The notes under the pieces were generated by a model. It was not told the DNA's origin, did no database searches, and worked only from the letters and a program-made list of their open reading frames with translations. A stretch of DNA of 64,000 nt from contig JAQSDM010000012.1 in assembly GCA_029945945.1 (NCBI GenBank), positions 448,112 through 512,111 on the forward strand. The letters are read 5' to 3'. The stretch is from Algoriphagus sp. Lineage in GTDB: Bacteria > Bacteroidota > Bacteroidia > Cytophagales > Cyclobacteriaceae. Positions 1 to 64,000 of the stretch are shown here, piece after piece. A program made the translations under genes and the position numbers. How positions within the stretch are numbered: the stretch's first letter is position 1; every line of letters begins with the position of its first letter.

Positions 1-1960
1 AAATATTGCGTTTTGCTTCATATTCATCCAATATTGCCACGGCATCGTCGGCTGTTATGGTATTGACTACCAACTGCGCATAATTTTTTGATGGGAAATT
101 AGGTGCGTAGGTAGTGTGGAAACGTGGTGAGCTGGTACCCATGAAGGAGGCTACATTAACCACCCGACTATCACTCATGAGCAATACCTCCATACTATCG
201 GCAACAGCAACTGTTTGGGCAAGTGTGTATCCTTCCGGTAGATAAATTTCTACGGCAAACTGATTCCTCTCCACTTTTGGAAATAACTGTCGTGGCAACA
301 GTGCCATGATTGCTCCGCCTAATAAAATGGAGAGTAAGCCTACCAGCATGGTCAGCTTTGGTCCTCTGAAGGCACTTTCGAGTGTGCTATTATAAAACTG
401 TTGCACCCAATCGAGTAGTGACTTCTTATCGGCTTTTGCTTCTTCCGCTTCTCCTTTCCTGACTCCTTTTTTGATAAATACATAGCTCATGTAAGGAACC
501 AGAAAGTAGGCCACCAGCATAGACGTAAACAAGGCCACACCAATGGTAACAGGCAGAGAACCAACAAAATCACCGGTCATTCCAGATAAGAAAAATACCA
601 AAGGAACATAGGTAGCGATAATGGCAAGGGTAGCAGAAAATACCGGAACAAAAAGTTCTGTCGCACTTTTCCAGGCAGCATCCCAGGGCGTTTCGCCATG
701 ATCTAATTTTTCTACATGACTATCAATAACAACAATGGCATTATCCACCACCATGCCTAATACAACGATTAATCCTGCAAGCGAAACGGTGTGTAGTTCA
801 ACACCTAATAAATATAAAATGCCTACGGTTATAAAAATGGTAATGGGGATCGTTACGCCGGCAACCGCAGCTACCCGTAAAGGCAATAACAACATCGTAA
901 CGATGATCACAGCGATAATAGCAATGAAAAATTCTTTCAGGAAATGAATAATGGAACGATCTACGGCTGTTGGCATATCAGCAATCTTATCCAGATTTAC
1001 ATCAGAAGAAATTTTAGTCCGGATGGAAGCGAGGGATTGATCCACCTGTTTCCCAAAATCAACAATGTTGTTGCCAGGTTGCATTTCCAATGACACCAGC
1101 AAGCTTTTTGCCCCATTGTTTTTTATGAAAGAGTCAGGTTCCTTATATTTTCTAACTACAGTAGCAATATCTTTCATCCGGATGATGTTACCAGCAGGAT
1201 CGGCATACACGATTTGGTTTTTAATGTCTTCTTCCGATTTGAAATTTGCTGGAATATGTATCGGTGTAATCAATTCTGAATTATTGAGTTCGCCACCGTA
1301 ATACACAGCACCCTCCAATTGCATGGCGGCAAGCACCGTAATAGGACGCACACCGTAATAAGCCAGTTTAGCATTATCCAGATAAATGGCTATCTGTTCC
1401 TGTTGAATTCCGTAGTGTTTTACTTTAGAAACGGCCTTTATTTTTCGCAATTCCGTTTCGATAATTTTCAATTCTTTCTCCAGCTCTTTATAGGTTTTGC
1501 TTTCTGATTGTATGGTAAGTAGCAAAGCGGCTGTATCGCCAAAATCATTGTTGGCAATCAGCGCAAGTACCTGCGGTGGCAACTGTAATTTTAATTCGCT
1601 GAGGCCGAATTTTATTTTATCCCAAAAGCCATCAGGGTCTTTTACGTTGTTGTTTACTTCCACAAACACAACCAACATTCCTTCTCTGGATATGGAATAC
1701 GTTTTCTCCCGGTTTACTTCTTTAAAACCGTAAAGAAAACTTTCCACTTTGGTGGCTAATTGGTCTTCCACCTGTTCGGAAGTAGCCCCCGGAAATACAC
1801 CGATGATCAATCCCTGTCGAATGATGAACTCAGGAAATTCATTTCGGGGCATTACCCAAAGAGAAAATATACCAAACAACACCAACAGACTTGTTATGGT
1901 AATGGCTATTTGCTTATACCTCATAGCCAATTCTATGACATTAAACTTATGTGTCGTCAT
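1..1960 (-). CDS. RND efflux transporter permease (AcrB/MexB-like), 3' end truncated by window start
   Basis: Open minus-strand frame from ATG at 1960 (MTTHKFNVIELAMRYKQIAITITSLLVLFGIFSLWVMPRNEFPEF...) through typical RND text (GLIVVLGMVVDNAIVVIDSHVEKL). Absent from the ORF track because it runs off the window. Confidence 0.9.
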   Translation of the reverse strand, partial: MTTHKFNVIELAMRYKQIAITITSLLVLFGIFSLWVMPRNEFPEFIIRQGLIIGVFPGATSEQVEDQLATKVESFLYGFKEVNREKTYSISREGMLVVFVEVNNNVKDPDGFWDKIKFGLSELKLQLPPQVLALIANNDFGDTAALLLTIQSESKTYKELEKELKIIETELRKIKAVSKVKHYGIQQEQIAIYLDNAKLAYYGVRPITVLAAMQLEGAVYYGGELNNSELITPIHIPANFKSEEDIKNQIVYADPAGNIIRMKDIATVVRKYKEPDSFIKNNGAKSLLVSLEMQPGNNIVDFGKQVDQSLASIRTKISSDVNLDKIADMPTAVDRSIIHFLKEFFIAIIAVIIVTMLLLPLRVAAVAGVTIPITIFITVGILYLLGVELHTVSLAGLIVVLGMVVDNAIVVIDSHVEKLDHGETPWDAAWKSATELFVPVFSATLAIIATYVPLVFFLSGMTGDFVGSLPVTIGVALFTSMLVAYFLVPYMSYVFIKKGVRKGEAEEAKADKKSLLDWVQQFYNSTLESAFRGPKLTMLVGLLSILLGGAIMALLPRQLFPKVERNQFAVEIYLPEGYTLAQTVAVADSMEVLLMSDSRVVNVASFMGTSSPRFHTTYAPNFPSKNYAQLVVNTITADDAVAILDEYEAKRNI

Positions 1961-1964
1961 GATG

Positions 1965-3005
1965 CTATTTTATAATGTTTACCTGTGAGCCCTGGCGAAG
2001 TTTGTCTTGCCCTGCCACAATGATTTTATCACCTTCTTTCAAATTTCCGCTGACCAGAATTTTTTGGTCGATTAAAGCAATGGTTTTCACCGCTCGCTTT
2101 TGAGCCGTGTTATTTTCTATCACATATACAAACTGCGTCCCTTGTAAATCCTGCTGCATTGCTTTGTTAGAGATAAGAACACCGGTCGCCTTGTTTTGGG
2201 TTGCAAAGTTGACTGTACAAACCATACCCGGCTTAATGGCTAAATCAGAATTGTCAACTTCAAGTCTTACCGGATAGGAGTGTGAAAATATATCAGCCGA
2301 AACACCAATTTCTCTTACAATACCGGTGATTGTTTTAGAGATAGCTCCAACAGTAATGATGGCCTGATCTCCCTTTTTGAACGAACTGATCTCATCTTCT
2401 GGTACGGGAATTTTTACATATACTTTACTGATGTCGAATAATTCAAAAACTGTAATATTTGGAAATACATTCTCTCCCTCCTGAATCGATTTTTTACCTA
2501 TCACACCCGCTGTAAAAGCATATAGTTTTGTATCGTCAAGTCCTTTTTTTGCAATGGCTGTAGCCGATTTTGCCTGACTTAATCCTGTTTCTACCTCCAC
2601 CCATTTTATTTCAGACAGGGTACCATTTTCATGCATCGGCATTAACCGGTTATACGCATCCTGTGCCTGTTGTAATTTTTGAAATGCCATCTGGTAGGTG
2701 TTCTCCATAGTCGATGGATTTAGTTGTGCCAGCAACTGGCCTTTGTTTACCTGCTGTCCTTCTTCTACTGCTATTTTCGAAACGGTTCCCGGCACCGAGA
2801 AACTGAGTGGTGTATTTTTCTTTGGCACCACAACCCCGGAATACCCAACTGTATGGCTTCCTTTAAATTGAATTACTTCTTCTGTTTTAACATTAAGGGA
2901 AATGTGCTTCGCACTTTCCGATGATGTATTCTCTCCTGACGAGCATCCGGCCAGGATAACGGAAAACCAAAGAGCGATGTGCAGTTTATTGACTTTCATA
3001 TTCAT
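1965..3005 (-). CDS. RND efflux periplasmic adaptor (membrane fusion protein), lipoprotein
   Basis: 346 aa with lipobox (LAGCSSG), biotinyl-lipoyl/HlyD-like text (VEEGQQVNKGQLLAQLNPSTMENTYQMA); directly upstream of the RND permease. Confidence 0.9.
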   Translation of the reverse strand: MNMKVNKLHIALWFSVILAGCSSGENTSSESAKHISLNVKTEEVIQFKGSHTVGYSGVVVPKKNTPLSFSVPGTVSKIAVEEGQQVNKGQLLAQLNPSTMENTYQMAFQKLQQAQDAYNRLMPMHENGTLSEIKWVEVETGLSQAKSATAIAKKGLDDTKLYAFTAGVIGKKSIQEGENVFPNITVFELFDISKVYVKIPVPEDEISSFKKGDQAIITVGAISKTITGIVREIGVSADIFSHSYPVRLEVDNSDLAIKPGMVCTVNFATQNKATGVLISNKAMQQDLQGTQFVYVIENNTAQKRAVKTIALIDQKILVSGNLKEGDKIIVAGQDKLRQGSQVNIIK

Positions 3006-3027
3006 TGTTAGTTCTATTAATTACAAT

Positions 3028-3052
3028 TAGACTATTTTAGTTTTTTGGTCGA
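3028..3052. promoter_or_regulatory. Putative TetR operator (degenerate copy) upstream of the efflux operon
   Basis: TAGACTATT-TTAGTTT-TTTGGTCGA; shares 16 contiguous bases TTAGTTTTTTGGTCGA with the perfect palindrome at 3686..3710. Confidence 0.6.
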
Positions 3053-3070
3053 TAATGGGTTAAAAAAAAA

Positions 3071-3664
3071 TTACCTCGCTATGATTCCATAAAAAAGCAC
3101 GTTCAGCAATCCTTCAAACCGATTTTCTGTTTTTGCATAATTGTTTTTAATGAATAAAGGATATTCTAAACCCTTCAGTGCTGTGACCAGGGCAAAGGCG
3201 GTGAGGTTGATGTCTTCTATTTTAAAATCACCTTCTTCAACACCCGTCTTCAATATTCCTTTGATGGTGTTAACCTCTTCGGTGTCATACTTCACTCTGA
3301 CATTTTCAATGAAACTGTAATGCTCCAGATATTCATCTTTTAAAGCACTGTATAGATTGGTTAATTTGTTAATAACTTTCATTCTTGTTAAAACATAAGC
3401 CCGTATTTTTTTTTCAGAGGTAGTTTCTGCATTGATTGCTTTTGCTATGGCAGCACTTAACACATCCGATTCCTTTTCAACGATTGCCTTGAAAATATCT
3501 TCTTTGCTTTTGAAGTAATGATAGATGGAACTTTTGCCTTTTCTTGAAGCATGAGCTATTTCATCCATTGTGGTTTTCTTAAAACCATATCTGGCAAAGA
3601 TGGTTTTAGCGGAATTTAGGATGACCTCACTTACATCGTCTTTAATGTCCATTGTTGTTTCCAT
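3071..3664 (-). CDS. TetR/AcrR family transcriptional regulator
   Basis: N-terminal HTH: ILNSAKTIFARYGFKKTTMDEIAHASRKGKSSIYHYFKSKEDIFKAIV. Confidence 0.92.
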   Translation of the reverse strand: METTMDIKDDVSEVILNSAKTIFARYGFKKTTMDEIAHASRKGKSSIYHYFKSKEDIFKAIVEKESDVLSAAIAKAINAETTSEKKIRAYVLTRMKVINKLTNLYSALKDEYLEHYSFIENVRVKYDTEEVNTIKGILKTGVEEGDFKIEDINLTAFALVTALKGLEYPLFIKNNYAKTENRFEGLLNVLFYGIIAR

Positions 3665-3685
3665 TGTTTCTTCCCAAACTATTTA

Positions 3686-3710
3686 TCGACCAAATTAGTT
3701 TTTTGGTCGA
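3686..3710. promoter_or_regulatory. Putative TetR operator upstream of the tetR gene
   Basis: Perfect inverted repeat TCGACCAAA-n7-TTTGGTCGA immediately 5' of the TetR start. Confidence 0.7.
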
Positions 3711-3815
3711 GTGCAAAGATATACATTTTTTTTAAACCCACTCTTTTAAGAATTCTTTCGGTTGGGGAGTTTAGCTCAAACAAGCTGATTTTTGCATAAA
3801 TTTGAGCGGCTCATG

Positions 3816-4247
3816 TTAAGATTCACTCCTTAATGCGCTATACACACATCTTGCGAGGGCGACCGGTTCTTTATTATCGGGCTGAAACAATTCTACATCA
3901 ACCTTAATGATTGTCTTCCCTTGTTTAATTATTCGTGCTTTTGCTTGTACATCCGCCTTAACGGCTGCATGTAAATAATCAATGCGCATATCAATGGTGT
4001 TCAGCCTGTCATTGGGTGAATGTAAAGCCGTTGCCCCGGCCACTCCTCCGGCAGTATCGGCAATGGCGGCCAGAATACCTCCATGCCAGCGGCCTTGTAT
4101 AAAATCACCAATAAACTCTTCTTTGAATGGAACATGAATATGAACCGAGCCTGCTGTAATCTCAACTATTTTTAAACCGAGTATTTTGTTAGCAGGCATC
4201 ATGTTTTCGATGGCGTGCTTCAATATTTGAAAATCATTTTCGTGCAT
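3816..4247 (-). CDS. PaaI-family (hotdog fold) thioesterase
   Basis: RWHGGILAAIADTAGGVAG motif and size. Confidence 0.85.
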   Translation of the reverse strand: MHENDFQILKHAIENMMPANKILGLKIVEITAGSVHIHVPFKEEFIGDFIQGRWHGGILAAIADTAGGVAGATALHSPNDRLNTIDMRIDYLHAAVKADVQAKARIIKQGKTIIKVDVELFQPDNKEPVALARCVYSALRSES

Positions 4248-4299
4248 GGTTAATTTTTTTTTAGTAGAATTTATTTTTACTGACCCAAACTTCGCCTCA

Positions 4300-4788
4300 T
4301 TAATCGCTTATTTCACCTATTGCAAATTGGTAGGAGCGAAAAATAATTTTTTTAATCTCATCGGCCTCCTCTTCGTTTCTGGGCGCGTAAACCATTATGA
4401 AGTTTGGCGGCAACCATCCTTTATGCACTACAGGATGCAATTCGCCCCAACCCAGTTCAATTACTTTTTTTACATCACGCTGCGGGAGGCCTAAGTGCAT
4501 ACTGCCATCCGGAGCAGGATGAAAATGCGCAAATTCCGTTTCAACCATAAAAGCATTACAATGTGTGCACATTTTTTCTTCTGACATACACATGGCCTGT
4601 GCTCCGGGTACAGAGATTTTGCTATACTCCTTTGAAATATCAGGAAGCGAGAATGCCCAACCAATGAGTTCATCCACCAGCTTTCTGTCTTTTGGTTGTT
4701 GATCCAATTGCATGTGAGGATTGCTCGGTGTGGTAGTTGGTTTGGCTCCTGTTCTTTTTGGAAGCTCAAAATCATAATGTAAGGTCAT
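4300..4788 (-). CDS. Luciferase-domain / DUF5519-like protein
   Basis: FAHFHPAPDGSMHLGLPQRDVKKVIELGWGELHP. Confidence 0.65.
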   Translation of the reverse strand: MTLHYDFELPKRTGAKPTTTPSNPHMQLDQQPKDRKLVDELIGWAFSLPDISKEYSKISVPGAQAMCMSEEKMCTHCNAFMVETEFAHFHPAPDGSMHLGLPQRDVKKVIELGWGELHPVVHKGWLPPNFIMVYAPRNEEEADEIKKIIFRSYQFAIGEISD

Positions 4789-4801
4789 GTTATACTATTG
4801 T

Positions 4802-5722
4802 TTAATGGGTTGATTCAATGATGAAACTACGGTCGCTAAATGCAGGCAAAAGACTTTCATAGGTGTGCTCTATAGTATCGTTGGTATTCAGCATAGCCAT
4901 AGAATAAATTAGCGGCACATAATGATCGGGAGTCGGGGCAGCCATTTTTCCAAATTTTGTTTTTTCATAATTCATCAAACTTTTTATGTCGCGGTCCACC
5001 ACTCTCTGTTTTATCCATTCATCAAATTCCTTATCCCATCCATACAAGGTTTTATCGCCTTTGAAAAGTCTGGAACTTGCCAATTGAAGATTATGAACAA
5101 CGGAACCGCTGCCGATAATCAAAACACCCTTCGTTCTTAATTTCTTCAGTTGAACTGCTAACTCATAGTGGTATTGAGGAGATTGATAATAATCAATGCT
5201 CATCTGAAAAACCGGTACATTGGCATCTGGGAAAAGATGACGAAGCATGGGCCAATTGCCATGATCGAAACCCCATTCGGTTGTAGTTCTAATTGCAGGG
5301 ATGGCTTCTGCTACATTTTTGGCAAATTCCGGAGCACCTGGAGCCATGTATTTTATAGTGTAATATTCGGGAGGGAAACCGTAAAAATCGTAAATCGTTT
5401 CCGGCCACGGAGAAACATTTACGTATGTGCCTTTGGTACACCAGTGTGCTGATACTACCAATATGGCTTTAATTTCTTTTGGATATTTTTTTCGTAAGTC
5501 AACACCTAAATCAAAAAGATAAGTTAAAAAAGGATTCGCTTTATGAGGAAGGTGTATGTCCATTGGGTTTCCGTGCGAAGTAAAAAGAACCGGAAGGGTT
5601 ACTTCCTGTTCGGGTAAGCCGGTTATCGAATTGGCCCAGCTCTTTACATTTGAAGTCCCAAAACCTATTGTTGCTGCTCCCATTATTTTTATAAAGTCTG
5701 ATCGGTTCATTTTACAATTCAA
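4802..5722 (-). CDS. ygiD: Class III extradiol dioxygenase, DODA/YgiD-like, with possible Tat-type N-terminus
   Basis: LPVLFTSHGNPMD...ILVVSAHWCTKGTYVN...YGFPPEYYTIKYMAPG...FDHGNWPMLRHLFPDANVPVFQMSID; N-terminus NRSDFIKIMGAATIGFG. Confidence 0.88.
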   Translation of the reverse strand: MNCKMNRSDFIKIMGAATIGFGTSNVKSWANSITGLPEQEVTLPVLFTSHGNPMDIHLPHKANPFLTYLFDLGVDLRKKYPKEIKAILVVSAHWCTKGTYVNVSPWPETIYDFYGFPPEYYTIKYMAPGAPEFAKNVAEAIPAIRTTTEWGFDHGNWPMLRHLFPDANVPVFQMSIDYYQSPQYHYELAVQLKKLRTKGVLIIGSGSVVHNLQLASSRLFKGDKTLYGWDKEFDEWIKQRVVDRDIKSLMNYEKTKFGKMAAPTPDHYVPLIYSMAMLNTNDTIEHTYESLLPAFSDRSFIIESTH

Positions 5723-5767
5723 AAGGGAATTTAAATCGGACGCACGTTACTCCGCTACCGGATAAAG

Positions 5768-6433
5768 TCATTCTGATGAAATAGAAAGTTCTTGCTGGTA
5801 ATACTTTTCATCATCAACAATGTCCAGCATAAAGCGGGCAACATCTTTTCGGCTGATGGTCATGTTTAGTTTTTTATCGCCTTTAATGCTTACCCGAACT
5901 TGCTTCTGCTTTTCACTGCTGCTAAGGCCAACCGGTCGAACAGATGTCCATTTCAGTCCGCTTGTACGAAGTACTCTTTCCTGATCTTCATGACCTGCGT
6001 AGGCTACACCAACGTTGGTCTTTTTGATAAGAAATTTAAATATCCAATTTGTTTCTTTGTAGCTATCGCCTGTTCCCCAGGCTGAAACAGTTATCACCCG
6101 CTTTACACCGTTTTCATTCATTGCGAAAATTATATTTTTCATACTTGTATACAATAAATCAAGTGGCGAAGTCACTTTTGCCCAAGGCAGGTCAGATTTC
6201 CTTCCAATGTTGAGCGCAACAAAGATGGCATGTGTTTCCTTGATAACTTTCCTCACATCATCTATACGCATAGGATTTCCTTCAATGACTTGTAGATTGG
6301 GATTTGCAAGTTTGATTTTTTGTTTGTCGCGAACCAATGCTTTTACAACCCAACCTTTTTCCAGGGCTTGTTTTACAATTTCAATTCCAGTTCGGCCATT
6401 GGCGCCTAATACGGCTATTGCTTTTATGTCCAT
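5768..6433 (-). CDS. NAD(P)-binding atypical SDR / NmrA-like oxidoreductase
   Basis: IAVLGANGRTGIEIVKQALEKGW Rossmann motif. Confidence 0.85.
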   Translation of the reverse strand: MDIKAIAVLGANGRTGIEIVKQALEKGWVVKALVRDKQKIKLANPNLQVIEGNPMRIDDVRKVIKETHAIFVALNIGRKSDLPWAKVTSPLDLLYTSMKNIIFAMNENGVKRVITVSAWGTGDSYKETNWIFKFLIKKTNVGVAYAGHEDQERVLRTSGLKWTSVRPVGLSSSEKQKQVRVSIKGDKKLNMTISRKDVARFMLDIVDDEKYYQQELSISSE

Positions 6434-6873
6434 TATTTTTTCGTAAAACTTGCCAGCATTTCGGGATTGCGCAGGTAATTACCAATCCAGATCACAGTCA
6501 AAATAATGGCAGGCATTATAAACGATTCCTCATGTTGTAGATGAGTGGCAATGGCTCCACCAAAGTGGGCGGTTAACAAAAGAAACCCAAGGGAGGATGT
6601 TCTGGGAATAATAAATAAAATGATGAAAATCAATTCGCCAATTCCTATAAACGTGAGGTTATCAATCAATCCCCATTTAGTGAAATTAGTTACCAATTCT
6701 TCAGCGTGTGTCAGTTTCATGGTGGCGCTCATAATAACCAACGCACCCACTAGTCCAATTATCACCCATGCGGCAATTTTTCTTGTTTTACTCTTTGTTT
6801 GCTTTTCCATGATGGTTTTGTTTACTAAATGAATTTCATTTCCATAAATTCTATACTTAAGCATGATGCTCAA
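6433..6873 (-). CDS. DoxX-like membrane protein
   Basis: Four hydrophobic helices, DoxX-like text; true start may be at MEKQTKSK. Confidence 0.7.
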   Translation of the reverse strand: MSIMLKYRIYGNEIHLVNKTIMEKQTKSKTRKIAAWVIIGLVGALVIMSATMKLTHAEELVTNFTKWGLIDNLTFIGIGELIFIILFIIPRTSSLGFLLLTAHFGGAIATHLQHEESFIMPAIILTVIWIGNYLRNPEMLASFTKK

Positions 6874-6921
6874 GCAAGAACTGCCAAGTAGTTCACTTAC
6901 CTGGTTTATATCCGATCAAAA

Positions 6922-7335
6922 TCAGGGCAGGAGATAAACGATTACAGTAATAATCAATCCTGTACCAAAAGCATAGGCAAGCAATTGCCAGGCTCTTGCT
7001 CTGTCTTTCACCCTGAATTCTTTTTGATCGATGGTATCTGTTTTCCCCACCTCTCCTAAATTGAACATGTGCCCAAATCCGAAATACACGCAGAACTTAT
7101 TGTACGCCTGTATGAATCCTGTTGCTCCCATTACTGCCGGAATGAAAACTACAAGTCGCATCCAGTGAGGTGCACTGAACCATAATAAGAGAGAAATGGT
7201 AATTACCGTTAGTACCAACCCTGTCCATCCACTTGCTTTTCGCCTTTTGATTTCCTCTCTCCCCATATTGCAGGTTCCGGGAATATATTTTTCATTGGAA
7301 GGGTTGCTTCCATTATTTTCATTAAACGATGACAT
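6922..7335 (-). CDS. Small membrane protein (YgaP/DUF2892-like)
   Basis: Two or three TM helices: WTGLVLTVITISLLLWFSAPHWMRLVVFIPAVMGATGFIQAY. Start MSSFNENN chosen because the longer ORF overlaps the upstream gene. Confidence 0.55.
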   Translation of the reverse strand: MSSFNENNGSNPSNEKYIPGTCNMGREEIKRRKASGWTGLVLTVITISLLLWFSAPHWMRLVVFIPAVMGATGFIQAYNKFCVYFGFGHMFNLGEVGKTDTIDQKEFRVKDRARAWQLLAYAFGTGLIITVIVYLLP

Positions 7336-7378
7336 AAAGGCAATGGCTTGATCGAGTGAAATTGCTCTTGTTTTGATT

Positions 7379-7732
7379 TTAGTTAGTTGAATAATAAAAA
7401 CGTTCATGAATAATTTGGCCGTCCTTCCATTTTTGCACGGCCACCTGGCACATTTTCATGCGGGGCGCGCCTTTGTAGGTGACATCAAATTCCCATTCTA
7501 CCATAGTCACATTGTCGCCCACGGCAACTGCTTTTACTTCTGCTCCGTGAAACGTTTCAATCATCTGCATCCCTTGAATTTCCCTTTCCCTGTTGGCTGA
7601 TTTGCCAACCATTGGGGGTTTGGAGTTTTCCTGCATTACTACATCTTCATGATAATACTTTTCAAAAGCATCCATTTGTTTGCCCGACAGCATTAGCTTG
7701 ATTAGGTCTTCGATTTTTTCTTTGATGTTCAT
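7379..7732 (-). CDS. SnoaL-like / nuclear transport factor 2 family protein
   Basis: 117 aa, MNIKEKIEDLIKLMLSGKQMDAFEKYYHEDVVMQENSKPPMVGK. Confidence 0.8.
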   Translation of the reverse strand: MNIKEKIEDLIKLMLSGKQMDAFEKYYHEDVVMQENSKPPMVGKSANREREIQGMQMIETFHGAEVKAVAVGDNVTMVEWEFDVTYKGAPRMKMCQVAVQKWKDGQIIHERFYYSTN

Positions 7733-7815
7733 GGTTTGATATTTTTTCGTGTATAAATAAATTCGGTTTTAGAGCAGATAACTATGTAAGTGCCGATGTT
7801 GAATAAACAGAGAAT

Positions 7816-8577
7816 CTAATATGCCGCCATTCCTCCATCTACCACATTAATGGTTGCAGTTATAAATTGGCTATCGTCAGAAGCTAAATACAAAACTACA
7901 TTGGCTACTTCTTCGGGCTGAACATACCTTCCCAAGGGAATACCTTTTATAAATTCCGCTTTTATTGCCTCTGCATGTCCTGGAGCCATTCCTTCTTCCA
8001 GAGAACGCATCATCCGGTTATCAACGGTCCCCGGATTAACTGTATTTACCCTGATTTTTCGTGGGGCAGCCTCCTGTGCTGTGGCTCGCATAATACCAAT
8101 GGTGGCGTGTTTACTTGCATTATAGGCGGTCATTCCTGAGATGCCAATAAGCCCTGCTACGGAAGATGTAATGATAACACTTCCTCCGTCATTCATTCTT
8201 GGTAACACATGCTTCATGCCCAACCAAACCCCTTTCACATTGACAGCAATAACTTTATCAAAATTTTCCTCCGGGTATTCTGTAATTGGCTTTACCACCC
8301 CTTCGATCCCTGCATTATTGAAGAACACATCTATTTTGCCAAATTTATCTACTGTTTTCTGTGCATATTTTTCAACATCAGAACTTTGGGTAACATCTGC
8401 TACGCAATAATCAACATTTGGTGATTGTAATTCTGTTGCAGCATTTTTCAACGAATCCTCATTTACGTCAACAAGCATTATTTTCGCACCGTTTTGTAAA
8501 AAAAGTTTGGCGGTAATCAGGCCGATACTGCCGGCACCACCTGTAATGATTGCAACTTTGTTTTCTAATTTTCCCAT
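7816..8577 (-). CDS. SDR family oxidoreductase
   Basis: Classical SDR motifs TGGAGSIG, NNAG, YNASK, PGTV. Confidence 0.92.
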   Translation of the reverse strand: MGKLENKVAIITGGAGSIGLITAKLFLQNGAKIMLVDVNEDSLKNAATELQSPNVDYCVADVTQSSDVEKYAQKTVDKFGKIDVFFNNAGIEGVVKPITEYPEENFDKVIAVNVKGVWLGMKHVLPRMNDGGSVIITSSVAGLIGISGMTAYNASKHATIGIMRATAQEAAPRKIRVNTVNPGTVDNRMMRSLEEGMAPGHAEAIKAEFIKGIPLGRYVQPEEVANVVLYLASDDSQFITATINVVDGGMAAY

Positions 8578-8622
8578 ATTGGTTTCATTTATGAATTTCT
8601 ACTATTTAAGGTTTTATTTATC

Positions 8623-9492
8623 CTACAAGGATTTTGTGCCATATACACTTTTTAGAAAATCCTTTAAATCAAGAGGAGGATGACCAATTAATTTCTTTAA
8701 TGTATCATCGGCATAATCAAACTCCCCGGCTTTCATGGTCTCGGCAATACTTGCCATCATACCCGTAACATTTTCCGGCAAACCATGTTGCAGCATGCCC
8801 TTTTTCAAATCTTCCAGTGGAATATCTACATAGTTTACAGGGGCATTTACAATATCCGAAAGCATAACAGCTATCTCTGTAAAGGTATATGCTTTTAATG
8901 CGGTGATATTATACACTTTATTCTGATGGGCAGAAGGGTTGGAAAGTACAACTGCATTGGCCTCTGCCATATCATTTCGTGACGCAAAATTTACCCTTGC
9001 ATCACCAGCACTGTAATAAATAGCTCCTGTATTGGTAAAATCTCCTAACAACATCGGTAGAAAATCAGCATAATAGGTATTTCCCATAATGGTATAAGGA
9101 ATTCCTGATGCTTTAATCTCTGCTTCTGTTTTTACGTGATCCATACCTCCACTGAATTTGGAATCAGGGGAAGATTTCAGCACACTGGTGTAAACGATAT
9201 GCTTTATGCCACTCTCTTTTGCCGCTTTTATGGCATTAGAATGCTGCTCATAACGTCCGGTTATGGAACTTGATGAAACCAGTAAAAGGACATCTACCCC
9301 CCGCATAGCCGCAAGCAATGAATCATAATTAAAGTAATCTCCTATGGCAATATCCACTCCTTTTTTTTTGAATGGAGCTCCTTTTTCTTCGGTTCTTACC
9401 AATGCCCTAATTGGGGTTTTAGGATTTTTTTTCAATAAAGATTCGATAGTGGCCGCCCCTAAATGCCCGTTGGCTCCTGTAATTAATATCAT
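8623..9492 (-). CDS. NmrA-like NAD(P)H-binding protein (quinone oxidoreductase-like)
   Basis: MILITGANGHLGAATIESLLKK...VYTSVLKSSPDSKFSGGMDHVKTEAEIKASGIPYTIM. Confidence 0.85.
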   Translation of the reverse strand: MILITGANGHLGAATIESLLKKNPKTPIRALVRTEEKGAPFKKKGVDIAIGDYFNYDSLLAAMRGVDVLLLVSSSSITGRYEQHSNAIKAAKESGIKHIVYTSVLKSSPDSKFSGGMDHVKTEAEIKASGIPYTIMGNTYYADFLPMLLGDFTNTGAIYYSAGDARVNFASRNDMAEANAVVLSNPSAHQNKVYNITALKAYTFTEIAVMLSDIVNAPVNYVDIPLEDLKKGMLQHGLPENVTGMMASIAETMKAGEFDYADDTLKKLIGHPPLDLKDFLKSVYGTKSL

Positions 9493-9549
9493 AATTTTTT
9501 GTTTTTAAATTAGTTGGTAGATGTTTTCACAAACTTAATCAAAATTAAA

Positions 9550-9569
9550 AGATATATTGAAATATATCT
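9550..9569. promoter_or_regulatory. Putative ArsR-family operator
   Basis: Perfect palindrome AGATATATT-GA-AATATATCT between the arsR-like gene and the NmrA-like gene start. Confidence 0.55.
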
Positions 9570-9588
9570 ATATATTGAATAAAAAAAA

Positions 9589-9861
9589 TTACTTGACCAA
9601 TTCTTCTTTAAGGGATGTGAGGTATTTTTCTAACAACTTCTTATTTACCGATAAAAGCGAATGTTGTCCATCCTTTTTTGCATGGATAAGTCCGCAATCA
9701 AACAGTATTTTAGAGTGGTGTGAAATGGTAGGTTGAGAAAGCGTAAAGTGGCCTTCCAATTCACTGCAACTGATTTCTCCTTTTGCCATGAGTATCTTTA
9801 GAATTTTGAACCGCGTGGCATCAGCCAGTGCTTTTGATATTTTGAGCAAATCCATTGTCAT
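9589..9861 (-). CDS. ArsR family HTH regulator
   Basis: LADATRFKILKILMAKGEISCSELEGHFTLSQPTISHHSKILFDCGLIHAKKDGQ. Confidence 0.92.
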   Translation of the reverse strand: MTMDLLKISKALADATRFKILKILMAKGEISCSELEGHFTLSQPTISHHSKILFDCGLIHAKKDGQHSLLSVNKKLLEKYLTSLKEELVK

Positions 9862-10055
9862 TTTGTTTTTTGTAAAGATAATGTTTTGTAAAGAATTTTA
9901 CTGTTGACCAAAACTAATAGCGAATAAAATAAGGTGCTTTATTGCTGGCCAGGCTGAACTTTATAAGTATAATATACTTAGGGTATGGATGATATTACTG
10001 ACCTATCTCGAATTCACACTGCCTACTATTTATAGTCTGGCGCGGCTATGGCATG

Positions 10056-10142
10056 TGCCAAATGCTTGGGGCAATTCGGATGACAACTCTTCTTAAAAAT
10101 GCGAAGGGTCGGGCCGTTTCTTTTTCTCTCCATGCGTTGGCA
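10056..10142. repeat. Imperfect inverted repeat (attC-like candidate) 3' of the DUF2971 gene
   Basis: Arms TGCCAAATGCTTGG (10056..10069) and CCATGCGTTGGCA (10130..10142). Confidence 0.45.
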
Positions 10143-10225
10143 TATTATTCATAATATTCCCATTCAATAAATTCTAGGTCTTTCCCGTTTGTCGGTTTAC
10201 ATTCAAAGTATTGTAGTTCTTTTGC

Positions 10226-11224
10226 TTACTTATCAAAAATGTGAAAGATTCTCTTCTTTACGTTTTCTGGAGTTCGCATACCAAAATAGATAGCTTTCAG
10301 ACTTTCAAGTGGATAATGTCGGATTCTTTCTTCTGGTTCTTGGGGATTTCCAAAGTTTATATGAATCGCTCTCCATTCCTTTTCATATTTCCACGGTGCA
10401 GTTTTGGTAGAGAAAACCCATTCTAATTGATGAGCAAAATGATGTGTCCAAGGTTTTGAAAGACCTATCAAATCACAATCGTGTTCATTTTCAAAAACTT
10501 GTGAAAACTCGAAAAAATTTATAAACGGCTGTTCGCTCTCATAATTAACTTTTTTAATTCTGTCCCAATACACGTGGGTTTCTAAATCCCATTTGGATAG
10601 TCTTTCTTTGTATTTTTTGCAATCTAATTTCCTTCGAGCTTTCCCGATGTAAGGGAAAAGACCTGAATTTTCTAACGCAAACTCTAAACAGATTCCTGAA
10701 TGCTTGCTGGAATAGTGCGACCACATTAAAAAATCATCATTGCTTTCTGAAAAGCAAGTAGCATAACTATTTTCAAGAAATTTTGACGATATACGTTTAA
10801 GTACGCTTTTGAAATTCTCTGAATCAAATTGGAATTCTAGATTGTGTTTCTTTGATGCGGAATCAATAATGCTTTTAATATCAATATCCCAAACTCTTTC
10901 TTTTTCATCTTTTAGCTGGTTTATATATTCAAAAACCGTTTGCTGAAATTCTGCAACCTTTGTTCTGTTGTCATTGAATGCAAGTAGGTTTTTGTCGTTC
11001 TTCCTTTTTTTGTCAGTTAAGGCATCATTGAGCGATAGGGTTGACTTAAAAAGAAAATAAATCAGATATTCTACTTGCTCGGATTTCTCACAACTAAATT
11101 CAATCCGAGCCGACAAATCAAGCGGGTCATTCAATTCGAAGTAGGAAGCGAAGTACAACTCTTGATAGTAAAGTTCCTTAAAAAGAAATTCTGAAAGTGG
11201 GCGATATTTATAGAGAATCTTCAA
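10226..11224 (-). CDS. DUF2971 domain-containing protein; possibly truncated by a nonsense codon (frame stays open to 10145)
   Basis: N-terminus LYKYRPLSEFLFKELYYQELYFASYFELNDPLD; C-terminal half KEWRAIHINFG...LKAIYFGMRTP. Confidence 0.8.
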   Translation of the reverse strand: MKILYKYRPLSEFLFKELYYQELYFASYFELNDPLDLSARIEFSCEKSEQVEYLIYFLFKSTLSLNDALTDKKRKNDKNLLAFNDNRTKVAEFQQTVFEYINQLKDEKERVWDIDIKSIIDSASKKHNLEFQFDSENFKSVLKRISSKFLENSYATCFSESNDDFLMWSHYSSKHSGICLEFALENSGLFPYIGKARRKLDCKKYKERLSKWDLETHVYWDRIKKVNYESEQPFINFFEFSQVFENEHDCDLIGLSKPWTHHFAHQLEWVFSTKTAPWKYEKEWRAIHINFGNPQEPEERIRHYPLESLKAIYFGMRTPENVKKRIFHIFDK

Positions 11225-11260
11225 TTTCCTGCAGTGGTAATAATTTTTCAGTCAGCTATC

Positions 11261-11329
11261 CTTGTATGCAGCACAACTTTTGGCTATGAGTATTATCCCT
11301 AAGTGGAGCGGCATAGGTGGTGTTACAAG
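11261..11329. repeat. Imperfect inverted repeat (attC-like candidate) 3' of the SIR2 gene
   Basis: CTTGTA (11261..11266)/TACAAG (11324..11329) outer arms; CTATG (11284..11288)/CATAG (11312..11316) inner arms. Confidence 0.45.
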
Positions 11330-11365
11330 TTTTTTATTATTTATTTTTTATTAAATGAACAGTTT

Positions 11366-12571
11366 TTATTCAAATTTAAAGGTTTCATCAAAGTATTCCT
11401 TTTTGACGATGATGTAAGATGAGGGTATGCCATAATCAAATGTGAATCTTTCAAAGATCAAATCCGGGTTGGGATTATGGATAATAATCTTTGGAAATGT
11501 TTTCCGTTTGAGAAATGCCGATTTAAACAATTGATCAGTTCTAATATCAGTTACAGGAAATGAATATCCTATTATATAGATTTCCTCTGCGTTTTCAATT
11601 TCTCTTTGTGCTTCAGCCCAAACTCGAGTAAATAATGTTCCAAATAAATCGTATTCTTTATTTTTTACCGGGGGAATTATTAATGGCATAGAATACAAAC
11701 CTTTATCATTCGATTTTCCTTCAGGCATCAAAGGGTTTTTAATTCTGCTTTTTACTATTGTATAACCTTCAGGAGCAGGTTTACCTATCAAGGGAAGATT
11801 TGGTGGATAATAGCCATATGAGAACTCTTCATATCCAGACATGTATCTACCAGCATAGGTTGCATATGGTTTAGTTGCTCGTTCGAAGACATAGAAGTCT
11901 TCTACATTAGTTTCCTGGCTTAATTCAAATTTGCCTTCTTTGCTAGGTATAATATGACTTGTAATCCAATTACTAGAACCGTGAAGTTTTAACAACTTCG
12001 GGAAATTTCGTTCAATAGATTGATCATCATTATAAATCCAATCATCCCTGAAAACGGCAGAAGGCTGTACAAAATATCCATTTCCACTATTCCAATCAGT
12101 TTCTTTCATTAAAGCTCTGTCCATCAAAGTATCCCAATTAAAAGTTATGATTGAGTCTCTCGTAGAAAGTTGTTTAGCTAAATTTTTATGAGTTAAAGAT
12201 TCATCACCATTCTGAATTTCATTTATTACACTTACAAAAAGAAATATCAATTCATTATAAGCCTTTAATTGTTGAATACCATCTGGGTGTCTAAAAATAT
12301 TTCCACGATGTAAAGCCTTGTACAATTTTTTTTGAATTTCAGAATGCAGTAATTCGATATCTTCAGAAAAATTCAAAAATTGGAGTGCATCAACTTTATC
12401 TCTATCAGATATATAGTTAATTAAATGTCCAATTAATACCCAAGGATTTTCTGAAATTTCAAGTTTTCTAAAGGTTTCAAAAAAGTCTAATGCAACAGGC
12501 ATTTTCACACCTGTTTTAGATTTGTTATAGCTTTTAGAAGCCCCTGCTCCAAGTATTATTGCTCTTTTCAT
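11366..12571 (-). CDS. SIR2-like domain protein (predicted NAD-binding defence-type effector)
   Basis: MKRAIILGAGASKSYNKS; SIITFNWDTLMDRAL; LLKLHGSSNW; YIIGYSFPVTD - SIR2-fold motifs. Confidence 0.82.
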   Translation of the reverse strand: MKRAIILGAGASKSYNKSKTGVKMPVALDFFETFRKLEISENPWVLIGHLINYISDRDKVDALQFLNFSEDIELLHSEIQKKLYKALHRGNIFRHPDGIQQLKAYNELIFLFVSVINEIQNGDESLTHKNLAKQLSTRDSIITFNWDTLMDRALMKETDWNSGNGYFVQPSAVFRDDWIYNDDQSIERNFPKLLKLHGSSNWITSHIIPSKEGKFELSQETNVEDFYVFERATKPYATYAGRYMSGYEEFSYGYYPPNLPLIGKPAPEGYTIVKSRIKNPLMPEGKSNDKGLYSMPLIIPPVKNKEYDLFGTLFTRVWAEAQREIENAEEIYIIGYSFPVTDIRTDQLFKSAFLKRKTFPKIIIHNPNPDLIFERFTFDYGIPSSYIIVKKEYFDETFKFE

Positions 12572-12578
12572 TTAAAAA

Positions 12579-12652
12579 ATAACGTCAATGTAAGAATCGT
12601 AGTTTTGGTTGTGCTGTAGCAATGAAAGGCTCTAATTTCTACAAATTGTTAT
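12579..12652. repeat. Imperfect inverted repeat (attC-like candidate) 3' of the GHKL gene
   Basis: ATAACGTCAATGTAAGAAT (12579..12597) vs ATTTCTACAAATTGTTAT (12635..12652). Confidence 0.45.
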
Positions 12653-12658
12653 GGCCTA

Positions 12659-14569
12659 TTAATTTTCTAATAAGTTCATTTGACCGTTAAGCTCTTCTTC
12701 CAGTCTTACATTTTCGAGAAATGGTGAATTTTTTACTTTGTCATAAAGATTTAGTAATCGGCTGTTAGCCCGTTTTACTACAGTATCGTAAAGTAAAGGA
12801 ATTATTTTAGTTCCCCCTTGATGCGTTTCCTGAGCTTCAAGTGGATCAATTTCCGAACCGAGAACGAAACATGTTATTTTATTTTCAGGAGTGACATATC
12901 CTTTTTTTGTTAACTCCTTCACATATCCCCATGCTTGACTTTTTTGCTCTGAACTAAGGGGAACACCTGGCTTTTTTAATTCCACTATCGTAAGTCTATC
13001 TACGCCAATTTCACCGCCTTCATCATCATATTTAGGATATGAGTAGAGACCTACTGTACTGTCACTTAAAATTGCGAAATCTGGTCTTTTTCTTGAGCCT
13101 TTCTCTATTCCTCCGTATAAATTTTGTATTACTGATGTCATTCCTTGATTTGAGGTGTATTCGATAGTTTCGTATTCGGGTCCAAAAATCCATAGGCCCT
13201 TTTTGAATAAAGGTTGCAACTCCTGAACCTCATCAGTATCCTTTGAAAGTACTTTGATTTTTAACTGCTCCAATAATTTTAGCCTAAATTGAAGTTCATC
13301 CAAAACTATTTTTGCAAGATCCACATTCCATTCTTCTAGAATCTCATTGAGATTATCCAGTTGATTTGGATCAAGTTCATATAGAGCGTGTATAAGGCTG
13401 AATTGAGATTGTGATTCCTCCAAATTGGCTAGGATTGTCCCAAGCTTTGCAAGTTCTGTTTCATTAATTGATGGGCATTCCTCCTGCACTTGAGTTATAA
13501 ACGAATTCCATTTTGTTTGACCAATTAGCCCAATCCTTTTAAGAGTTTGATTATTTTGTGATTTGATGTCATAAAAAGTTTCTTTACGTTTTTCTTTAGA
13601 AATATCCAAAACAAAATCTTTAACCTTGTTGAGTACAACCTCATTTACTGATTGAAATTCGTCACTATTTGATTTAAATCCAGACCAATCCGGATGTATG
13701 TTTTTTTCGGAATTTAAAATATCTGCCAAAACGATAAAGATAAATCTTTTGGCTTCTATACGTCTTCCGTCAATAAGATGATCCATACCAGTTCCTTTCC
13801 ACGAACACTCACCAACTAACCTCCCATTCACATGCCATGCAATGCCATGTTGATGGGTAGTTTTGTCAGTTGATAAAGTATCGATTGCAATTAGTTTAAC
13901 TTCTCCAAAACCTTCCACGGTTAGAATAAACTCCTTAATATTTTTCTCTGGTATATCTAGAAAGGTTATTTTTTCTCCATCAATTGCAACTTCGAAATTT
14001 GGGTCAGTAAGGAATCTCATACCAATCTCTCTTTTGATTAAATTAGCCGAGATTATGGGAATTTTGGCATTATCTGCATAAACCATTGTTCCATGTCCAG
14101 TTACTCCTTCTTTACTATCTATTTTCTGGAAGAATATTTCGCCTTCATTCCCTTTAAATACTTTTACAGTAACTTCATTATTCTTTTTCCATGTTTTAAC
14201 AAAGAAAGACGGACCAAAACAAAACCCTGCAAATCGTCCTTTGCCGTTTTTTCCAAAAGCAAGTCGTTTTGAAATAAATGAGTTTTCTCTAGGTATTTCA
14301 GCATAAATACCCTGATCTCTTTGCCTATTATATGCCAATTTTCTAAAACGTTTATCAAATTCGGATTCAGACATCCCATGTCCATTATCTCTGATGAAGA
14401 AAGAATTGTCTGATTCGTTAGGCCATTTGATTTCCACTTTAGAGGCACCTGCATCCCAAGAATTTGCAATTAGCTCTATTATAGCAATCTTTGGTTCACT
14501 CACTATTCCAGTACCAGTAAATGATTCGAGGAATCTCTCGTCAAATAATGCTGTTTGTTTTCCTTCCAT
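12659..14569 (-). CDS. GHKL (HATPase_c_3/MORC-like) ATPase with C-terminal PD-(D/E)XK / Shedu(DUF4263)-like nuclease region
   Basis: N-terminal IAIIELIANSWDAGASKVEI...FIRDNGHGMSESEFDKRFRKLAYNRQ...GKNGKGRFAGFCFG (Bergerat-fold motifs); C-terminal RKRPDFAIL...RLTIVELKKPGVPLSSEQKSQAWGYV. Confidence 0.8.
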   Translation of the reverse strand: MEGKQTALFDERFLESFTGTGIVSEPKIAIIELIANSWDAGASKVEIKWPNESDNSFFIRDNGHGMSESEFDKRFRKLAYNRQRDQGIYAEIPRENSFISKRLAFGKNGKGRFAGFCFGPSFFVKTWKKNNEVTVKVFKGNEGEIFFQKIDSKEGVTGHGTMVYADNAKIPIISANLIKREIGMRFLTDPNFEVAIDGEKITFLDIPEKNIKEFILTVEGFGEVKLIAIDTLSTDKTTHQHGIAWHVNGRLVGECSWKGTGMDHLIDGRRIEAKRFIFIVLADILNSEKNIHPDWSGFKSNSDEFQSVNEVVLNKVKDFVLDISKEKRKETFYDIKSQNNQTLKRIGLIGQTKWNSFITQVQEECPSINETELAKLGTILANLEESQSQFSLIHALYELDPNQLDNLNEILEEWNVDLAKIVLDELQFRLKLLEQLKIKVLSKDTDEVQELQPLFKKGLWIFGPEYETIEYTSNQGMTSVIQNLYGGIEKGSRKRPDFAILSDSTVGLYSYPKYDDEGGEIGVDRLTIVELKKPGVPLSSEQKSQAWGYVKELTKKGYVTPENKITCFVLGSEIDPLEAQETHQGGTKIIPLLYDTVVKRANSRLLNLYDKVKNSPFLENVRLEEELNGQMNLLEN

Positions 14570-14654
14570 GAGTTTTCATTATTAGCTATAATACTTTTTG
14601 GTTACAGCATCACCACTTCCCTATTGCCTATATATCACCATTGTCCACAGGTCT

Positions 14655-15617
14655 TTAGGGATCTGCTGTGACCAAATTAAGGATTTCGTCGATCCCATCA
14701 AGTGGACTTTGAATATTTTTATTTGATATCGATAGCACATGCGTATATATTTCAGTGGTCTTACTACTTTCATGACCAAGGAGAGCTTGCACATAACGCA
14801 AATTTGTCCCCTTTTGAAGTAGATGAGTTGCAAAACTGTGACGCAAAGTGTGTACAGTCGCCCAAGGGTTTGAATTGCTATTCTTTATTGCTCTTCGAAA
14901 AACGGCTTGAATGCTTGTCGCTGAATACTGACCTCCTTCCTGCCCTTCAAATAGCCAATAACTGGGCTTATAAGCTTTGTAATACTCTCTAAGCATTACT
15001 AGCAGAATTGGTGAAAGCACAGTTTTCCTATCTTTTTTTCCTTTTCCTCCCTTGATGAAAATGTAACCATCATCAGAATGAATATCTCGTTTTCTTAGGT
15101 TTAGATATTCCGACGAAAGGTTGATAGCTTCACTTATTCTTAATCCAGCACTGTAAATAAGCATCAATACAGCTCGGTGCTTTATATTCTCCACACTGCA
15201 AAGGATTGCTTTGATCTCTTCCTGACTGAGTACATTGGGCAGCGTTAGGCTTTTCTTAGGTCGTTGGATATCATAAATAGTCCGTTCTCTACCCAGCACG
15301 TGTTCATAATACGCCTTAATCGCGTTTATCAACGTATTTTGCGCACTTTCTGAAATTTTATATTTGGTGATCTGATGATAGACAAAGGCTTCTATTTCTT
15401 CCTTTGTCACATCCTTAATATTTCGACTTTCAAAAAAAGATAAAAATTGAGTTAATGATGATCAATAGTTCTTTACTGTAGATGGGCTATAGGCTTTAAG
15501 AATTAATTTCTGCTCCAAATCTGCCAGTGCCTGGACGGATTGCGTATTCATGATTCTAACTGGTACTGCAACTTTTCTTTCAGATGGCCTGACTTCAGAT
15601 TTACCTTTATATAACAT
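14655..15617 (-). pseudogene. XerC/D-type tyrosine recombinase interrupted by an in-frame TGA (15462..15464)
   Basis: Catalytic domain intact (GLRISEAI; HTLRHSFATHLL; LLGHESSKTTEIYTHV). The same frame extends upstream as MLYKGKSEVRPSERKVAVPVRIMNTQSVQALADLEQKLILKAYSPSTVKNY*SSLTQFLSFFESRNIKDVTKEE. Confidence 0.8.
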
Positions 15618-15693
15618 TTGAAGTTGATCCCAATTAGCTTTTGTATTGACGAGACTCCAAAGTATTCCACTTTAACCCCCAGACCGAATATTG

Positions 15694-16710
15694 TCACTTG
15701 TGAACCCCACCCACCAAAAATGCATTAACATCCTCAAAACCAGAAAAGTGACATCTTTGATCAGAAACATTCGTTTGGATCTTCCAGATTTCCATCGCTT
15801 CTGAAGGAATGATTTTCATATTGGAAAGGAGAATTCCAATTTTGTCCCTACTCCCCCTCAATGCCTCCAAATCCCAATCGGTAGGTGATCCTTTTTGAAG
15901 GCAATAACGGAATAGCTGGGCTACTCTAATAAAATTAATTGTACACTTCTCTCCCGTAACATCATTATCCAAATAGAGATCAACTACTTCACACTCTTCC
16001 AAAACATCCAGAATTAAGCGAAAACTGAGATTGGCAGTACTATTCAGAATAATGGCTTTGAAATCTGTAGCTCTAGAAAGCTTCAGATAACTCAGAAAGT
16101 CAAACCAGCCTTCAAAAACTTTGATGCCTTTAACAGTCCCAAGGATTCGAATTGAAGTACCTCCTCCAAGAATGTTCCCCTTAAAAATAGAGGATCGAAG
16201 TACCCATCCACCCGATTCATTTGGAAAACCCACTGCGAAATATCGCTTTCCCTTATTCCGCCAATGCACCTCTTTACCGAAAGGAGCAATATCCTGAAGA
16301 TCAATACCCCTGCCTCGAATGTATTGGATAAGTGCATCATGGCTGATCTCAGCCACCTTTTCCACCACTATTTTCTGGGCAATCTCAGGTTTTTGTCTAG
16401 GAACAAATTTTCTTACCGGAACTGATCCAGAGAGGCTTTCCACTGATTCGAAGAAGGTTTTGTTTTCAAATTCCTGGACTGCTGCGATAACGTCTCCGCC
16501 CTTTCCTGCGGCATGATCATACCACACATTCGCTTTGTCATCTACGGCAATCGAGCCAGTCCGCTGTTCCAGGAAACCAAAAAAATATTCTTTCCCGTGG
16601 ATGCCTTCGAATTTCAGAAATCCTGATCTGACCAGGCTATGGAAATAATCCAGCACAGGGAATTCCTGTTTGATTCTGGCAGCCGCTTGTTTTACTTCAG
16701 AGTAGTTCAT
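15694..16710 (-). CDS. Toprim-like / primase-type protein of an integrative element (Zn-finger-like region without cysteines)
   Basis: MNYSEVKQAAARIKQEFPVLDYF...YFFGFLEQRTGSIAVDDKANVWYDHAAGKGGDVIAAVQ, then toprim-like IKVFEGWFDFLSYL and VVDLYLDNDVTGEKCT. Confidence 0.8.
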   Translation of the reverse strand: MNYSEVKQAAARIKQEFPVLDYFHSLVRSGFLKFEGIHGKEYFFGFLEQRTGSIAVDDKANVWYDHAAGKGGDVIAAVQEFENKTFFESVESLSGSVPVRKFVPRQKPEIAQKIVVEKVAEISHDALIQYIRGRGIDLQDIAPFGKEVHWRNKGKRYFAVGFPNESGGWVLRSSIFKGNILGGGTSIRILGTVKGIKVFEGWFDFLSYLKLSRATDFKAIILNSTANLSFRLILDVLEECEVVDLYLDNDVTGEKCTINFIRVAQLFRYCLQKGSPTDWDLEALRGSRDKIGILLSNMKIIPSEAMEIWKIQTNVSDQRCHFSGFEDVNAFLVGGVHK

Positions 16711-16845
16711 AATATTTACATTTTTATATAAATACATCTATACATAAATAATACATCTTATTGATTTAAAGGAGTCTTATCTTTCCTTTTGTCGTGAATT
16801 GTCGGATTACCTGCAAAAAGAAAAAGAGGGGTAGTGGTAAGTGGA

Positions 16846-16881
16846 AATCGTACGATTCGCACACCTCGTACCCCTCGTACA
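16846..16881. repeat. Four tandem 9-bp units (consensus nGTACGAnn on minus strand) between helicase and primase genes
   Basis: Minus-strand read TGTACGAGG-GGTACGAGG-TGTGCGAAT-CGTACGATT. Confidence 0.7.
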
Positions 16882-16902
16882 GTTCGATTTTTACGATTGA
16901 GC

Positions 16903-17925
16903 TTACTCGTCTAACTCAAGTTGCTTGAGCCATTTCCTCACAGCTCCTTCTGACACTCCGAGTTCCTGAGCTATCTTCACATTGGTATGGCCCTCATTTT
17001 TGAGATCCAAGGCCTTGGTCTTCATTTGAGATTTATCGACTGGATTCAACTGCTTTAAATGATCGGACTCTTTTCCAAACTGGATAAACCTAAACGAACT
17101 GAAATTTGAGTCTTTGCCGATTTTACAGACTAGGACATTTTCGGAGGGATATTTAAAAGCACCATACCTGACTTTTATTTGTTTCAAGTATTTAATGGAA
17201 GGGTCTTTTTGACTTTCTCCTACAGCGAAACAAGAATCAATCAGATTAATAAAGCTCTTGCTGCCTTGGATATCGTTTCTATTGATCGGTGCAAACAGGT
17301 TCCTCTTTGGAGTATGGGCAATGAGCAAAATCGACCACCCATGAATCTTTTTCAGATTGTTGAGCCTTATTAAAAATGGAGTGGTATTCCTTGCCTTCTC
17401 ATTATCTGAAATCACACAAGACAGATTATCTATTACGAGGATTTTAGCGCCGGACTTGGAGGCTTGAACCTCTATCTCTTTAAAAAGAAAGCTTTCATAC
17501 TCTTCAAAAGCCTCATCAAATCCATATGGATTGATTTCTGCTCTCAGGAAAAGGTCACTGAATTCGAAATGATCAAAAAGGATATCTCTTTCCTTATCGT
17601 ATTGAGCATATCTCATTTCAAATTGCTTGGCTGTCAATTCCAGGTCAAAGTAGATGACTTTAGATGCTTTCAGTTCCATCTCCAATCCCAGGGTTGGAAC
17701 TCCTTTGGACACACTGTCGATAATTTGTACGGCAAGCAACGACTTACCTTGATTGGTATCAGCGAAGAGAATGCATAGCTCTTCCTCATACCAAAACGGG
17801 CCAAAGATCTTTTTGGGAATAGGCTTGGACTTGGCTTCATCCATCCATTCATTGGCGGATTTGATGATTAGGAATTCACCGGAACGGGAATCGTTCGATT
17901 TTGTATAATGATTTATTGAAGTCAT
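16903..17925 (-). CDS. AAA family ATPase / RepA-KaiC-like helicase with C-terminal HTH
   Basis: Walker A LFADTNQGKSLLAVQI; ILVIDNLSCV; C-terminal GHTNVKIAQELGVSEGAVRKWLKQL. Confidence 0.88.
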   Translation of the reverse strand: MTSINHYTKSNDSRSGEFLIIKSANEWMDEAKSKPIPKKIFGPFWYEEELCILFADTNQGKSLLAVQIIDSVSKGVPTLGLEMELKASKVIYFDLELTAKQFEMRYAQYDKERDILFDHFEFSDLFLRAEINPYGFDEAFEEYESFLFKEIEVQASKSGAKILVIDNLSCVISDNEKARNTTPFLIRLNNLKKIHGWSILLIAHTPKRNLFAPINRNDIQGSKSFINLIDSCFAVGESQKDPSIKYLKQIKVRYGAFKYPSENVLVCKIGKDSNFSSFRFIQFGKESDHLKQLNPVDKSQMKTKALDLKNEGHTNVKIAQELGVSEGAVRKWLKQLELDE

Positions 17926-18172
17926 ATTTTTTAGGCAATAAGGTTTCGATTAGCATTTTGGGGTAAATACTACTTTGAATGATTTGTAAACTTTTGGAAA
18001 TGATCCGGATGGTTATCAGGATCTAACTGGGAGGAGAGTCAGAGTGGTAAAAGTTCAATAAACCGCCTTACCTAGGTTGATTTTGATCAAAAGAATGTTC
18101 AACTTGGAATCATGTTTTTAATTGTGAAGAGGTTAAAAGCAAACCAAGGAACTGCTATTGCGCATTTTCAAC

Positions 18173-18202
18173 AAAAGGAAAGGATGGTCATCCTTTCCTT
18201 TT
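18173..18202. terminator. Hairpin abutting the stop of the HTH gene
   Basis: AAAAGGAAAGGATG-GT-CATCCTTTCCTTTT perfect inverted repeat. Confidence 0.75.
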
Positions 18203-18505
18203 TTAGTTCTCAAACTCCCCCTGAAAAAACCTATCCACCTCTCTCTGGTGAATAAATCGCCTTTTACCTCGGTACATGGAGCGAAACTCCTGCCCTTTGG
18301 ACTCGGAAACGGATTCCATTTTTGAAATCGAGTAATGAGATTTAACGCCAGTTGCCTCCATGAATTCCTGAAGCGACAACCATTCATCTTTTACGGATTT
18401 ACTAGCCGGATTAATGCTTGAGATTTTCTCTTCCAGATTCTTGAATTTCTCTTCCAGCCATTTTTGGCTAACAGCCGAAAACGGAATAAAAGTGTCTTGA
18501 TTCAT
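18203..18505 (-). CDS. HTH_17/excisionase-like DNA-binding protein
   Basis: WLSLQEFMEATGVKSHYSISKMESVSESKGQEFRSMYRGKRRFIHQREVDRFFQ; position between helicase and integrase. Confidence 0.75.
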   Translation of the reverse strand: MNQDTFIPFSAVSQKWLEEKFKNLEEKISSINPASKSVKDEWLSLQEFMEATGVKSHYSISKMESVSESKGQEFRSMYRGKRRFIHQREVDRFFQGEFEN

Positions 18506-18544
18506 CTTGATTTGAGTTTGATTTACTCAAATATATAAAAAAAT

Positions 18545-18572
18545 AATATTTCGGACACTGGTGACCGATATT
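18545..18572 (-). terminator. Hairpin followed by T-rich run (minus strand)
   Basis: Minus strand AATATCGGtCACcaGTGtCCGaaATATT then ATTTTTTT; between 18578 stop and next gene. Confidence 0.55.
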
Positions 18573-18577
18573 TTTTA

Positions 18578-19270
18578 TTAATTCAGATTTATTGGCTGAA
18601 GATCATAAAAATGACGCATTTCATTGTCAAACTTGTCGTCGAGCCATTTTTTTAATCCGATTAAACTTTCATCTCCATCAAACTCAGCCATTCTAAATTG
18701 GAGCCTTTTTACCTCAGGCCAATGCAAAGACTTATAAAACTCATAATAATCGAAGACCTCTTTTGCATCCTTGATTTTCATTATTTTTCCAAAGAGGTGT
18801 AAATCGAGATGCCGAAGTCCCGACAAAAAACGAACAGGCCCAGATGCCTCCAAAAGATCTACCAGATCCTGATTTATTTCCAATAAAATTTCCCTTAATT
18901 CTTTATCATCAAAAATTTGATCGAAGTAATCAAGCACTTTTTCTAAAGTCGTATTTTCATAGACCTCATTTACTACAATCGCAGGGGTAAACTCAACGGC
19001 TAAGACATCCTCAAAATAATCCCGAAGCATCTCAATGTGTTTCGCTTCTTCTTCAATCAATCTGATAACATCTCGATTGAGATTGCTTAGGATTGCTGGA
19101 TTACCACCATTTTCATTCACAAATCGTATTCCAAGCCTTGATGCAAATTTGGTTTTCGCATTCTTGTACCGTACCATGACATATAAAGGAAAGCTAGCAG
19201 ACGATTTTCCTATCTTCTCTAGTTCCTTCCCGTGGTAATGTTTAATTGCCAGTTTAGTTTTCTTTTGCAT
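18578..19270 (-). CDS. Hypothetical protein, element-encoded
   Basis: 230 aa intact ORF in gene order between integrase and HTH protein; no family recognised. Confidence 0.7.
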   Translation of the reverse strand: MQKKTKLAIKHYHGKELEKIGKSSASFPLYVMVRYKNAKTKFASRLGIRFVNENGGNPAILSNLNRDVIRLIEEEAKHIEMLRDYFEDVLAVEFTPAIVVNEVYENTTLEKVLDYFDQIFDDKELREILLEINQDLVDLLEASGPVRFLSGLRHLDLHLFGKIMKIKDAKEVFDYYEFYKSLHWPEVKRLQFRMAEFDGDESLIGLKKWLDDKFDNEMRHFYDLQPINLN

Positions 19271-19272
19271 GC

Positions 19273-20529
19273 TTATCGCTGAATGAAGGAAAGGATTCTC
19301 TTATAGGTTTCCACGGTTTTTCTTTCGGTATAATACTTCTTAAGAACCGAGCCGGGCGAATGCCCAAATATCATTCTAATATCATTATCATCCATCCCAA
19401 GTCGATCTGTCCATGTTCCGAAAGTCTTTCTTCCTACTTTATTGGACAGCACATCCGGGAATTTAATTTTCTCTGCAAGGACTTTCAAGTTCTGGTTAAA
19501 CTTCTGCTCCGAAATAGCAACGCCTGCAGGAAACAGATAATCTCCACCTTCATGAAAGTACTTTTTAACTATCCTTTTTGCGGTACCATTAAGAGGGATC
19601 CAAAACTCCTCTCCATTCTTCTTTCTTTCCCCTTGAAGCACCATGTGTTCTGGATTTTCTTTTAACAAGTTCCAATCAAATCCATTTTCTGAACGAATTG
19701 CTATCAAATCATTATAATACAGAGCGGTATTGCACAGCAAAAGAAAAAGATCCCTGGTAATTTCAAGTCTTCTCTCTTCAGGAGAAAATTTCATTTCAGA
19801 CAGCAATTCATACTGCTTATCATTAACGTAGATGATTTTATCAGGCCTTTTGGTTGACTCGACATCCAGCCTTTCAAATATTCGCTTTTTAAAGAGAATC
19901 CCATACTGGTCACAATACTCTCGGTAGATCACCTTCAGGCGATCCACATATTTTGCAACTGTGGTATCGGAATTTATGTCTGTTGATTCGCTCCGCAAGA
20001 AATCAATAAATCCCAAAACAAAAGCCTCATCCAAATCAGCCATGACAGCCTGGCTTTTATAGCTATCGACCAAATTCTTCAAGGTCACATATACCTTTCT
20101 CGTTCCTTCAGCTTTCTTTTTGGTTGCTCCAAATTTGAGAGAGTAATCGATATAGGATGAGATTTTATCACTTGCCCCAGGAGCACTTGTGCCATTGACA
20201 CCTTTTATTCTTTTTCCTTGGTGTTTTACCAGATATATATTCTTCAGTTTATCAGCAGTCAGAACCTCACTCCGCCTATAAAAATCCTGGATGATTTCTT
20301 TGAGATGATGAATTTCCCTTGCAATTACCCGATTGTGAAAATCAGCATATAGGAATTGACTATTGACCCATTTTAATGGTTTTCCCGACCAAGCATTTTT
20401 TGGAATCTTTTCAAGGTTGAGATTAATGTAGTGCCTTCCATTTCGATTAATGCACAAATAGATCGCTTCACCGGCGGGCGACTTTTTACTTTTCGGATTC
20501 AAAACCGCGGAAATTTTGAAATCTATCAT
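19273..20529 (-). CDS. Tyrosine-type site-specific integrase (phage/ICE type with SAM-like N-terminus)
   Basis: 418 aa; C-terminal catalytic region KVGRKTFGTWTDRLGMDDNDIRMIFGHSPGSVLKKYYT; adjacent to tRNA. Confidence 0.9.
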   Translation of the reverse strand: MIDFKISAVLNPKSKKSPAGEAIYLCINRNGRHYINLNLEKIPKNAWSGKPLKWVNSQFLYADFHNRVIAREIHHLKEIIQDFYRRSEVLTADKLKNIYLVKHQGKRIKGVNGTSAPGASDKISSYIDYSLKFGATKKKAEGTRKVYVTLKNLVDSYKSQAVMADLDEAFVLGFIDFLRSESTDINSDTTVAKYVDRLKVIYREYCDQYGILFKKRIFERLDVESTKRPDKIIYVNDKQYELLSEMKFSPEERRLEITRDLFLLLCNTALYYNDLIAIRSENGFDWNLLKENPEHMVLQGERKKNGEEFWIPLNGTAKRIVKKYFHEGGDYLFPAGVAISEQKFNQNLKVLAEKIKFPDVLSNKVGRKTFGTWTDRLGMDDNDIRMIFGHSPGSVLKKYYTERKTVETYKRILSFIQR

Positions 20530-20554
20530 GGTTCAAAATACCGAAAAAATTCAA

Positions 20555-20601
20555 GGCGGACAAGAAGGGGGACAAGAAGGGGGACAAAAAGGGGGACAAA
20601 A
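20555..20601. repeat. Four tandem 12-bp repeats upstream of integrase (GGGGGACAAGAA consensus)
   Basis: ggcggacaagaa gggggacaagaa gggggacaaaaa gggggacaaaa. Confidence 0.9.
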
Positions 20602-20663
20602 TGATCGGAATTTATCAGAATCAAATAGATTCGAAATAGCTCTAAATGCCTGAAAATCAAAAA

Positions 20664-20693
20664 ACTCCGAACAATTTTTACATTGTTCGGAGT
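20664..20693 (-). terminator. Rho-independent terminator of tRNA-fMet
   Basis: ACTCCGAACAAT-n6-ATTGTTCGGAGT, followed by T-run on minus strand. Confidence 0.85.
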
Positions 20694-20700
20694 CTAAAAG

Positions 20701-20773
<73 letters not shown>

Positions 20774-20784
20774 ATATTGTGATG

Positions 20785-20792
20785 CAAATGTA
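20785..20792 (-). promoter_or_regulatory. Bacteroidota -7 box (TACATTTG) for tRNA-fMet
   Basis: Matches TAnnTTTG, 12 bp upstream of tRNA start. Confidence 0.6.
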
Positions 20793-20815
20793 AGGACAAA
20801 CTATCAAAAATCAAG

Positions 20816-20823
20816 TACCTTTG
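20816..20823 (+). promoter_or_regulatory. Bacteroidota -7 box (TACCTTTG) for era
   Basis: Matches TAnnTTTG 17 bp upstream of era ATG. Confidence 0.55.
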
Positions 20824-20839
20824 TGAAAAATTTCTAAGA

Positions 20840-21733
20840 ATGACTCAACCAATCCATCAAGCCGGCTTCGTAAATATCATTGGAAAACCCAATGTGGGCA
20901 AGTCCACGCTGATGAATATCCTTGTAGGTGAGCGACTTTCAATTATTTCTTCCAAAGCCCAGACTACAAGACACCGAATCCTCGGGATGATTAATTCCGA
21001 TAATTATCAGATTATATTTTCTGATACCCCCGGAATGATGAAGCCTCAGTATGAGCTTCACAAGAACATGATGAGCTTTGTCAACATTTCTTTGGAAGAT
21101 GCTGACGTGATAGTTTTCGTGACAGATCTTTTCGAGACAGATGAGGAGATTGAAGGAATCATCGAAAAAATCAACCAATCGGGAATCCCTGTTTTATTGG
21201 TCATTAATAAGATCGACTTAGCAAAAGAAGGCCAATTGGATAAAGTGACTGAATATTGGACTTCAAGAATCAAGGCAGCTTCAGTTATTTTTATTTCAGC
21301 ACTCGAGAAATTCAATACCGAGAAAATCCTTCAGGAAATTCTGGACAGATTACCTGAACATCCGGCATTTTATGATAAAGGGGAACTTACTGACCGACCG
21401 GAGAGGTTCTTTGCCTCTGAGATCATCCGTGAAAAGATTTTCAATAATTACAAAAAAGAAATCCCTTACAGCAGCGAAGTATCCATTGAGGATTTCCTGG
21501 AAGAGTCGAAAATAATAAAAATCCGAGCTACCATATACGTAGAGCGAGAGAGCCAAAAAGGAATTATCATCGGCGATCAGGGTAAAATGCTCAAGAAAGT
21601 TGGTATAGAGGCAAGAGAAGAATTGGAAAAATTCTTCGGAAAGAAGGTCTATCTCGAAACCTTTGTTAAGGTGGAGACAGACTGGAGAAAAAATAAATTG
21701 AAACTGAAAAAATTTGGGTACGACCCAACCTGA
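20840..21733 (+). CDS. era: GTPase Era
   Basis: GKPNVGKSTLMNILVGERLSIISSKAQTTRHRILG; C-terminal KH domain. Confidence 0.97.
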   Translation: MTQPIHQAGFVNIIGKPNVGKSTLMNILVGERLSIISSKAQTTRHRILGMINSDNYQIIFSDTPGMMKPQYELHKNMMSFVNISLEDADVIVFVTDLFETDEEIEGIIEKINQSGIPVLLVINKIDLAKEGQLDKVTEYWTSRIKAASVIFISALEKFNTEKILQEILDRLPEHPAFYDKGELTDRPERFFASEIIREKIFNNYKKEIPYSSEVSIEDFLEESKIIKIRATIYVERESQKGIIIGDQGKMLKKVGIEAREELEKFFGKKVYLETFVKVETDWRKNKLKLKKFGYDPT

Positions 21734-21735
21734 TT

Positions 21736-23049
21736 ATGGCAAATATAGTAGCGATAGTCGGCAGACCAAATGTGGGTAAATCCACTTTGTTTAACCGACT
21801 GGTAGAAGAGAGAAAAGCGATTGAGGACAACATGAGCGGAGTGACAAGAGACAGACATTATGGTCATGCTCAGTGGTCTGGAAAATTCTTCTCTGTCATC
21901 GACACTGGCGGATACGTAACAGGGTCAGAGGATATTTTTGAAAAAGAAATCCGTAAGCAGGTAAAGCTTGCAATCGAAGAAGCGGATGTAATCCTCTTCG
22001 TGGTGGACTGCCATAGCGGGCTTACAGATTTGGATTTGGAATTTTCAAGAGAGCTAAGAAAATCTAAAAAGCCTATTTACGTAGTCGCTAATAAAGCTGA
22101 TAATCAGGAGAAGAGCTTTGCCTCACACGAATTTTATTCGTTAGGCGTGAGTGATTTTGAAGTTTACCCTATTGCTGCGGCAAGTGGAAGCGGAACGGGT
22201 GAATTGCTGGATGCGATCATTACCCAATTCGAAGATGAGGGAATAGAAGATCCTGATGCCGGGATCCCAAAAATCTCGATTTTGGGCAGACCAAATGTTG
22301 GTAAATCCTCCTTTTTGAACTCATTACTTGGAGAGGAAAGATCAATTGTAACAGATGAAGCCGGAACTACCAGAGATGCCATCCACACCAGATACAAGCT
22401 ATTCGGTCAGGATTTCATCATCACCGACACCGCCGGTATCCGAAAAAAATCCAAAGTAACTGAAGACGTTGAGTTTTACTCGGTCATGCGCTCTTTGAGA
22501 ACTCTTGAAGAATCCGATGTGGTAATCGTAATGGTGGATGCTACCAGAGGAATGGAAGCGCAGGACGTCAATCTGATAAGCCTTGCTATCAAAAATAACA
22601 AGGGAATTATGATCATGGTGAACAAGTGGGATCTGATCGAAAAAGATCACAAAACCATGAACACGATCAAGGAAGATATGCTAGAAAGACTGGGAGAAAA
22701 TAAATGGATCCCGATTATTTTCACTTCGGTCACCACAAAACAGCGAATTTTTCAGGCAATTGAACTGGCTGTCAAGGTTTATGAAAATAAAACCAGAAGA
22801 ATTTCTACTTCTAAATTGAATGATATTCTTCAACCTGAAATTGAAAAATATCCGCCGCCAGCCTGGAAAGGAAAGTACATCAAAATCAAATATATTACTC
22901 AATTACCTACCAAAAACCCTGTATTCGCCTTTTTCTGCAATCTCCCGCAGTACATAAAATCGCCATACACGAGATTTTTGGAGAACCGCCTGAGGGAAAA
23001 CTTTGATTTCGAAGGAGTTCCGGTAAAAATTATTTACAAAGCCAAATAA
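21736..23049 (+). CDS. der: Ribosome biogenesis GTPase Der (EngA)
   Basis: Two GTPase domains (GRPNVGKSTLFNRL, GRPNVGKSSFLNSL). Confidence 0.97.
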   Translation: MANIVAIVGRPNVGKSTLFNRLVEERKAIEDNMSGVTRDRHYGHAQWSGKFFSVIDTGGYVTGSEDIFEKEIRKQVKLAIEEADVILFVVDCHSGLTDLDLEFSRELRKSKKPIYVVANKADNQEKSFASHEFYSLGVSDFEVYPIAAASGSGTGELLDAIITQFEDEGIEDPDAGIPKISILGRPNVGKSSFLNSLLGEERSIVTDEAGTTRDAIHTRYKLFGQDFIITDTAGIRKKSKVTEDVEFYSVMRSLRTLEESDVVIVMVDATRGMEAQDVNLISLAIKNNKGIMIMVNKWDLIEKDHKTMNTIKEDMLERLGENKWIPIIFTSVTTKQRIFQAIELAVKVYENKTRRISTSKLNDILQPEIEKYPPPAWKGKYIKIKYITQLPTKNPVFAFFCNLPQYIKSPYTRFLENRLRENFDFEGVPVKIIYKAK

Positions 23050-23091
23050 AAAATATTTAAATGGCATTTGTTTTATTGTCAAAAGTAATGG

Positions 23092-23099
23092 TACATTTG
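23092..23099 (+). promoter_or_regulatory. Bacteroidota promoter -7 box for small lipoprotein gene
   Basis: TACATTTG with TTTG 21 bp upstream (23067..23070). Confidence 0.5.
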
Positions 23100-23125
23100 C
23101 ACCGTAATTAAGAAAACCACAAAAA

Positions 23126-23305
23126 ATGAAAAAAGTATTTGCAATTTTCGCAATCGTTGGCTTGATGGCTACTGCATCTTGCGGCAACAAAGAAGTTTCT
23201 GAGGAAACAACTGTAGAAGTTGAAATGGTAGAAGAAGCTGCTCCTGTAGAAGAGGTTGTAGTTGACACAACTGCTGTTGCAGCTGACACAACTGCTGCTC
23301 AGTAA
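23126..23305 (+). CDS. Small acidic lipoprotein (59 aa)
   Basis: MKKVFAIFAIVGLMATASCGNKEVSEETTVEVEMVEEAAPVEEVVVDTTAVAADTTAAQ*; lipobox ATASC, own promoter and terminator. Below the size limit of the ORF track. Confidence 0.8.
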   Translation: MKKVFAIFAIVGLMATASCGNKEVSEETTVEVEMVEEAAPVEEVVVDTTAVAADTTAAQ

Positions 23306-23340
23306 TTGAGATTCAATTCTCAACGCTTCAAAAAAATTCA

Positions 23341-23358
23341 GAGCCTCAATTGAGGCTC
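23341..23358. terminator. Rho-independent terminator
   Basis: GAGCCTC-AATT-GAGGCTC followed by T9. Confidence 0.9.
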
Positions 23359-23379
23359 TTTTTTTTTGTACTTTTCGAC

Positions 23380-24009
23380 ATGGTTCCTTCTGAAAAACTG
23401 TCTGAGATTTTAACCAAACACCTGCCAAACTCCGCCGTTGAGTATTGCATTAAGCTTTGGCAGCAGGAGCCTTTTTCATTCAGAACAACTGCTAGCAGGA
23501 AGTCAAAACTTGGAGATTTCCGATATAGAAGAGATCGAACAAACCAGACAATTACCCTGAATGGCGACCTCAATCCCTATCAGTTTCTTCTGACATATAT
23601 CCACGAGGTTGCTCACTTGCACGCGTTCGTACGTTTTGGAATTGAAATCCCTCCTCACGGAAAAGAATGGAAATCAACTTTTCAGCAATTGATGTTTCCT
23701 TTACTCTCCATAGGTGCTTTTCCAATTGACCTTTTGATTCCGCTCCGAAAGCATATGAAGAACCCAAAGGCCAGCTCTGCAGCAGACCTGTTCTTGATGA
23801 AAGAAATGAGCAAATATGATTTGTATGCCGAGACAAAAGAAGAAGTCTTCCTTTCCGATCTTGTTCCCGGGAAAAGGTTTTTACTCTCAGGGAGGGAATT
23901 TGAAAAAGGAGAAACCCGTCGGACAAGGGTTATTTGTCTTGAAGTTAAGTCAGGAAAAAAATTTCTGGTCGCTCAATTGGCTAAGGTAAAGCCGGTTGAA
24001 TCCTATTAA
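23380..24009 (+). CDS. SprT-like domain protein
   Basis: LLTYIHEVAHLHAFVRFG (HExxH-type) and size; start set to MVPSEKL after the terminator T-run. Confidence 0.8.
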   Translation: MVPSEKLSEILTKHLPNSAVEYCIKLWQQEPFSFRTTASRKSKLGDFRYRRDRTNQTITLNGDLNPYQFLLTYIHEVAHLHAFVRFGIEIPPHGKEWKSTFQQLMFPLLSIGAFPIDLLIPLRKHMKNPKASSAADLFLMKEMSKYDLYAETKEEVFLSDLVPGKRFLLSGREFEKGETRRTRVICLEVKSGKKFLVAQLAKVKPVESY

Positions 24010-24566
24010 CCTCTCTCCTCTCCGATCTGATTTTCAGGCTGGGAAAAGTCCTTTGGATGAGGTAAATCCTGAATGGAATTGATCCCAAAGTATTCCATGA
24101 ACTTGCCTGAAGTACCATAAATTAACGGCCTTCCTACTCCTTCGGTCTTTCCTTTGATCTCAATAAGTTCTTTTTCAAGAAGTTTCTGGATAGAATAATC
24201 ACTATTCACGCCCCTTATTTGCTCCACTTCTCCTTTGGTGACAGGTTGCTTATATGCAATGATTGAAAGCGTTTCTAATTGGGCAGTAGAAAGTCTCTTT
24301 TGGGATTGCTGTTTGAGAAGAATGCTAATACTGATTTGATAGGCTGGCTTGGTCAAAAATTGAAATCCACCGGCGAGATGTTCTAACGCGAAAGCAAATT
24401 CGTCAGAGTAATATTTACCCTGCAAATCGGAAATTGCCTTTTCAACATGTTCCAAGGGAACCTCAGCCTGAAACATTTCGCTCAGGCATTTTACAATTTC
24501 CTCCTTTGCTAGCGGCGCCGGCGCACAAAATATCAAAGCCTCAATATGCCGATGAAGGAAATCCAA
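24006..24566 (-). CDS. scpB: SMC-Scp complex subunit ScpB
   Basis: LSTAQLETLSIIAYKQPVTKGEVEQIRGVNSDYSIQKLLEKELIEIKGK. Confidence 0.95.
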   Translation of the reverse strand: MDFLHRHIEALIFCAPAPLAKEEIVKCLSEMFQAEVPLEHVEKAISDLQGKYYSDEFAFALEHLAGGFQFLTKPAYQISISILLKQQSQKRLSTAQLETLSIIAYKQPVTKGEVEQIRGVNSDYSIQKLLEKELIEIKGKTEGVGRPLIYGTSGKFMEYFGINSIQDLPHPKDFSQPENQIGEERG

Positions 24567-24569
24567 TGT

Positions 24570-24953
24570 TTATTTCTTTGCCAATTTTGCCTCGATAGAA
24601 TGCATCGTGTGAGGAACTGCTTTCAATCTTTCTTTAGAAATCAATTTCCCCGTGTCAACGCAGACTCCATACGTTCCATTTTTAATTCGAATCAGGGCAT
24701 TCTCAAGGTTAACGATAAACTTTTGCTGTCTTGCCGCAAGCTGACTCATGCTTTCACGCTCAAGAGTATCTGCTCCATCCTCAAGTAATTTGGAGGTTGA
24801 TGCTGTGTAATCTGTTCCGCTGTCATTCTTCTTGCTCATGGTGTCCTTCATGGTGTGCAGCTCTTCTTTGGCTACAGCTAATTTTTGAAGGATGATTTCT
24901 TCAAACTCTTTCAATTCATCCTGAGAATATGCGGTTTTTCCTTCCTGGCTCAT
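24570..24953 (-). CDS. TraR/DksA family zinc-finger-like protein
   Basis: ALIRIKNGTYGVCVDTGKLISKERLKAVPHTMHSIE. Confidence 0.88.
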   Translation of the reverse strand: MSQEGKTAYSQDELKEFEEIILQKLAVAKEELHTMKDTMSKKNDSGTDYTASTSKLLEDGADTLERESMSQLAARQQKFIVNLENALIRIKNGTYGVCVDTGKLISKERLKAVPHTMHSIEAKLAKK

Positions 24954-25250
24954 GGCAAAAATAAATTATGTGATAGTGAAACTGACGGATTATTGATCGA
25001 TTCGTTCCCTAAAATACATTTCACCCGGTGAATTGCAAAAATTAAAAAAATACCAGACTCAAATAATTCTTCTCTTCCAATACAAATATGAAACTTACTG
25101 ATACTATCGTTCTATTTATCAATCTCTTATAAAAAAATAGGAAGGAAGGATTTTTAGATTCAGGAAAATTGGCAGGAAAAATTAGAGCAAATAAAACCTT
25201 TCCAGACCACCAGATTTCAATCGAAAAATAATGAAATCAAAAAAAAACCA

Positions 25251-25466
25251 TCATGCGACGGCTTTTTCCTGATTGGACATTTTTTCCATTCTCTTTTGGA
25301 GAACTTGGTTGTCTACTTCAATATTAAATTTCATCAATAAATATTGCTGCACTTCTTTAAGGTCTTTTCCTTTCTCAAAGACAAGATGTTTTAATGCACG
25401 GTTTATGAGGCCTTCTTCCATGGGATTTTGGGGTGATTTGAATTCCAATCTACTGATTTTCTGCAT
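25251..25466 (-). CDS. Small hypothetical protein (71 aa)
   Basis: Intact ORF with protein-like composition, no overlapping gene. Confidence 0.45.
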   Translation of the reverse strand: MQKISRLEFKSPQNPMEEGLINRALKHLVFEKGKDLKEVQQYLLMKFNIEVDNQVLQKRMEKMSNQEKAVA

Positions 25467-25492
25467 TTCATGTATGAAAAAAGTATAATAAA

Positions 25493-28006
25493 TTAAAGTC
25501 TTGTCGCAACGACGATCGTTTTTTTAATAAGTTTGACCGCTCCGGACAAATCATAAAGCTCCACGACTAAGACATAATACCCAGGCCTGACTTTCTTTCC
25601 TTGCGAATCTGTTCCTGTCCAACTGAAAAAACCCTTTACACCCAGGATTTCATTTTGGGACAAAACGTTCATCAACTGACCAGCAAGATTATAAATCCGG
25701 AAACTCCCGATCCATCCGGCTTGATCGAGCTGATATTGGATCGTGGTAAATGTATTTCCGTTGCTTCCTTCCGGATCAAAAACTTCCGGCTCAATCAGAA
25801 TCATTTCTCCTTCAAATTCTCCTGAAATCACTTGTGAATTTTTCCTCCCCGGAGTGGCAAATTCTTCTGTTCCGGAAGCAGAATGCCAATTTGAATTGAT
25901 ATTTGCAGATGATTCAGCTGAAATCCTTTCCAGCGAAACTCCTTTGGAATCTCGTAAAAGAGGATGGTGCAGATCTTCATCATAGCCAAACTCTTCCACG
26001 ATTTGATCATTTTCATTTAACAAGACCACTTTTCCTCCGGAAATAGGATAGCTCGGCAAAGTGGAAACTTCGTGAAAGAGTCCCGAGAATGACCGGGGAT
26101 ATGCTAGCTTCAGTCGTCCCGAATCAGTGGTAATCGCCAAATATCCTCCCGGCGGAATGATCAACCCGAATTCATTTAAAACCTGAACCTGATCAATCTT
26201 TCCACTTTCATCCAGATTCGCCAATTTCCAGTTTCCTATTTCGAGATATTTTTCTGTTAGATTTTGTAATTCGACAAACTTTGGATCTCCGGTTCTCGGA
26301 TTGAAAAGCAGTTCATTGATCACCAAATCGCCGATTTTAGCTTGAGTGGGAAGAACAATCATGACAGGCTCCAAAGATAGAACGCTATTCCCGGAGCAAT
26401 CCCGAAGCCCTGAAATAGAAAGCAGATATTCCAGATTTTCCTCCAATTCCACTTCCAGAATAATTTTTGATCGATCAGAAACAACGCTGTCTATCAAGAA
26501 TGCCGGCTGAAAAGTAAAATTCCCTATTGAAAAATCCGGGAAGATGGTCTCCGAAAAAGTAAGCTCGAGCTGTGTCGGGGAAATAAATCTCCAGGAAATA
26601 AATTCCGGTGCAATTATATCCCCGCTCAAATCCAAAACAGAGTTTTCTTTTCCCGGCGTGCCCCGAAAAGAATCCTTGGAAGATTGAAGCAAATCAGATT
26701 GATCACATGCGTAATAAGGATTTACGATTTCCAGACTATAGCCTCCGCCTGAAAACTCCGCCCCGCCCCAACTTGAAGTTGAATATTCAATCTGATCGAT
26801 TACAGCTCCTCTATCATCTTTCAAAACCAACAATTCGCCGGAATTCAATAAAGTTGGCCAGTTTTTTATCGGAATGACTTTCCCAAAATCTTGCATCAAA
26901 GCCGCCTGGTTTTCGGGAACGAGTAATACGAATTCACCCGGTTTTATCCAGTATTCATTCAATACAACTTCTGATCTCGAATTGGACCATCTGAGATTCC
27001 CCAGTCGGTAATCATAGTCACCTGCATGGAAAAGCTCCACATATTCAACATTTGGCAAGTCCAAATCCGTCTTGGGCGCCGGCATGATTTCATTGACGAC
27101 AAAGCCTTTTTGGGGAATAAAAGTAGGATCGAAAAATTGAAAATTAAGGATAGTATCTCGGAGAAAATTTCCTTCCAGATCAGGAATCCCGGCGACTTGA
27201 AGCCCATACTCCTTTCCTTTTTCCAAAGGCTGGTTAAATGACAACCGAATCAAGGAATCAGACTTCATTTCTACTTTTTCAGGTTCTACCCCTTCCAAGT
27301 TGTAGTTTATAAGAAACTGCGAAAAGACCGGATCCACCGATTCGCTGAACTGAACCAACAACTCCCGCTCATCGAAGCCTTTGACTGAAACAAGTGTTGG
27401 AGGAATGGTATCCTCTATAATTTCTCCGAACTCAAAATCATCCATAATCCATCGGGCACAGTTTCCGGATCCAGATCCGTATCGGATTTCCATTCGAAGA
27501 AAAATCTGTTCAGAATCCTCAAACTCTTGGGGCAAGGCAAATTGAAATTTTCTGAATTCCTGATTTTCATTCCCAAATTCAATGGCTTCTCCCAATAATT
27601 GGGGAACTGAAAAATCTCTGTCTTTATTTTCACTCCAGGAATAGAAAACTTGTGCAGGTCGAGTTCCTGTCCCGTTTTGAACGGACTTGGCAAAGAATTG
27701 AACTTTTGGATTTACCAGATTTTCGGGAGAAAGCCGAACAATCAATTCTCCGTTAAAAGTTGAAATTGGCTGAACAGCCAGAGCTTTGCTTCCATTTCTT
27801 CCCAGATTTCCAGACTGGAATATCCTTGAAGCATTGGATCTGATTTCATTTCCAGTCCAACCCGGCAGGAATTCCTCCGGAAAATTGACAATCTCGAACG
27901 GGGTTTCGAAGTCCTGCCTATCAGTTAATAGTAGTTCAAAGCCTGACTTTTCTCCCGAATGAAAAGCCGACAGCATCAAGAGCAAACCTAAAAATATGCA
28001 TCTCAC
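25493..28006 (-). CDS. Secreted lamin-tail-domain protein with FlgD-like C-terminal region
   Basis: 837 aa; signal peptide; repeated FVVNEIMPAP/LVINELLFNP lamin-tail motifs; C-terminal GYYVLVVELYDLSGAVKLIKKTIVV. Confidence 0.82.
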   Translation of the reverse strand: MRCIFLGLLLMLSAFHSGEKSGFELLLTDRQDFETPFEIVNFPEEFLPGWTGNEIRSNASRIFQSGNLGRNGSKALAVQPISTFNGELIVRLSPENLVNPKVQFFAKSVQNGTGTRPAQVFYSWSENKDRDFSVPQLLGEAIEFGNENQEFRKFQFALPQEFEDSEQIFLRMEIRYGSGSGNCARWIMDDFEFGEIIEDTIPPTLVSVKGFDERELLVQFSESVDPVFSQFLINYNLEGVEPEKVEMKSDSLIRLSFNQPLEKGKEYGLQVAGIPDLEGNFLRDTILNFQFFDPTFIPQKGFVVNEIMPAPKTDLDLPNVEYVELFHAGDYDYRLGNLRWSNSRSEVVLNEYWIKPGEFVLLVPENQAALMQDFGKVIPIKNWPTLLNSGELLVLKDDRGAVIDQIEYSTSSWGGAEFSGGGYSLEIVNPYYACDQSDLLQSSKDSFRGTPGKENSVLDLSGDIIAPEFISWRFISPTQLELTFSETIFPDFSIGNFTFQPAFLIDSVVSDRSKIILEVELEENLEYLLSISGLRDCSGNSVLSLEPVMIVLPTQAKIGDLVINELLFNPRTGDPKFVELQNLTEKYLEIGNWKLANLDESGKIDQVQVLNEFGLIIPPGGYLAITTDSGRLKLAYPRSFSGLFHEVSTLPSYPISGGKVVLLNENDQIVEEFGYDEDLHHPLLRDSKGVSLERISAESSANINSNWHSASGTEEFATPGRKNSQVISGEFEGEMILIEPEVFDPEGSNGNTFTTIQYQLDQAGWIGSFRIYNLAGQLMNVLSQNEILGVKGFFSWTGTDSQGKKVRPGYYVLVVELYDLSGAVKLIKKTIVVATRL

Positions 28007-28266
28007 TGATTATCAATTAAAAAACGATCACCTAATATATAAATACAAATCAGATTTATTGATGGCTTCTTAGTTGATTTTGAATTCAAGTTTCTCAATA
28101 ATTTTTGGCCATAAACCTGAAAATGAACGGGTAGTCCTTACTTTTGTGCTTTCAAATTCAGTAATAACCTATTAGAACCCATCAGATGAAGTCTGTGAGA
28201 ATGATTCCCCGCAATCGGGAGTAGTTTTGCCAGGTTCCATCCGACAATTAAAACAACAGTAAGCAG

Positions 28267-29256
28267 ATGAAATTAGCAGTGGTAGGAGCTACCGGATTGG
28301 TAGGCTCAGAAATCCTGGAAGTACTCGATGAGCACAACTTCCCATTTGATGAACTTTTACTCGTCGCCAGTGAGCGATCAGTAGGTAAACAGATCACATA
28401 TAAGGGTAAACCTTACACTGTGATCGGATTGGAACAGGCTGTCTCATTGAAACCTGAAGTAGCTATTTTCTCAGCGGGTGGCAGCACTTCTTTGGAGTGG
28501 GCTCCGAAATTCGCAGCAGTTGGTACCCTTGTGATAGACAATTCATCTGCCTGGAGAATGGATACAAGCAAGAAACTGGTTGTACCTGAGATCAACGCGA
28601 AGGAATTGACTAAAACCGATAAAATCATCGCAAACCCAAATTGCTCTACCATCCAGATGGTTTTGGCGTTGGAGCCTTTGCGCCAGCGGTACGGCATCAA
28701 GCGAATCGTCGTTTCTACCTATCAGTCAGTGACTGGCACCGGAAAAGCGGCAGTTGATCAAATGATGGCAGAACGTGCCGGAGAGACCCCTCAAATGGTC
28801 TATCCGCATAAGATTGACATGAACGTGCTTCCTCACATCGATGTGTTCCAACCGAACGGCTACACGAAGGAGGAAATGAAGATGATCAACGAAACCAAGA
28901 AAATATTCAGCGACGAAACCATTCAGGTGACTGCAACCACCGTGAGAGTCCCAACAATGGGCGGCCATTCGGAGGCAGTTAACGTAGAGTTCAAAGAAGA
29001 TTTCGATCTGGCAGAAGTGAGAAAATTGCTTTCTGAAGCTCCTGGAGTGATTGTTCAGGACGATCCTGCAAACTTTATCTATCCTATGCCTATCACGGCA
29101 CACAAAAAAGACGAAGTTTTTGTCGGCAGATTGAGAAGAGACGAGTCACAGCCAAATACTTTGAATATGTGGATCGTGGCAGATAACCTAAGAAAAGGTG
29201 CTGCAACCAACGCTGTTCAGATTGCGGAATATGCTTTAGAAAACGGATTGATTTAA
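28267..29256 (+). CDS. asd: Aspartate-semialdehyde dehydrogenase
   Basis: MKLAVVGATGLVGSEILEVL; ANPNCSTIQMVLAL. Confidence 0.97.
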   Translation: MKLAVVGATGLVGSEILEVLDEHNFPFDELLLVASERSVGKQITYKGKPYTVIGLEQAVSLKPEVAIFSAGGSTSLEWAPKFAAVGTLVIDNSSAWRMDTSKKLVVPEINAKELTKTDKIIANPNCSTIQMVLALEPLRQRYGIKRIVVSTYQSVTGTGKAAVDQMMAERAGETPQMVYPHKIDMNVLPHIDVFQPNGYTKEEMKMINETKKIFSDETIQVTATTVRVPTMGGHSEAVNVEFKEDFDLAEVRKLLSEAPGVIVQDDPANFIYPMPITAHKKDEVFVGRLRRDESQPNTLNMWIVADNLRKGAATNAVQIAEYALENGLI

Positions 29257-30443
29257 TGGAGCAAAGCCAATTTCACAGGGCTGACTTCCAACAATTTGTG
29301 CAGGATCATCTGAATGAAGATCCTGCACTTTTACTTTTTAGGTATCAGGGGAAAATTGATTTCGACCTGCGAACCGCAGTACAGCAGATTTCTGCCAGAC
29401 AAAAAGTTGCGAAAAAGCTCCCTTCTTGGGCTTCAGATTCCAGGATTATTTTCCCTCCATCCATCTCGCTTGAGCAAAGTTCTTCTGAAGAAACAGCCCG
29501 ATTCAAAGCCAAAAACCTTTCCGGAAAAATCATGATCGATCTGACCGGAGGATTTGGAGTGGATAGCTATTTCTTAAGTGAAAACTTCGAAAGAGCGATT
29601 TATTGCGAGCAGCAGGAGGAATTGGCAGAGATCGCAACCAATAATCTGGAAATTCTGGCTCCGGGCAAATTTGAGATTTTCAAGGGCGATGGCTTGGATT
29701 TTTTGGAAAAATCGACTTTGCATTTTGATCTGATTTATGCTGATCCTGCGAGAAGAGGGAAAGGGAATCAAAAGCTTTTTCGGCTTCAGGATTGTGAACC
29801 CGATGTGGTCAGCGCCTGGGAATTGATGAAAAGCAAATCAGATCACATCCTGATCAAAGCCTCACCGATGCTGGATATTTCGCAGTCGCTGACTGAACTT
29901 CCGGATATTCAAAAAGTACATGTGATCTCTGTTAAAAATGAAGTAAAGGAGCTTTTGTTGGAGTGGAAAAAAGGCAGCGCTACCAATGAAAAGGAAATTG
30001 AAGCGGTGGACTTGGGAGAAAAAGAGGCTCATTTCAGCTTTACTTTTTTGGAAGAATCTGAAGCTGAATCCATTTTCGGGGAAGCCGAAAACTATCTGGT
30101 TGAACCGCTTTCTGCCATTTTAAAAGCAGGTGCTTTTAAGAGTTTTGGACAGCGGTTTGGTTTGAAAAAACTTGAAAAGAACAGCCATCTCTACACGTCA
30201 GCGAGTTTACCGAAGGAAATCCCCGGAAGAGTTTTTGAAGTTTTGAGTGAGATTCAGCCAAAAAAAGAGAGTGTCAAGAAGCTTTTTCCTTCCGGCAAAG
30301 CAAATGTGATTACCCGAAATTATGCGACCGGATCTGAAGAATTGAAGAAAAAATTGGGATTGAAAGATGGAGGCAAGGATTTTTTGATTGGCACCAGAAC
30401 ACTAAGCGGGTTCAGGGTTTTTCATTGCCGGTTGGTGAAGTAA
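29256..30443 (+). CDS. Class I SAM-dependent methyltransferase (THUMP-like)
   Basis: MIDLTGGFGVDSYFLS; DLIYADPARR. Confidence 0.88.
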   Translation: MEQSQFHRADFQQFVQDHLNEDPALLLFRYQGKIDFDLRTAVQQISARQKVAKKLPSWASDSRIIFPPSISLEQSSSEETARFKAKNLSGKIMIDLTGGFGVDSYFLSENFERAIYCEQQEELAEIATNNLEILAPGKFEIFKGDGLDFLEKSTLHFDLIYADPARRGKGNQKLFRLQDCEPDVVSAWELMKSKSDHILIKASPMLDISQSLTELPDIQKVHVISVKNEVKELLLEWKKGSATNEKEIEAVDLGEKEAHFSFTFLEESEAESIFGEAENYLVEPLSAILKAGAFKSFGQRFGLKKLEKNSHLYTSASLPKEIPGRVFEVLSEIQPKKESVKKLFPSGKANVITRNYATGSEELKKKLGLKDGGKDFLIGTRTLSGFRVFHCRLVK

Positions 30444-30450
30444 AAAAAAA

Positions 30451-30472
30451 AGTGAAGGATTAATCCTTCACT
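30451..30472 (-). terminator. 22-bp perfect palindrome/terminator overlapping the stop of the DUF4834-like gene
   Basis: AGTGAAGGATTAATCCTTCACT with T-run on minus strand. Confidence 0.7.
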
Positions 30473-30717
30473 TCTTCGTAATCAACGTATTCTCCGCCTT
30501 GGATATCTTTCTGCTTTTTCTTTAGATGATCTTGCGGAACAAAATCTACATTCACTCCTGCTTCCGGCCTGGTTTTTCGCTGCTGTTCACGTTGTTGCTC
30601 TCTCGCAACTTCACTCACCTGCTGTGCAAATTTAGCCAGCTTAGAGCGTAAGAAATACCTGACCAACTGGCCCAAAAGCCAACCAACACCCAGAAGAATT
30701 AAAAGAAACTTTACCAA
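30460..30717 (-). CDS. DUF4834-like small membrane protein
   Basis: N-terminal TM helix, polar tail QREQQRKTRPEAGVNVDFVPQ. Confidence 0.65.
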   Translation of the reverse strand: MVKFLLILLGVGWLLGQLVRYFLRSKLAKFAQQVSEVAREQQREQQRKTRPEAGVNVDFVPQDHLKKKQKDIQGGEYVDYEEVKD

Positions 30718-30742
30718 GACATTTAGATTTTTATGATTGAGC

Positions 30743-33562
30743 TTATCGGCTCAAATAGAGATTTCGCTCAGAATAAATTTTAAGGAAATAATCATCCATC
30801 AAATCATCAATGAAGTAAATCGCTTCACCCGTTGACTTCATCTCTGGTCCCAATTCCTTATTTACATTCGGGAATTTATGGAAAGAGAAAATCGGTTCCT
30901 TGATGGCATAACCCTTTTTCACAGGATTGAATTCAAAGTCCGTTACTTTATTCTCTCCCAACATAACCTTTACGGCATAATTAACGTAAGGTTCTTGATA
31001 CGCTTTGCAAATAAAAGGCACCGTTCGTGATGCTCTTGGGTTGGCTTCGATGATGTAAACCTTGTCATTTTTGATCGCAAACTGGATATTGATCAATCCA
31101 ACTGTCTTCAATGCCAAAGCGATTTTTTTTGTATGAACCTCAATCTGTCGCATCACCAAGTCTCCCAAATTGTAGGGAGGCAACACCGCATACGAATCTC
31201 CTGAGTGGATACCAGCCGGCTCGATATGCTGCATGATACCGATGATGTACACGTTTTCTCCGTCACAGATTGCATCCGCTTCCGCTTCAATCGCATTCTC
31301 GAGGAAGTGATCAAGCAGAATCTCATTATTTGGGATATCTCTCAGGACATTGACCACATGCTGCTCAAGTTCCTGCTCGTTGATCACGATTTTCATGCCT
31401 TGACCGCCCAATACATAACTAGGACGAACCAACAATGGAAACCCGATTGTTTTACAAAGCTCCAGCGCTTCGTCTGTATTGTGGATGGTACCAAACTCAG
31501 GATAAGGAATCCCCAGATCCTTCAAAAGTGTAGAGAATCGACCTCTGTCTTCAGCCAAATCCAGCGCTTCGAAACTCGTCCCGATGATTTTGATTCCGTA
31601 TTTATCCAGCTTTTCAGCAAGTTTCAAAGCGGTCTGACCACCCAACTGAACGATCACTCCAACCGGATTCTCCTGGAGGATGATCTCATAGATATGCTCC
31701 CAGAAGACTGGCTCAAAGTAAAGCTTATCAGCAATATCAAAATCCGTGGAAACAGTCTCCGGGTTGCAATTGATCATGATGGTTTCGTAGCCACATTCTT
31801 TCGCAGCCAGGACACCATGGACACATGAGTAATCAAACTCAATTCCCTGACCTACTCGGTTTGGACCTGAACCCAAAACCACCACTTTCTTCTTCTCAGA
31901 TCGGATAGATTCATTTTCCTCTCCGAAGGTTGAATAATAGTAGGGGGTTTGTGCTGCGAATTCTGCCGCACAGGTATCTACCTGCTTGTAAACTCGCTTG
32001 ATACCCAATTCATGGTATCGCTTGTTGAAAACCTCGCTTTCGAGACAATCCAGCAGATGAGCAATCTGACGGTCTGAGTAGCCTTTTTTCTTGGCCCGAT
32101 CCATCAGCTCAAATGGGATAGAATTGATTTTATATTTTTCAATCTCAGCTTCCAGGTGAATGAATTCCTCGATTTGTTTGAGGAACCACTTGTCTATTTT
32201 AGTGAGATCATGGATTGTCCGGAATGAAATCCCAAGCTTGAATGCGTCATAAATATGAAACAATCTGTCCCAGCTCGGATTTGCCAAAGAGTAAAGAATT
32301 TTAGCCTGATCTCTCAGTTCTTTTCCGTCCGCTCCAAGGCCATTTCTCTTGATTTCCAGAGACTGACAAGCTTTTTGCAAAGCTTCCTGAAAATTGCGGC
32401 CGATGCCCATCACTTCTCCGACTGACTTCATAGAAAGTCCCAATCTTCTGTCAGAACCTTTGAATTTGTCGAAATTCCAACGAGGAATTTTTACAATTAC
32501 ATAGTCAATCGAGGGCTCAAAAAATGCTGATGTATTTCCTGTAATTGAGTTTTTAAGTTCATCCAGATTGTATCCGATGGCAAGTTTTGCTGCCACTTTT
32601 GCAATTGGATATCCTGTTGCCTTTGAAGCTAAAGCTGATGATCTGGAAACTCGCGGATTGATTTCGATTCCGATGATGGTTGCATTATCAGGACTCACCG
32701 CAAACTGTACATTACAGCCTCCGGCAAAATTCCCGATACTGTTCATCATGGTGATGGCATAATTTCTCATGCGTTGATAAACCGTATCCGGCAATGTTAA
32801 AGCCGGAGCGACAGTGATCGAATCCCCTGTATGAACTCCGCATGGGTCAAAATTTTCGATGGAACAGATCACGATCATGTTACCGATATTGTCCCGCATT
32901 ACTTCCAGCTCGTACTCTTTCCAGCCCATGATACTTTGCTCAATCAGCACCTCATGAACCGGAGAAGCCTGAAGGCCTGCAACCAGATATTTTTCAAAGT
33001 CTTCTTCTTTCTCTACGAAAGCTCCGCCTGCACCTCCTAAAGTATAGGACGCACGAATAATCAAAGGAAAACCAATCTCTTGAGCGATTTCTTTACCTTG
33101 AAGGAAGGAAGTTGCTGTGTCACCTAAGCAGACTCCCACACCGATTTTTTCCATCAGAGCTTTAAACTTTTCCCTGTTTTCGGCAGTATCGATGGCTTCG
33201 ATATCGACACCGATCATTTTCACTCCGAATTTGGCCCATACTCCGCCTTTGTCGCAGTCAATTGCCAAATTCAAAGCAGTCTGCCCACCCATGGTAGGCA
33301 ATACGGCATCGATATCAGGATGATCAGTAAGGATTTTTACGATGGATTTCTTTTCCAAAGGAAGTAAATACACGTTATCGGCAGTCACCGGATCGGTCAT
33401 GATCGTGGCCGGATTGGAGTTGATCAGGGTGACTATGATGCCTTCTTCACGAAGGGATCTTGCCGCCTGAGAACCTGCATAATCAAATTCGCAAGCTTGC
33501 CCGATTACAATGGGGCCAGAACCAATTATGAGAACGTGCTTAATGCTACTGTCTTTAGGCAT
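30743..33562 (-). CDS. carB: Carbamoyl-phosphate synthase large subunit (no MGS-like C-terminal domain)
   Basis: 939 aa; LIIGSGPIVIGQACEFDYAG and the second ATP-grasp half; ends at FLKIYSERNLYLSR. Confidence 0.96.
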   Translation of the reverse strand: MPKDSSIKHVLIIGSGPIVIGQACEFDYAGSQAARSLREEGIIVTLINSNPATIMTDPVTADNVYLLPLEKKSIVKILTDHPDIDAVLPTMGGQTALNLAIDCDKGGVWAKFGVKMIGVDIEAIDTAENREKFKALMEKIGVGVCLGDTATSFLQGKEIAQEIGFPLIIRASYTLGGAGGAFVEKEEDFEKYLVAGLQASPVHEVLIEQSIMGWKEYELEVMRDNIGNMIVICSIENFDPCGVHTGDSITVAPALTLPDTVYQRMRNYAITMMNSIGNFAGGCNVQFAVSPDNATIIGIEINPRVSRSSALASKATGYPIAKVAAKLAIGYNLDELKNSITGNTSAFFEPSIDYVIVKIPRWNFDKFKGSDRRLGLSMKSVGEVMGIGRNFQEALQKACQSLEIKRNGLGADGKELRDQAKILYSLANPSWDRLFHIYDAFKLGISFRTIHDLTKIDKWFLKQIEEFIHLEAEIEKYKINSIPFELMDRAKKKGYSDRQIAHLLDCLESEVFNKRYHELGIKRVYKQVDTCAAEFAAQTPYYYSTFGEENESIRSEKKKVVVLGSGPNRVGQGIEFDYSCVHGVLAAKECGYETIMINCNPETVSTDFDIADKLYFEPVFWEHIYEIILQENPVGVIVQLGGQTALKLAEKLDKYGIKIIGTSFEALDLAEDRGRFSTLLKDLGIPYPEFGTIHNTDEALELCKTIGFPLLVRPSYVLGGQGMKIVINEQELEQHVVNVLRDIPNNEILLDHFLENAIEAEADAICDGENVYIIGIMQHIEPAGIHSGDSYAVLPPYNLGDLVMRQIEVHTKKIALALKTVGLINIQFAIKNDKVYIIEANPRASRTVPFICKAYQEPYVNYAVKVMLGENKVTDFEFNPVKKGYAIKEPIFSFHKFPNVNKELGPEMKSTGEAIYFIDDLMDDYFLKIYSERNLYLSR

Positions 33563-33834
33563 TTCAAGTGGGGATTGAGAGAAAGAAATTACTTAGGTCC
33601 AAATTGGTGCAAAATTAGAAAAATAATCCAAAGGGGAACGGATAAGTTTGATTAATCTCAAATGTGTTTGATTCCAAAAATCAATCGGTTGATATCTATG
33701 ACAGAATTTTAAAAAGATTTTCTGCTTCGACAAATCAGGCTGGTATTGAAAAGGATATTTCCTATTTTATGCGATTCTTCCATAATTCAATAACCATTTT
33801 AGCTTTTAAGCAAACTTTCCTGAACCCAAAACCC

Positions 33835-34047
33835 ATGAAATACAAAATTTGGAAAGCCATCATCTTTGCTGTTTTAGCACTCGTGATTGGTTCTTATTTA
33901 CTTGTTTTCAAAGAAAACAAGCTGACCCCTGAGCTATGGAATATTCCATTTATTTTTTGGTCCGGCTTCCTTATCACTGTTTTGGTGGTCGCGCTCACCT
34001 TCCTTGGATCAGTTTTCTTTCCATTTGATGAGCCGAAAAAGCAATGA
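33835..34047 (+). CDS. Small two-TM membrane protein upstream of symporter
   Basis: MKYKIWKAIIFAVLALVIGSYLLVFKEN...; 4-bp overlap with the symporter start. Confidence 0.65.
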   Translation: MKYKIWKAIIFAVLALVIGSYLLVFKENKLTPELWNIPFIFWSGFLITVLVVALTFLGSVFFPFDEPKKQ

Positions 34048-35456
34048 TTTTCTGGCTAAGTTTATTTTTCGCCCTCTTCCTGGCATCGCTGGGATATGCA
34101 TCTTACAAATCTTACAACAAAAACCGCTCTTCGGATGAGTTCATGCTGGCTGGGTCAAATATCGGTGCCATTCTGGGTTTCCTGACTTTTTCTGCAGCTT
34201 TGTTCAGTGCATTTACTTTTATGGGAATGCCGGATTTTTTCCGGACCCACGGGGTGGGCGCCTGGATTTTTCTGGCCCTTTCAGATGGCCTAATGGTATT
34301 TATGCTGGTTTGGTTTGGTTACTCTTTGAGAAAAAGAGCTGCATTAACGGGATATAAAGGTGTTGCCGGATTTATCCAGACTTGCTATCAGAATCGCTAT
34401 GCGGGCTACCTCATTTTCGTAAGTTCCTTTCTGTTTCTGATTCCTTATGTTGCCATTCAGATCCGAGGGATTTCAATCTTTCTGAATGCAGCATTTCCGG
34501 ATATGCTGCCTTACTGGTCCTGGGCTGCTATTCTGGTGGTCTTGATGTTGGTTTATTCTGAAATAGGCGGACTAAAAGCCATCGTTTACAGTGACGCAAT
34601 ACAAGGGGTAATTATGCTGGTAGTAATTTGGATAATAGGCATAACCTGCCTGAAAATGGCAGGAGGATTTGAACCGGCAATAGCCCAAGTGGCTGAAACT
34701 AATCCCGGACTTTTAACTTTGCCTGGTCCGAAAGGGCTTTTTACGAGCCCTTTTCTGATCGCTTCAGCGATTGCAATTGTACTCATTCCAATTTCCCAGC
34801 CTCAGTTTACAACTCGATTGGTGGTATTAAAGGACTTGAAATCAGTGCACAAAATGGCTTATGCAGTTGGTATATTCGCAATCCTCGTTATTCTGCCAAC
34901 TGCCTTCATTGGCTTATATGGGGCAGTCAAATATCCTGATGCAAGTACAGCAGATTTCCTTTCGAATTCGCTCCTGTTTGATCAGGCGGAACCTGTGGCA
35001 GCCCTTGCTGTGGTAGGTTTGTTTGCGGCTTGTCTTTCCACTACCAATGCGCAGATTTTTGCTTTAGGCACTGAATTGAGATCACTTTTATCCGGATCCG
35101 ACAAGTTCAATATGAGAGTGACCCAGGTCTCAATTTTGATTTTCTCAATAATCGTGTTGGTATTTTCTACTTACATGAGCGACGAATTGGTGCTTTTGGC
35201 CAGAGTGAGCTTCACCGGAACTTCGATGATTGCACCGGTAGTTTTGGGAGCAGTGATTTTCAAATATCCGCCAAAATCCCTGCTTCTACTTTCCAGCCTT
35301 GCCCTTGGTTATTTTGTGCTTTCCTTAATAGGTATTGTTCCCGATAGCTTCGGCGAACTTCCCCTGGATTATGTGATGTACTGCGTATTATTTGTCTTGA
35401 CCCTTATCCTGATGCTGAGCCATCATTTTACCCAAAAATCTACCCATGCAGCTTGA
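34044..35456 (+). CDS. Sodium:solute symporter family protein
   Basis: 470 aa, about 13 TM, SSS-type text (YSEIGGLKAIVYSDAIQGVIMLV). Confidence 0.92.
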   Translation: MIFWLSLFFALFLASLGYASYKSYNKNRSSDEFMLAGSNIGAILGFLTFSAALFSAFTFMGMPDFFRTHGVGAWIFLALSDGLMVFMLVWFGYSLRKRAALTGYKGVAGFIQTCYQNRYAGYLIFVSSFLFLIPYVAIQIRGISIFLNAAFPDMLPYWSWAAILVVLMLVYSEIGGLKAIVYSDAIQGVIMLVVIWIIGITCLKMAGGFEPAIAQVAETNPGLLTLPGPKGLFTSPFLIASAIAIVLIPISQPQFTTRLVVLKDLKSVHKMAYAVGIFAILVILPTAFIGLYGAVKYPDASTADFLSNSLLFDQAEPVAALAVVGLFAACLSTTNAQIFALGTELRSLLSGSDKFNMRVTQVSILIFSIIVLVFSTYMSDELVLLARVSFTGTSMIAPVVLGAVIFKYPPKSLLLLSSLALGYFVLSLIGIVPDSFGELPLDYVMYCVLFVLTLILMLSHHFTQKSTHAA

Positions 35457-36825
35457 TCCTACTTTTAAAATTTCAAAGCTGGAAGCTCCACTCAAGAGAT
35501 TCTGGGAACTTTCAGCTGAGAAAATTCTCCAAATAGAAAAGTCCTTTGACCCTGCGAAAGGAGCTCCGGTTTTTACCGAAAAAGGGAAATACGTCACTCG
35601 TGGTTGGACTGAATGGACTCAGGGTTTCCAATACGGATCTGCCTTACTTCAGTTTGATGCCACTGGTGACGAGCAATTTCTTCAGATTGGCAGAAAGAAT
35701 ACGGTCAATAAAATGGCGCCGCACCTCACTCACACAGGAGTGCATGACCACGGTTTCAATAATGTGAGTACCTACGGAAATCTTCTGCGAATGATGGAAG
35801 AAGGAAAAATCGAAGGTTCGGTCTGGGAAAAAGAATTCTACCAGCTAGCTATCAAAGTAAGTGGGGCGGTTCAGGCACTTCGCTGGACCAATACTCCCGG
35901 AGGCGGATACATGTATTCGTTCAACGGCCCGCATTCGCTTTTCGTAGACACCATCCGAACATGCCGGGTTTTGATCCTTTCGCATGCCTTGGGCCATGTG
36001 CTTCAGGGAGAAAATGACAAACGCATCAATCTCCTCCACCGGGCGATTCAACATTTGTTGAGCACCGTACGATATTCGATTTACTATGGAAAAGGAAGGG
36101 ATCGATATGATATTTCAGGCCGTACCGCTCACGAGATTATTTTCAATACAAACGACGGAAACTACCGCTGCCCAAATTCGCAGCAGGGTTACACCGGATT
36201 CAGCACCTGGACCCGCGGACTTGCCTGGGCGATTGCCGGACTTGGAGAGACACTTGAGATTTTGGACAAAATCCCTGAATCCGACTATTCAGAAATCATT
36301 TCCAAAGAATCTCTGATCGCGGAACTTTCGCAGGCAGCTATCGCAACTGCGGAGTTTTACCTGGCGAATACTCCAACTGACGGCATTCCTTATTGGGACA
36401 CAGGAGCGCCTAATTTGCATAAGATGGGGGATTATTTGAATCGACCTGCTGATCCTTACAATGCGTTTGAACCTGTCGACAGCTCGGCTGCAAGTATATC
36501 GGCACAAGGCTTCCTCAGAATCGGAAACTGGCTAAAAAATTCCGATCCGGACCGATCTGCGAAATACATTCAAGCAGGCGGACAACTCGCTCAAACGCTT
36601 TTCAGCGAACCTTATCTATCCACAGCTTCAGATCACCAGGGGATGATTTTGCATTCAATTTATCACCATCCAAATGGGTGGGATTATGCCCCAGATTCGG
36701 CTTTGGCACCTCATGGAGAGTCCAGCATGTGGGGAGATTATCATGCACGGGAATTGGCATTGCTCTCACAGCGAATAATCCGGGGAGAAAAATATTACAG
36801 CTTTTATAACTGCATTGTGAAATGA
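35446..36825 (+). CDS. GH88/GH105-like unsaturated glucuronyl hydrolase-type protein
   Basis: [14 protein letters not shown]...HDHGF...[21 protein letters not shown]...YWDTGAP...[18 protein letters not shown]. Confidence 0.8.
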
Positions 36826-38267
36826 GCGGGGGTAAAAATAAACCACAATATCCACGGGTTGCCCAACTCAAAACAGCCGAGCAGTTTCGGGAGCATTTGG
36901 GAAAAGAAGGAATTGAGTTGGAATTCGATGAAATTCTGACCTCAGGCGAAAAATCTCCTTTTGCGAAAGCGCATCAACTGCGATCCGGCAACCAAATCGG
37001 CAATGCTTTTTGCATCCTCCCGATGGAAGGCTGGGACGGGACAGAGGATGGTCGGCCAACCGATCTCACTCGCAGAAGGTGGAGAAACTTTGGTATCAGC
37101 GGAGCAAAATTACTTTGGGGTTGCGAGGCGGTTGCGGTTCGTCATGAAGGACGCGCAAATCCAAATCAGCTTCTGATGAATGAGGAAAACTTTCAAGACT
37201 TTGTCGAACTTTTCCAACTGGTGCAGGATGCACATCAGGAAGCTTTTGGCCGCACCGATGATTTGGTCATTGGTTTGCAGTTGACTCACTCAGGTCGCTT
37301 CTGCAAACCCAACGATAAAAAGAAGATGGAACCGAGGATTCTGTATCCTCATCCGATTTTGAATAAGAAGTTTGGGTTGCCGGATGATTACCCTTTGATG
37401 ACAGACTCTGAAATCGATCGTATCATTGAGGATTATGTGAAAGCTGCATTTTTAGCCCAAAAAGCAGGATTTCAATTCGTCGATGTCAAGCATTGCCATG
37501 GCTATCTGGGGCATGAGTTTCTTAGCGCTTACGATCGTGAAGGGAAATATGGCGGTTCGTTCGAAAACCGAACCCGATTCCTGAGGGAGATTGTGGCCGG
37601 TATTCGGGCTGAAGCTCCGGGTTTGGAAATTGGCGTTCGCCTCAGCGTGTTTGATTGGATGCCTTTTCAAAAAGGCCCGGATGAAACCGGTGTTCCTTCA
37701 GTCGAAACTGAGTACAATCTTGCATTTGGCGGAGATTCCACTGGAAAGAAAGAAGACCTGAAAGAGCCTTTTGAGTTTTTGCGGCTCTTGGAAGAACTCA
37801 AAATCGAACTCCTTTGCACCACAGCCGGAAGCCCCTATTACAATCCTCATATTCAGCGTCCGGCACTTTTCCCACCTTCTGATGGATATCTTCCGCCGGA
37901 AGATCCGATGCATGGAGTTGCGAGACAAATCCGAGTTACGGGAGAATTGAAAAAGGCTTTTCCTGGTTTTTATGTGGTCGGATCTGCGTACTCCTATCTT
38001 CAGGAATGGCTCCCAAATGTTGGTCAACATGTCCTTCAAACAGGTCAAGCTGACTCGATCGGTTTGGGCAGATTGGTGTTGAGTTACCCTGATTTTCCGT
38101 CAGATATACTGAGTGGAATCCCGATGAAGCGGGGGAAAATCTGCCGAACCTTTTCAGATTGCACGACCGCTCCCCGAAATGGAATGGTCTCAGGTTGCTA
38201 TCCGCTTGATCCTTTCTATAAGACGATGGAAGAATACTCACTGCTTAAACAGCTCAAGGACTCATGA
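36822..38267 (+). CDS. NADH:flavin oxidoreductase (old yellow enzyme family)
   Basis: [13 protein letters not shown]...[36 protein letters not shown]. Confidence 0.9.
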
Positions 38268-39034
38268 AAAAAGTAGCGCTCGTAACAGGCGGAACACGCG
38301 GAATCGGTTTGGGAATCGCAAGAAAGCTTGCTGAAAATGGTTTTGACCTGGCAGTAAACGGAGTAAGGCCGGAATCAGAAGTCACGGCTGTTTTGGACGA
38401 ACTCACAAGTCTGGGCGTCAAAGTTTGCTATGCTCCGGGAAACATCAGTCAGACGGAAGACCGAAAAGCTATTTTGAAAGTAGTAAAGGAAAATTTCGGA
38501 ACAATCAATGTCCTGGTCAACAATGCCGGAGTTGCCCCGAGAACGAGAGCGGATATCTTGGAAGTCACCGAGGAGGATTACGATCACCTGATGGAGATCA
38601 ATCAGCGCGGGACATTTTTCCTGACCCAGGAGATTGCAAAGTGGATGATTGAGCTGAAAAAGGAATCTCCGGAATCACCGATTTCCATCGTAAATATCAC
38701 CTCAATCTCAGCAGTTTTGGCTTCTGTCAATCGGGCTGTTTATTGCATGTCAAAATCAGGACTATCCATGCTTTCTCAACTAATGGCAGTGCGAATGGCT
38801 GAGTTTGGGATTCCTGTATATGAAATCCGGCCCGGCGTGATCGAAACAGATATGACCGAAAAAGTGAAAGGCGCTTATCAGGATAGGATAGCCAATGGTC
38901 TGACGTTAGAACCGCGAATGGGCCAACCGGAAGATGTCGCAAAGGTAGTTGCAGCGTTGGTGCGAGGAGACCTTCCTTATTCCACAGGTCAGGTAATAAC
39001 TGTTGACGGAGGATTGACGGTAGCGAGACTTTGA
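38264..39034 (+). CDS. SDR family oxidoreductase (3-ketoacyl-ACP reductase-like)
   Basis: [37 protein letters not shown]. Confidence 0.93.
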
Positions 39035-39148
39035 TAAAAAATCTTCTCCAAAATGAAAGGAATTAAGATTAATTCAAGCTTTAGAATTGAGTAACTTTCA
39101 TCTGTCAAAAGTCAAGTTTAACCGTTGAATTAATCTCTTTTTAATATC

Positions 39149-39685
39149 ATGAAAACCCGATTTTTCATCGTTTTCCTTTTTTGCGCCAGCTTCCACATCC
39201 AGGCGCAACAACTTAACGTCGGAATCCGCCTGCAAAAGACCCAACAGATGTATTGGGAAAACGGTATCTCTGCCCAGTATTCCTTCGCCAATTTCAAACC
39301 CAATCGCTTATTTGTAGGCTTTGACTTTGTTACTTCCAGACTGGGAACAGCCATGAATTCCAACGCTCTAAAACAGGATAGCTACATCTTTTCGGGAAGT
39401 TGGTATTTCTTCAAAAACAAGCCTTTTCATTTGATCGGACGGCTTAATACAGGCTATTTTAATGCAGATCTTGAATATGAGATATTTGACGATTTGCCTT
39501 CATCTGCTTTTCTGCTTGCCCCTGAAATAGGCTTCAATTATTCGCCGAAAGAATTGCCAATTGCTTTGAATATGGGTCTGGGTTATTATCTCAGCATGCA
39601 GGACGAAAATAAATCACCGGGTACCCTACAACCCATGTATTATCATCTGACCATGTATTACAAACTTTTTAATCAGAAAAAATGA
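39149..39685 (+). CDS. Predicted secreted/outer-membrane beta-barrel-like protein
   Basis: Signal peptide MKTRFFIVFLFCASFHIQAQ and amphipathic strands. Confidence 0.6.
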   Translation: MKTRFFIVFLFCASFHIQAQQLNVGIRLQKTQQMYWENGISAQYSFANFKPNRLFVGFDFVTSRLGTAMNSNALKQDSYIFSGSWYFFKNKPFHLIGRLNTGYFNADLEYEIFDDLPSSAFLLAPEIGFNYSPKELPIALNMGLGYYLSMQDENKSPGTLQPMYYHLTMYYKLFNQKK

Positions 39686-40617
39686 AAGCGTTACTTCGAA
39701 ATATTTCAATCTGCCTGTCAATTTTATTGATTGTTGCCTGCAATGCCACCCCGGATATAACCGACGCCATGCTTGACGGCGACGTGATCTTTGATCCTTC
39801 CCTTTATGCACCGGAGGATTATCTGGTTTCTGCCAAATACCCTTCTCCGACCCAGGAAGATCTGAAAAAGCACGTTTTGATCGCTGCCCATGGTTACTCA
39901 GCCTCCACCTTTGAATGGCATGAATTTGCAGAATGGTCTGCTGATTCTTCGTACCGGATTTCTTCGGTATTGCTTGATGGCCATGGTCGGACCTATGAAG
40001 ATTTTCGGGCTTCCAAATGGGAAGACTGGAGAGCGGCTATCATCCGTGAGTTTGAGTTATTGGAAGATTTGGGCTATACCAAAATCAGTTTGGTCGGTTC
40101 CTCTACAAGCGGAGCATTGCTGCTGGAGTTGATGGAATCCGGCTATTTCAACAGTCATATCAAACCCAAAAACATTTTTTTGATCGACCCGATCGTAGTT
40201 CCTACTGCTAAACTCCAATCTCTAGCAGGCATTATCGGACCCATGATCGTTTTTCTGGAAGTGGATCAAACTGCGGAAGAAGACAAGTACTGGTATCATT
40301 TCAGACCTCAAGAAACGGTCAATGAATTAAACCAAGTCATTCAAAAAGTCCGAAAAGGATTGGAGAAAGGCGTTACCGTTCCGAGTGGCACTTATGTGAA
40401 ATCATTTCATTCAAAGAACGACCCAACTGCCAGTACCACCAGTACCGTGCTTATTTACAAAGGGTTGAAAAATTCAGATGGCAGCAAAGTCGATGTTCAG
40501 CTCATGGATTCAGACATCCATGTTTTTACCCGGCTGAGCTTGAGGCCGAGTGTTTCTCCGAAAGAACTATCCAATCAACTGGATGCTTTTACCCAGATTT
40601 CGAAAAGATTGAAATAA
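39682..40617 (+). CDS. Alpha/beta hydrolase lipoprotein
   Basis: LLIVACNAT lipobox; LIAAHGYSASTFEW; LVGSSTSGALLLE nucleophile-elbow-like motif. Confidence 0.75.
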   Translation: MKALLRNISICLSILLIVACNATPDITDAMLDGDVIFDPSLYAPEDYLVSAKYPSPTQEDLKKHVLIAAHGYSASTFEWHEFAEWSADSSYRISSVLLDGHGRTYEDFRASKWEDWRAAIIREFELLEDLGYTKISLVGSSTSGALLLELMESGYFNSHIKPKNIFLIDPIVVPTAKLQSLAGIIGPMIVFLEVDQTAEEDKYWYHFRPQETVNELNQVIQKVRKGLEKGVTVPSGTYVKSFHSKNDPTASTTSTVLIYKGLKNSDGSKVDVQLMDSDIHVFTRLSLRPSVSPKELSNQLDAFTQISKRLK

Positions 40618-40716
40618 TCTCTAGTCAACTTTTCCTTTCGATATAAGCCAAAATTAAAACCTGAATTCAGCTGAAAATCACTTCCTGCGTAAAAAACAAT
40701 CTCAAGAATACGGAAA

Positions 40717-42294
40717 TTACTTTTTCAGCATCAACCATCCTCTCGGATCTACCTCAGGCAGGGTTTTGCTTGAAACTTTAACAGGCTTGGAACCCAAGAT
40801 CACTTTTTGGATTCCCTCGGAAGTTTTCACTTCTACAGGCATGGTAAACTCAATTCCTTTCAGACTAATCTGAAAGCCTGATTTCCCCTTTTTAACCACT
40901 TTCACTTCGGGTAGATCAGTTGTCAGCAGATAAAAATCAAAGAATCCCTGCAAATCCTGTCCCGTATATTCGGCCACAAAATCAGTGAAATCTTTCGTAC
41001 TAACCCGATTCTGATACGTAAATCGCTCATCCGAGGCAAAAGCTTTTAGCATTGGGAAGAACACCTCGTCCCCAAGGATTCCCCGCAGGGAATGAACGAC
41101 ATAGGCACCTTTGGTATAAATCTCGGGATGATACGCTTTTTCTTCGGTACTGTTGAGCGGGCTGACCACAGGATTGAGATGCTCAATGGTTCTTCCTACT
41201 GATTGGGCTTGCTCAAAATATGCCTGCTCACCTCCATGCTCCCAGTAAAACAACCAATCTCCGAAAGCGGTGAACCCTTCATGAATCCACATATCCGCCC
41301 AGTCCCCTACGGAGACTTTGTTTCCAAACCACTCATGCCCAAGTTCGTGATGCAGCAACCAGTCGTATTGGGTATCCCCCATTGGCACAAACTGGAAATT
41401 ATTCCCATAGGCATTGATGGTTTGATGCTCCATGCCAAGATATGGAGTCTCGACCACCGCTATTTTATCCTCCGGAAAAGGGAAAGCCCCAAAATACTTT
41501 TCGAGGGTTTCAGTGCTGGTTTTTAAGATGGAGAGAAGTTCTTTTGCCTTTTCCCTGTTCTCTTGTAAAACCCAGACATACATCGGAATCTTGTCACCTG
41601 AGACTGAGGTAAAATCCAGTTTTTCCTCCTGGAAAACCCCCATGGTAAAGTTGACATTGTAATTGTTGATCGGATAGGCCGTGGACCAATGGTAAACAAA
41701 GTGGTCTTCCAACGTTTTGACGGCAACCAGTTTCCCGTTGGAAGCGATGAAATACGGCTTTGGAACGGTGAAAAACAGATCAACCCCATCGGTCGGTTCG
41801 CTTGAAGGATGGTCAAGTGCCGGCATAAATATTTTGGCACCTTCGCCCTGAGATGAAAGTCCCATCCAATGATTGCCGAAGGAATCCTTTTCCCAGGTAA
41901 AACCGCCCGTCCAAGGTGGGTTTATAGCAATAGGAGTCTTGCCGCTGTAAAAAACCTCCGCAGAATTGCAGGTGCAATCATTCGGCAGGATATCCAGAAT
42001 ATCATTTGAATGGTTGAATTGTACCTCTTCCCCATTCATGATTACTTTCTCGACTTTGTATTCATCTATGAGATTGAGACGAAGCGTATCGAGCTTTTGG
42101 GCGGAAGAAAAAGTGATTGTATTCGATCCCCGAATGGATTGGGTTTCCGGCAGGATTTCCAAATTCAGCCTATAATGCTTCACTTCATATTTTTGTTGAA
42201 GCGGATCAATCGGTCCTCCCCAATCCCAATTTTGGGAAAAAACCGGAGCAGAAATAGATAGGAACAGCAGACAAAAAACGGGGAATAGCTTCAT
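40717..42294 (-). CDS. M1 family aminopeptidase
   Basis: HHELGHEWFGNKVS...MWIHEGF; start set at MKLFPVFCLL signal peptide. Confidence 0.93.
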   Translation of the reverse strand: MKLFPVFCLLFLSISAPVFSQNWDWGGPIDPLQQKYEVKHYRLNLEILPETQSIRGSNTITFSSAQKLDTLRLNLIDEYKVEKVIMNGEEVQFNHSNDILDILPNDCTCNSAEVFYSGKTPIAINPPWTGGFTWEKDSFGNHWMGLSSQGEGAKIFMPALDHPSSEPTDGVDLFFTVPKPYFIASNGKLVAVKTLEDHFVYHWSTAYPINNYNVNFTMGVFQEEKLDFTSVSGDKIPMYVWVLQENREKAKELLSILKTSTETLEKYFGAFPFPEDKIAVVETPYLGMEHQTINAYGNNFQFVPMGDTQYDWLLHHELGHEWFGNKVSVGDWADMWIHEGFTAFGDWLFYWEHGGEQAYFEQAQSVGRTIEHLNPVVSPLNSTEEKAYHPEIYTKGAYVVHSLRGILGDEVFFPMLKAFASDERFTYQNRVSTKDFTDFVAEYTGQDLQGFFDFYLLTTDLPEVKVVKKGKSGFQISLKGIEFTMPVEVKTSEGIQKVILGSKPVKVSSKTLPEVDPRGWLMLKK

Positions 42295-42341
42295 TTTAAG
42301 GAGGAATCTAAGGTAGATTTTCAAAAGAAAATTAAACAAAA

Positions 42342-42360
42342 AAGCCCGAAATTCGGGCTT
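42342..42360. terminator. Hairpin terminator
   Basis: AAGCCCGAAATTCGGGCTT. Confidence 0.6.
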
Positions 42361-42497
42361 TTCTTACTGGGGTATGAAGCAACTTTTACTTACTCCCAAA
42401 TATTCAAGAATCGATCCAAAAAACTAAATAATCCGTGTTTATTTTCGAAAAGATTCAACAAAACTTGAGAAAATCATTCGAATTTCTAACATGAAAC

Positions 42498-42522
42498 AAA
42501 AAAACCGCCCAGTTAAAGGCGG
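42498..42522 (-). terminator. Terminator 3' of the UPF0158-like gene
   Basis: CCGCC/GGCGG hairpin with T7 on minus strand. Confidence 0.75.
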
Positions 42523-42528
42523 CCTTGA

Positions 42529-42966
42529 TTAATCTTCGGTGTAGTTGAAGCTATCGACTTGCTCTTTTACCCAGTCATTATATTTATCTCTTCTGTATTC
42601 GATCCACTCGTTTTTGTACTTGGATTCTTCGATCAGAAACTTGAAACCGGTAGGAGCTTTTGGCTTGGAAAGAACATTGACCAGATCTTCGGCTAGATTT
42701 TTTTCTTTTACTTTTCTATCGATGAAATCCTGCATCATCTGATGCTCTTGTACAGGTTCCATTTTAGTGAATTCGGCAAAATTATCAGGATCTTCTTCGA
42801 TTTCGTCAAGAATGTCTTCCTCGTCTTCTGTCAAATCGTAGTTAAAATAATCCTCATCGTCCGGCATCTGGTGTATCTTCTTCTTGTCCACTTGGTAGAA
42901 GCATACCATTCCTTTGAGTAATTGGGCAGTAATGTGATCTACCTCTTTTTCAGTAAGCGAAAGCAT
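42529..42966 (-). CDS. UPF0158-like protein
   Basis: 145 aa acidic protein, EDEEDILDEIEEDPDNFAEF. Confidence 0.65.
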   Translation of the reverse strand: MLSLTEKEVDHITAQLLKGMVCFYQVDKKKIHQMPDDEDYFNYDLTEDEEDILDEIEEDPDNFAEFTKMEPVQEHQMMQDFIDRKVKEKNLAEDLVNVLSKPKAPTGFKFLIEESKYKNEWIEYRRDKYNDWVKEQVDSFNYTED

Positions 42967-43061
42967 GGATTGTTTTCAAAATTTTTGGAAAATTAATAAA
43001 AGTCAAAATTTCATCAAATAGAATATAAAGAAAGCAATTGCAACGCCAATTTGCACTTAAT

Positions 43062-43709
43062 TCAGACCTCGGAGTTGAATATTTTTTCTAAAATCTCAGC
43101 ATTCAATTCATGACCACCTGAGAAAGTGATTTTCCGAAAGGTTTTATCCAAATTATGAATGAGTTCTTCTTGCTTGAGAATGCTTTCCGGTGTGATCAAT
43201 TCATCATTTTCACCAAGCACCATGATCAACTTCGTCTCAGAAAAAATGTCCTTCACCTCTTCCAATACCAGATCCTGAGCAAAACCTCCTGCCCAAAGAA
43301 TCAGCGATTTTACCTTTCCTGACCATCGGCTTACCCATCTTGTTGCGGTGGCAGCACCCTGAGAAAATCCCAAAACGTGAATGACCGGGGTTTCTTTAAA
43401 CTCATGAAGAATCTTCTCCATCAATCCATCCAAAAAGCGATGGTTGTTTTCAATCGCTACTTCACGCTCATGACGGGTCATCCAATTAGCTCCAACCCTG
43501 CCATGAAATCCATTCAGATAAGAATAATTCGTTCCTTCAGGAGCGATGATGAGGCGATCAGGGCTGTCAAAAGAAAGGAACTTTCTGATAAAAAATTCGG
43601 CTAATTGCCCATATCCATGAAAGACTATCCAAACCTCTTTCTCATGAAAAGTTGGCTCATGAGATACAGAATAATGAGCCTGATAGGTAAACTCGACTAG
43701 TTTTTTCAA
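43062..43709 (-). CDS. Alpha/beta hydrolase (phospholipase/carboxylesterase-like)
   Basis: VIHVLGFSQGAATATRW. Confidence 0.82.
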   Translation of the reverse strand: MKKLVEFTYQAHYSVSHEPTFHEKEVWIVFHGYGQLAEFFIRKFLSFDSPDRLIIAPEGTNYSYLNGFHGRVGANWMTRHEREVAIENNHRFLDGLMEKILHEFKETPVIHVLGFSQGAATATRWVSRWSGKVKSLILWAGGFAQDLVLEEVKDIFSETKLIMVLGENDELITPESILKQEELIHNLDKTFRKITFSGGHELNAEILEKIFNSEV

Positions 43710-43712
43710 ACC

Positions 43713-44192
43713 TTAGCTCTTCAAGTCATCAAACTTCAACGGCAACAGACTGCTGATACCGTGGGCACGATACACTCTACCATCGGGTCGCAAGAACAGC
43801 ATGGTAATTTCTTTACCAAAACGAACTTCCGCCTCGTTAATCGTCTGTCTGCAAATGCCGCATGGAGAAACTCCCGCCCAAGTCTCCTCGCCTTCACGCT
43901 GGGCCACCACGGCAAGCATAACAGGCGCATGATTTGGAAAGTTGGCTCCGGCATAGCCCAGGACTAGCCTCTCCGCACAAACACCAGTCGGGAAACTCGC
44001 ATTTTCCTGGTTGCTTGACTGGAGAACTTCCCCGTTTGAAAGCAAAATCGCCGATCCGACATGAAATCCTGAGTAAGGAGCATATGCTGTTCGGCTTACA
44101 GCCTGCGCTCTTGAAATCAGCGCCTGTTCGATATGATCCAGCTCGGCATAGGATAAAATTTCAATTTCCGAAGACAGGTTTACTTTTTCCAT
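43713..44192 (-). CDS. cdd: Cytidine deaminase
   Basis: APYSGFHVGSAIL; FPTGVCAERLVLG; SPCGICRQTI. Confidence 0.95.
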   Translation of the reverse strand: MEKVNLSSEIEILSYAELDHIEQALISRAQAVSRTAYAPYSGFHVGSAILLSNGEVLQSSNQENASFPTGVCAERLVLGYAGANFPNHAPVMLAVVAQREGEETWAGVSPCGICRQTINEAEVRFGKEITMLFLRPDGRVYRAHGISSLLPLKFDDLKS

Positions 44193-44314
44193 TTATAAAA
44201 CTTTAGGGAATTATCCGAACGGGGAAAGTAAGCAATTGTTCTCTTTTTAGATGACTTCCGCCTTTTTCCCCTAATATTTATTGTTCAATTTAGCTCATTG
44301 AATTCACGGCACAC

Positions 44315-45649
44315 ATGCAGACCATTTTGATTTTGGGAGGTGGCAAATCCTCCACTTATTTGATCGATTACCTCGCCGATTCCTGTGCTTTGCAGCCGAG
44401 AAGATTAATTCTGGCAGATTTGGACTATGCTTCAGCTTCAGCCAAACTAAGAGGCAGGACCAACACTGATGCCCGCCAACTAAATATCGAGAATGAATCT
44501 GACAGAAAAGCACTGATTGGTGAGGCGGATTTGGTTGTTTCAATGCTCCCGGCTTTTATGCACCCGGTTGTAGCGAAAGATTGCCTTGAGCTGGGAAAGC
44601 ATTTTTTCACCGCATCATATGAGACCGATTCCCTTAGGGAAATGAAAGGAGAAATAGAAAAAAAAGGACTTTTCTTCCTGAATGAATGCGGCTTGGACCC
44701 TGGGATCGATCATATGTCCGCCATGAAAATCATAGATTCTGCGAAAGCCAAAGGCGAGGAAATTACCTCATTCAAATCATATTGCGGTGGGCTTTTGGCA
44801 CCCGAAAGCGAGGACAATCCCTGGAAATATAAATTCACCTGGAATCCGCGAAATGTAGTCCTTGCAGGTCAGGCCACTTCCCAATACATCGAGAAAGGTG
44901 ATTTGAAATTTGTCCCCTATCACCAGCTTTTTCGCAGGCTGGAGACGATTAATTTCCCGGGTTTAGGAGATTTTGACGGATATCCAAATCGAGATTCACT
45001 GAGCTATCGAAAAGTCTATGGACTGGAAAATATTCCCACGATGCTTCGGGGAACTTTGCGCCGGGCCGGCTATTGCAAAGCCTGGGATGTATTCGTTCAG
45101 CTTGGAATGAGTGATGACAGCTTTCAAATGGACTTGCCGGAAAACACGAACCTCCGGCAATTTTTAAACTCGTTTTTGCCTTACGATCCTGACCTTTCGG
45201 TGGAAGAAAAACTCGGAAATCTGGTTCGTGATCTGGACTTTGGCACCTGGGAAAAAATCTCATGGCTTGGGTTCTTTGGAAGCAGAAGACTTCCCAGGAC
45301 CAAAGGAAGCCCTGCACAAATCCTGCAATCAATTCTCGAAGAAGATTGGGCCCTGCAACCGGAAGACAAGGATATGATCGTGATGCAGCATCTCTTTGAA
45401 ATCAAAACAAGAGAGGGAATGAAAGAGGTGACCTCAAGCTTGGTGAGTTTTGGAGAGGATTCAACTTACACCGCGATGGCAAAGACGGTCGGACTTCCCC
45501 TGGCAATTGCTGTGGACTTGTTTCTTCAAGGAAAAATCCACCTGACAGGACTGCATATACCGGTGCTGCCTGAACTATACGAACCGATTTTGAAAGAATT
45601 AGAGAAGAATGGAATCAGATTCAGAGAACAAGAAAAAACCCGGAACTAA
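44315..45649 (+). CDS. Saccharopine dehydrogenase family protein
   Basis: ILILGGGKSSTYLIDYLAD...FLNECGLDPGIDHMSAMKII. Confidence 0.9.
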   Translation: MQTILILGGGKSSTYLIDYLADSCALQPRRLILADLDYASASAKLRGRTNTDARQLNIENESDRKALIGEADLVVSMLPAFMHPVVAKDCLELGKHFFTASYETDSLREMKGEIEKKGLFFLNECGLDPGIDHMSAMKIIDSAKAKGEEITSFKSYCGGLLAPESEDNPWKYKFTWNPRNVVLAGQATSQYIEKGDLKFVPYHQLFRRLETINFPGLGDFDGYPNRDSLSYRKVYGLENIPTMLRGTLRRAGYCKAWDVFVQLGMSDDSFQMDLPENTNLRQFLNSFLPYDPDLSVEEKLGNLVRDLDFGTWEKISWLGFFGSRRLPRTKGSPAQILQSILEEDWALQPEDKDMIVMQHLFEIKTREGMKEVTSSLVSFGEDSTYTAMAKTVGLPLAIAVDLFLQGKIHLTGLHIPVLPELYEPILKELEKNGIRFREQEKTRN

Positions 45650-45655
45650 GCCGGG
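45639..45655. terminator. Hairpin terminator between convergent genes
   Basis: CCCGG-aactaag-CCGGG followed by cttttcttt. Confidence 0.65.
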
Positions 45656-45662
45656 CTTTTCT

Positions 45663-46727
45663 TTAATCATTCGGGTTCCAATCTGCCGGCGGGATATCGC
45701 TGTTAGGACCGGCAAAAACTCTGCAATCATCGGGGATAATATCCCTTGGTTGATTGAAAGTTAAATCTGCATATTCGATATAAATACGTTTTCTGGCTTC
45801 GCCTCCGGCCATAAAATAGCCTAAAACCACTTCATCAGGATTGTCCAGACTGATCATATTTCCTCTGATTGAAGCCGGTGGCGGGTCAAATACAGATCCG
45901 CTGATTTCTGTTTGCTGCTTGACCAATTTCAGGAATCGATAAGCCTCAGGTGATACGCCAACTTGGCGGATGTCTGTTCTGAAAGTATTGACCAACCTTC
46001 GTCCATTATCTTCTATGAATGCTACAGGGATCTTGGTAGTCAAACCATTGAAATTTTCATCCTGAGCAATAAATATACTTTGATTTCCAGTGTTTTCAGT
46101 TTGGTAGCAAATGTAGCAACAAGCTTTTGGGGCAGGCTGCGGAGGAGCATTTGGTGATCTGATCACATACAGGTCCGGACGGGTTTCCAACACGAAAGTT
46201 GATTCTGCATTTCTCCAGAAATAAAAATTCATCTGGTCTCCCGGATCATCTATTTCAGCATAGATCTGAGCTCCGGATCGGAACAGGGTCTCGCCCTCCA
46301 CTGGAATCTGAACCGTCTCAATGGTCAGATTTTTGATTTCGGGCACGGCTTCAATTTTTTCCGGTAAAGATGAATAAACCTCGCCTGTGACCAATTGGAT
46401 CTGAAGGGTATAAGATCTTCCTATTTCTCCTGAAAAGCTTTCGGGAGTCTCATAAGTACCGCTGATTTCGGTGTTTTCTTCCAGGAAAATTACCCTCCCC
46501 TGATCATCCCGGATGATCATAGTTGCACCCTGTACCGGGCGAATCAGTCCCTCATAGATGGATCCATAGGTGTCGCTTCTAGTCAATTTGATCACATGAG
46601 GTCCTGGGCCTGTGGTCACCATTCCATCAATTGTCAATAATTGCTGACCTTCCTCAAGCTCCACATTATACGGGTCGATACAAGAAACGGAAAACAGAAA
46701 GAGTATATAACTTAGTCTTCTCAGCAT
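45663..46727 (-). CDS. DUF4249-like lipoprotein
   Basis: LFSVSCIDPYNVELEEGQQLLTIDGMVTTGPGPHVIKLTRS; downstream of a TonB receptor. Confidence 0.85.
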   Translation of the reverse strand: MLRRLSYILFLFSVSCIDPYNVELEEGQQLLTIDGMVTTGPGPHVIKLTRSDTYGSIYEGLIRPVQGATMIIRDDQGRVIFLEENTEISGTYETPESFSGEIGRSYTLQIQLVTGEVYSSLPEKIEAVPEIKNLTIETVQIPVEGETLFRSGAQIYAEIDDPGDQMNFYFWRNAESTFVLETRPDLYVIRSPNAPPQPAPKACCYICYQTENTGNQSIFIAQDENFNGLTTKIPVAFIEDNGRRLVNTFRTDIRQVGVSPEAYRFLKLVKQQTEISGSVFDPPPASIRGNMISLDNPDEVVLGYFMAGGEARKRIYIEYADLTFNQPRDIIPDDCRVFAGPNSDIPPADWNPND

Positions 46728-46731
46728 CGCA

Positions 46732-49131
46732 TTAAAACTTTATTGAATAACTGATACTTGGAAGCGGAACGCCCAAAATCGCTAACCTGAAAGCCTGAGG
46801 CGGGGCTCCTGCCTCATCCGCAAAGAAGAGTGAAAAAGGATTCTTCCGTCCGTAAACATTCAAAATTGAGAACGTCCAATCGCCTTCGAAGAATTTTCCT
46901 TTTCCATTCAGTTTGAAATTCACTGCAAAATCAAGTCGATGGAAGTCGGGTAGCCGCTGTTCATTTCTATTGTCGAAATAGGCCAGAGAATTTCCTGAGA
47001 AATCAAACTTGGCTTCCGGAAAGGTAACCGGTCTTCCTGTGCTGTATCCAAAAGTCGCAGAAATAGAGGTATTGGTGCTGACTTTATAATTTCCGATCAG
47101 AGTCAGATCATGAGGCTTATCGAAGTTGGAGGCAAACCATTCTCCATCATTTATGCTTTCTTCCTCATAGGCTGTAAGAACTCTTCTCAAGCTTCGCGAA
47201 TACGTATAAGAAATCCAGCCGGTCAATCTTCCCAAGTTCTTTTTCACGTACAATTCGATCCCATATGCCTGTCCTTCAGCCGGCACGAGTTCGGTTTCAA
47301 TATCATCCTGGAGGATCAGATTTGCTCCGTCCTTGTATTCAACCACATTCTGAATGTCTTTGTAATAAACTTCGATGGAGGTTTCGAAGATATTTCCTTT
47401 GAAATTATTGTAAAATCCGAGCGAGTACTGGTCCACGATCTGAGGCTCGAGAAACTGATCACTCAGCTTCCAAATATCTGTCGGAGCAATGGTAGCTGTA
47501 TTGGAGATCAGATGAATGAACTGATACATTTTATTGTATCCGGCTTTGAAGGAACTGTTTTTCGATAAAGAATATCGGGCCGAAACTCGTGGGCCTAAGC
47601 CGTCATATCCAATGATTTTTTCTCCGTCTTCATAAGTAGTTTCCCCTATAGCAGTTCCATCCGAGATTGGTTGGTTCTCCGCATACTGCCTCACAGTTCT
47701 CGGGCCCAAGTATTGATACATATCGTATCTCAGACCATAGGACATTCCGAATTTTTCTCCCAATTCAAATTCATGCTGGAAATGAACTCCTGACTCCTGG
47801 CCATATTCATCCTGAACTTTCTTGGGCAAAATACCAGACTCAGCACCATCCTCAGGAATCAAATCACCCGGCTGGATAGTCAATTGCTTGATATCGGCGC
47901 CAGCCGTGATCCTGTTTCCTTCAGAAAATTGGTAGGTAAGAAAAGCCTTGACACCATAATCACGGATTCCGGAATTGAGGTCAAAATTGTTAATTCCGGA
48001 GCGATTGAAAATACTGTAGTCGTATTGAGTGTAGTAACCCAAAGCCTCAAGGCTGAGTTTTTCCGTTAAGCGACTTTTCCACTGGAGGGAATGGCTGGTA
48101 TTCTTCCAGGAAATAGTCGTATCCGATGCAAAGGCGAAATCATCGTAACTGGTGTAGAAGCTATAGGTAAACTCGTTATTCTCTGAAATCGGGGCACTGA
48201 TAACCAGGTTCCCATCGTAAAAATTCGCCTGCGAAGCCTTCAAATCGGGGTTACTGAGCGCGCCCAGAAACCAATTGATATACGACATCCTGAATCCGGC
48301 TTTCATCGAAACTTTATCCTTAACGATGGGTCCGTTGATTCCAACTTTTCCGGAAACATTGCTCACCATCAAATCGCCTCCCCAGTCAGTTACACTCCCT
48401 GTTTTTGGCAAAATATCCAAAATCGAAGAACCTCTTCCTCCAAACCGGGCAGGAATAACTGATTTGTAGAGAGTGACATCATTGACGATATCCGCATTGA
48501 ATGAGGTGAATAAGCCAAATAAGTGTGTCGGATTATAGATCGGTGCGCCTGCAAACTGAATCAGGTTTTGGTCAGCGCCACCACCTCGTACGTTGAGACC
48601 GGCTGCTGCTTCGCCAACCTGACTCACTCCCGGAAGCGTAGCCATGGAGCGGATGATGTCTACTTCTCCTAGAAAAGGAGGGAGTTCTTTGATCGAATTC
48701 ATGCTGAGCTTGATCGCACCCATGTCTGTTGACTTGATGTTTTTCTCAGGATCTGACCCAAAAATCACCACATCATCCAACTGAAAATCTTCCTGAATCA
48801 TCCGGATCGCAATCCTTCCGTCTCCCACTGCTGTGATAGGATAATCAATTGTTTCGTAGCCCACATACCTGAACAGCAGGGTATACTCGGCACGCTCCAG
48901 CTCCAACTCAAATGATCCGTTTGCATCGGTAATCCGATTAATCCCTAGTTCCGGAACAGTCACCGTTGCACCAACCAACGCTTCTCCTGTGATTTCATCT
49001 GTGATCCTGACGCTTATTTTGATTCCCTTCAGCTGTCCGATATCCCTGCCTACAACTTCCCTTTTGACCTCGGTTTGGGCCATGCCCAAATGAGTGAGCA
49101 AAAAGAAAAAGGCGAATAAAAGTTTTTTCAT
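46732..49131 (-). CDS. TonB-dependent receptor with carboxypeptidase-like regulatory domain
   Basis: CarboxypepD_reg-like ITGEALVGATVTVPELG; plug ELPPFLGEVDIIRSMATLPGVSQVGEAAAGLNVRGGGADQNLI; start set at MKKLLFAFFF. Confidence 0.93.
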   Translation of the reverse strand: MKKLLFAFFFLLTHLGMAQTEVKREVVGRDIGQLKGIKISVRITDEITGEALVGATVTVPELGINRITDANGSFELELERAEYTLLFRYVGYETIDYPITAVGDGRIAIRMIQEDFQLDDVVIFGSDPEKNIKSTDMGAIKLSMNSIKELPPFLGEVDIIRSMATLPGVSQVGEAAAGLNVRGGGADQNLIQFAGAPIYNPTHLFGLFTSFNADIVNDVTLYKSVIPARFGGRGSSILDILPKTGSVTDWGGDLMVSNVSGKVGINGPIVKDKVSMKAGFRMSYINWFLGALSNPDLKASQANFYDGNLVISAPISENNEFTYSFYTSYDDFAFASDTTISWKNTSHSLQWKSRLTEKLSLEALGYYTQYDYSIFNRSGINNFDLNSGIRDYGVKAFLTYQFSEGNRITAGADIKQLTIQPGDLIPEDGAESGILPKKVQDEYGQESGVHFQHEFELGEKFGMSYGLRYDMYQYLGPRTVRQYAENQPISDGTAIGETTYEDGEKIIGYDGLGPRVSARYSLSKNSSFKAGYNKMYQFIHLISNTATIAPTDIWKLSDQFLEPQIVDQYSLGFYNNFKGNIFETSIEVYYKDIQNVVEYKDGANLILQDDIETELVPAEGQAYGIELYVKKNLGRLTGWISYTYSRSLRRVLTAYEEESINDGEWFASNFDKPHDLTLIGNYKVSTNTSISATFGYSTGRPVTFPEAKFDFSGNSLAYFDNRNEQRLPDFHRLDFAVNFKLNGKGKFFEGDWTFSILNVYGRKNPFSLFFADEAGAPPQAFRLAILGVPLPSISYSIKF

Positions 49132-49141
49132 AGGTGCGGGA

Positions 49142-50656
49142 TTAAATTCCGTTAGGGTCAAACCTGTAAAATTCCATGGGAAGGTTACTGGCGAGGTTAA
49201 ATTCAATTGCCCTCATGAGGAAGATCTTGCCATCTTTTTCAAAATGCCCCACCGTGACTGTTTGAGGGATTCCCGGTATTGAATTCTTTCTGGTCCATTT
49301 CTTCGTGATCAAGTCAAGCTCCCAAATTGTCTGATTTTTACGGTATAATCCGATGTAAACCTTATTTCCGATGACTTGACCCATGCCATATCCTTCTCCA
49401 AGTGAATCAGGATAGGTCTCAAAATTCTCCCAGGTATTTGCAGCCGGGTCAAAAACCCAGATTACTTTGTCCGAATTGACAAAGTATTGTCGATTCTGAT
49501 AAGTGAAGGTGGCTAGTTCGGCTGTAATCGGGATCGGTGCTCCGGGAAGATTGCTCCAGGAATTGTTCAATGGATCAAAGCGTCGAATCGTGGAAGGATC
49601 ACCTTCCTTTCCTCCCGCCACATACAGCTTGCCCAAAATTTCGAAAGCGACCGATTCCCTGCTGTCAAAAGCTAAATCAGGAAGCTGCTGAAATCCATTT
49701 TCATTAGTCTTCCAAAAAGTACGATTGATTACATAGGGTTCTTTCCCAAGTTCTCTTGCTCCTCCTCCCAGGTAATTTTGGGTAGAAAAACCAAAGACTC
49801 TTGGTGTACCGGGAAATGAAATCATTTCCCAGGAAGATGTTGCAGGATTATAGCGCTGGAATTTTTGGTAGAGTCTGAGTTTGGACTCAGAGCCTAGTCC
49901 GATGTAAAGACCGGAAGCATTCTGAAAGAAAAGATTGTCATAAAGCCAAACAGGATCCGGGAAATTGCCAATCTTGGTGTAGGTCCCTGTTTGGTATTCA
50001 AAATTTTCAGAAAAAGTCAAAACCTTATTCTGAACCTGAACGGTAACGGGGACAATAGCTGAATTTTTTGCCGCAGGAATACGAACCCGCATGCGGCTTT
50101 CGAATTGGATTTCAAGGATTGTTGCTGGCTGCTCACCAAAGAAAACCTTGGTTTCTCTGGTAAAATTTCTTCCAAGAATCACCATTTCCTCATTAGGAGA
50201 TCCGAATGCCGGTGAGAAACTTTCAACAGCGGGATTCTGAGTGGAAAGCTCCAACACATTCCCAAACTGAGTTTCTCCTCCCACATCCATGAATGCCTTT
50301 GCGTAATATAATTTGCTTACAGAAAGTCCCGTTGCCTGACCGATGAATCTGCCGGGGCCATTTTTGGTTCCTAAAGAAATGATAATGGGAGAGGAAAAAC
50401 TCTCTTCGAGAGAAAGGTATAATCCGTGATCGGCGACCTCAATGGCTTGATCAGTGATCAGTCGACCTAAAAGCCGAACCTGTTCACCGCTTGTAAAGAG
50501 CACTTCTTCAGTTACCAAAACTGTCGTCTCGGAATCATCTTCAGTGCAAGCCCATCCCAAAAAAAGCATCATAAAAATGCTCAGAGACAGTAATTTTCGC
50601 ATGTAGTAGGGTAGTAATTGGTTGGCCAAAAATAGACAAAAATGAATCCTACGCAA
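49142..50656 (-). CDS. IPT/TIG-domain and Kelch-like repeat lipoprotein
   Basis: IPT-like FSPAFGSPNEEMVILGRNFTRETKVFFGEQPATI and Kelch-like LGKLYVAGGKEGDPSTIRRFDPLNNSWSNLP. Confidence 0.78.
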   Translation of the reverse strand: MRRIHFCLFLANQLLPYYMRKLLSLSIFMMLFLGWACTEDDSETTVLVTEEVLFTSGEQVRLLGRLITDQAIEVADHGLYLSLEESFSSPIIISLGTKNGPGRFIGQATGLSVSKLYYAKAFMDVGGETQFGNVLELSTQNPAVESFSPAFGSPNEEMVILGRNFTRETKVFFGEQPATILEIQFESRMRVRIPAAKNSAIVPVTVQVQNKVLTFSENFEYQTGTYTKIGNFPDPVWLYDNLFFQNASGLYIGLGSESKLRLYQKFQRYNPATSSWEMISFPGTPRVFGFSTQNYLGGGARELGKEPYVINRTFWKTNENGFQQLPDLAFDSRESVAFEILGKLYVAGGKEGDPSTIRRFDPLNNSWSNLPGAPIPITAELATFTYQNRQYFVNSDKVIWVFDPAANTWENFETYPDSLGEGYGMGQVIGNKVYIGLYRKNQTIWELDLITKKWTRKNSIPGIPQTVTVGHFEKDGKIFLMRAIEFNLASNLPMEFYRFDPNGI

Positions 50657-50717
50657 CTGAATCCTATTGGGATTTGATTTTATTATGGGAATCGGACTAA
50701 AAAAATACCCCCCTGAT

Positions 50718-51425
50718 TCAAAAATTTAGAAGAAATCCTGAAATCAGCTTACGATACGAATCGTGAAAGCCGCCAGAATCATCTTTTATCAGAATCTCAT
50801 TTTGGAAAATTTCCTTTTCTTCAAATTCAAAAGCAACTACTTCCCGGATCACTGGCTTTGCCGGATTGTCCTGAATGGTAAATTTCTGGGAGGGGAAAAG
50901 ATCATGTAACCGGGCAATTTTTTCCAGATCCAACATTTGTCTCGGCGGAAGTATCACCCAAAACTTTGCACCGGGAGCTAAAATAGTAGACACTTTTTTC
51001 ACCAAATCCCCAAAAGGCAAACCATCATTATGCAGGGCAAGATTCCGCTGGGCATCGTTTGATTTCAGATGATCGGGAAAATAGGGCGGATTACTGACGA
51101 TCAGATCAAATTTCTCTGAAGATGAAAATTCTTGAAATTTCCCCTCCCACATTTCCATTCGCTCGGCAAAAGGACTCTTTTCGAAATTTTCCCGAGCCTG
51201 ACTTGCCGCAGCCGGATCAATTTCTACTGCCTGAATCCGGGAGTGAGGAAATCGCTGCGCAAGCATCAACGCGATGACTCCGGTGCCGGTGCCGATATCG
51301 AGGATTTTACTTGGATTCTCAGCATTTGCCAATGCTCCGAGAAGAACCGCATCCGTGCTGATTTTCATTGCACAGCGATCCTGCTCAATCAGGAACTCCT
51401 GAAACTGAAACCAGGAATTGGCCAT
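50718..51425 (-). CDS. tRNA1(Val) (adenine(37)-N6)-methyltransferase-like
   Basis: KISTDAVLLGALA; ILDIGTGTGVIALMLAQR; DLIVSNPPYF. Confidence 0.9.
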   Translation of the reverse strand: MANSWFQFQEFLIEQDRCAMKISTDAVLLGALANAENPSKILDIGTGTGVIALMLAQRFPHSRIQAVEIDPAAASQARENFEKSPFAERMEMWEGKFQEFSSSEKFDLIVSNPPYFPDHLKSNDAQRNLALHNDGLPFGDLVKKVSTILAPGAKFWVILPPRQMLDLEKIARLHDLFPSQKFTIQDNPAKPVIREVVAFEFEEKEIFQNEILIKDDSGGFHDSYRKLISGFLLNF

Positions 51426-52027
51426 TAAGTCCGGACTTTGCTTAAAAGTTTGGATCGGAAACTTGGCCGATCTTCCATCACATTGAGATCGTCTTCGGAA
51501 ACTCTTTTCACACCTTCGATCGTGTAAAATGCCTTTTCGTCCACACTCTTCACTTTGGAAATAAATTCCTTCAATGAATCTCTCTTCATCACAGTAAAGA
51601 GCAAGTTTACTTTACCGAATCTGCCCTCTCCCCCGACATTGGTAAAACGATGATTTTTTTCCTTCATAAACTCCATCAGCTCGGTCATCGGTTCGGGAGT
51701 GATTACCCGAACGAGAACTCGTCCAAGCGCCAATTTTTCGTCAAAATACATCCCGACATACGTTCCGGTTCCGAAACCTGCGGCGTAAGCAAGATAGGAA
51801 AGCGGGTTGTCGATGTTTTGGAAGATCTGCCCAATCGCCATCAACCAGATCAGGGCTTCAAAAAATCCCAGAAATGGGGCAATGTTCTTTTTCCCATTCA
51901 TCATAAACATGATTCTCAGGGTATTGATAGACACGTCTCCCACTCGAGCGCAGAAAATCAACAAGGGCATGATCAGGTAATCAAAGAGTTGCTCAGAAAC
52001 GCCGTAAGATTCAAGGAATTCTTGCAT
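51425..52027 (-). CDS. DUF2179/DUF5698 (UPF0316-like) membrane protein
   Basis: ARVGDVSINTLRIMFMMNGKKNIAPFLGFFEALIWLMAIGQIFQNI. Confidence 0.88.
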   Translation of the reverse strand: MQEFLESYGVSEQLFDYLIMPLLIFCARVGDVSINTLRIMFMMNGKKNIAPFLGFFEALIWLMAIGQIFQNIDNPLSYLAYAAGFGTGTYVGMYFDEKLALGRVLVRVITPEPMTELMEFMKEKNHRFTNVGGEGRFGKVNLLFTVMKRDSLKEFISKVKSVDEKAFYTIEGVKRVSEDDLNVMEDRPSFRSKLLSKVRT

Positions 52028-52093
52028 AAGGAAGGATAAATAGCTGCCGCTAAATTACGAGGTATTCCTTCAAAGGGGAAGGAAAAAAGTGCT

Positions 52094-53263
52094 TTAGATT
52101 TTTCTGTCCCGTCCGGCCGGAATTCCAAAAAGTAAAAACTGAACCGAAAAGAAGATCATAAAATAGATAAGAAGGTTCCAATTGTTGAAAAAATCGAGGG
52201 AAATACCAAACAGCATCGGCCCCAAAGCTGCCAGTACATAACCTGAAGATTGTACCATTCCCGAAAGTTTTGCCGTGGTCCGATCCTCAGCTGTACGGAG
52301 AGAAATCAAGGTGTAGGCAATGCTTAAGCTAGCCCCCAAACCCAAGCCAATCACTGTGAGCGATGCATAAGTTAGCCATTCAATCTGAGGAAGCAATCCG
52401 ATATACCCGATGATATAGCCTATTCCCACAACCAGAATTACCTTGGATTGCTCTTTGAGTTTGAGCAAAATACCAGGAGCAAAATAAGATCCTATCAGCG
52501 ATACAATTTGCATTAAGGAGGAGATAAAACCAGCGTTTGTGGGGTCCATTCCTCGCGAAATCAACATGTCGGGCAACCAGGTAATCAGAGTAAAATACAT
52601 GACCGATTGAGCTCCCATAAACAGGGTGATTTGCCAGGCAAGCTTGGATTTCCAGACATTTTTCGGAGCAAATACATCTGTTTGAATGGCAACTTTTGGC
52701 CGTCCGATCTGAGGGATCCAAATGAAAATCGCCAAAACCAAAAAGACGATCCAGAAAAGAAGCGATCCTCTCCAGCCCCAGTTCAGATCAACCGCCATCG
52801 GTACGCTGAGTCCTGCAGCAACAGCTGCCAACAGAGACATTCCTGTGGCGAGGAGAGCGGTCATCATTCCCAGTTTTTCCGGCAGGCGCAACTTAATCAG
52901 GGGAATCAAAAGAACATTTGCGATCACGATTCCGATCCCGGTAAGTGCTGTTCCGATAAGTAGAAGTTCGATCCCGCCCAACACTCTCGTCACAACTCCG
53001 ATCGCCAGAATGATCATGCCAAGAAAAATTGCCCGACCATGGCCCATTCTTTTTCCGATGCTGGGAGCAACCAGGGAAAAAGTCGCGAAAGTCAATAATG
53101 GAAGTGTAGTCAGAAATCCAGCAAGTCCATTGGACAAACCCAAATCTTCCCGAATGAAGGGGATCAAAGGTCCCACCGAAGCAATCGAAGTCCTCAGGTT
53201 AATCGAAACCATGAGGATTCCGGTAATCAGAAAGGCTTGATTGGGAGGATGATGCTTGGACAA
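52094..53263 (-). CDS. MFS transporter (CynX/NimT-like)
   Basis: 12-TM MFS, INLRTSIASVGPLIPFIREDLGLSNGLAGFLTTLPLLTF. Confidence 0.88.
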   Translation of the reverse strand: MSKHHPPNQAFLITGILMVSINLRTSIASVGPLIPFIREDLGLSNGLAGFLTTLPLLTFATFSLVAPSIGKRMGHGRAIFLGMIILAIGVVTRVLGGIELLLIGTALTGIGIVIANVLLIPLIKLRLPEKLGMMTALLATGMSLLAAVAAGLSVPMAVDLNWGWRGSLLFWIVFLVLAIFIWIPQIGRPKVAIQTDVFAPKNVWKSKLAWQITLFMGAQSVMYFTLITWLPDMLISRGMDPTNAGFISSLMQIVSLIGSYFAPGILLKLKEQSKVILVVGIGYIIGYIGLLPQIEWLTYASLTVIGLGLGASLSIAYTLISLRTAEDRTTAKLSGMVQSSGYVLAALGPMLFGISLDFFNNWNLLIYFMIFFSVQFLLFGIPAGRDRKI

Positions 53264-53429
53264 TGGTTTTTAAAATACGAGGTACGAAATGTGAATTACG
53301 AGATTTTCTCTACTTTTTAAGCCAAACTGCAAAATCGACATTTTCGAGGGATTGAATTATACAATTAAATGGAAGTTCCTCTGATACTCGTATCTCTTAT
53401 CTCCTTTCTCTTATCTCGTATCTCTGATT

Positions 53430-54461
53430 TTAAGAACGGCTTTCCACCAGATCCTTCACGCAGTCCACCCAGGTATCATTTGAGTTCAGGCTTGGCACAA
53501 GATCCCAATGCTCACCACCCAATTCTTCGAATTTCTCTTTGTATTCTTCTGCCACTTCCACGGTGGTTTCGAGGCAGTCGGCCACGAATGCCGGTGAGAA
53601 AACGAGTACTTTCTTCACTCCTTCTTTGGCTAATTCCTTTATTACCTCGTCCGTATATGGCTTGATCCAAGGATCATTTCCAAGTCGGGATTGGAAGCAA
53701 GTCACTACTTTATCCTCCGGCAATCCAAGTTTTGCAGTCAGGAGACGGGTCGTCTGGAAGCATTGAGCCCGGTAGCAAAATTGATTTTTCGGCCCATATT
53801 TATTACAGCAGGCACCCAATTGGCAATAACCTTCGACTGAGCCTTTGCGGATTTGTCTTTCCGGCAGGCCATGATACGAGAAAACGTATCGATCGTATTC
53901 ATCCTTTTTCATCGCTTCCTCACCCTGCTCAGACCAAGCCTGCAAGAAAAGCGGATGTTCCAGGAAATTGCTGATAAAGCTGAACTCAGGGATAATCTGC
54001 CAGCCCTGTGCGATCTCCATTACTTTGTCTATCACGGATCCATTGGAAGCGGAAGCATACTGAGGAAAAAGCGGAAGAACGATGATTTTTTTCACCTTAG
54101 CTTTCATCAGTTCAGCCAGACCATTTTCGATGCTCGGAGTCTGATAGCGCATTGCCATGCTGACTACGTATTTTTCAGGGTCCAGTTTTTGGACAAGTTT
54201 GTCTTTCAGATCCTGCGTGTGAAACATCAGCGGAGAACCTCTCTCAGTAAAGAGTTTCCGATATTCGTTGGCTGATTTTGGGGCCCTGAAGGGAGCAATA
54301 ATCAAATTGACCAACATCCATCTCGGGATCAACGGAAAGTCGATCACCCGACCATCCATTAAAAATTCTCTTAAATATTTCCTGACATCTCCGGTAGCTG
54401 TGCTATCGGGTGTACCCAAATTGACGAGCAATACGCCGATTTTTCCTGAATTCTTAGCCAT
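53430..54461 (-). CDS. hemH: Ferrochelatase
   Basis: GVLLVNLGTPDS; FSYHGLPERQ; VLVFSPAFVADCLETTVEVAEEY. Confidence 0.96.
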   Translation of the reverse strand: MAKNSGKIGVLLVNLGTPDSTATGDVRKYLREFLMDGRVIDFPLIPRWMLVNLIIAPFRAPKSANEYRKLFTERGSPLMFHTQDLKDKLVQKLDPEKYVVSMAMRYQTPSIENGLAELMKAKVKKIIVLPLFPQYASASNGSVIDKVMEIAQGWQIIPEFSFISNFLEHPLFLQAWSEQGEEAMKKDEYDRYVFSYHGLPERQIRKGSVEGYCQLGACCNKYGPKNQFCYRAQCFQTTRLLTAKLGLPEDKVVTCFQSRLGNDPWIKPYTDEVIKELAKEGVKKVLVFSPAFVADCLETTVEVAEEYKEKFEELGGEHWDLVPSLNSNDTWVDCVKDLVESRS

Positions 54462-54640
54462 TTTCTGGGGTGAAACTTTTGATTGGAAAGCCCAAAAATA
54501 GAGTCTTTGTTTCAGAATTATGCATTGAACTTTTCAACAGCTGATAGGCAGAACAAATAATGAACTGAAATCCAGCATCATCATAGTATTGAAATCAGTT
54601 TTTGACAACCACTTTCAGAAAAGAAAAAGGTTTCAGAAGA

Positions 54641-55876
54641 CTAAATAGCAGGTTTTTTCAAAGCCCATCTCATCAAGGGTCCGCTACTCATACTCGTCAC
54701 AATCGCCATGACGACTAGTGCTACGAAGAGTTTTTCGTCTACCAATCCAACTTCCAGCGCGATCAAACCCAGGATGATTTCCATAGCGCCCCGAGCGTTC
54801 ATTCCAAACCCAACGGCTAATGCTTCTTTGACAGGATAACCTGATCGAAGTGCTCCAAATCCGCTTCCGATTATTTTTCCTGCAAAAGAAATCACCAATA
54901 CAGCAAGGACCAGCATTGGGCTGAAATTTGTGAAGAAGTTAACTTTCAATCCAATCGATACAAAAAACAACGGAGCGAAAATGTTATTGATAAACTGATG
55001 GATGATCTCTTTGGCTCGCTCAGACATGTGATCGGAATCTCCCATGGCCACTCCAAGAAGAAACGCTCCAAAAATCGCATGTATCCCAAGCCATTCTGTA
55101 AAGGCAGCAGCTAAAAAGCATAACGCCATCGATAAGGAAAGTAAACCTCCCGGCCAGGCAAGTTTTTTATTGATCCAGGGAAGCACTTTATTAATAAGGC
55201 CTTTTCCGATGGTCAGCATGAAAATGGTAAAGAGCAGCGTAATACCAACCGTACTCATCAAGGAAAGGCTACCGCTTTTTCCCATGAAAGACAAAATCAC
55301 AGAGAAAATCAGCCATCCAATAATGTCATTGACCATTGCCGATGCTACGATCACCATTCCCATTTTGGTCTTAAACATATTCATATCCATCAGAATCCTG
55401 ACTACTACAGGCAAGGCAGTAATGGCCATTGCCGTCCCCATGAACAGGGAAAAGAGTAATCTTTCCCCGTCTGCAAAACCAAAAAAAGATGGAAATAAAT
55501 AGGGAAAAATGAATCCTAAAATGAAAGGGACAATCAATCCCAGCAAGCTTATACTGATTGCAGACTTTCCCTGCGAATACACCAAATGCAATTCCACTTC
55601 CAATCCGGCAATAAATAACAATAAAATCACTGCCACCTGTACAATTCCATCCAGGGCGAGATTTGCGGATGGATTACTTTGAAACAAAAAATCAAATATC
55701 TCCGGGCTGAATGTCCCCAGAATAGTTGGTCCTAAAATAATCCCTGCCAAGAGCTCTCCCACCACCGCCGGCTGCCTGAATTTTTGCGCGATTTCCGCAA
55801 AAATCCTGGCCATAATCAGCATGGAAGCCAACTGAAGCAGAAGGTTGATTACTTCACCGTGAGAAAGCTTTTCCAT
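54641..55876 (-). CDS. Cation:proton antiporter (CPA2-type)
   Basis: VVGELLAGIILGPTILG; AMNARGAME-like GMNARGAMEIILGLIALEVGL. Confidence 0.92.
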   Translation of the reverse strand: MEKLSHGEVINLLLQLASMLIMARIFAEIAQKFRQPAVVGELLAGIILGPTILGTFSPEIFDFLFQSNPSANLALDGIVQVAVILLLFIAGLEVELHLVYSQGKSAISISLLGLIVPFILGFIFPYLFPSFFGFADGERLLFSLFMGTAMAITALPVVVRILMDMNMFKTKMGMVIVASAMVNDIIGWLIFSVILSFMGKSGSLSLMSTVGITLLFTIFMLTIGKGLINKVLPWINKKLAWPGGLLSLSMALCFLAAAFTEWLGIHAIFGAFLLGVAMGDSDHMSERAKEIIHQFINNIFAPLFFVSIGLKVNFFTNFSPMLVLAVLVISFAGKIIGSGFGALRSGYPVKEALAVGFGMNARGAMEIILGLIALEVGLVDEKLFVALVVMAIVTSMSSGPLMRWALKKPAI

Positions 55877-55881
55877 TTTGA

Positions 55882-56709
55882 TTATTTGACGATTAAAAGA
55901 TTACAGGGGAGCTCCATCAGAATCTCCTCTAAATCATGTGGAAACAACCTATCCAGCAGGGTATGGACTTTTCGATCTCCCATAATCAGAACGTCTGCTT
56001 CAATCGATTGAGCAAATCTTGCAAGTTCAACAGCCCATTTCCCGGCGGTTACTTTAATATTTATTTTAAGGCCCGATTGGTCCAATCCATCCAAAATCTG
56101 CTGCACATATTGTATTTCCTCCTGAACCAGTTTGCGTCGAGTAGTTGAGACATCCTCTTCAGATCCCTCTCCCGCCGTTGCCATTTGAAGCCCGTAAAGT
56201 CTGATTTCATTCAGAATGTGAACTACATCAGCCCCTTGGGAATGACTGAATTCCAGGCCCTTTTCTATGACAAAGGGGGTTTCATCGAGCTGGGTTCCAT
56301 TGATGACTACTTTTGAAAATTTGGTGGTTTCTACTTTCGGATCTATCAGCGTCAAAACGGAGCAGGTTGCTTTCCGAATTACTTTTCTTGCTACTGAGCC
56401 AATGTAATAGGTCAGAAAACCTTCTTTTTTCAACGCACCCATGATGAGTAAATCCACCTTCTCTTCTTCACAGGTGCGAAGGATAGATTTTGCCGGTTTC
56501 CCTTCTTTCCAAAGCACTTTAGTTTTTTCAGGATCCATCCCTCGGACTTTGAGAATTTCTGCAAGTTTTTGCTCCAACTCCGGTGTTTGAACACCGACAT
56601 GAATCAAAATCAATTCTGAATTAAAAATGTCCACCAGTTTTTTAGTCTCGGCAATAAGGGCTTCCATTCTGGGTGAAAAAGCAATGGCCAGAGCGATTTT
56701 TTGATACAT
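55882..56709 (-). CDS. Universal stress protein, tandem domains
   Basis: Two USP-like halves, each with an LxIMGxx motif (LLIMGALKK; VLIMGDRKVH). Confidence 0.88.
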   Translation of the reverse strand: MYQKIALAIAFSPRMEALIAETKKLVDIFNSELILIHVGVQTPELEQKLAEILKVRGMDPEKTKVLWKEGKPAKSILRTCEEEKVDLLIMGALKKEGFLTYYIGSVARKVIRKATCSVLTLIDPKVETTKFSKVVINGTQLDETPFVIEKGLEFSHSQGADVVHILNEIRLYGLQMATAGEGSEEDVSTTRRKLVQEEIQYVQQILDGLDQSGLKINIKVTAGKWAVELARFAQSIEADVLIMGDRKVHTLLDRLFPHDLEEILMELPCNLLIVK

Positions 56710-56920
56710 ATTCAAGCGCAGTCTATGCCTCAAATACGCAAAATTTCCCCAGCCCTCCAAGCTTGAAGGTTTATCCCCGTTTATCCTGAGCTATTTCCGC
56801 TCAAGCTTATTTTCCGCAACTGCGAAAATCGACTACTTCTTTTTCCATTTATTTTTCCAACTTTCCATTAGAATTTTCCATAAAAGAGAGATTCTGAAAT
56901 GATATAAACCGAAATACTTT

Positions 56921-58528
56921 ATGAAGAAAATCCTACTTACCTGGGCTTTGGCCGGGGGAATGGGTTGGTCCACCGGGGCATTTGCCCAATCAGACTATCC
57001 CACTCTCAGTCAGGCTACCCAGCGATTGCAAAAAATCGCAACCAATTCCTCCGCGGAATTGAAATCACTCACAAAAACTGCCGGGGGAAAGGACATCTGG
57101 GTGCTGAAAATTGGCACCGGAGCAATGGATCAAAAACCGGCTATCGCCATAGTCGGCGGAGTAGAAGGATATCACGTTCTGAGCACGGAGCTTGCCATTC
57201 AGTTTGCAGAAAGTCTGGTAGCTGAGCATGCTGCTGTACTCGAGAAAACCACTTTTTACATCTTTCCAAATATGTCTCCGGACGCTTATGAGCAGTATCA
57301 TGCAGCGCTCAAATACGAGCGAAGAGGCAATGCCGTCTCTGTCGATCACGATCGTGACGGAACTCCGGGCGATAACGGCTATACAGATCTGAACGGTGAT
57401 GGTCTGATCACCTGGATGCGAGTGGAAAGTCCAATGGGCGAATACAACGTATCGGGGGAAGACGAGCGAGTACTCGAAAAGGCAGACCGATCCAAAGGTG
57501 AAGCCGGAAAATACCTGGTTTTCAAAGAAAGTAAGGACGATGACAAAGACGGTAAGTTTGCAGAAGACCTGAAAGAAGGCATCGCTTTCAACAGATCGCT
57601 GACTTACAAATTCCCTGTTTTCCAGCCGTTGGCAGGAGATATTCCGGTTTCTCAAAATGAAAGCCGCGCCATGCTGGATTACTTGTTTGAGCAGTGGAAT
57701 ATTTTCGCATTTGTGACTTTCTCACCGTCTAATAACCTTTCCGCTCCGCTGAAATTCAATGCCGGAGACGCGAAAAAGCGAGTAGTGACATCGATACTGG
57801 AAAAAGATCAGGCGATCAACGCGATGGTTTCAGGCATTTATAATAAAACTGTCACCCAAAAAGCTTTTCAGCAAACCAATCAGGGAACAGATGGAGACTT
57901 CTTTCAATGGGCGTATTTCCACTTTGCAAGACTGAGTTTCAGTACTCCCGGCTATTGGGTTCCTGAGTATAAAGGCAGTGATGACAAAGGCAAGACAAAT
58001 GCTGAAGCCAACTACCTGGCTTGGGCAGATTCTTTGGGTTGGGCGGATTCATTTGTCCCATGGAAAGAAATCCAGCATCCTGACTTCCCGGGTCAAAAAG
58101 TCGAAGTTGGCGGAATCAAGCCATTTGTGATGGTAAATCCTCCCTTTGAAAAAGTGGCTGAAATAGCCAAAGAGCATACGGCTTTCATTTTGAAACTGGC
58201 CGAAATGCAGCCAAAACTCGAGCTTCTCAACTTGAAAACCGAAGCCATGGGAAATGGTCTGACAAGAGTTACCGTTGATTTATTCAACAATTCCTCGCTT
58301 CCGACACACTCCGAAATGGGTGCACGATCCAGATGGCTTCGCAAAGTCAGAATTGATTTGGATGCCACTCCGGACAAAATCGTTTCAGGTGATAAAATCA
58401 AATTGATGGATTCTTTGGGAGCTTATGAGAAAACTACCCTGAGCTGGATCATCCGAGGCACAGGCAATGTGACCATCAAAGCCGGAGCTGCTCACACAGG
58501 TTTCACTTCAGCCACTGTAAAACTCTAA
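56921..58528 (+). CDS. M14-like peptidase homologue with degenerate active site (predicted pseudoenzyme)
   Basis: Same fold/order as the next gene, but GGVEGYHVLSTE replaces GNIHSNEIQGAE; signal peptide. Confidence 0.78.
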   Translation: MKKILLTWALAGGMGWSTGAFAQSDYPTLSQATQRLQKIATNSSAELKSLTKTAGGKDIWVLKIGTGAMDQKPAIAIVGGVEGYHVLSTELAIQFAESLVAEHAAVLEKTTFYIFPNMSPDAYEQYHAALKYERRGNAVSVDHDRDGTPGDNGYTDLNGDGLITWMRVESPMGEYNVSGEDERVLEKADRSKGEAGKYLVFKESKDDDKDGKFAEDLKEGIAFNRSLTYKFPVFQPLAGDIPVSQNESRAMLDYLFEQWNIFAFVTFSPSNNLSAPLKFNAGDAKKRVVTSILEKDQAINAMVSGIYNKTVTQKAFQQTNQGTDGDFFQWAYFHFARLSFSTPGYWVPEYKGSDDKGKTNAEANYLAWADSLGWADSFVPWKEIQHPDFPGQKVEVGGIKPFVMVNPPFEKVAEIAKEHTAFILKLAEMQPKLELLNLKTEAMGNGLTRVTVDLFNNSSLPTHSEMGARSRWLRKVRIDLDATPDKIVSGDKIKLMDSLGAYEKTTLSWIIRGTGNVTIKAGAAHTGFTSATVKL

Positions 58529-58531
58529 GCC

Positions 58532-60274
58532 ATGAAAAATCTTAAAACAACAAAATTGATCGTTGCCCTGGCTTTGAGTGCATTGAGTCTGACAACACTA
58601 GAAGCAAACGCTCAGGAAAATTTCTTCCGGGCAATTGGTTCACCGCATAAACCAAAAGTTGAAATCGCATGGAACCGATACAACAGTTCCGAAGGACTCA
58701 ATGACTGGATGAAGAAAATTGCAGCAGCTCATCCCGGTCTTGCAAAAGTCGAAACCATCGGAAAATCTTACGAGGGTCGGGATATCATGACGCTGACGAT
58801 TACCGATTTCTCCGCGGGAAAAGCTGAGGACAAACCTGCCATGTGGATCGATGGAAACATTCACTCCAATGAGATTCAGGGCGCTGAGTTTGCGCTTTAT
58901 TCTGCCTGGTACCTGACCGAAATGCAGGCGGACACCAAGTTTATCCAGGAATTATTGAAGGATAAAACATTCTACATCACTCCGACCATCAACCCTGATG
59001 CGAGAAATAATTTCTTCAAGGAGCCAAATACCGCTAATTCTCCAAGATCAGGCATGATGGTGCTGGACAATGACGGAGATGGAGTTGCCGGCGAAGACGG
59101 ATTAGATGATCTGGATGGTGACGGTAATATCACGATGATGATAAGAAAGTCCCCAACAGGTCGCTTTATAAAAGATCCGTTGGATCCTCGCCGATTGATG
59201 GCTGTAGGTCCTGATCAGGTCGGCGAATACGAAATGCTGGGTCAGGAAGGAACTGACGGCGATGGCGACGGCGATGTCAATGACGACGGAATCGGCTATT
59301 ACGATCCAAACAGAGACTGGGGATGGAACTGGCAACCAGATTACATTCAGCGTGGTGCATTGAAATATCCTTTTACTTTATCTGAAAACAGATCTGTGAT
59401 GGAGTTTGTGATGAAGCATCCAAATATCGCAGGAGCACAAAGTTTTCACAACAATGGCGGAATGATCCTCCGAGGCCCTGGTGCTGAAGAAGACATCGAT
59501 ACCTACAATCGGGAAGACATCAGGATCTACGATGCGATCGGAAAAAAAGGAGAAGAAATGATCCCGGGCTATCGCTATCTGACCGTTTACAAAGATTTAT
59601 ATTCCGTTTTTGGAGGTGAACTGGACTGGTTTTATGGAAACCGTGGCATCTTCACCTATACCAACGAGCTGATGAATTCTTACCTCTATTTCAATAAAGA
59701 ATCTGCCCGAGGCAATAATGACGAACAATTAAAAGTGGATCAATTGCTGACATTCGGAGATGCTTTTGTAGACTTCAAAGAGTACAACCATCCGCAGTTT
59801 GGAAAGGTCGAAATCGGAGGGTTCAAGAAAACCTTTGGCAGAGCCCATCCGGGTTTCCTGCTTGAACAAGATGCGCACCGCAACTCAGCTTTCACGATTT
59901 ACCATGCGTATCACACTCCAAAACTATCTGTCATGGATGTGAAAGAGGAAGATCTTGGCGGAGGATTGAAAGCGATCACAGCGACCATCTTCAATGAGCG
60001 AATGATGCCAACTCACGCTAGTCAGGATTTGAAATACAAAATTGAGAGACCTGATTACGTGACTCTTTCCGGTGCCAAAGTAATTGCCGGATTCGTGGTA
60101 GAAGATGAAGACATGAAGAAATTCAAAGAGCAAAAATCTTCCCCTGAGCGAATGGCCGTGGAAAATATCCCAGGTATGAGCGCGGTAAAAGTAAAGTGGA
60201 TCGTTTCTTCAGGCGTTAATTACGAGATCAAAGTAGATTCCGCCAAAGGCGGAAAGGCAAGCTGGAAGAAGTAA
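58532..60274 (+). CDS. M14 family zinc carboxypeptidase with Ca-binding-like Asp-rich insert
   Basis: DGNIHSNEIQGAE (HxxE), SFHNNGG, FTYTNEL; DNDGDGVAGEDGLDDLDGDGN insert; signal peptide. Confidence 0.92.
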   Translation: MKNLKTTKLIVALALSALSLTTLEANAQENFFRAIGSPHKPKVEIAWNRYNSSEGLNDWMKKIAAAHPGLAKVETIGKSYEGRDIMTLTITDFSAGKAEDKPAMWIDGNIHSNEIQGAEFALYSAWYLTEMQADTKFIQELLKDKTFYITPTINPDARNNFFKEPNTANSPRSGMMVLDNDGDGVAGEDGLDDLDGDGNITMMIRKSPTGRFIKDPLDPRRLMAVGPDQVGEYEMLGQEGTDGDGDGDVNDDGIGYYDPNRDWGWNWQPDYIQRGALKYPFTLSENRSVMEFVMKHPNIAGAQSFHNNGGMILRGPGAEEDIDTYNREDIRIYDAIGKKGEEMIPGYRYLTVYKDLYSVFGGELDWFYGNRGIFTYTNELMNSYLYFNKESARGNNDEQLKVDQLLTFGDAFVDFKEYNHPQFGKVEIGGFKKTFGRAHPGFLLEQDAHRNSAFTIYHAYHTPKLSVMDVKEEDLGGGLKAITATIFNERMMPTHASQDLKYKIERPDYVTLSGAKVIAGFVVEDEDMKKFKEQKSSPERMAVENIPGMSAVKVKWIVSSGVNYEIKVDSAKGGKASWKK

Positions 60275-60295
60275 TTTCACCTAGATCAGTGTTTT

Positions 60296-60327
60296 AAATC
60301 CCCATCTTCTCTTTGAGATGGGGATTT
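60296..60327. terminator. Rho-independent terminator
   Basis: AAATCCCCATCT-n8-AGATGGGGATTT followed by T-run. Confidence 0.9.
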
Positions 60328-60432
60328 TTCTTTTTGTAAAAATCCATAACTTGTTGAGACCACCTGTTGTCTGAACATCTTCAAAAATCAATCGGAAATA
60401 CTTTTTTTAACCGCCCAAAACCATAAAATCCA

Positions 60433-61224
60433 ATGGAATTAACCGACAAAATAGTATGGATCACAGGAGCATCCTCTGGGTTGGGTAGGGGAATGGCTGT
60501 CGAATATGCTTCTCAAGGCGCACTGGTAGTTGTATCTGCCAGAAGAATGGATCAATTACAAGAGGTGGTGAAGGAGATTGAATCCAAAGGGGGGAAAGCC
60601 AAAGCCGTCTTTTGTGATGTATTGGATTCAAAAAGCATTGAAGCCTGTGTCAATCAAATCATTGAAGGCTTTGGTAAGTTGGATATTGCTGTTGCTAATG
60701 CCGGATATGGAGTATTGGGCAAAATAGAAGACTTGAATGAAGGGGACTGGCAGCGTCAGTTGGCAGTAAACGTCACTGGATTAGCCCTGACCTGTAAATT
60801 TGCTCTGCCTCATCTGCGGAAAACAAAGGGAAGACTTGCTTTGATCGGGAGTGTTGCAGCATTTGTCCCCAATCCCGGAACCGGAGCCTATGGTGCCGGC
60901 AAAGCGGCAGTCCATAATATCGGGGAGTCTCTGCAAGTAGAGCTAAAGGGAAGTGGGGTTTCCTGTACTACGATCCACCCAGGTTTTGTGGAAAGCAATA
61001 TTACACGGATTGATAATGAGGGGAATTTTCACCCTGACAGATCAGACCCCCGTCCTGCTAATTTGATGTGGCCCACTGAAAAGGCAGCCAAAGTAATGGT
61101 AAAGGCAATCGAAAAAAGGAAAAAGGTATTCGTTTTTACAGGACATGGGAAATTGGTCGTTTTCATTGGAAAGTTTTTTCCCGGCCTGATGAGAATAATT
61201 GCAGAGAAGATTTCCCCTAAATAA
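60433..61224 (+). CDS. SDR family oxidoreductase
   Basis: VWITGASSGLGRGMA; VANAGYGVLG; YGAGKAAVHN. Confidence 0.93.
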   Translation: MELTDKIVWITGASSGLGRGMAVEYASQGALVVVSARRMDQLQEVVKEIESKGGKAKAVFCDVLDSKSIEACVNQIIEGFGKLDIAVANAGYGVLGKIEDLNEGDWQRQLAVNVTGLALTCKFALPHLRKTKGRLALIGSVAAFVPNPGTGAYGAGKAAVHNIGESLQVELKGSGVSCTTIHPGFVESNITRIDNEGNFHPDRSDPRPANLMWPTEKAAKVMVKAIEKRKKVFVFTGHGKLVVFIGKFFPGLMRIIAEKISPK

Positions 61225-61230
61225 TCGGTC

Positions 61231-61812
61231 ATGAAAGAAATTGCCCTTTTGCTGTGTTTTGGGATGGGGACAATTTTTTGTTCTTTTTCTCAGGAATTGC
61301 CCGAAGTCCTGATTACCTATTATTCCAAATCCGGAAGTACCAAAACACTTGCTGAATCCATCGCAGACGGTGCCAAGTCAGTCCAGGGAGTAAAGGTGAC
61401 TCTTCTTCCTATCGATCAGGTCACTTCACAGGATTTGATCAAAGCCAGGGCGATAATTGTTGGCTCTCCAGTGTACAATGCCAATATCGCACCGCCTGTG
61501 CAGGAGTTTCTCAATTCCTGGCCTTTTGAAGGCAGACCGCTTAAAAACAAGGTCGGAGCTTCTTTTTCGACCGGAGGGGGAATTTCCATCGGAGAGGAAC
61601 TGGTCATGTTGAATATCCTTCATTCCATGCTGATTCACGGGATGATTGTGATTGGTGGAGAGGAAACCGAGGCAGCATTTGGGGCTTCGGCCGTCACAGG
61701 TGAGGCTCCCTTTGATGCAGGAATAGTGGATCATGTTTTTTTGAAAAAAGGTTTTGGGCTTGGGAGCCGGGTCGCAAAAATGGTTTTAGCTTTTCCGGGT
61801 GAAGTAAAATAA
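61231..61812 (+). CDS. Flavodoxin-like protein with N-terminal signal peptide
   Basis: MKEIALLLCFGMGTIFCSFSQELPEVLITYYSKSGSTKTLAESIADGA. Confidence 0.85.
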   Translation: MKEIALLLCFGMGTIFCSFSQELPEVLITYYSKSGSTKTLAESIADGAKSVQGVKVTLLPIDQVTSQDLIKARAIIVGSPVYNANIAPPVQEFLNSWPFEGRPLKNKVGASFSTGGGISIGEELVMLNILHSMLIHGMIVIGGEETEAAFGASAVTGEAPFDAGIVDHVFLKKGFGLGSRVAKMVLAFPGEVK

Positions 61813-61948
61813 ACAGCAGGCAATGGATATAATTCCATTGTCAAAAGGATTTACTAGAGGTGATTTTTTATTCGGATTGGAAATTGTAAATTAATCAACC
61901 TATTGATTTTCAATCTTCTATTTTTTCACAATACAACCTCCGAACGAT

Positions 61949-62935
61949 ATGGACCAAACTGAGATCAACAAAGAACTTTTAACTAAACCCTGGAGTGGGT
62001 CAAGCCTCAGCGCACGAGAAGGACAAGCCTGGGACAAGAAAAAGGAAATGGACTTTACCTATACCAACATAGATAAATTCATTCGATCGAGTCTTGGTGA
62101 AAATGCCATTTTCAGTAATGCCATGTACAATGGGGACTATTCCTTGTCACTCGAAGAGGCTCAAAGAAGGAAACATGCATTTGTAGCCAAAGAGCTTGGT
62201 ATTAAAAAAGGAAGTAAGGTTTTAGACTTAGGATGCGGTTGGGGAGGCTGGCTCAAATACCTGAGAGACGTAGTCGGCGCAGAAGGAATAGGCATCAATT
62301 TGTCCGATGGCCAGGTAAATGCTTGCCGAAAACATGGATTGACAGCCTACATCAAAGATGCCCGCTTTATCAAACCCGAGGATTTTGGGATGTTTGATGC
62401 GGTGACCGCATTCGGAAGTTTTGAGCATGTGGCTTCGGTGGAGGATTACCTAAATGGAAGACAGGATGAGGTCTATGAGGACTATTTCAGACATGTCGCC
62501 AATCTGCTCAATCCCGGAGGAAAGTTTTATATGCAGAGTATGGTTTTCGATAGGAATATGATTCCTTTTGATCAGATTGACATCAATTCGCCAAAGGGTT
62601 CTGATAGTTACATCATCGCATTGTTACTAAAGCACAACCCCGATTCCTGGATTCCTTATGGTCATGAGCACATCGTCCGAACAGCCAGCCCCTATTTCAA
62701 AAACACATTTTACAGCGACGGGAGGCTTGACTACGTCAAAACAAACCGGGAATGGACCAAGCTATTCTACAAATTCAGTCTAAAAAAGTACTTGTGGTTT
62801 GCTTCTTTGATTCCCAAATTAGTTACGGATAAAGAGTTTCGCCACCAGCTTGACATCCTCAGAGTCCGACCCAACCGGGTCTGTTTCGAACGGGAAATCA
62901 TGGGACACGCAAGATTGGTATTTGAGAAGATTTAA
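61949..62935 (+). CDS. SAM-dependent methyltransferase (cyclopropane-fatty-acid synthase-like)
   Basis: KKGSKVLDLGCGWGGWLKYL...VGAEGIGINLSDGQV...FDAVTAFGSFEHV. Confidence 0.88.
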   Translation: MDQTEINKELLTKPWSGSSLSAREGQAWDKKKEMDFTYTNIDKFIRSSLGENAIFSNAMYNGDYSLSLEEAQRRKHAFVAKELGIKKGSKVLDLGCGWGGWLKYLRDVVGAEGIGINLSDGQVNACRKHGLTAYIKDARFIKPEDFGMFDAVTAFGSFEHVASVEDYLNGRQDEVYEDYFRHVANLLNPGGKFYMQSMVFDRNMIPFDQIDINSPKGSDSYIIALLLKHNPDSWIPYGHEHIVRTASPYFKNTFYSDGRLDYVKTNREWTKLFYKFSLKKYLWFASLIPKLVTDKEFRHQLDILRVRPNRVCFEREIMGHARLVFEKI

Positions 62936-62971
62936 AAGACTCACCAATTCAAGAGTGAGGTAAAAAAACGA

Positions 62972-63001
62972 AAGCCCAGCCAGATCACTCCGGCGGGGCT
63001 T
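62972..63001. terminator. Terminator between convergent genes
   Basis: AAGCCCaGCC...GGCgGGGCTT followed by T-run. Confidence 0.7.
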
Positions 63002-63024
63002 TTTTTATTGCTTGTTGGTTTAGT

Positions 63025-63594
63025 TTAAAGGCTCGTCACGTAGCTCTCAAATCCTGAAGCAGTCTTTACTTTGAAGCTGATTCCTTCCGCACTTGGATTG
63101 TCGATCGTATAGATCTTATGAAGTCCCTGTGGGTTGTCGATTTTCTCAGTGTGGATCAATTTACCACCGTCGTATATAGACACTTCCACTTCTTTTGACT
63201 CAAGATTGCTTACAACCAGTCTGTATTTGTTGTCTCCCAAGTCAGAAACTCTGGAGAAAACCGCAGGTGCTATTACGGCTGAATGCGTATCAAAAGAGGC
63301 AGTTCTCAAAACACCGGACTGATCAGTTACTTCTACTTCGTACATTCCTTCAGGCAATGCATTCAGGTCATACTTCTTAGCGAAGGCTTCTGTTTTGGTG
63401 ATTCTGTCTCTCAGGATCAGTCTGTCCTGATCATCCGTGATCTTCACGATCACTGTTCCTTGTGGCACAGCATTAAATGCCACTGCTACTTTTGCTGTTT
63501 CGGTTTGTCTGATTTCTACAGATTTACCTTCTGTGTTTGCAAATGCTCCTGCTGCGATCCCCGCAACAAAAAGCGTGGAGAATAATTTTCTCAT
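63025..63594 (-). CDS. Secreted hypothetical protein (Ig-like/periplasmic)
   Basis: Signal peptide MRKLFSTLFVAGIAAGAFANTEG; 189 aa beta-rich. Confidence 0.75.
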   Translation of the reverse strand: MRKLFSTLFVAGIAAGAFANTEGKSVEIRQTETAKVAVAFNAVPQGTVIVKITDDQDRLILRDRITKTEAFAKKYDLNALPEGMYEVEVTDQSGVLRTASFDTHSAVIAPAVFSRVSDLGDNKYRLVVSNLESKEVEVSIYDGGKLIHTEKIDNPQGLHKIYTIDNPSAEGISFKVKTASGFESYVTSL

Positions 63595-63715
63595 AATAAC
63601 AATTGGTTTAGTAGGTTCTGATTTTTGTGTGTAACCGCTGGATGGCTTTTCCATCAGGGGGGCATTTTGGGTTACAGGGTCCATCGGGGTAACCGATCGG
63701 TAAAGAATTATGATT

Positions 63716-63723
63716 CAAAGGTA
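63716..63723 (-). promoter_or_regulatory. Bacteroidota -7 box for the gene at 63025..63594
   Basis: Minus-strand TACCTTTG = TAnnTTTG. Confidence 0.45.
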
Positions 63724-64000
63724 CCTAACGGAACCATGATTGCAAATGTTTCAATAAAAATATATTTTCTTTTCATAATCATTAATCAATTTGATCATTT
63801 ATTGCGAATAACATAATAAGCTCCCGCAATCGATCGCGAAAACCAAGAAATTCTGACTTTTTAGGCCATTGCCAAATTATTATCTGAAATTGATCACTTT
63901 TACAAAATCATGTAACGACACTTATTTATCATTTTGAGAGGTTTCCAATGCTTATTTGGTTGAAAATATTTTTTCAAATTTTCAGAAAAGAGGTAAAACA

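Follow-up and report, generated by a model that had tools for sequence, protein, structure and literature searches.

Several proteins that join a GHKL ATPase to a nuclease in a single chain have already been described. The paraMORC3 proteins (Iyer, Abhiman & Aravind 2008) combine a GHKL domain, an S5 domain and a C-terminal RE-fold domain with an E-D-ExK motif. They occur sporadically in proteobacteria and Bacteroidetes, and a subset is standalone, without conserved neighbours (PMC2292703). In 2025 VcSduA, the type I-D Shedu of Vibrio cholerae WASA and a GHKL-DUF4263 protein, was shown to restrict phage, protecting against Drexlerviridae and vibriophage X29 (PMC12137116). It acts as a single gene. 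Protection is lost in both the E27A and the K557A mutant, and the survival of infected cultures points to direct restriction (PMC12137116). Most classical Shedu SduA proteins (DUF4263, PF14082) differ in lacking the GHKL ATPase and carry other N-terminal sensors. In EcSduA, the best-studied Shedu, DNA ends are held by an N-terminal clamp and the nick is made at a constant distance (review PMC12904381). Finally, the BbrUII/HgiDII enzymes (NF050001) also unite a GHKL ATPase and a Shedu-like nuclease in one chain.

Here we describe a gene of this kind in a 64,000-nucleotide stretch of Algoriphagus sp. DNA (the window, to which all positions refer unless a locus is named). The initial annotation of this DNA called the domain pairing unusual. 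That view has to be given up, since the architecture was known from paraMORC3 (PMC2292703) and VcSduA (PMC12137116), and the pairing is not new.

Domain architecture and conserved residues

The gene is an intact ORF (ORF list), and positions 12659-13260 encode its 3' third, the last ~200 aa of the protein. Its features are:

12659..14569 (-): GHKL ATPase-PD-(D/E)XK nuclease gene, 636 aa, solitary, paraMORC3-like and Shedu type I-D-like
14165..14494 (-): GHKL (Bergerat) ATPase domain, residues 26-135, HATPase_c_3 E=1.1e-18
14450..14476 (-): N box, residues 32-40 (E32-L-I-A-N36-S-W-D39-A), E32, N36 and D39 invariant
14375..14389 (-): DxGxG motif, residues 61-65 (DNGHG), invariant
14234..14254 (-): G-rich ATP-lid motif, residues 106-112 (GKNGKGR), G106, G109 and G111 invariant
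13670..14047 (-): S5/transducer region, about residues 175-300, from the AF2 model, with Foldseek matches to MutL, TRAP1 and MORC2
13247..13663 (-): helical middle region, residues 303-441, from AF2 secondary structure of partly low confidence
12731..13243 (-): C-terminal Shedu-like PD-(D/E)XK nuclease domain, residues 443-613, from Shedu profile matches
13229..13231 (-): E447, putative catalytic Glu in helix 1, invariant
13079..13081 (-): D497, metal-binding Asp of (P)D, invariant
12974..12982 (-): E530-L-K532, ExK catalytic motif, invariant within the protein's own clade
12935..12937 (-): Q545, post-ExK helix, invariant in the 19-protein alignment, the equivalent Q being invariant in the Shedu set

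The HATPase_c_3 match scored 68 bits against a Pfam cut-off of 25, whilst the C-terminus was without any match in a Pfam scan of the full-length protein. NCBIfam returned partial matches to BbrUII/HgiDII, MutL and MzaB, all confined to the ATPase part. Conservation was assessed by aligning 19 relatives that share 23-58% identity with the 636-aa protein. The motif order E447 ... (R)PD497F ... (V)E530-L-K532-K-P ... Q545 is present in the C-terminal sequence, and its key residues are invariant across these relatives. Invariant positions comprise E32, N36, D39, D61-x-G63-x-G65 and G106/G109/G111 in the GHKL domain and E447, W460, D497, E530, K532, Q545 and Y549 in the nuclease. In a wider set of 31 proteins E447, D497, E530, K532, Q545 and Y549 align in almost all members, the exceptions being a few distant methyltransferase-linked proteins. 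Catalytic residues are kept in both modules, and the pairing of nuclease and GHKL ATPase in one chain is confirmed, far beyond chance.

Between close homologue pairs synonymous change was saturated or nearly so, leaving dN/dS mostly undefined, and dN was 0.08-0.27 in ATPase, middle region and nuclease alike. This low dN against saturated synonymous change indicates that the ATPase and the nuclease are both maintained under constraint. The GHKL motifs, the S5/transducer and the C-terminal E-D-ExK domain that characterise paraMORC3 are all found in the protein. Its architecture is the same and nothing decisive differs, making it a new sequence of the paraMORC3 kind, carried on a mobile element.

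Homology of the nuclease to Shedu

The C-terminal domain shares the order Q...WIFG...PDF...ExKxP...Q with classical SduA. When cut out and compared with Pfam SduA_C it scored 16.7 bits (E=0.0086), below the cut-off of 27, and because of this subthreshold score a PF14082 search of the window's own genome gave no match. A Shedu reference nuclease set was built from Bacteroidota genomes. The first profile-profile comparison of the nuclease with this set gave 89.7%, and hhalign with a cleaner alignment pair gave 95.1% to the Shedu profile (score 56.2, 123 columns). Controls with a reversed Shedu profile, a methyltransferase family and the GHKL domain gave 0.5-1.4%, and 30 column-shuffled Shedu profiles scored at most 19.1.

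Three Bacteroidota proteins of 584-587 aa (L130, L131 and L077) carry both HATPase_c_3 and SduA_C above the curated cut-offs. They align with the 636-aa protein over ~600 residues at 22% identity (BLAST E about 4e-25 to 1e-27) and, judged by sequence, bridge its family to recognised Shedu nucleases. The same kind of evidence indicates that the nuclease is homologous to the DUF4263-type Shedu core, though it falls below the Pfam SduA_C cut-off. The initial annotation's proposal of a Shedu-like PD-(D/E)XK nuclease fused to a GHKL ATPase is upheld by the profile comparison, the bridging proteins and, at a subthreshold level, SduA_C.

Predicted structure

AlphaFold2 modelled the full-length protein with a mean pLDDT of 76. 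Foldseek matched this model to TRAP1/Hsp90, MORC2/3 and MutL at about 1e-12 to 1e-11, and the alignments with MutL, MORC and TRAP1 extend over about 350-420 columns, corresponding to the GHKL and S5/transducer regions. At the C-terminus the model places a helix at 447-457, a short strand at ~500, a strand at 525-531 (ExK), a helix at 540-555 and a strand at 564-571. This predicted order is consistent with a PD-(D/E)XK core, residues 467-522 being uncertain. The nuclease fold foreseen from the sequence is thus neither contradicted nor strongly borne out: residues 467-471 and 503-522 are poorly modelled in the full-length prediction, and the isolated domain was modelled at low confidence (pLDDT 60). 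The best PDB matches of the isolated domain were mostly restriction-like nucleases (McrC, BspD6I subunits, NucS) and weak (E 0.05-0.4). No solved Shedu structure was among the 50 Foldseek matches listed for it, and a PDB sequence search with the C-terminal profile found nothing relevant. Given the low-confidence domain model and weak PDB matches, assignment of the nuclease fold relies mainly on the sequence profiles.

Relatives and methyltransferase linkage

A scan with one genome per species yielded 29 loci. These include seven Algoriphagus copies and other Bacteroidota at about 46-62% identity. Relatives at 31-51% come from Methylobacter, an alphaproteobacterium, Planctomycetota, Acidobacteriota, Chloroflexota and Methanobrevibacter, and those on plasmids are at 40-45%. 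Distribution is sporadic, with only 5 of 396 genomes of the phylum positive, the window's own included. In 369 genomes of the class to which the Methylobacter relative belongs, a search recovered nothing beyond the Methylobacter genome itself, two relatives linked to a methyltransferase and a single partial match. Relatives were found on plasmids and in the vicinity of recombinases, HEPN, RT and AbiEii-type genes, their immediate neighbours including HEPN, reverse transcriptase and M78-peptidase/HTH genes. No neighbour family recurs beside the homologues beyond recombinases and close pairs. Directly after the Pedobacter homologue lies an RVT_1 reverse transcriptase gene (L010, 10082-11656, +), possibly another defence gene.

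The family divides by its relation to C5 methyltransferases. One fully supported clade, of the BbrUII/HgiDII kind, has a C5 methyltransferase adjacent in 10 of 11 members, from the P2-like phage PhiR44_1, Pantoea, Acinetobacter, Campylobacter, Burkholderia, Rhizobium, Deinococcus, Halobaculum and two Gammaproteobacteria; a Rubrobacter protein is the member with none nearby. Four members were scanned with NF050001 (cut-off 550), three scoring 650-753 bits and a divergent one 304. Typical members are BbrUII/HgiDII restriction enzymes according to this NCBIfam sequence model. The phage PhiR44_1 locus (L051, 2953-6001) encodes a BbrUII-type GHKL restriction enzyme, annotated ParaMORC3, together with a Dcm methylase.

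By contrast, the 636-aa protein is solitary and falls in a separate clade with 100% support, in which a C5 methyltransferase is near 1 of about 21 members, as judged on flanks that differ in length between loci. That member, L016, is cut by an assembly gap and has the methyltransferase upstream. Neither the window's first 24 kb nor the surroundings of about 20 other members contained a C5 methyltransferase. Genome G004, which carries an identical gene, had none detectable genome-wide in a search confined to the C5 type, N6/N4 enzymes lying outside it. In view of the separate clade, the single C5-linked member and the G004 result, the protein fits the description of a solitary nuclease better than that of one component of a Type II R-M system. 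The bridging proteins L130, L131 and L077 form a third group of GHKL proteins apart from both clades, and an Agrobacterium plasmid protein (L110) joined them in a second tree.

Neighbouring genes and the carrier element

Downstream (3') of the gene lie a SIR2-like gene (11366-12571, -; SIR2_2 3.5e-6) and then a DUF2971 gene (10226-11224, -), whose product is the PADLOC candidate PDC-S31. Both are probable further defence genes. Upstream are genes for a Xer/integron-integrase-like recombinase, a primase-like protein, an AAA_25 ATPase and a tyrosine integrase located by tRNA-Met. The recombinase gene (14655-15410, -) is directly upstream, matches TIGR02249 at 175 bits (below its cut-off of 265) and could mobilise the defence cassette. 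The end of the carrying element is marked by:

19273..20529 (-): tyrosine integrase of the element, Phage_integrase 5e-9, adjoining tRNA-Met
20700..20773 (-): tRNA-Met, the element's right end, with identity ~90% or more before it and about 77-78% beyond

A TraG homologue lies 13-15 kb to the left of the window start, and the gene rides a tRNA-Met-integrated conjugative element. Compared with genome G028, a 39-kb block from about -18.4 kb to tRNA-Met is 99.3% identical; about -18400 to 18505 (~37 kb) is practically identical, and divergence is concentrated in the last ~2.3 kb. G028 also holds a second GHKL-nuclease of the same clade, 32% identical, on another contig (L049, 1435-3348, -). A comparison of seven Algoriphagus genomes from separate projects (L001-L007), covering 8 kb either side of the gene, showed that 4662 to about 16000 (at least 11 kb) is practically identical in all of them. 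Their chromosomes beside the tRNA, where compared, are only about 77% alike. Near-identity of the block between diverged chromosomes indicates very recent transfer of the conjugative element between species. The HTH/integrase end is divergent or replaced among Algoriphagus copies. The A. algorifonticola copy of the gene (L007, 8001-9898) is identical except for the deletion of 10 bp near codons 241-244, which splits the ORF. The 22-base tRNA-end repeat had no second copy in the window's own genome, and the left end of the element was not found.

Proposed function and alternative explanations

We consider it probable that the 636-aa protein acts alone, as a one-gene factor that restricts phage, and belongs to the paraMORC3, or GHKL-Shedu (type I-D-like), kind. 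An anti-phage role is suggested by analogy with VcSduA and its E27A and K557A mutants (PMC12137116). The two proteins are alike in their GHKL N-terminus and DUF4263-like PD-(D/E)XK C-terminus, and E27 in the VcSduA ATPase and K557 in its nuclease are the counterparts in kind of E32 and K532. They are nevertheless likely to represent different subfamilies. By residue numbers, the E-to-K spacing is 530 in VcSduA (27 to 557) and 500 here (32 to 532). VcSduA in this respect resembles the BbrUII/HgiDII-like clade more than the clade of the 636-aa protein, and may thus be only a distant relative. A further difference from VcSduA is that the 636-aa protein misses the curated SduA_C cut-off.

The shared architecture also raises the alternative that the protein is a BbrUII/HgiDII-like Type II restriction endonuclease which has lost its partner methyltransferase or is no longer linked to it. 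NF050001 matches residues 30-223 at 9.8e-22, the sister clade is methyltransferase-paired and L016 has its upstream enzyme. Yet the NF050001 score is 77 bits, far under the curated cut-off of 550, and covers the ATPase region only; this, with the lack of an adjoining C5 methyltransferase in the other members of the clade and of a C5 enzyme in G004, makes such an origin unlikely. A three-gene system with the SIR2-like and DUF2971 genes would account for their common strand, gaps of 87 and 141 nt and identity in seven Algoriphagus genomes. Because that identity spans the whole block, it is uninformative about the trio in particular, and relatives of neither neighbour were found beside any other homologue, a check for a conserved operon giving none; we hold this reading to be very unlikely.

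It is highly improbable that the protein is a MutL-related nuclease for DNA repair or mismatch processing instead of a defence protein. The MutL profile TIGR00585 does match the ATPase (4.3e-8), and MutL N-terminal structures match the AF2 model, but the profile score is 32 bits against a cut-off of 180, in the ATPase only. Profile matches end within residues 8-80, the MutL C-terminal endonuclease is unmatched and a Shedu-like domain stands in its place. The sporadic distribution, plasmid or mobile-element location and lack of a conserved repair partner also argue against a repair function.

The simplest mechanism for a restriction factor of the GHKL-Shedu kind would be control of the nuclease by an ATP-gated clamp. 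ATP binding would dimerise the GHKL heads, as in MutL, MORC and Hsp90, and dimerisation would close a clamp, formed by the transducer and the helical middle region, on DNA. This closure, or else ATP turnover, may then release or position the C-terminal nuclease, which would cut incoming DNA. With no linked cognate methylase, self is more probably protected by recognition of a feature of the DNA (its ends, its topology or an intermediate of replication) than by site methylation. Such sensing of DNA structure is suggested by EcSduA, a Shedu with a different N-terminus. More tentatively, the solitary clade may be a distinct GHKL-Shedu subtype, diverged from the sequence-specific BbrUII/HgiDII enzymes, that tells self from non-self without a methylase via ATP-gated sensing of DNA structure.

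For this single locus, the architecture and probable role are already explained. The interest is in how cleanly the protein separates from the restriction enzymes that are paired with a methylase, and in its carrier, an element that shows a gene of the GHKL-Shedu kind spreading recently across species. The same two modules seem to give sequence-specific Type II enzymes with a methylase and solitary defence nucleases without one. Comparing the clades would make it possible to test how an ATP-driven clamp of the MORC/MutL type governs a nuclease and by what means self is protected.
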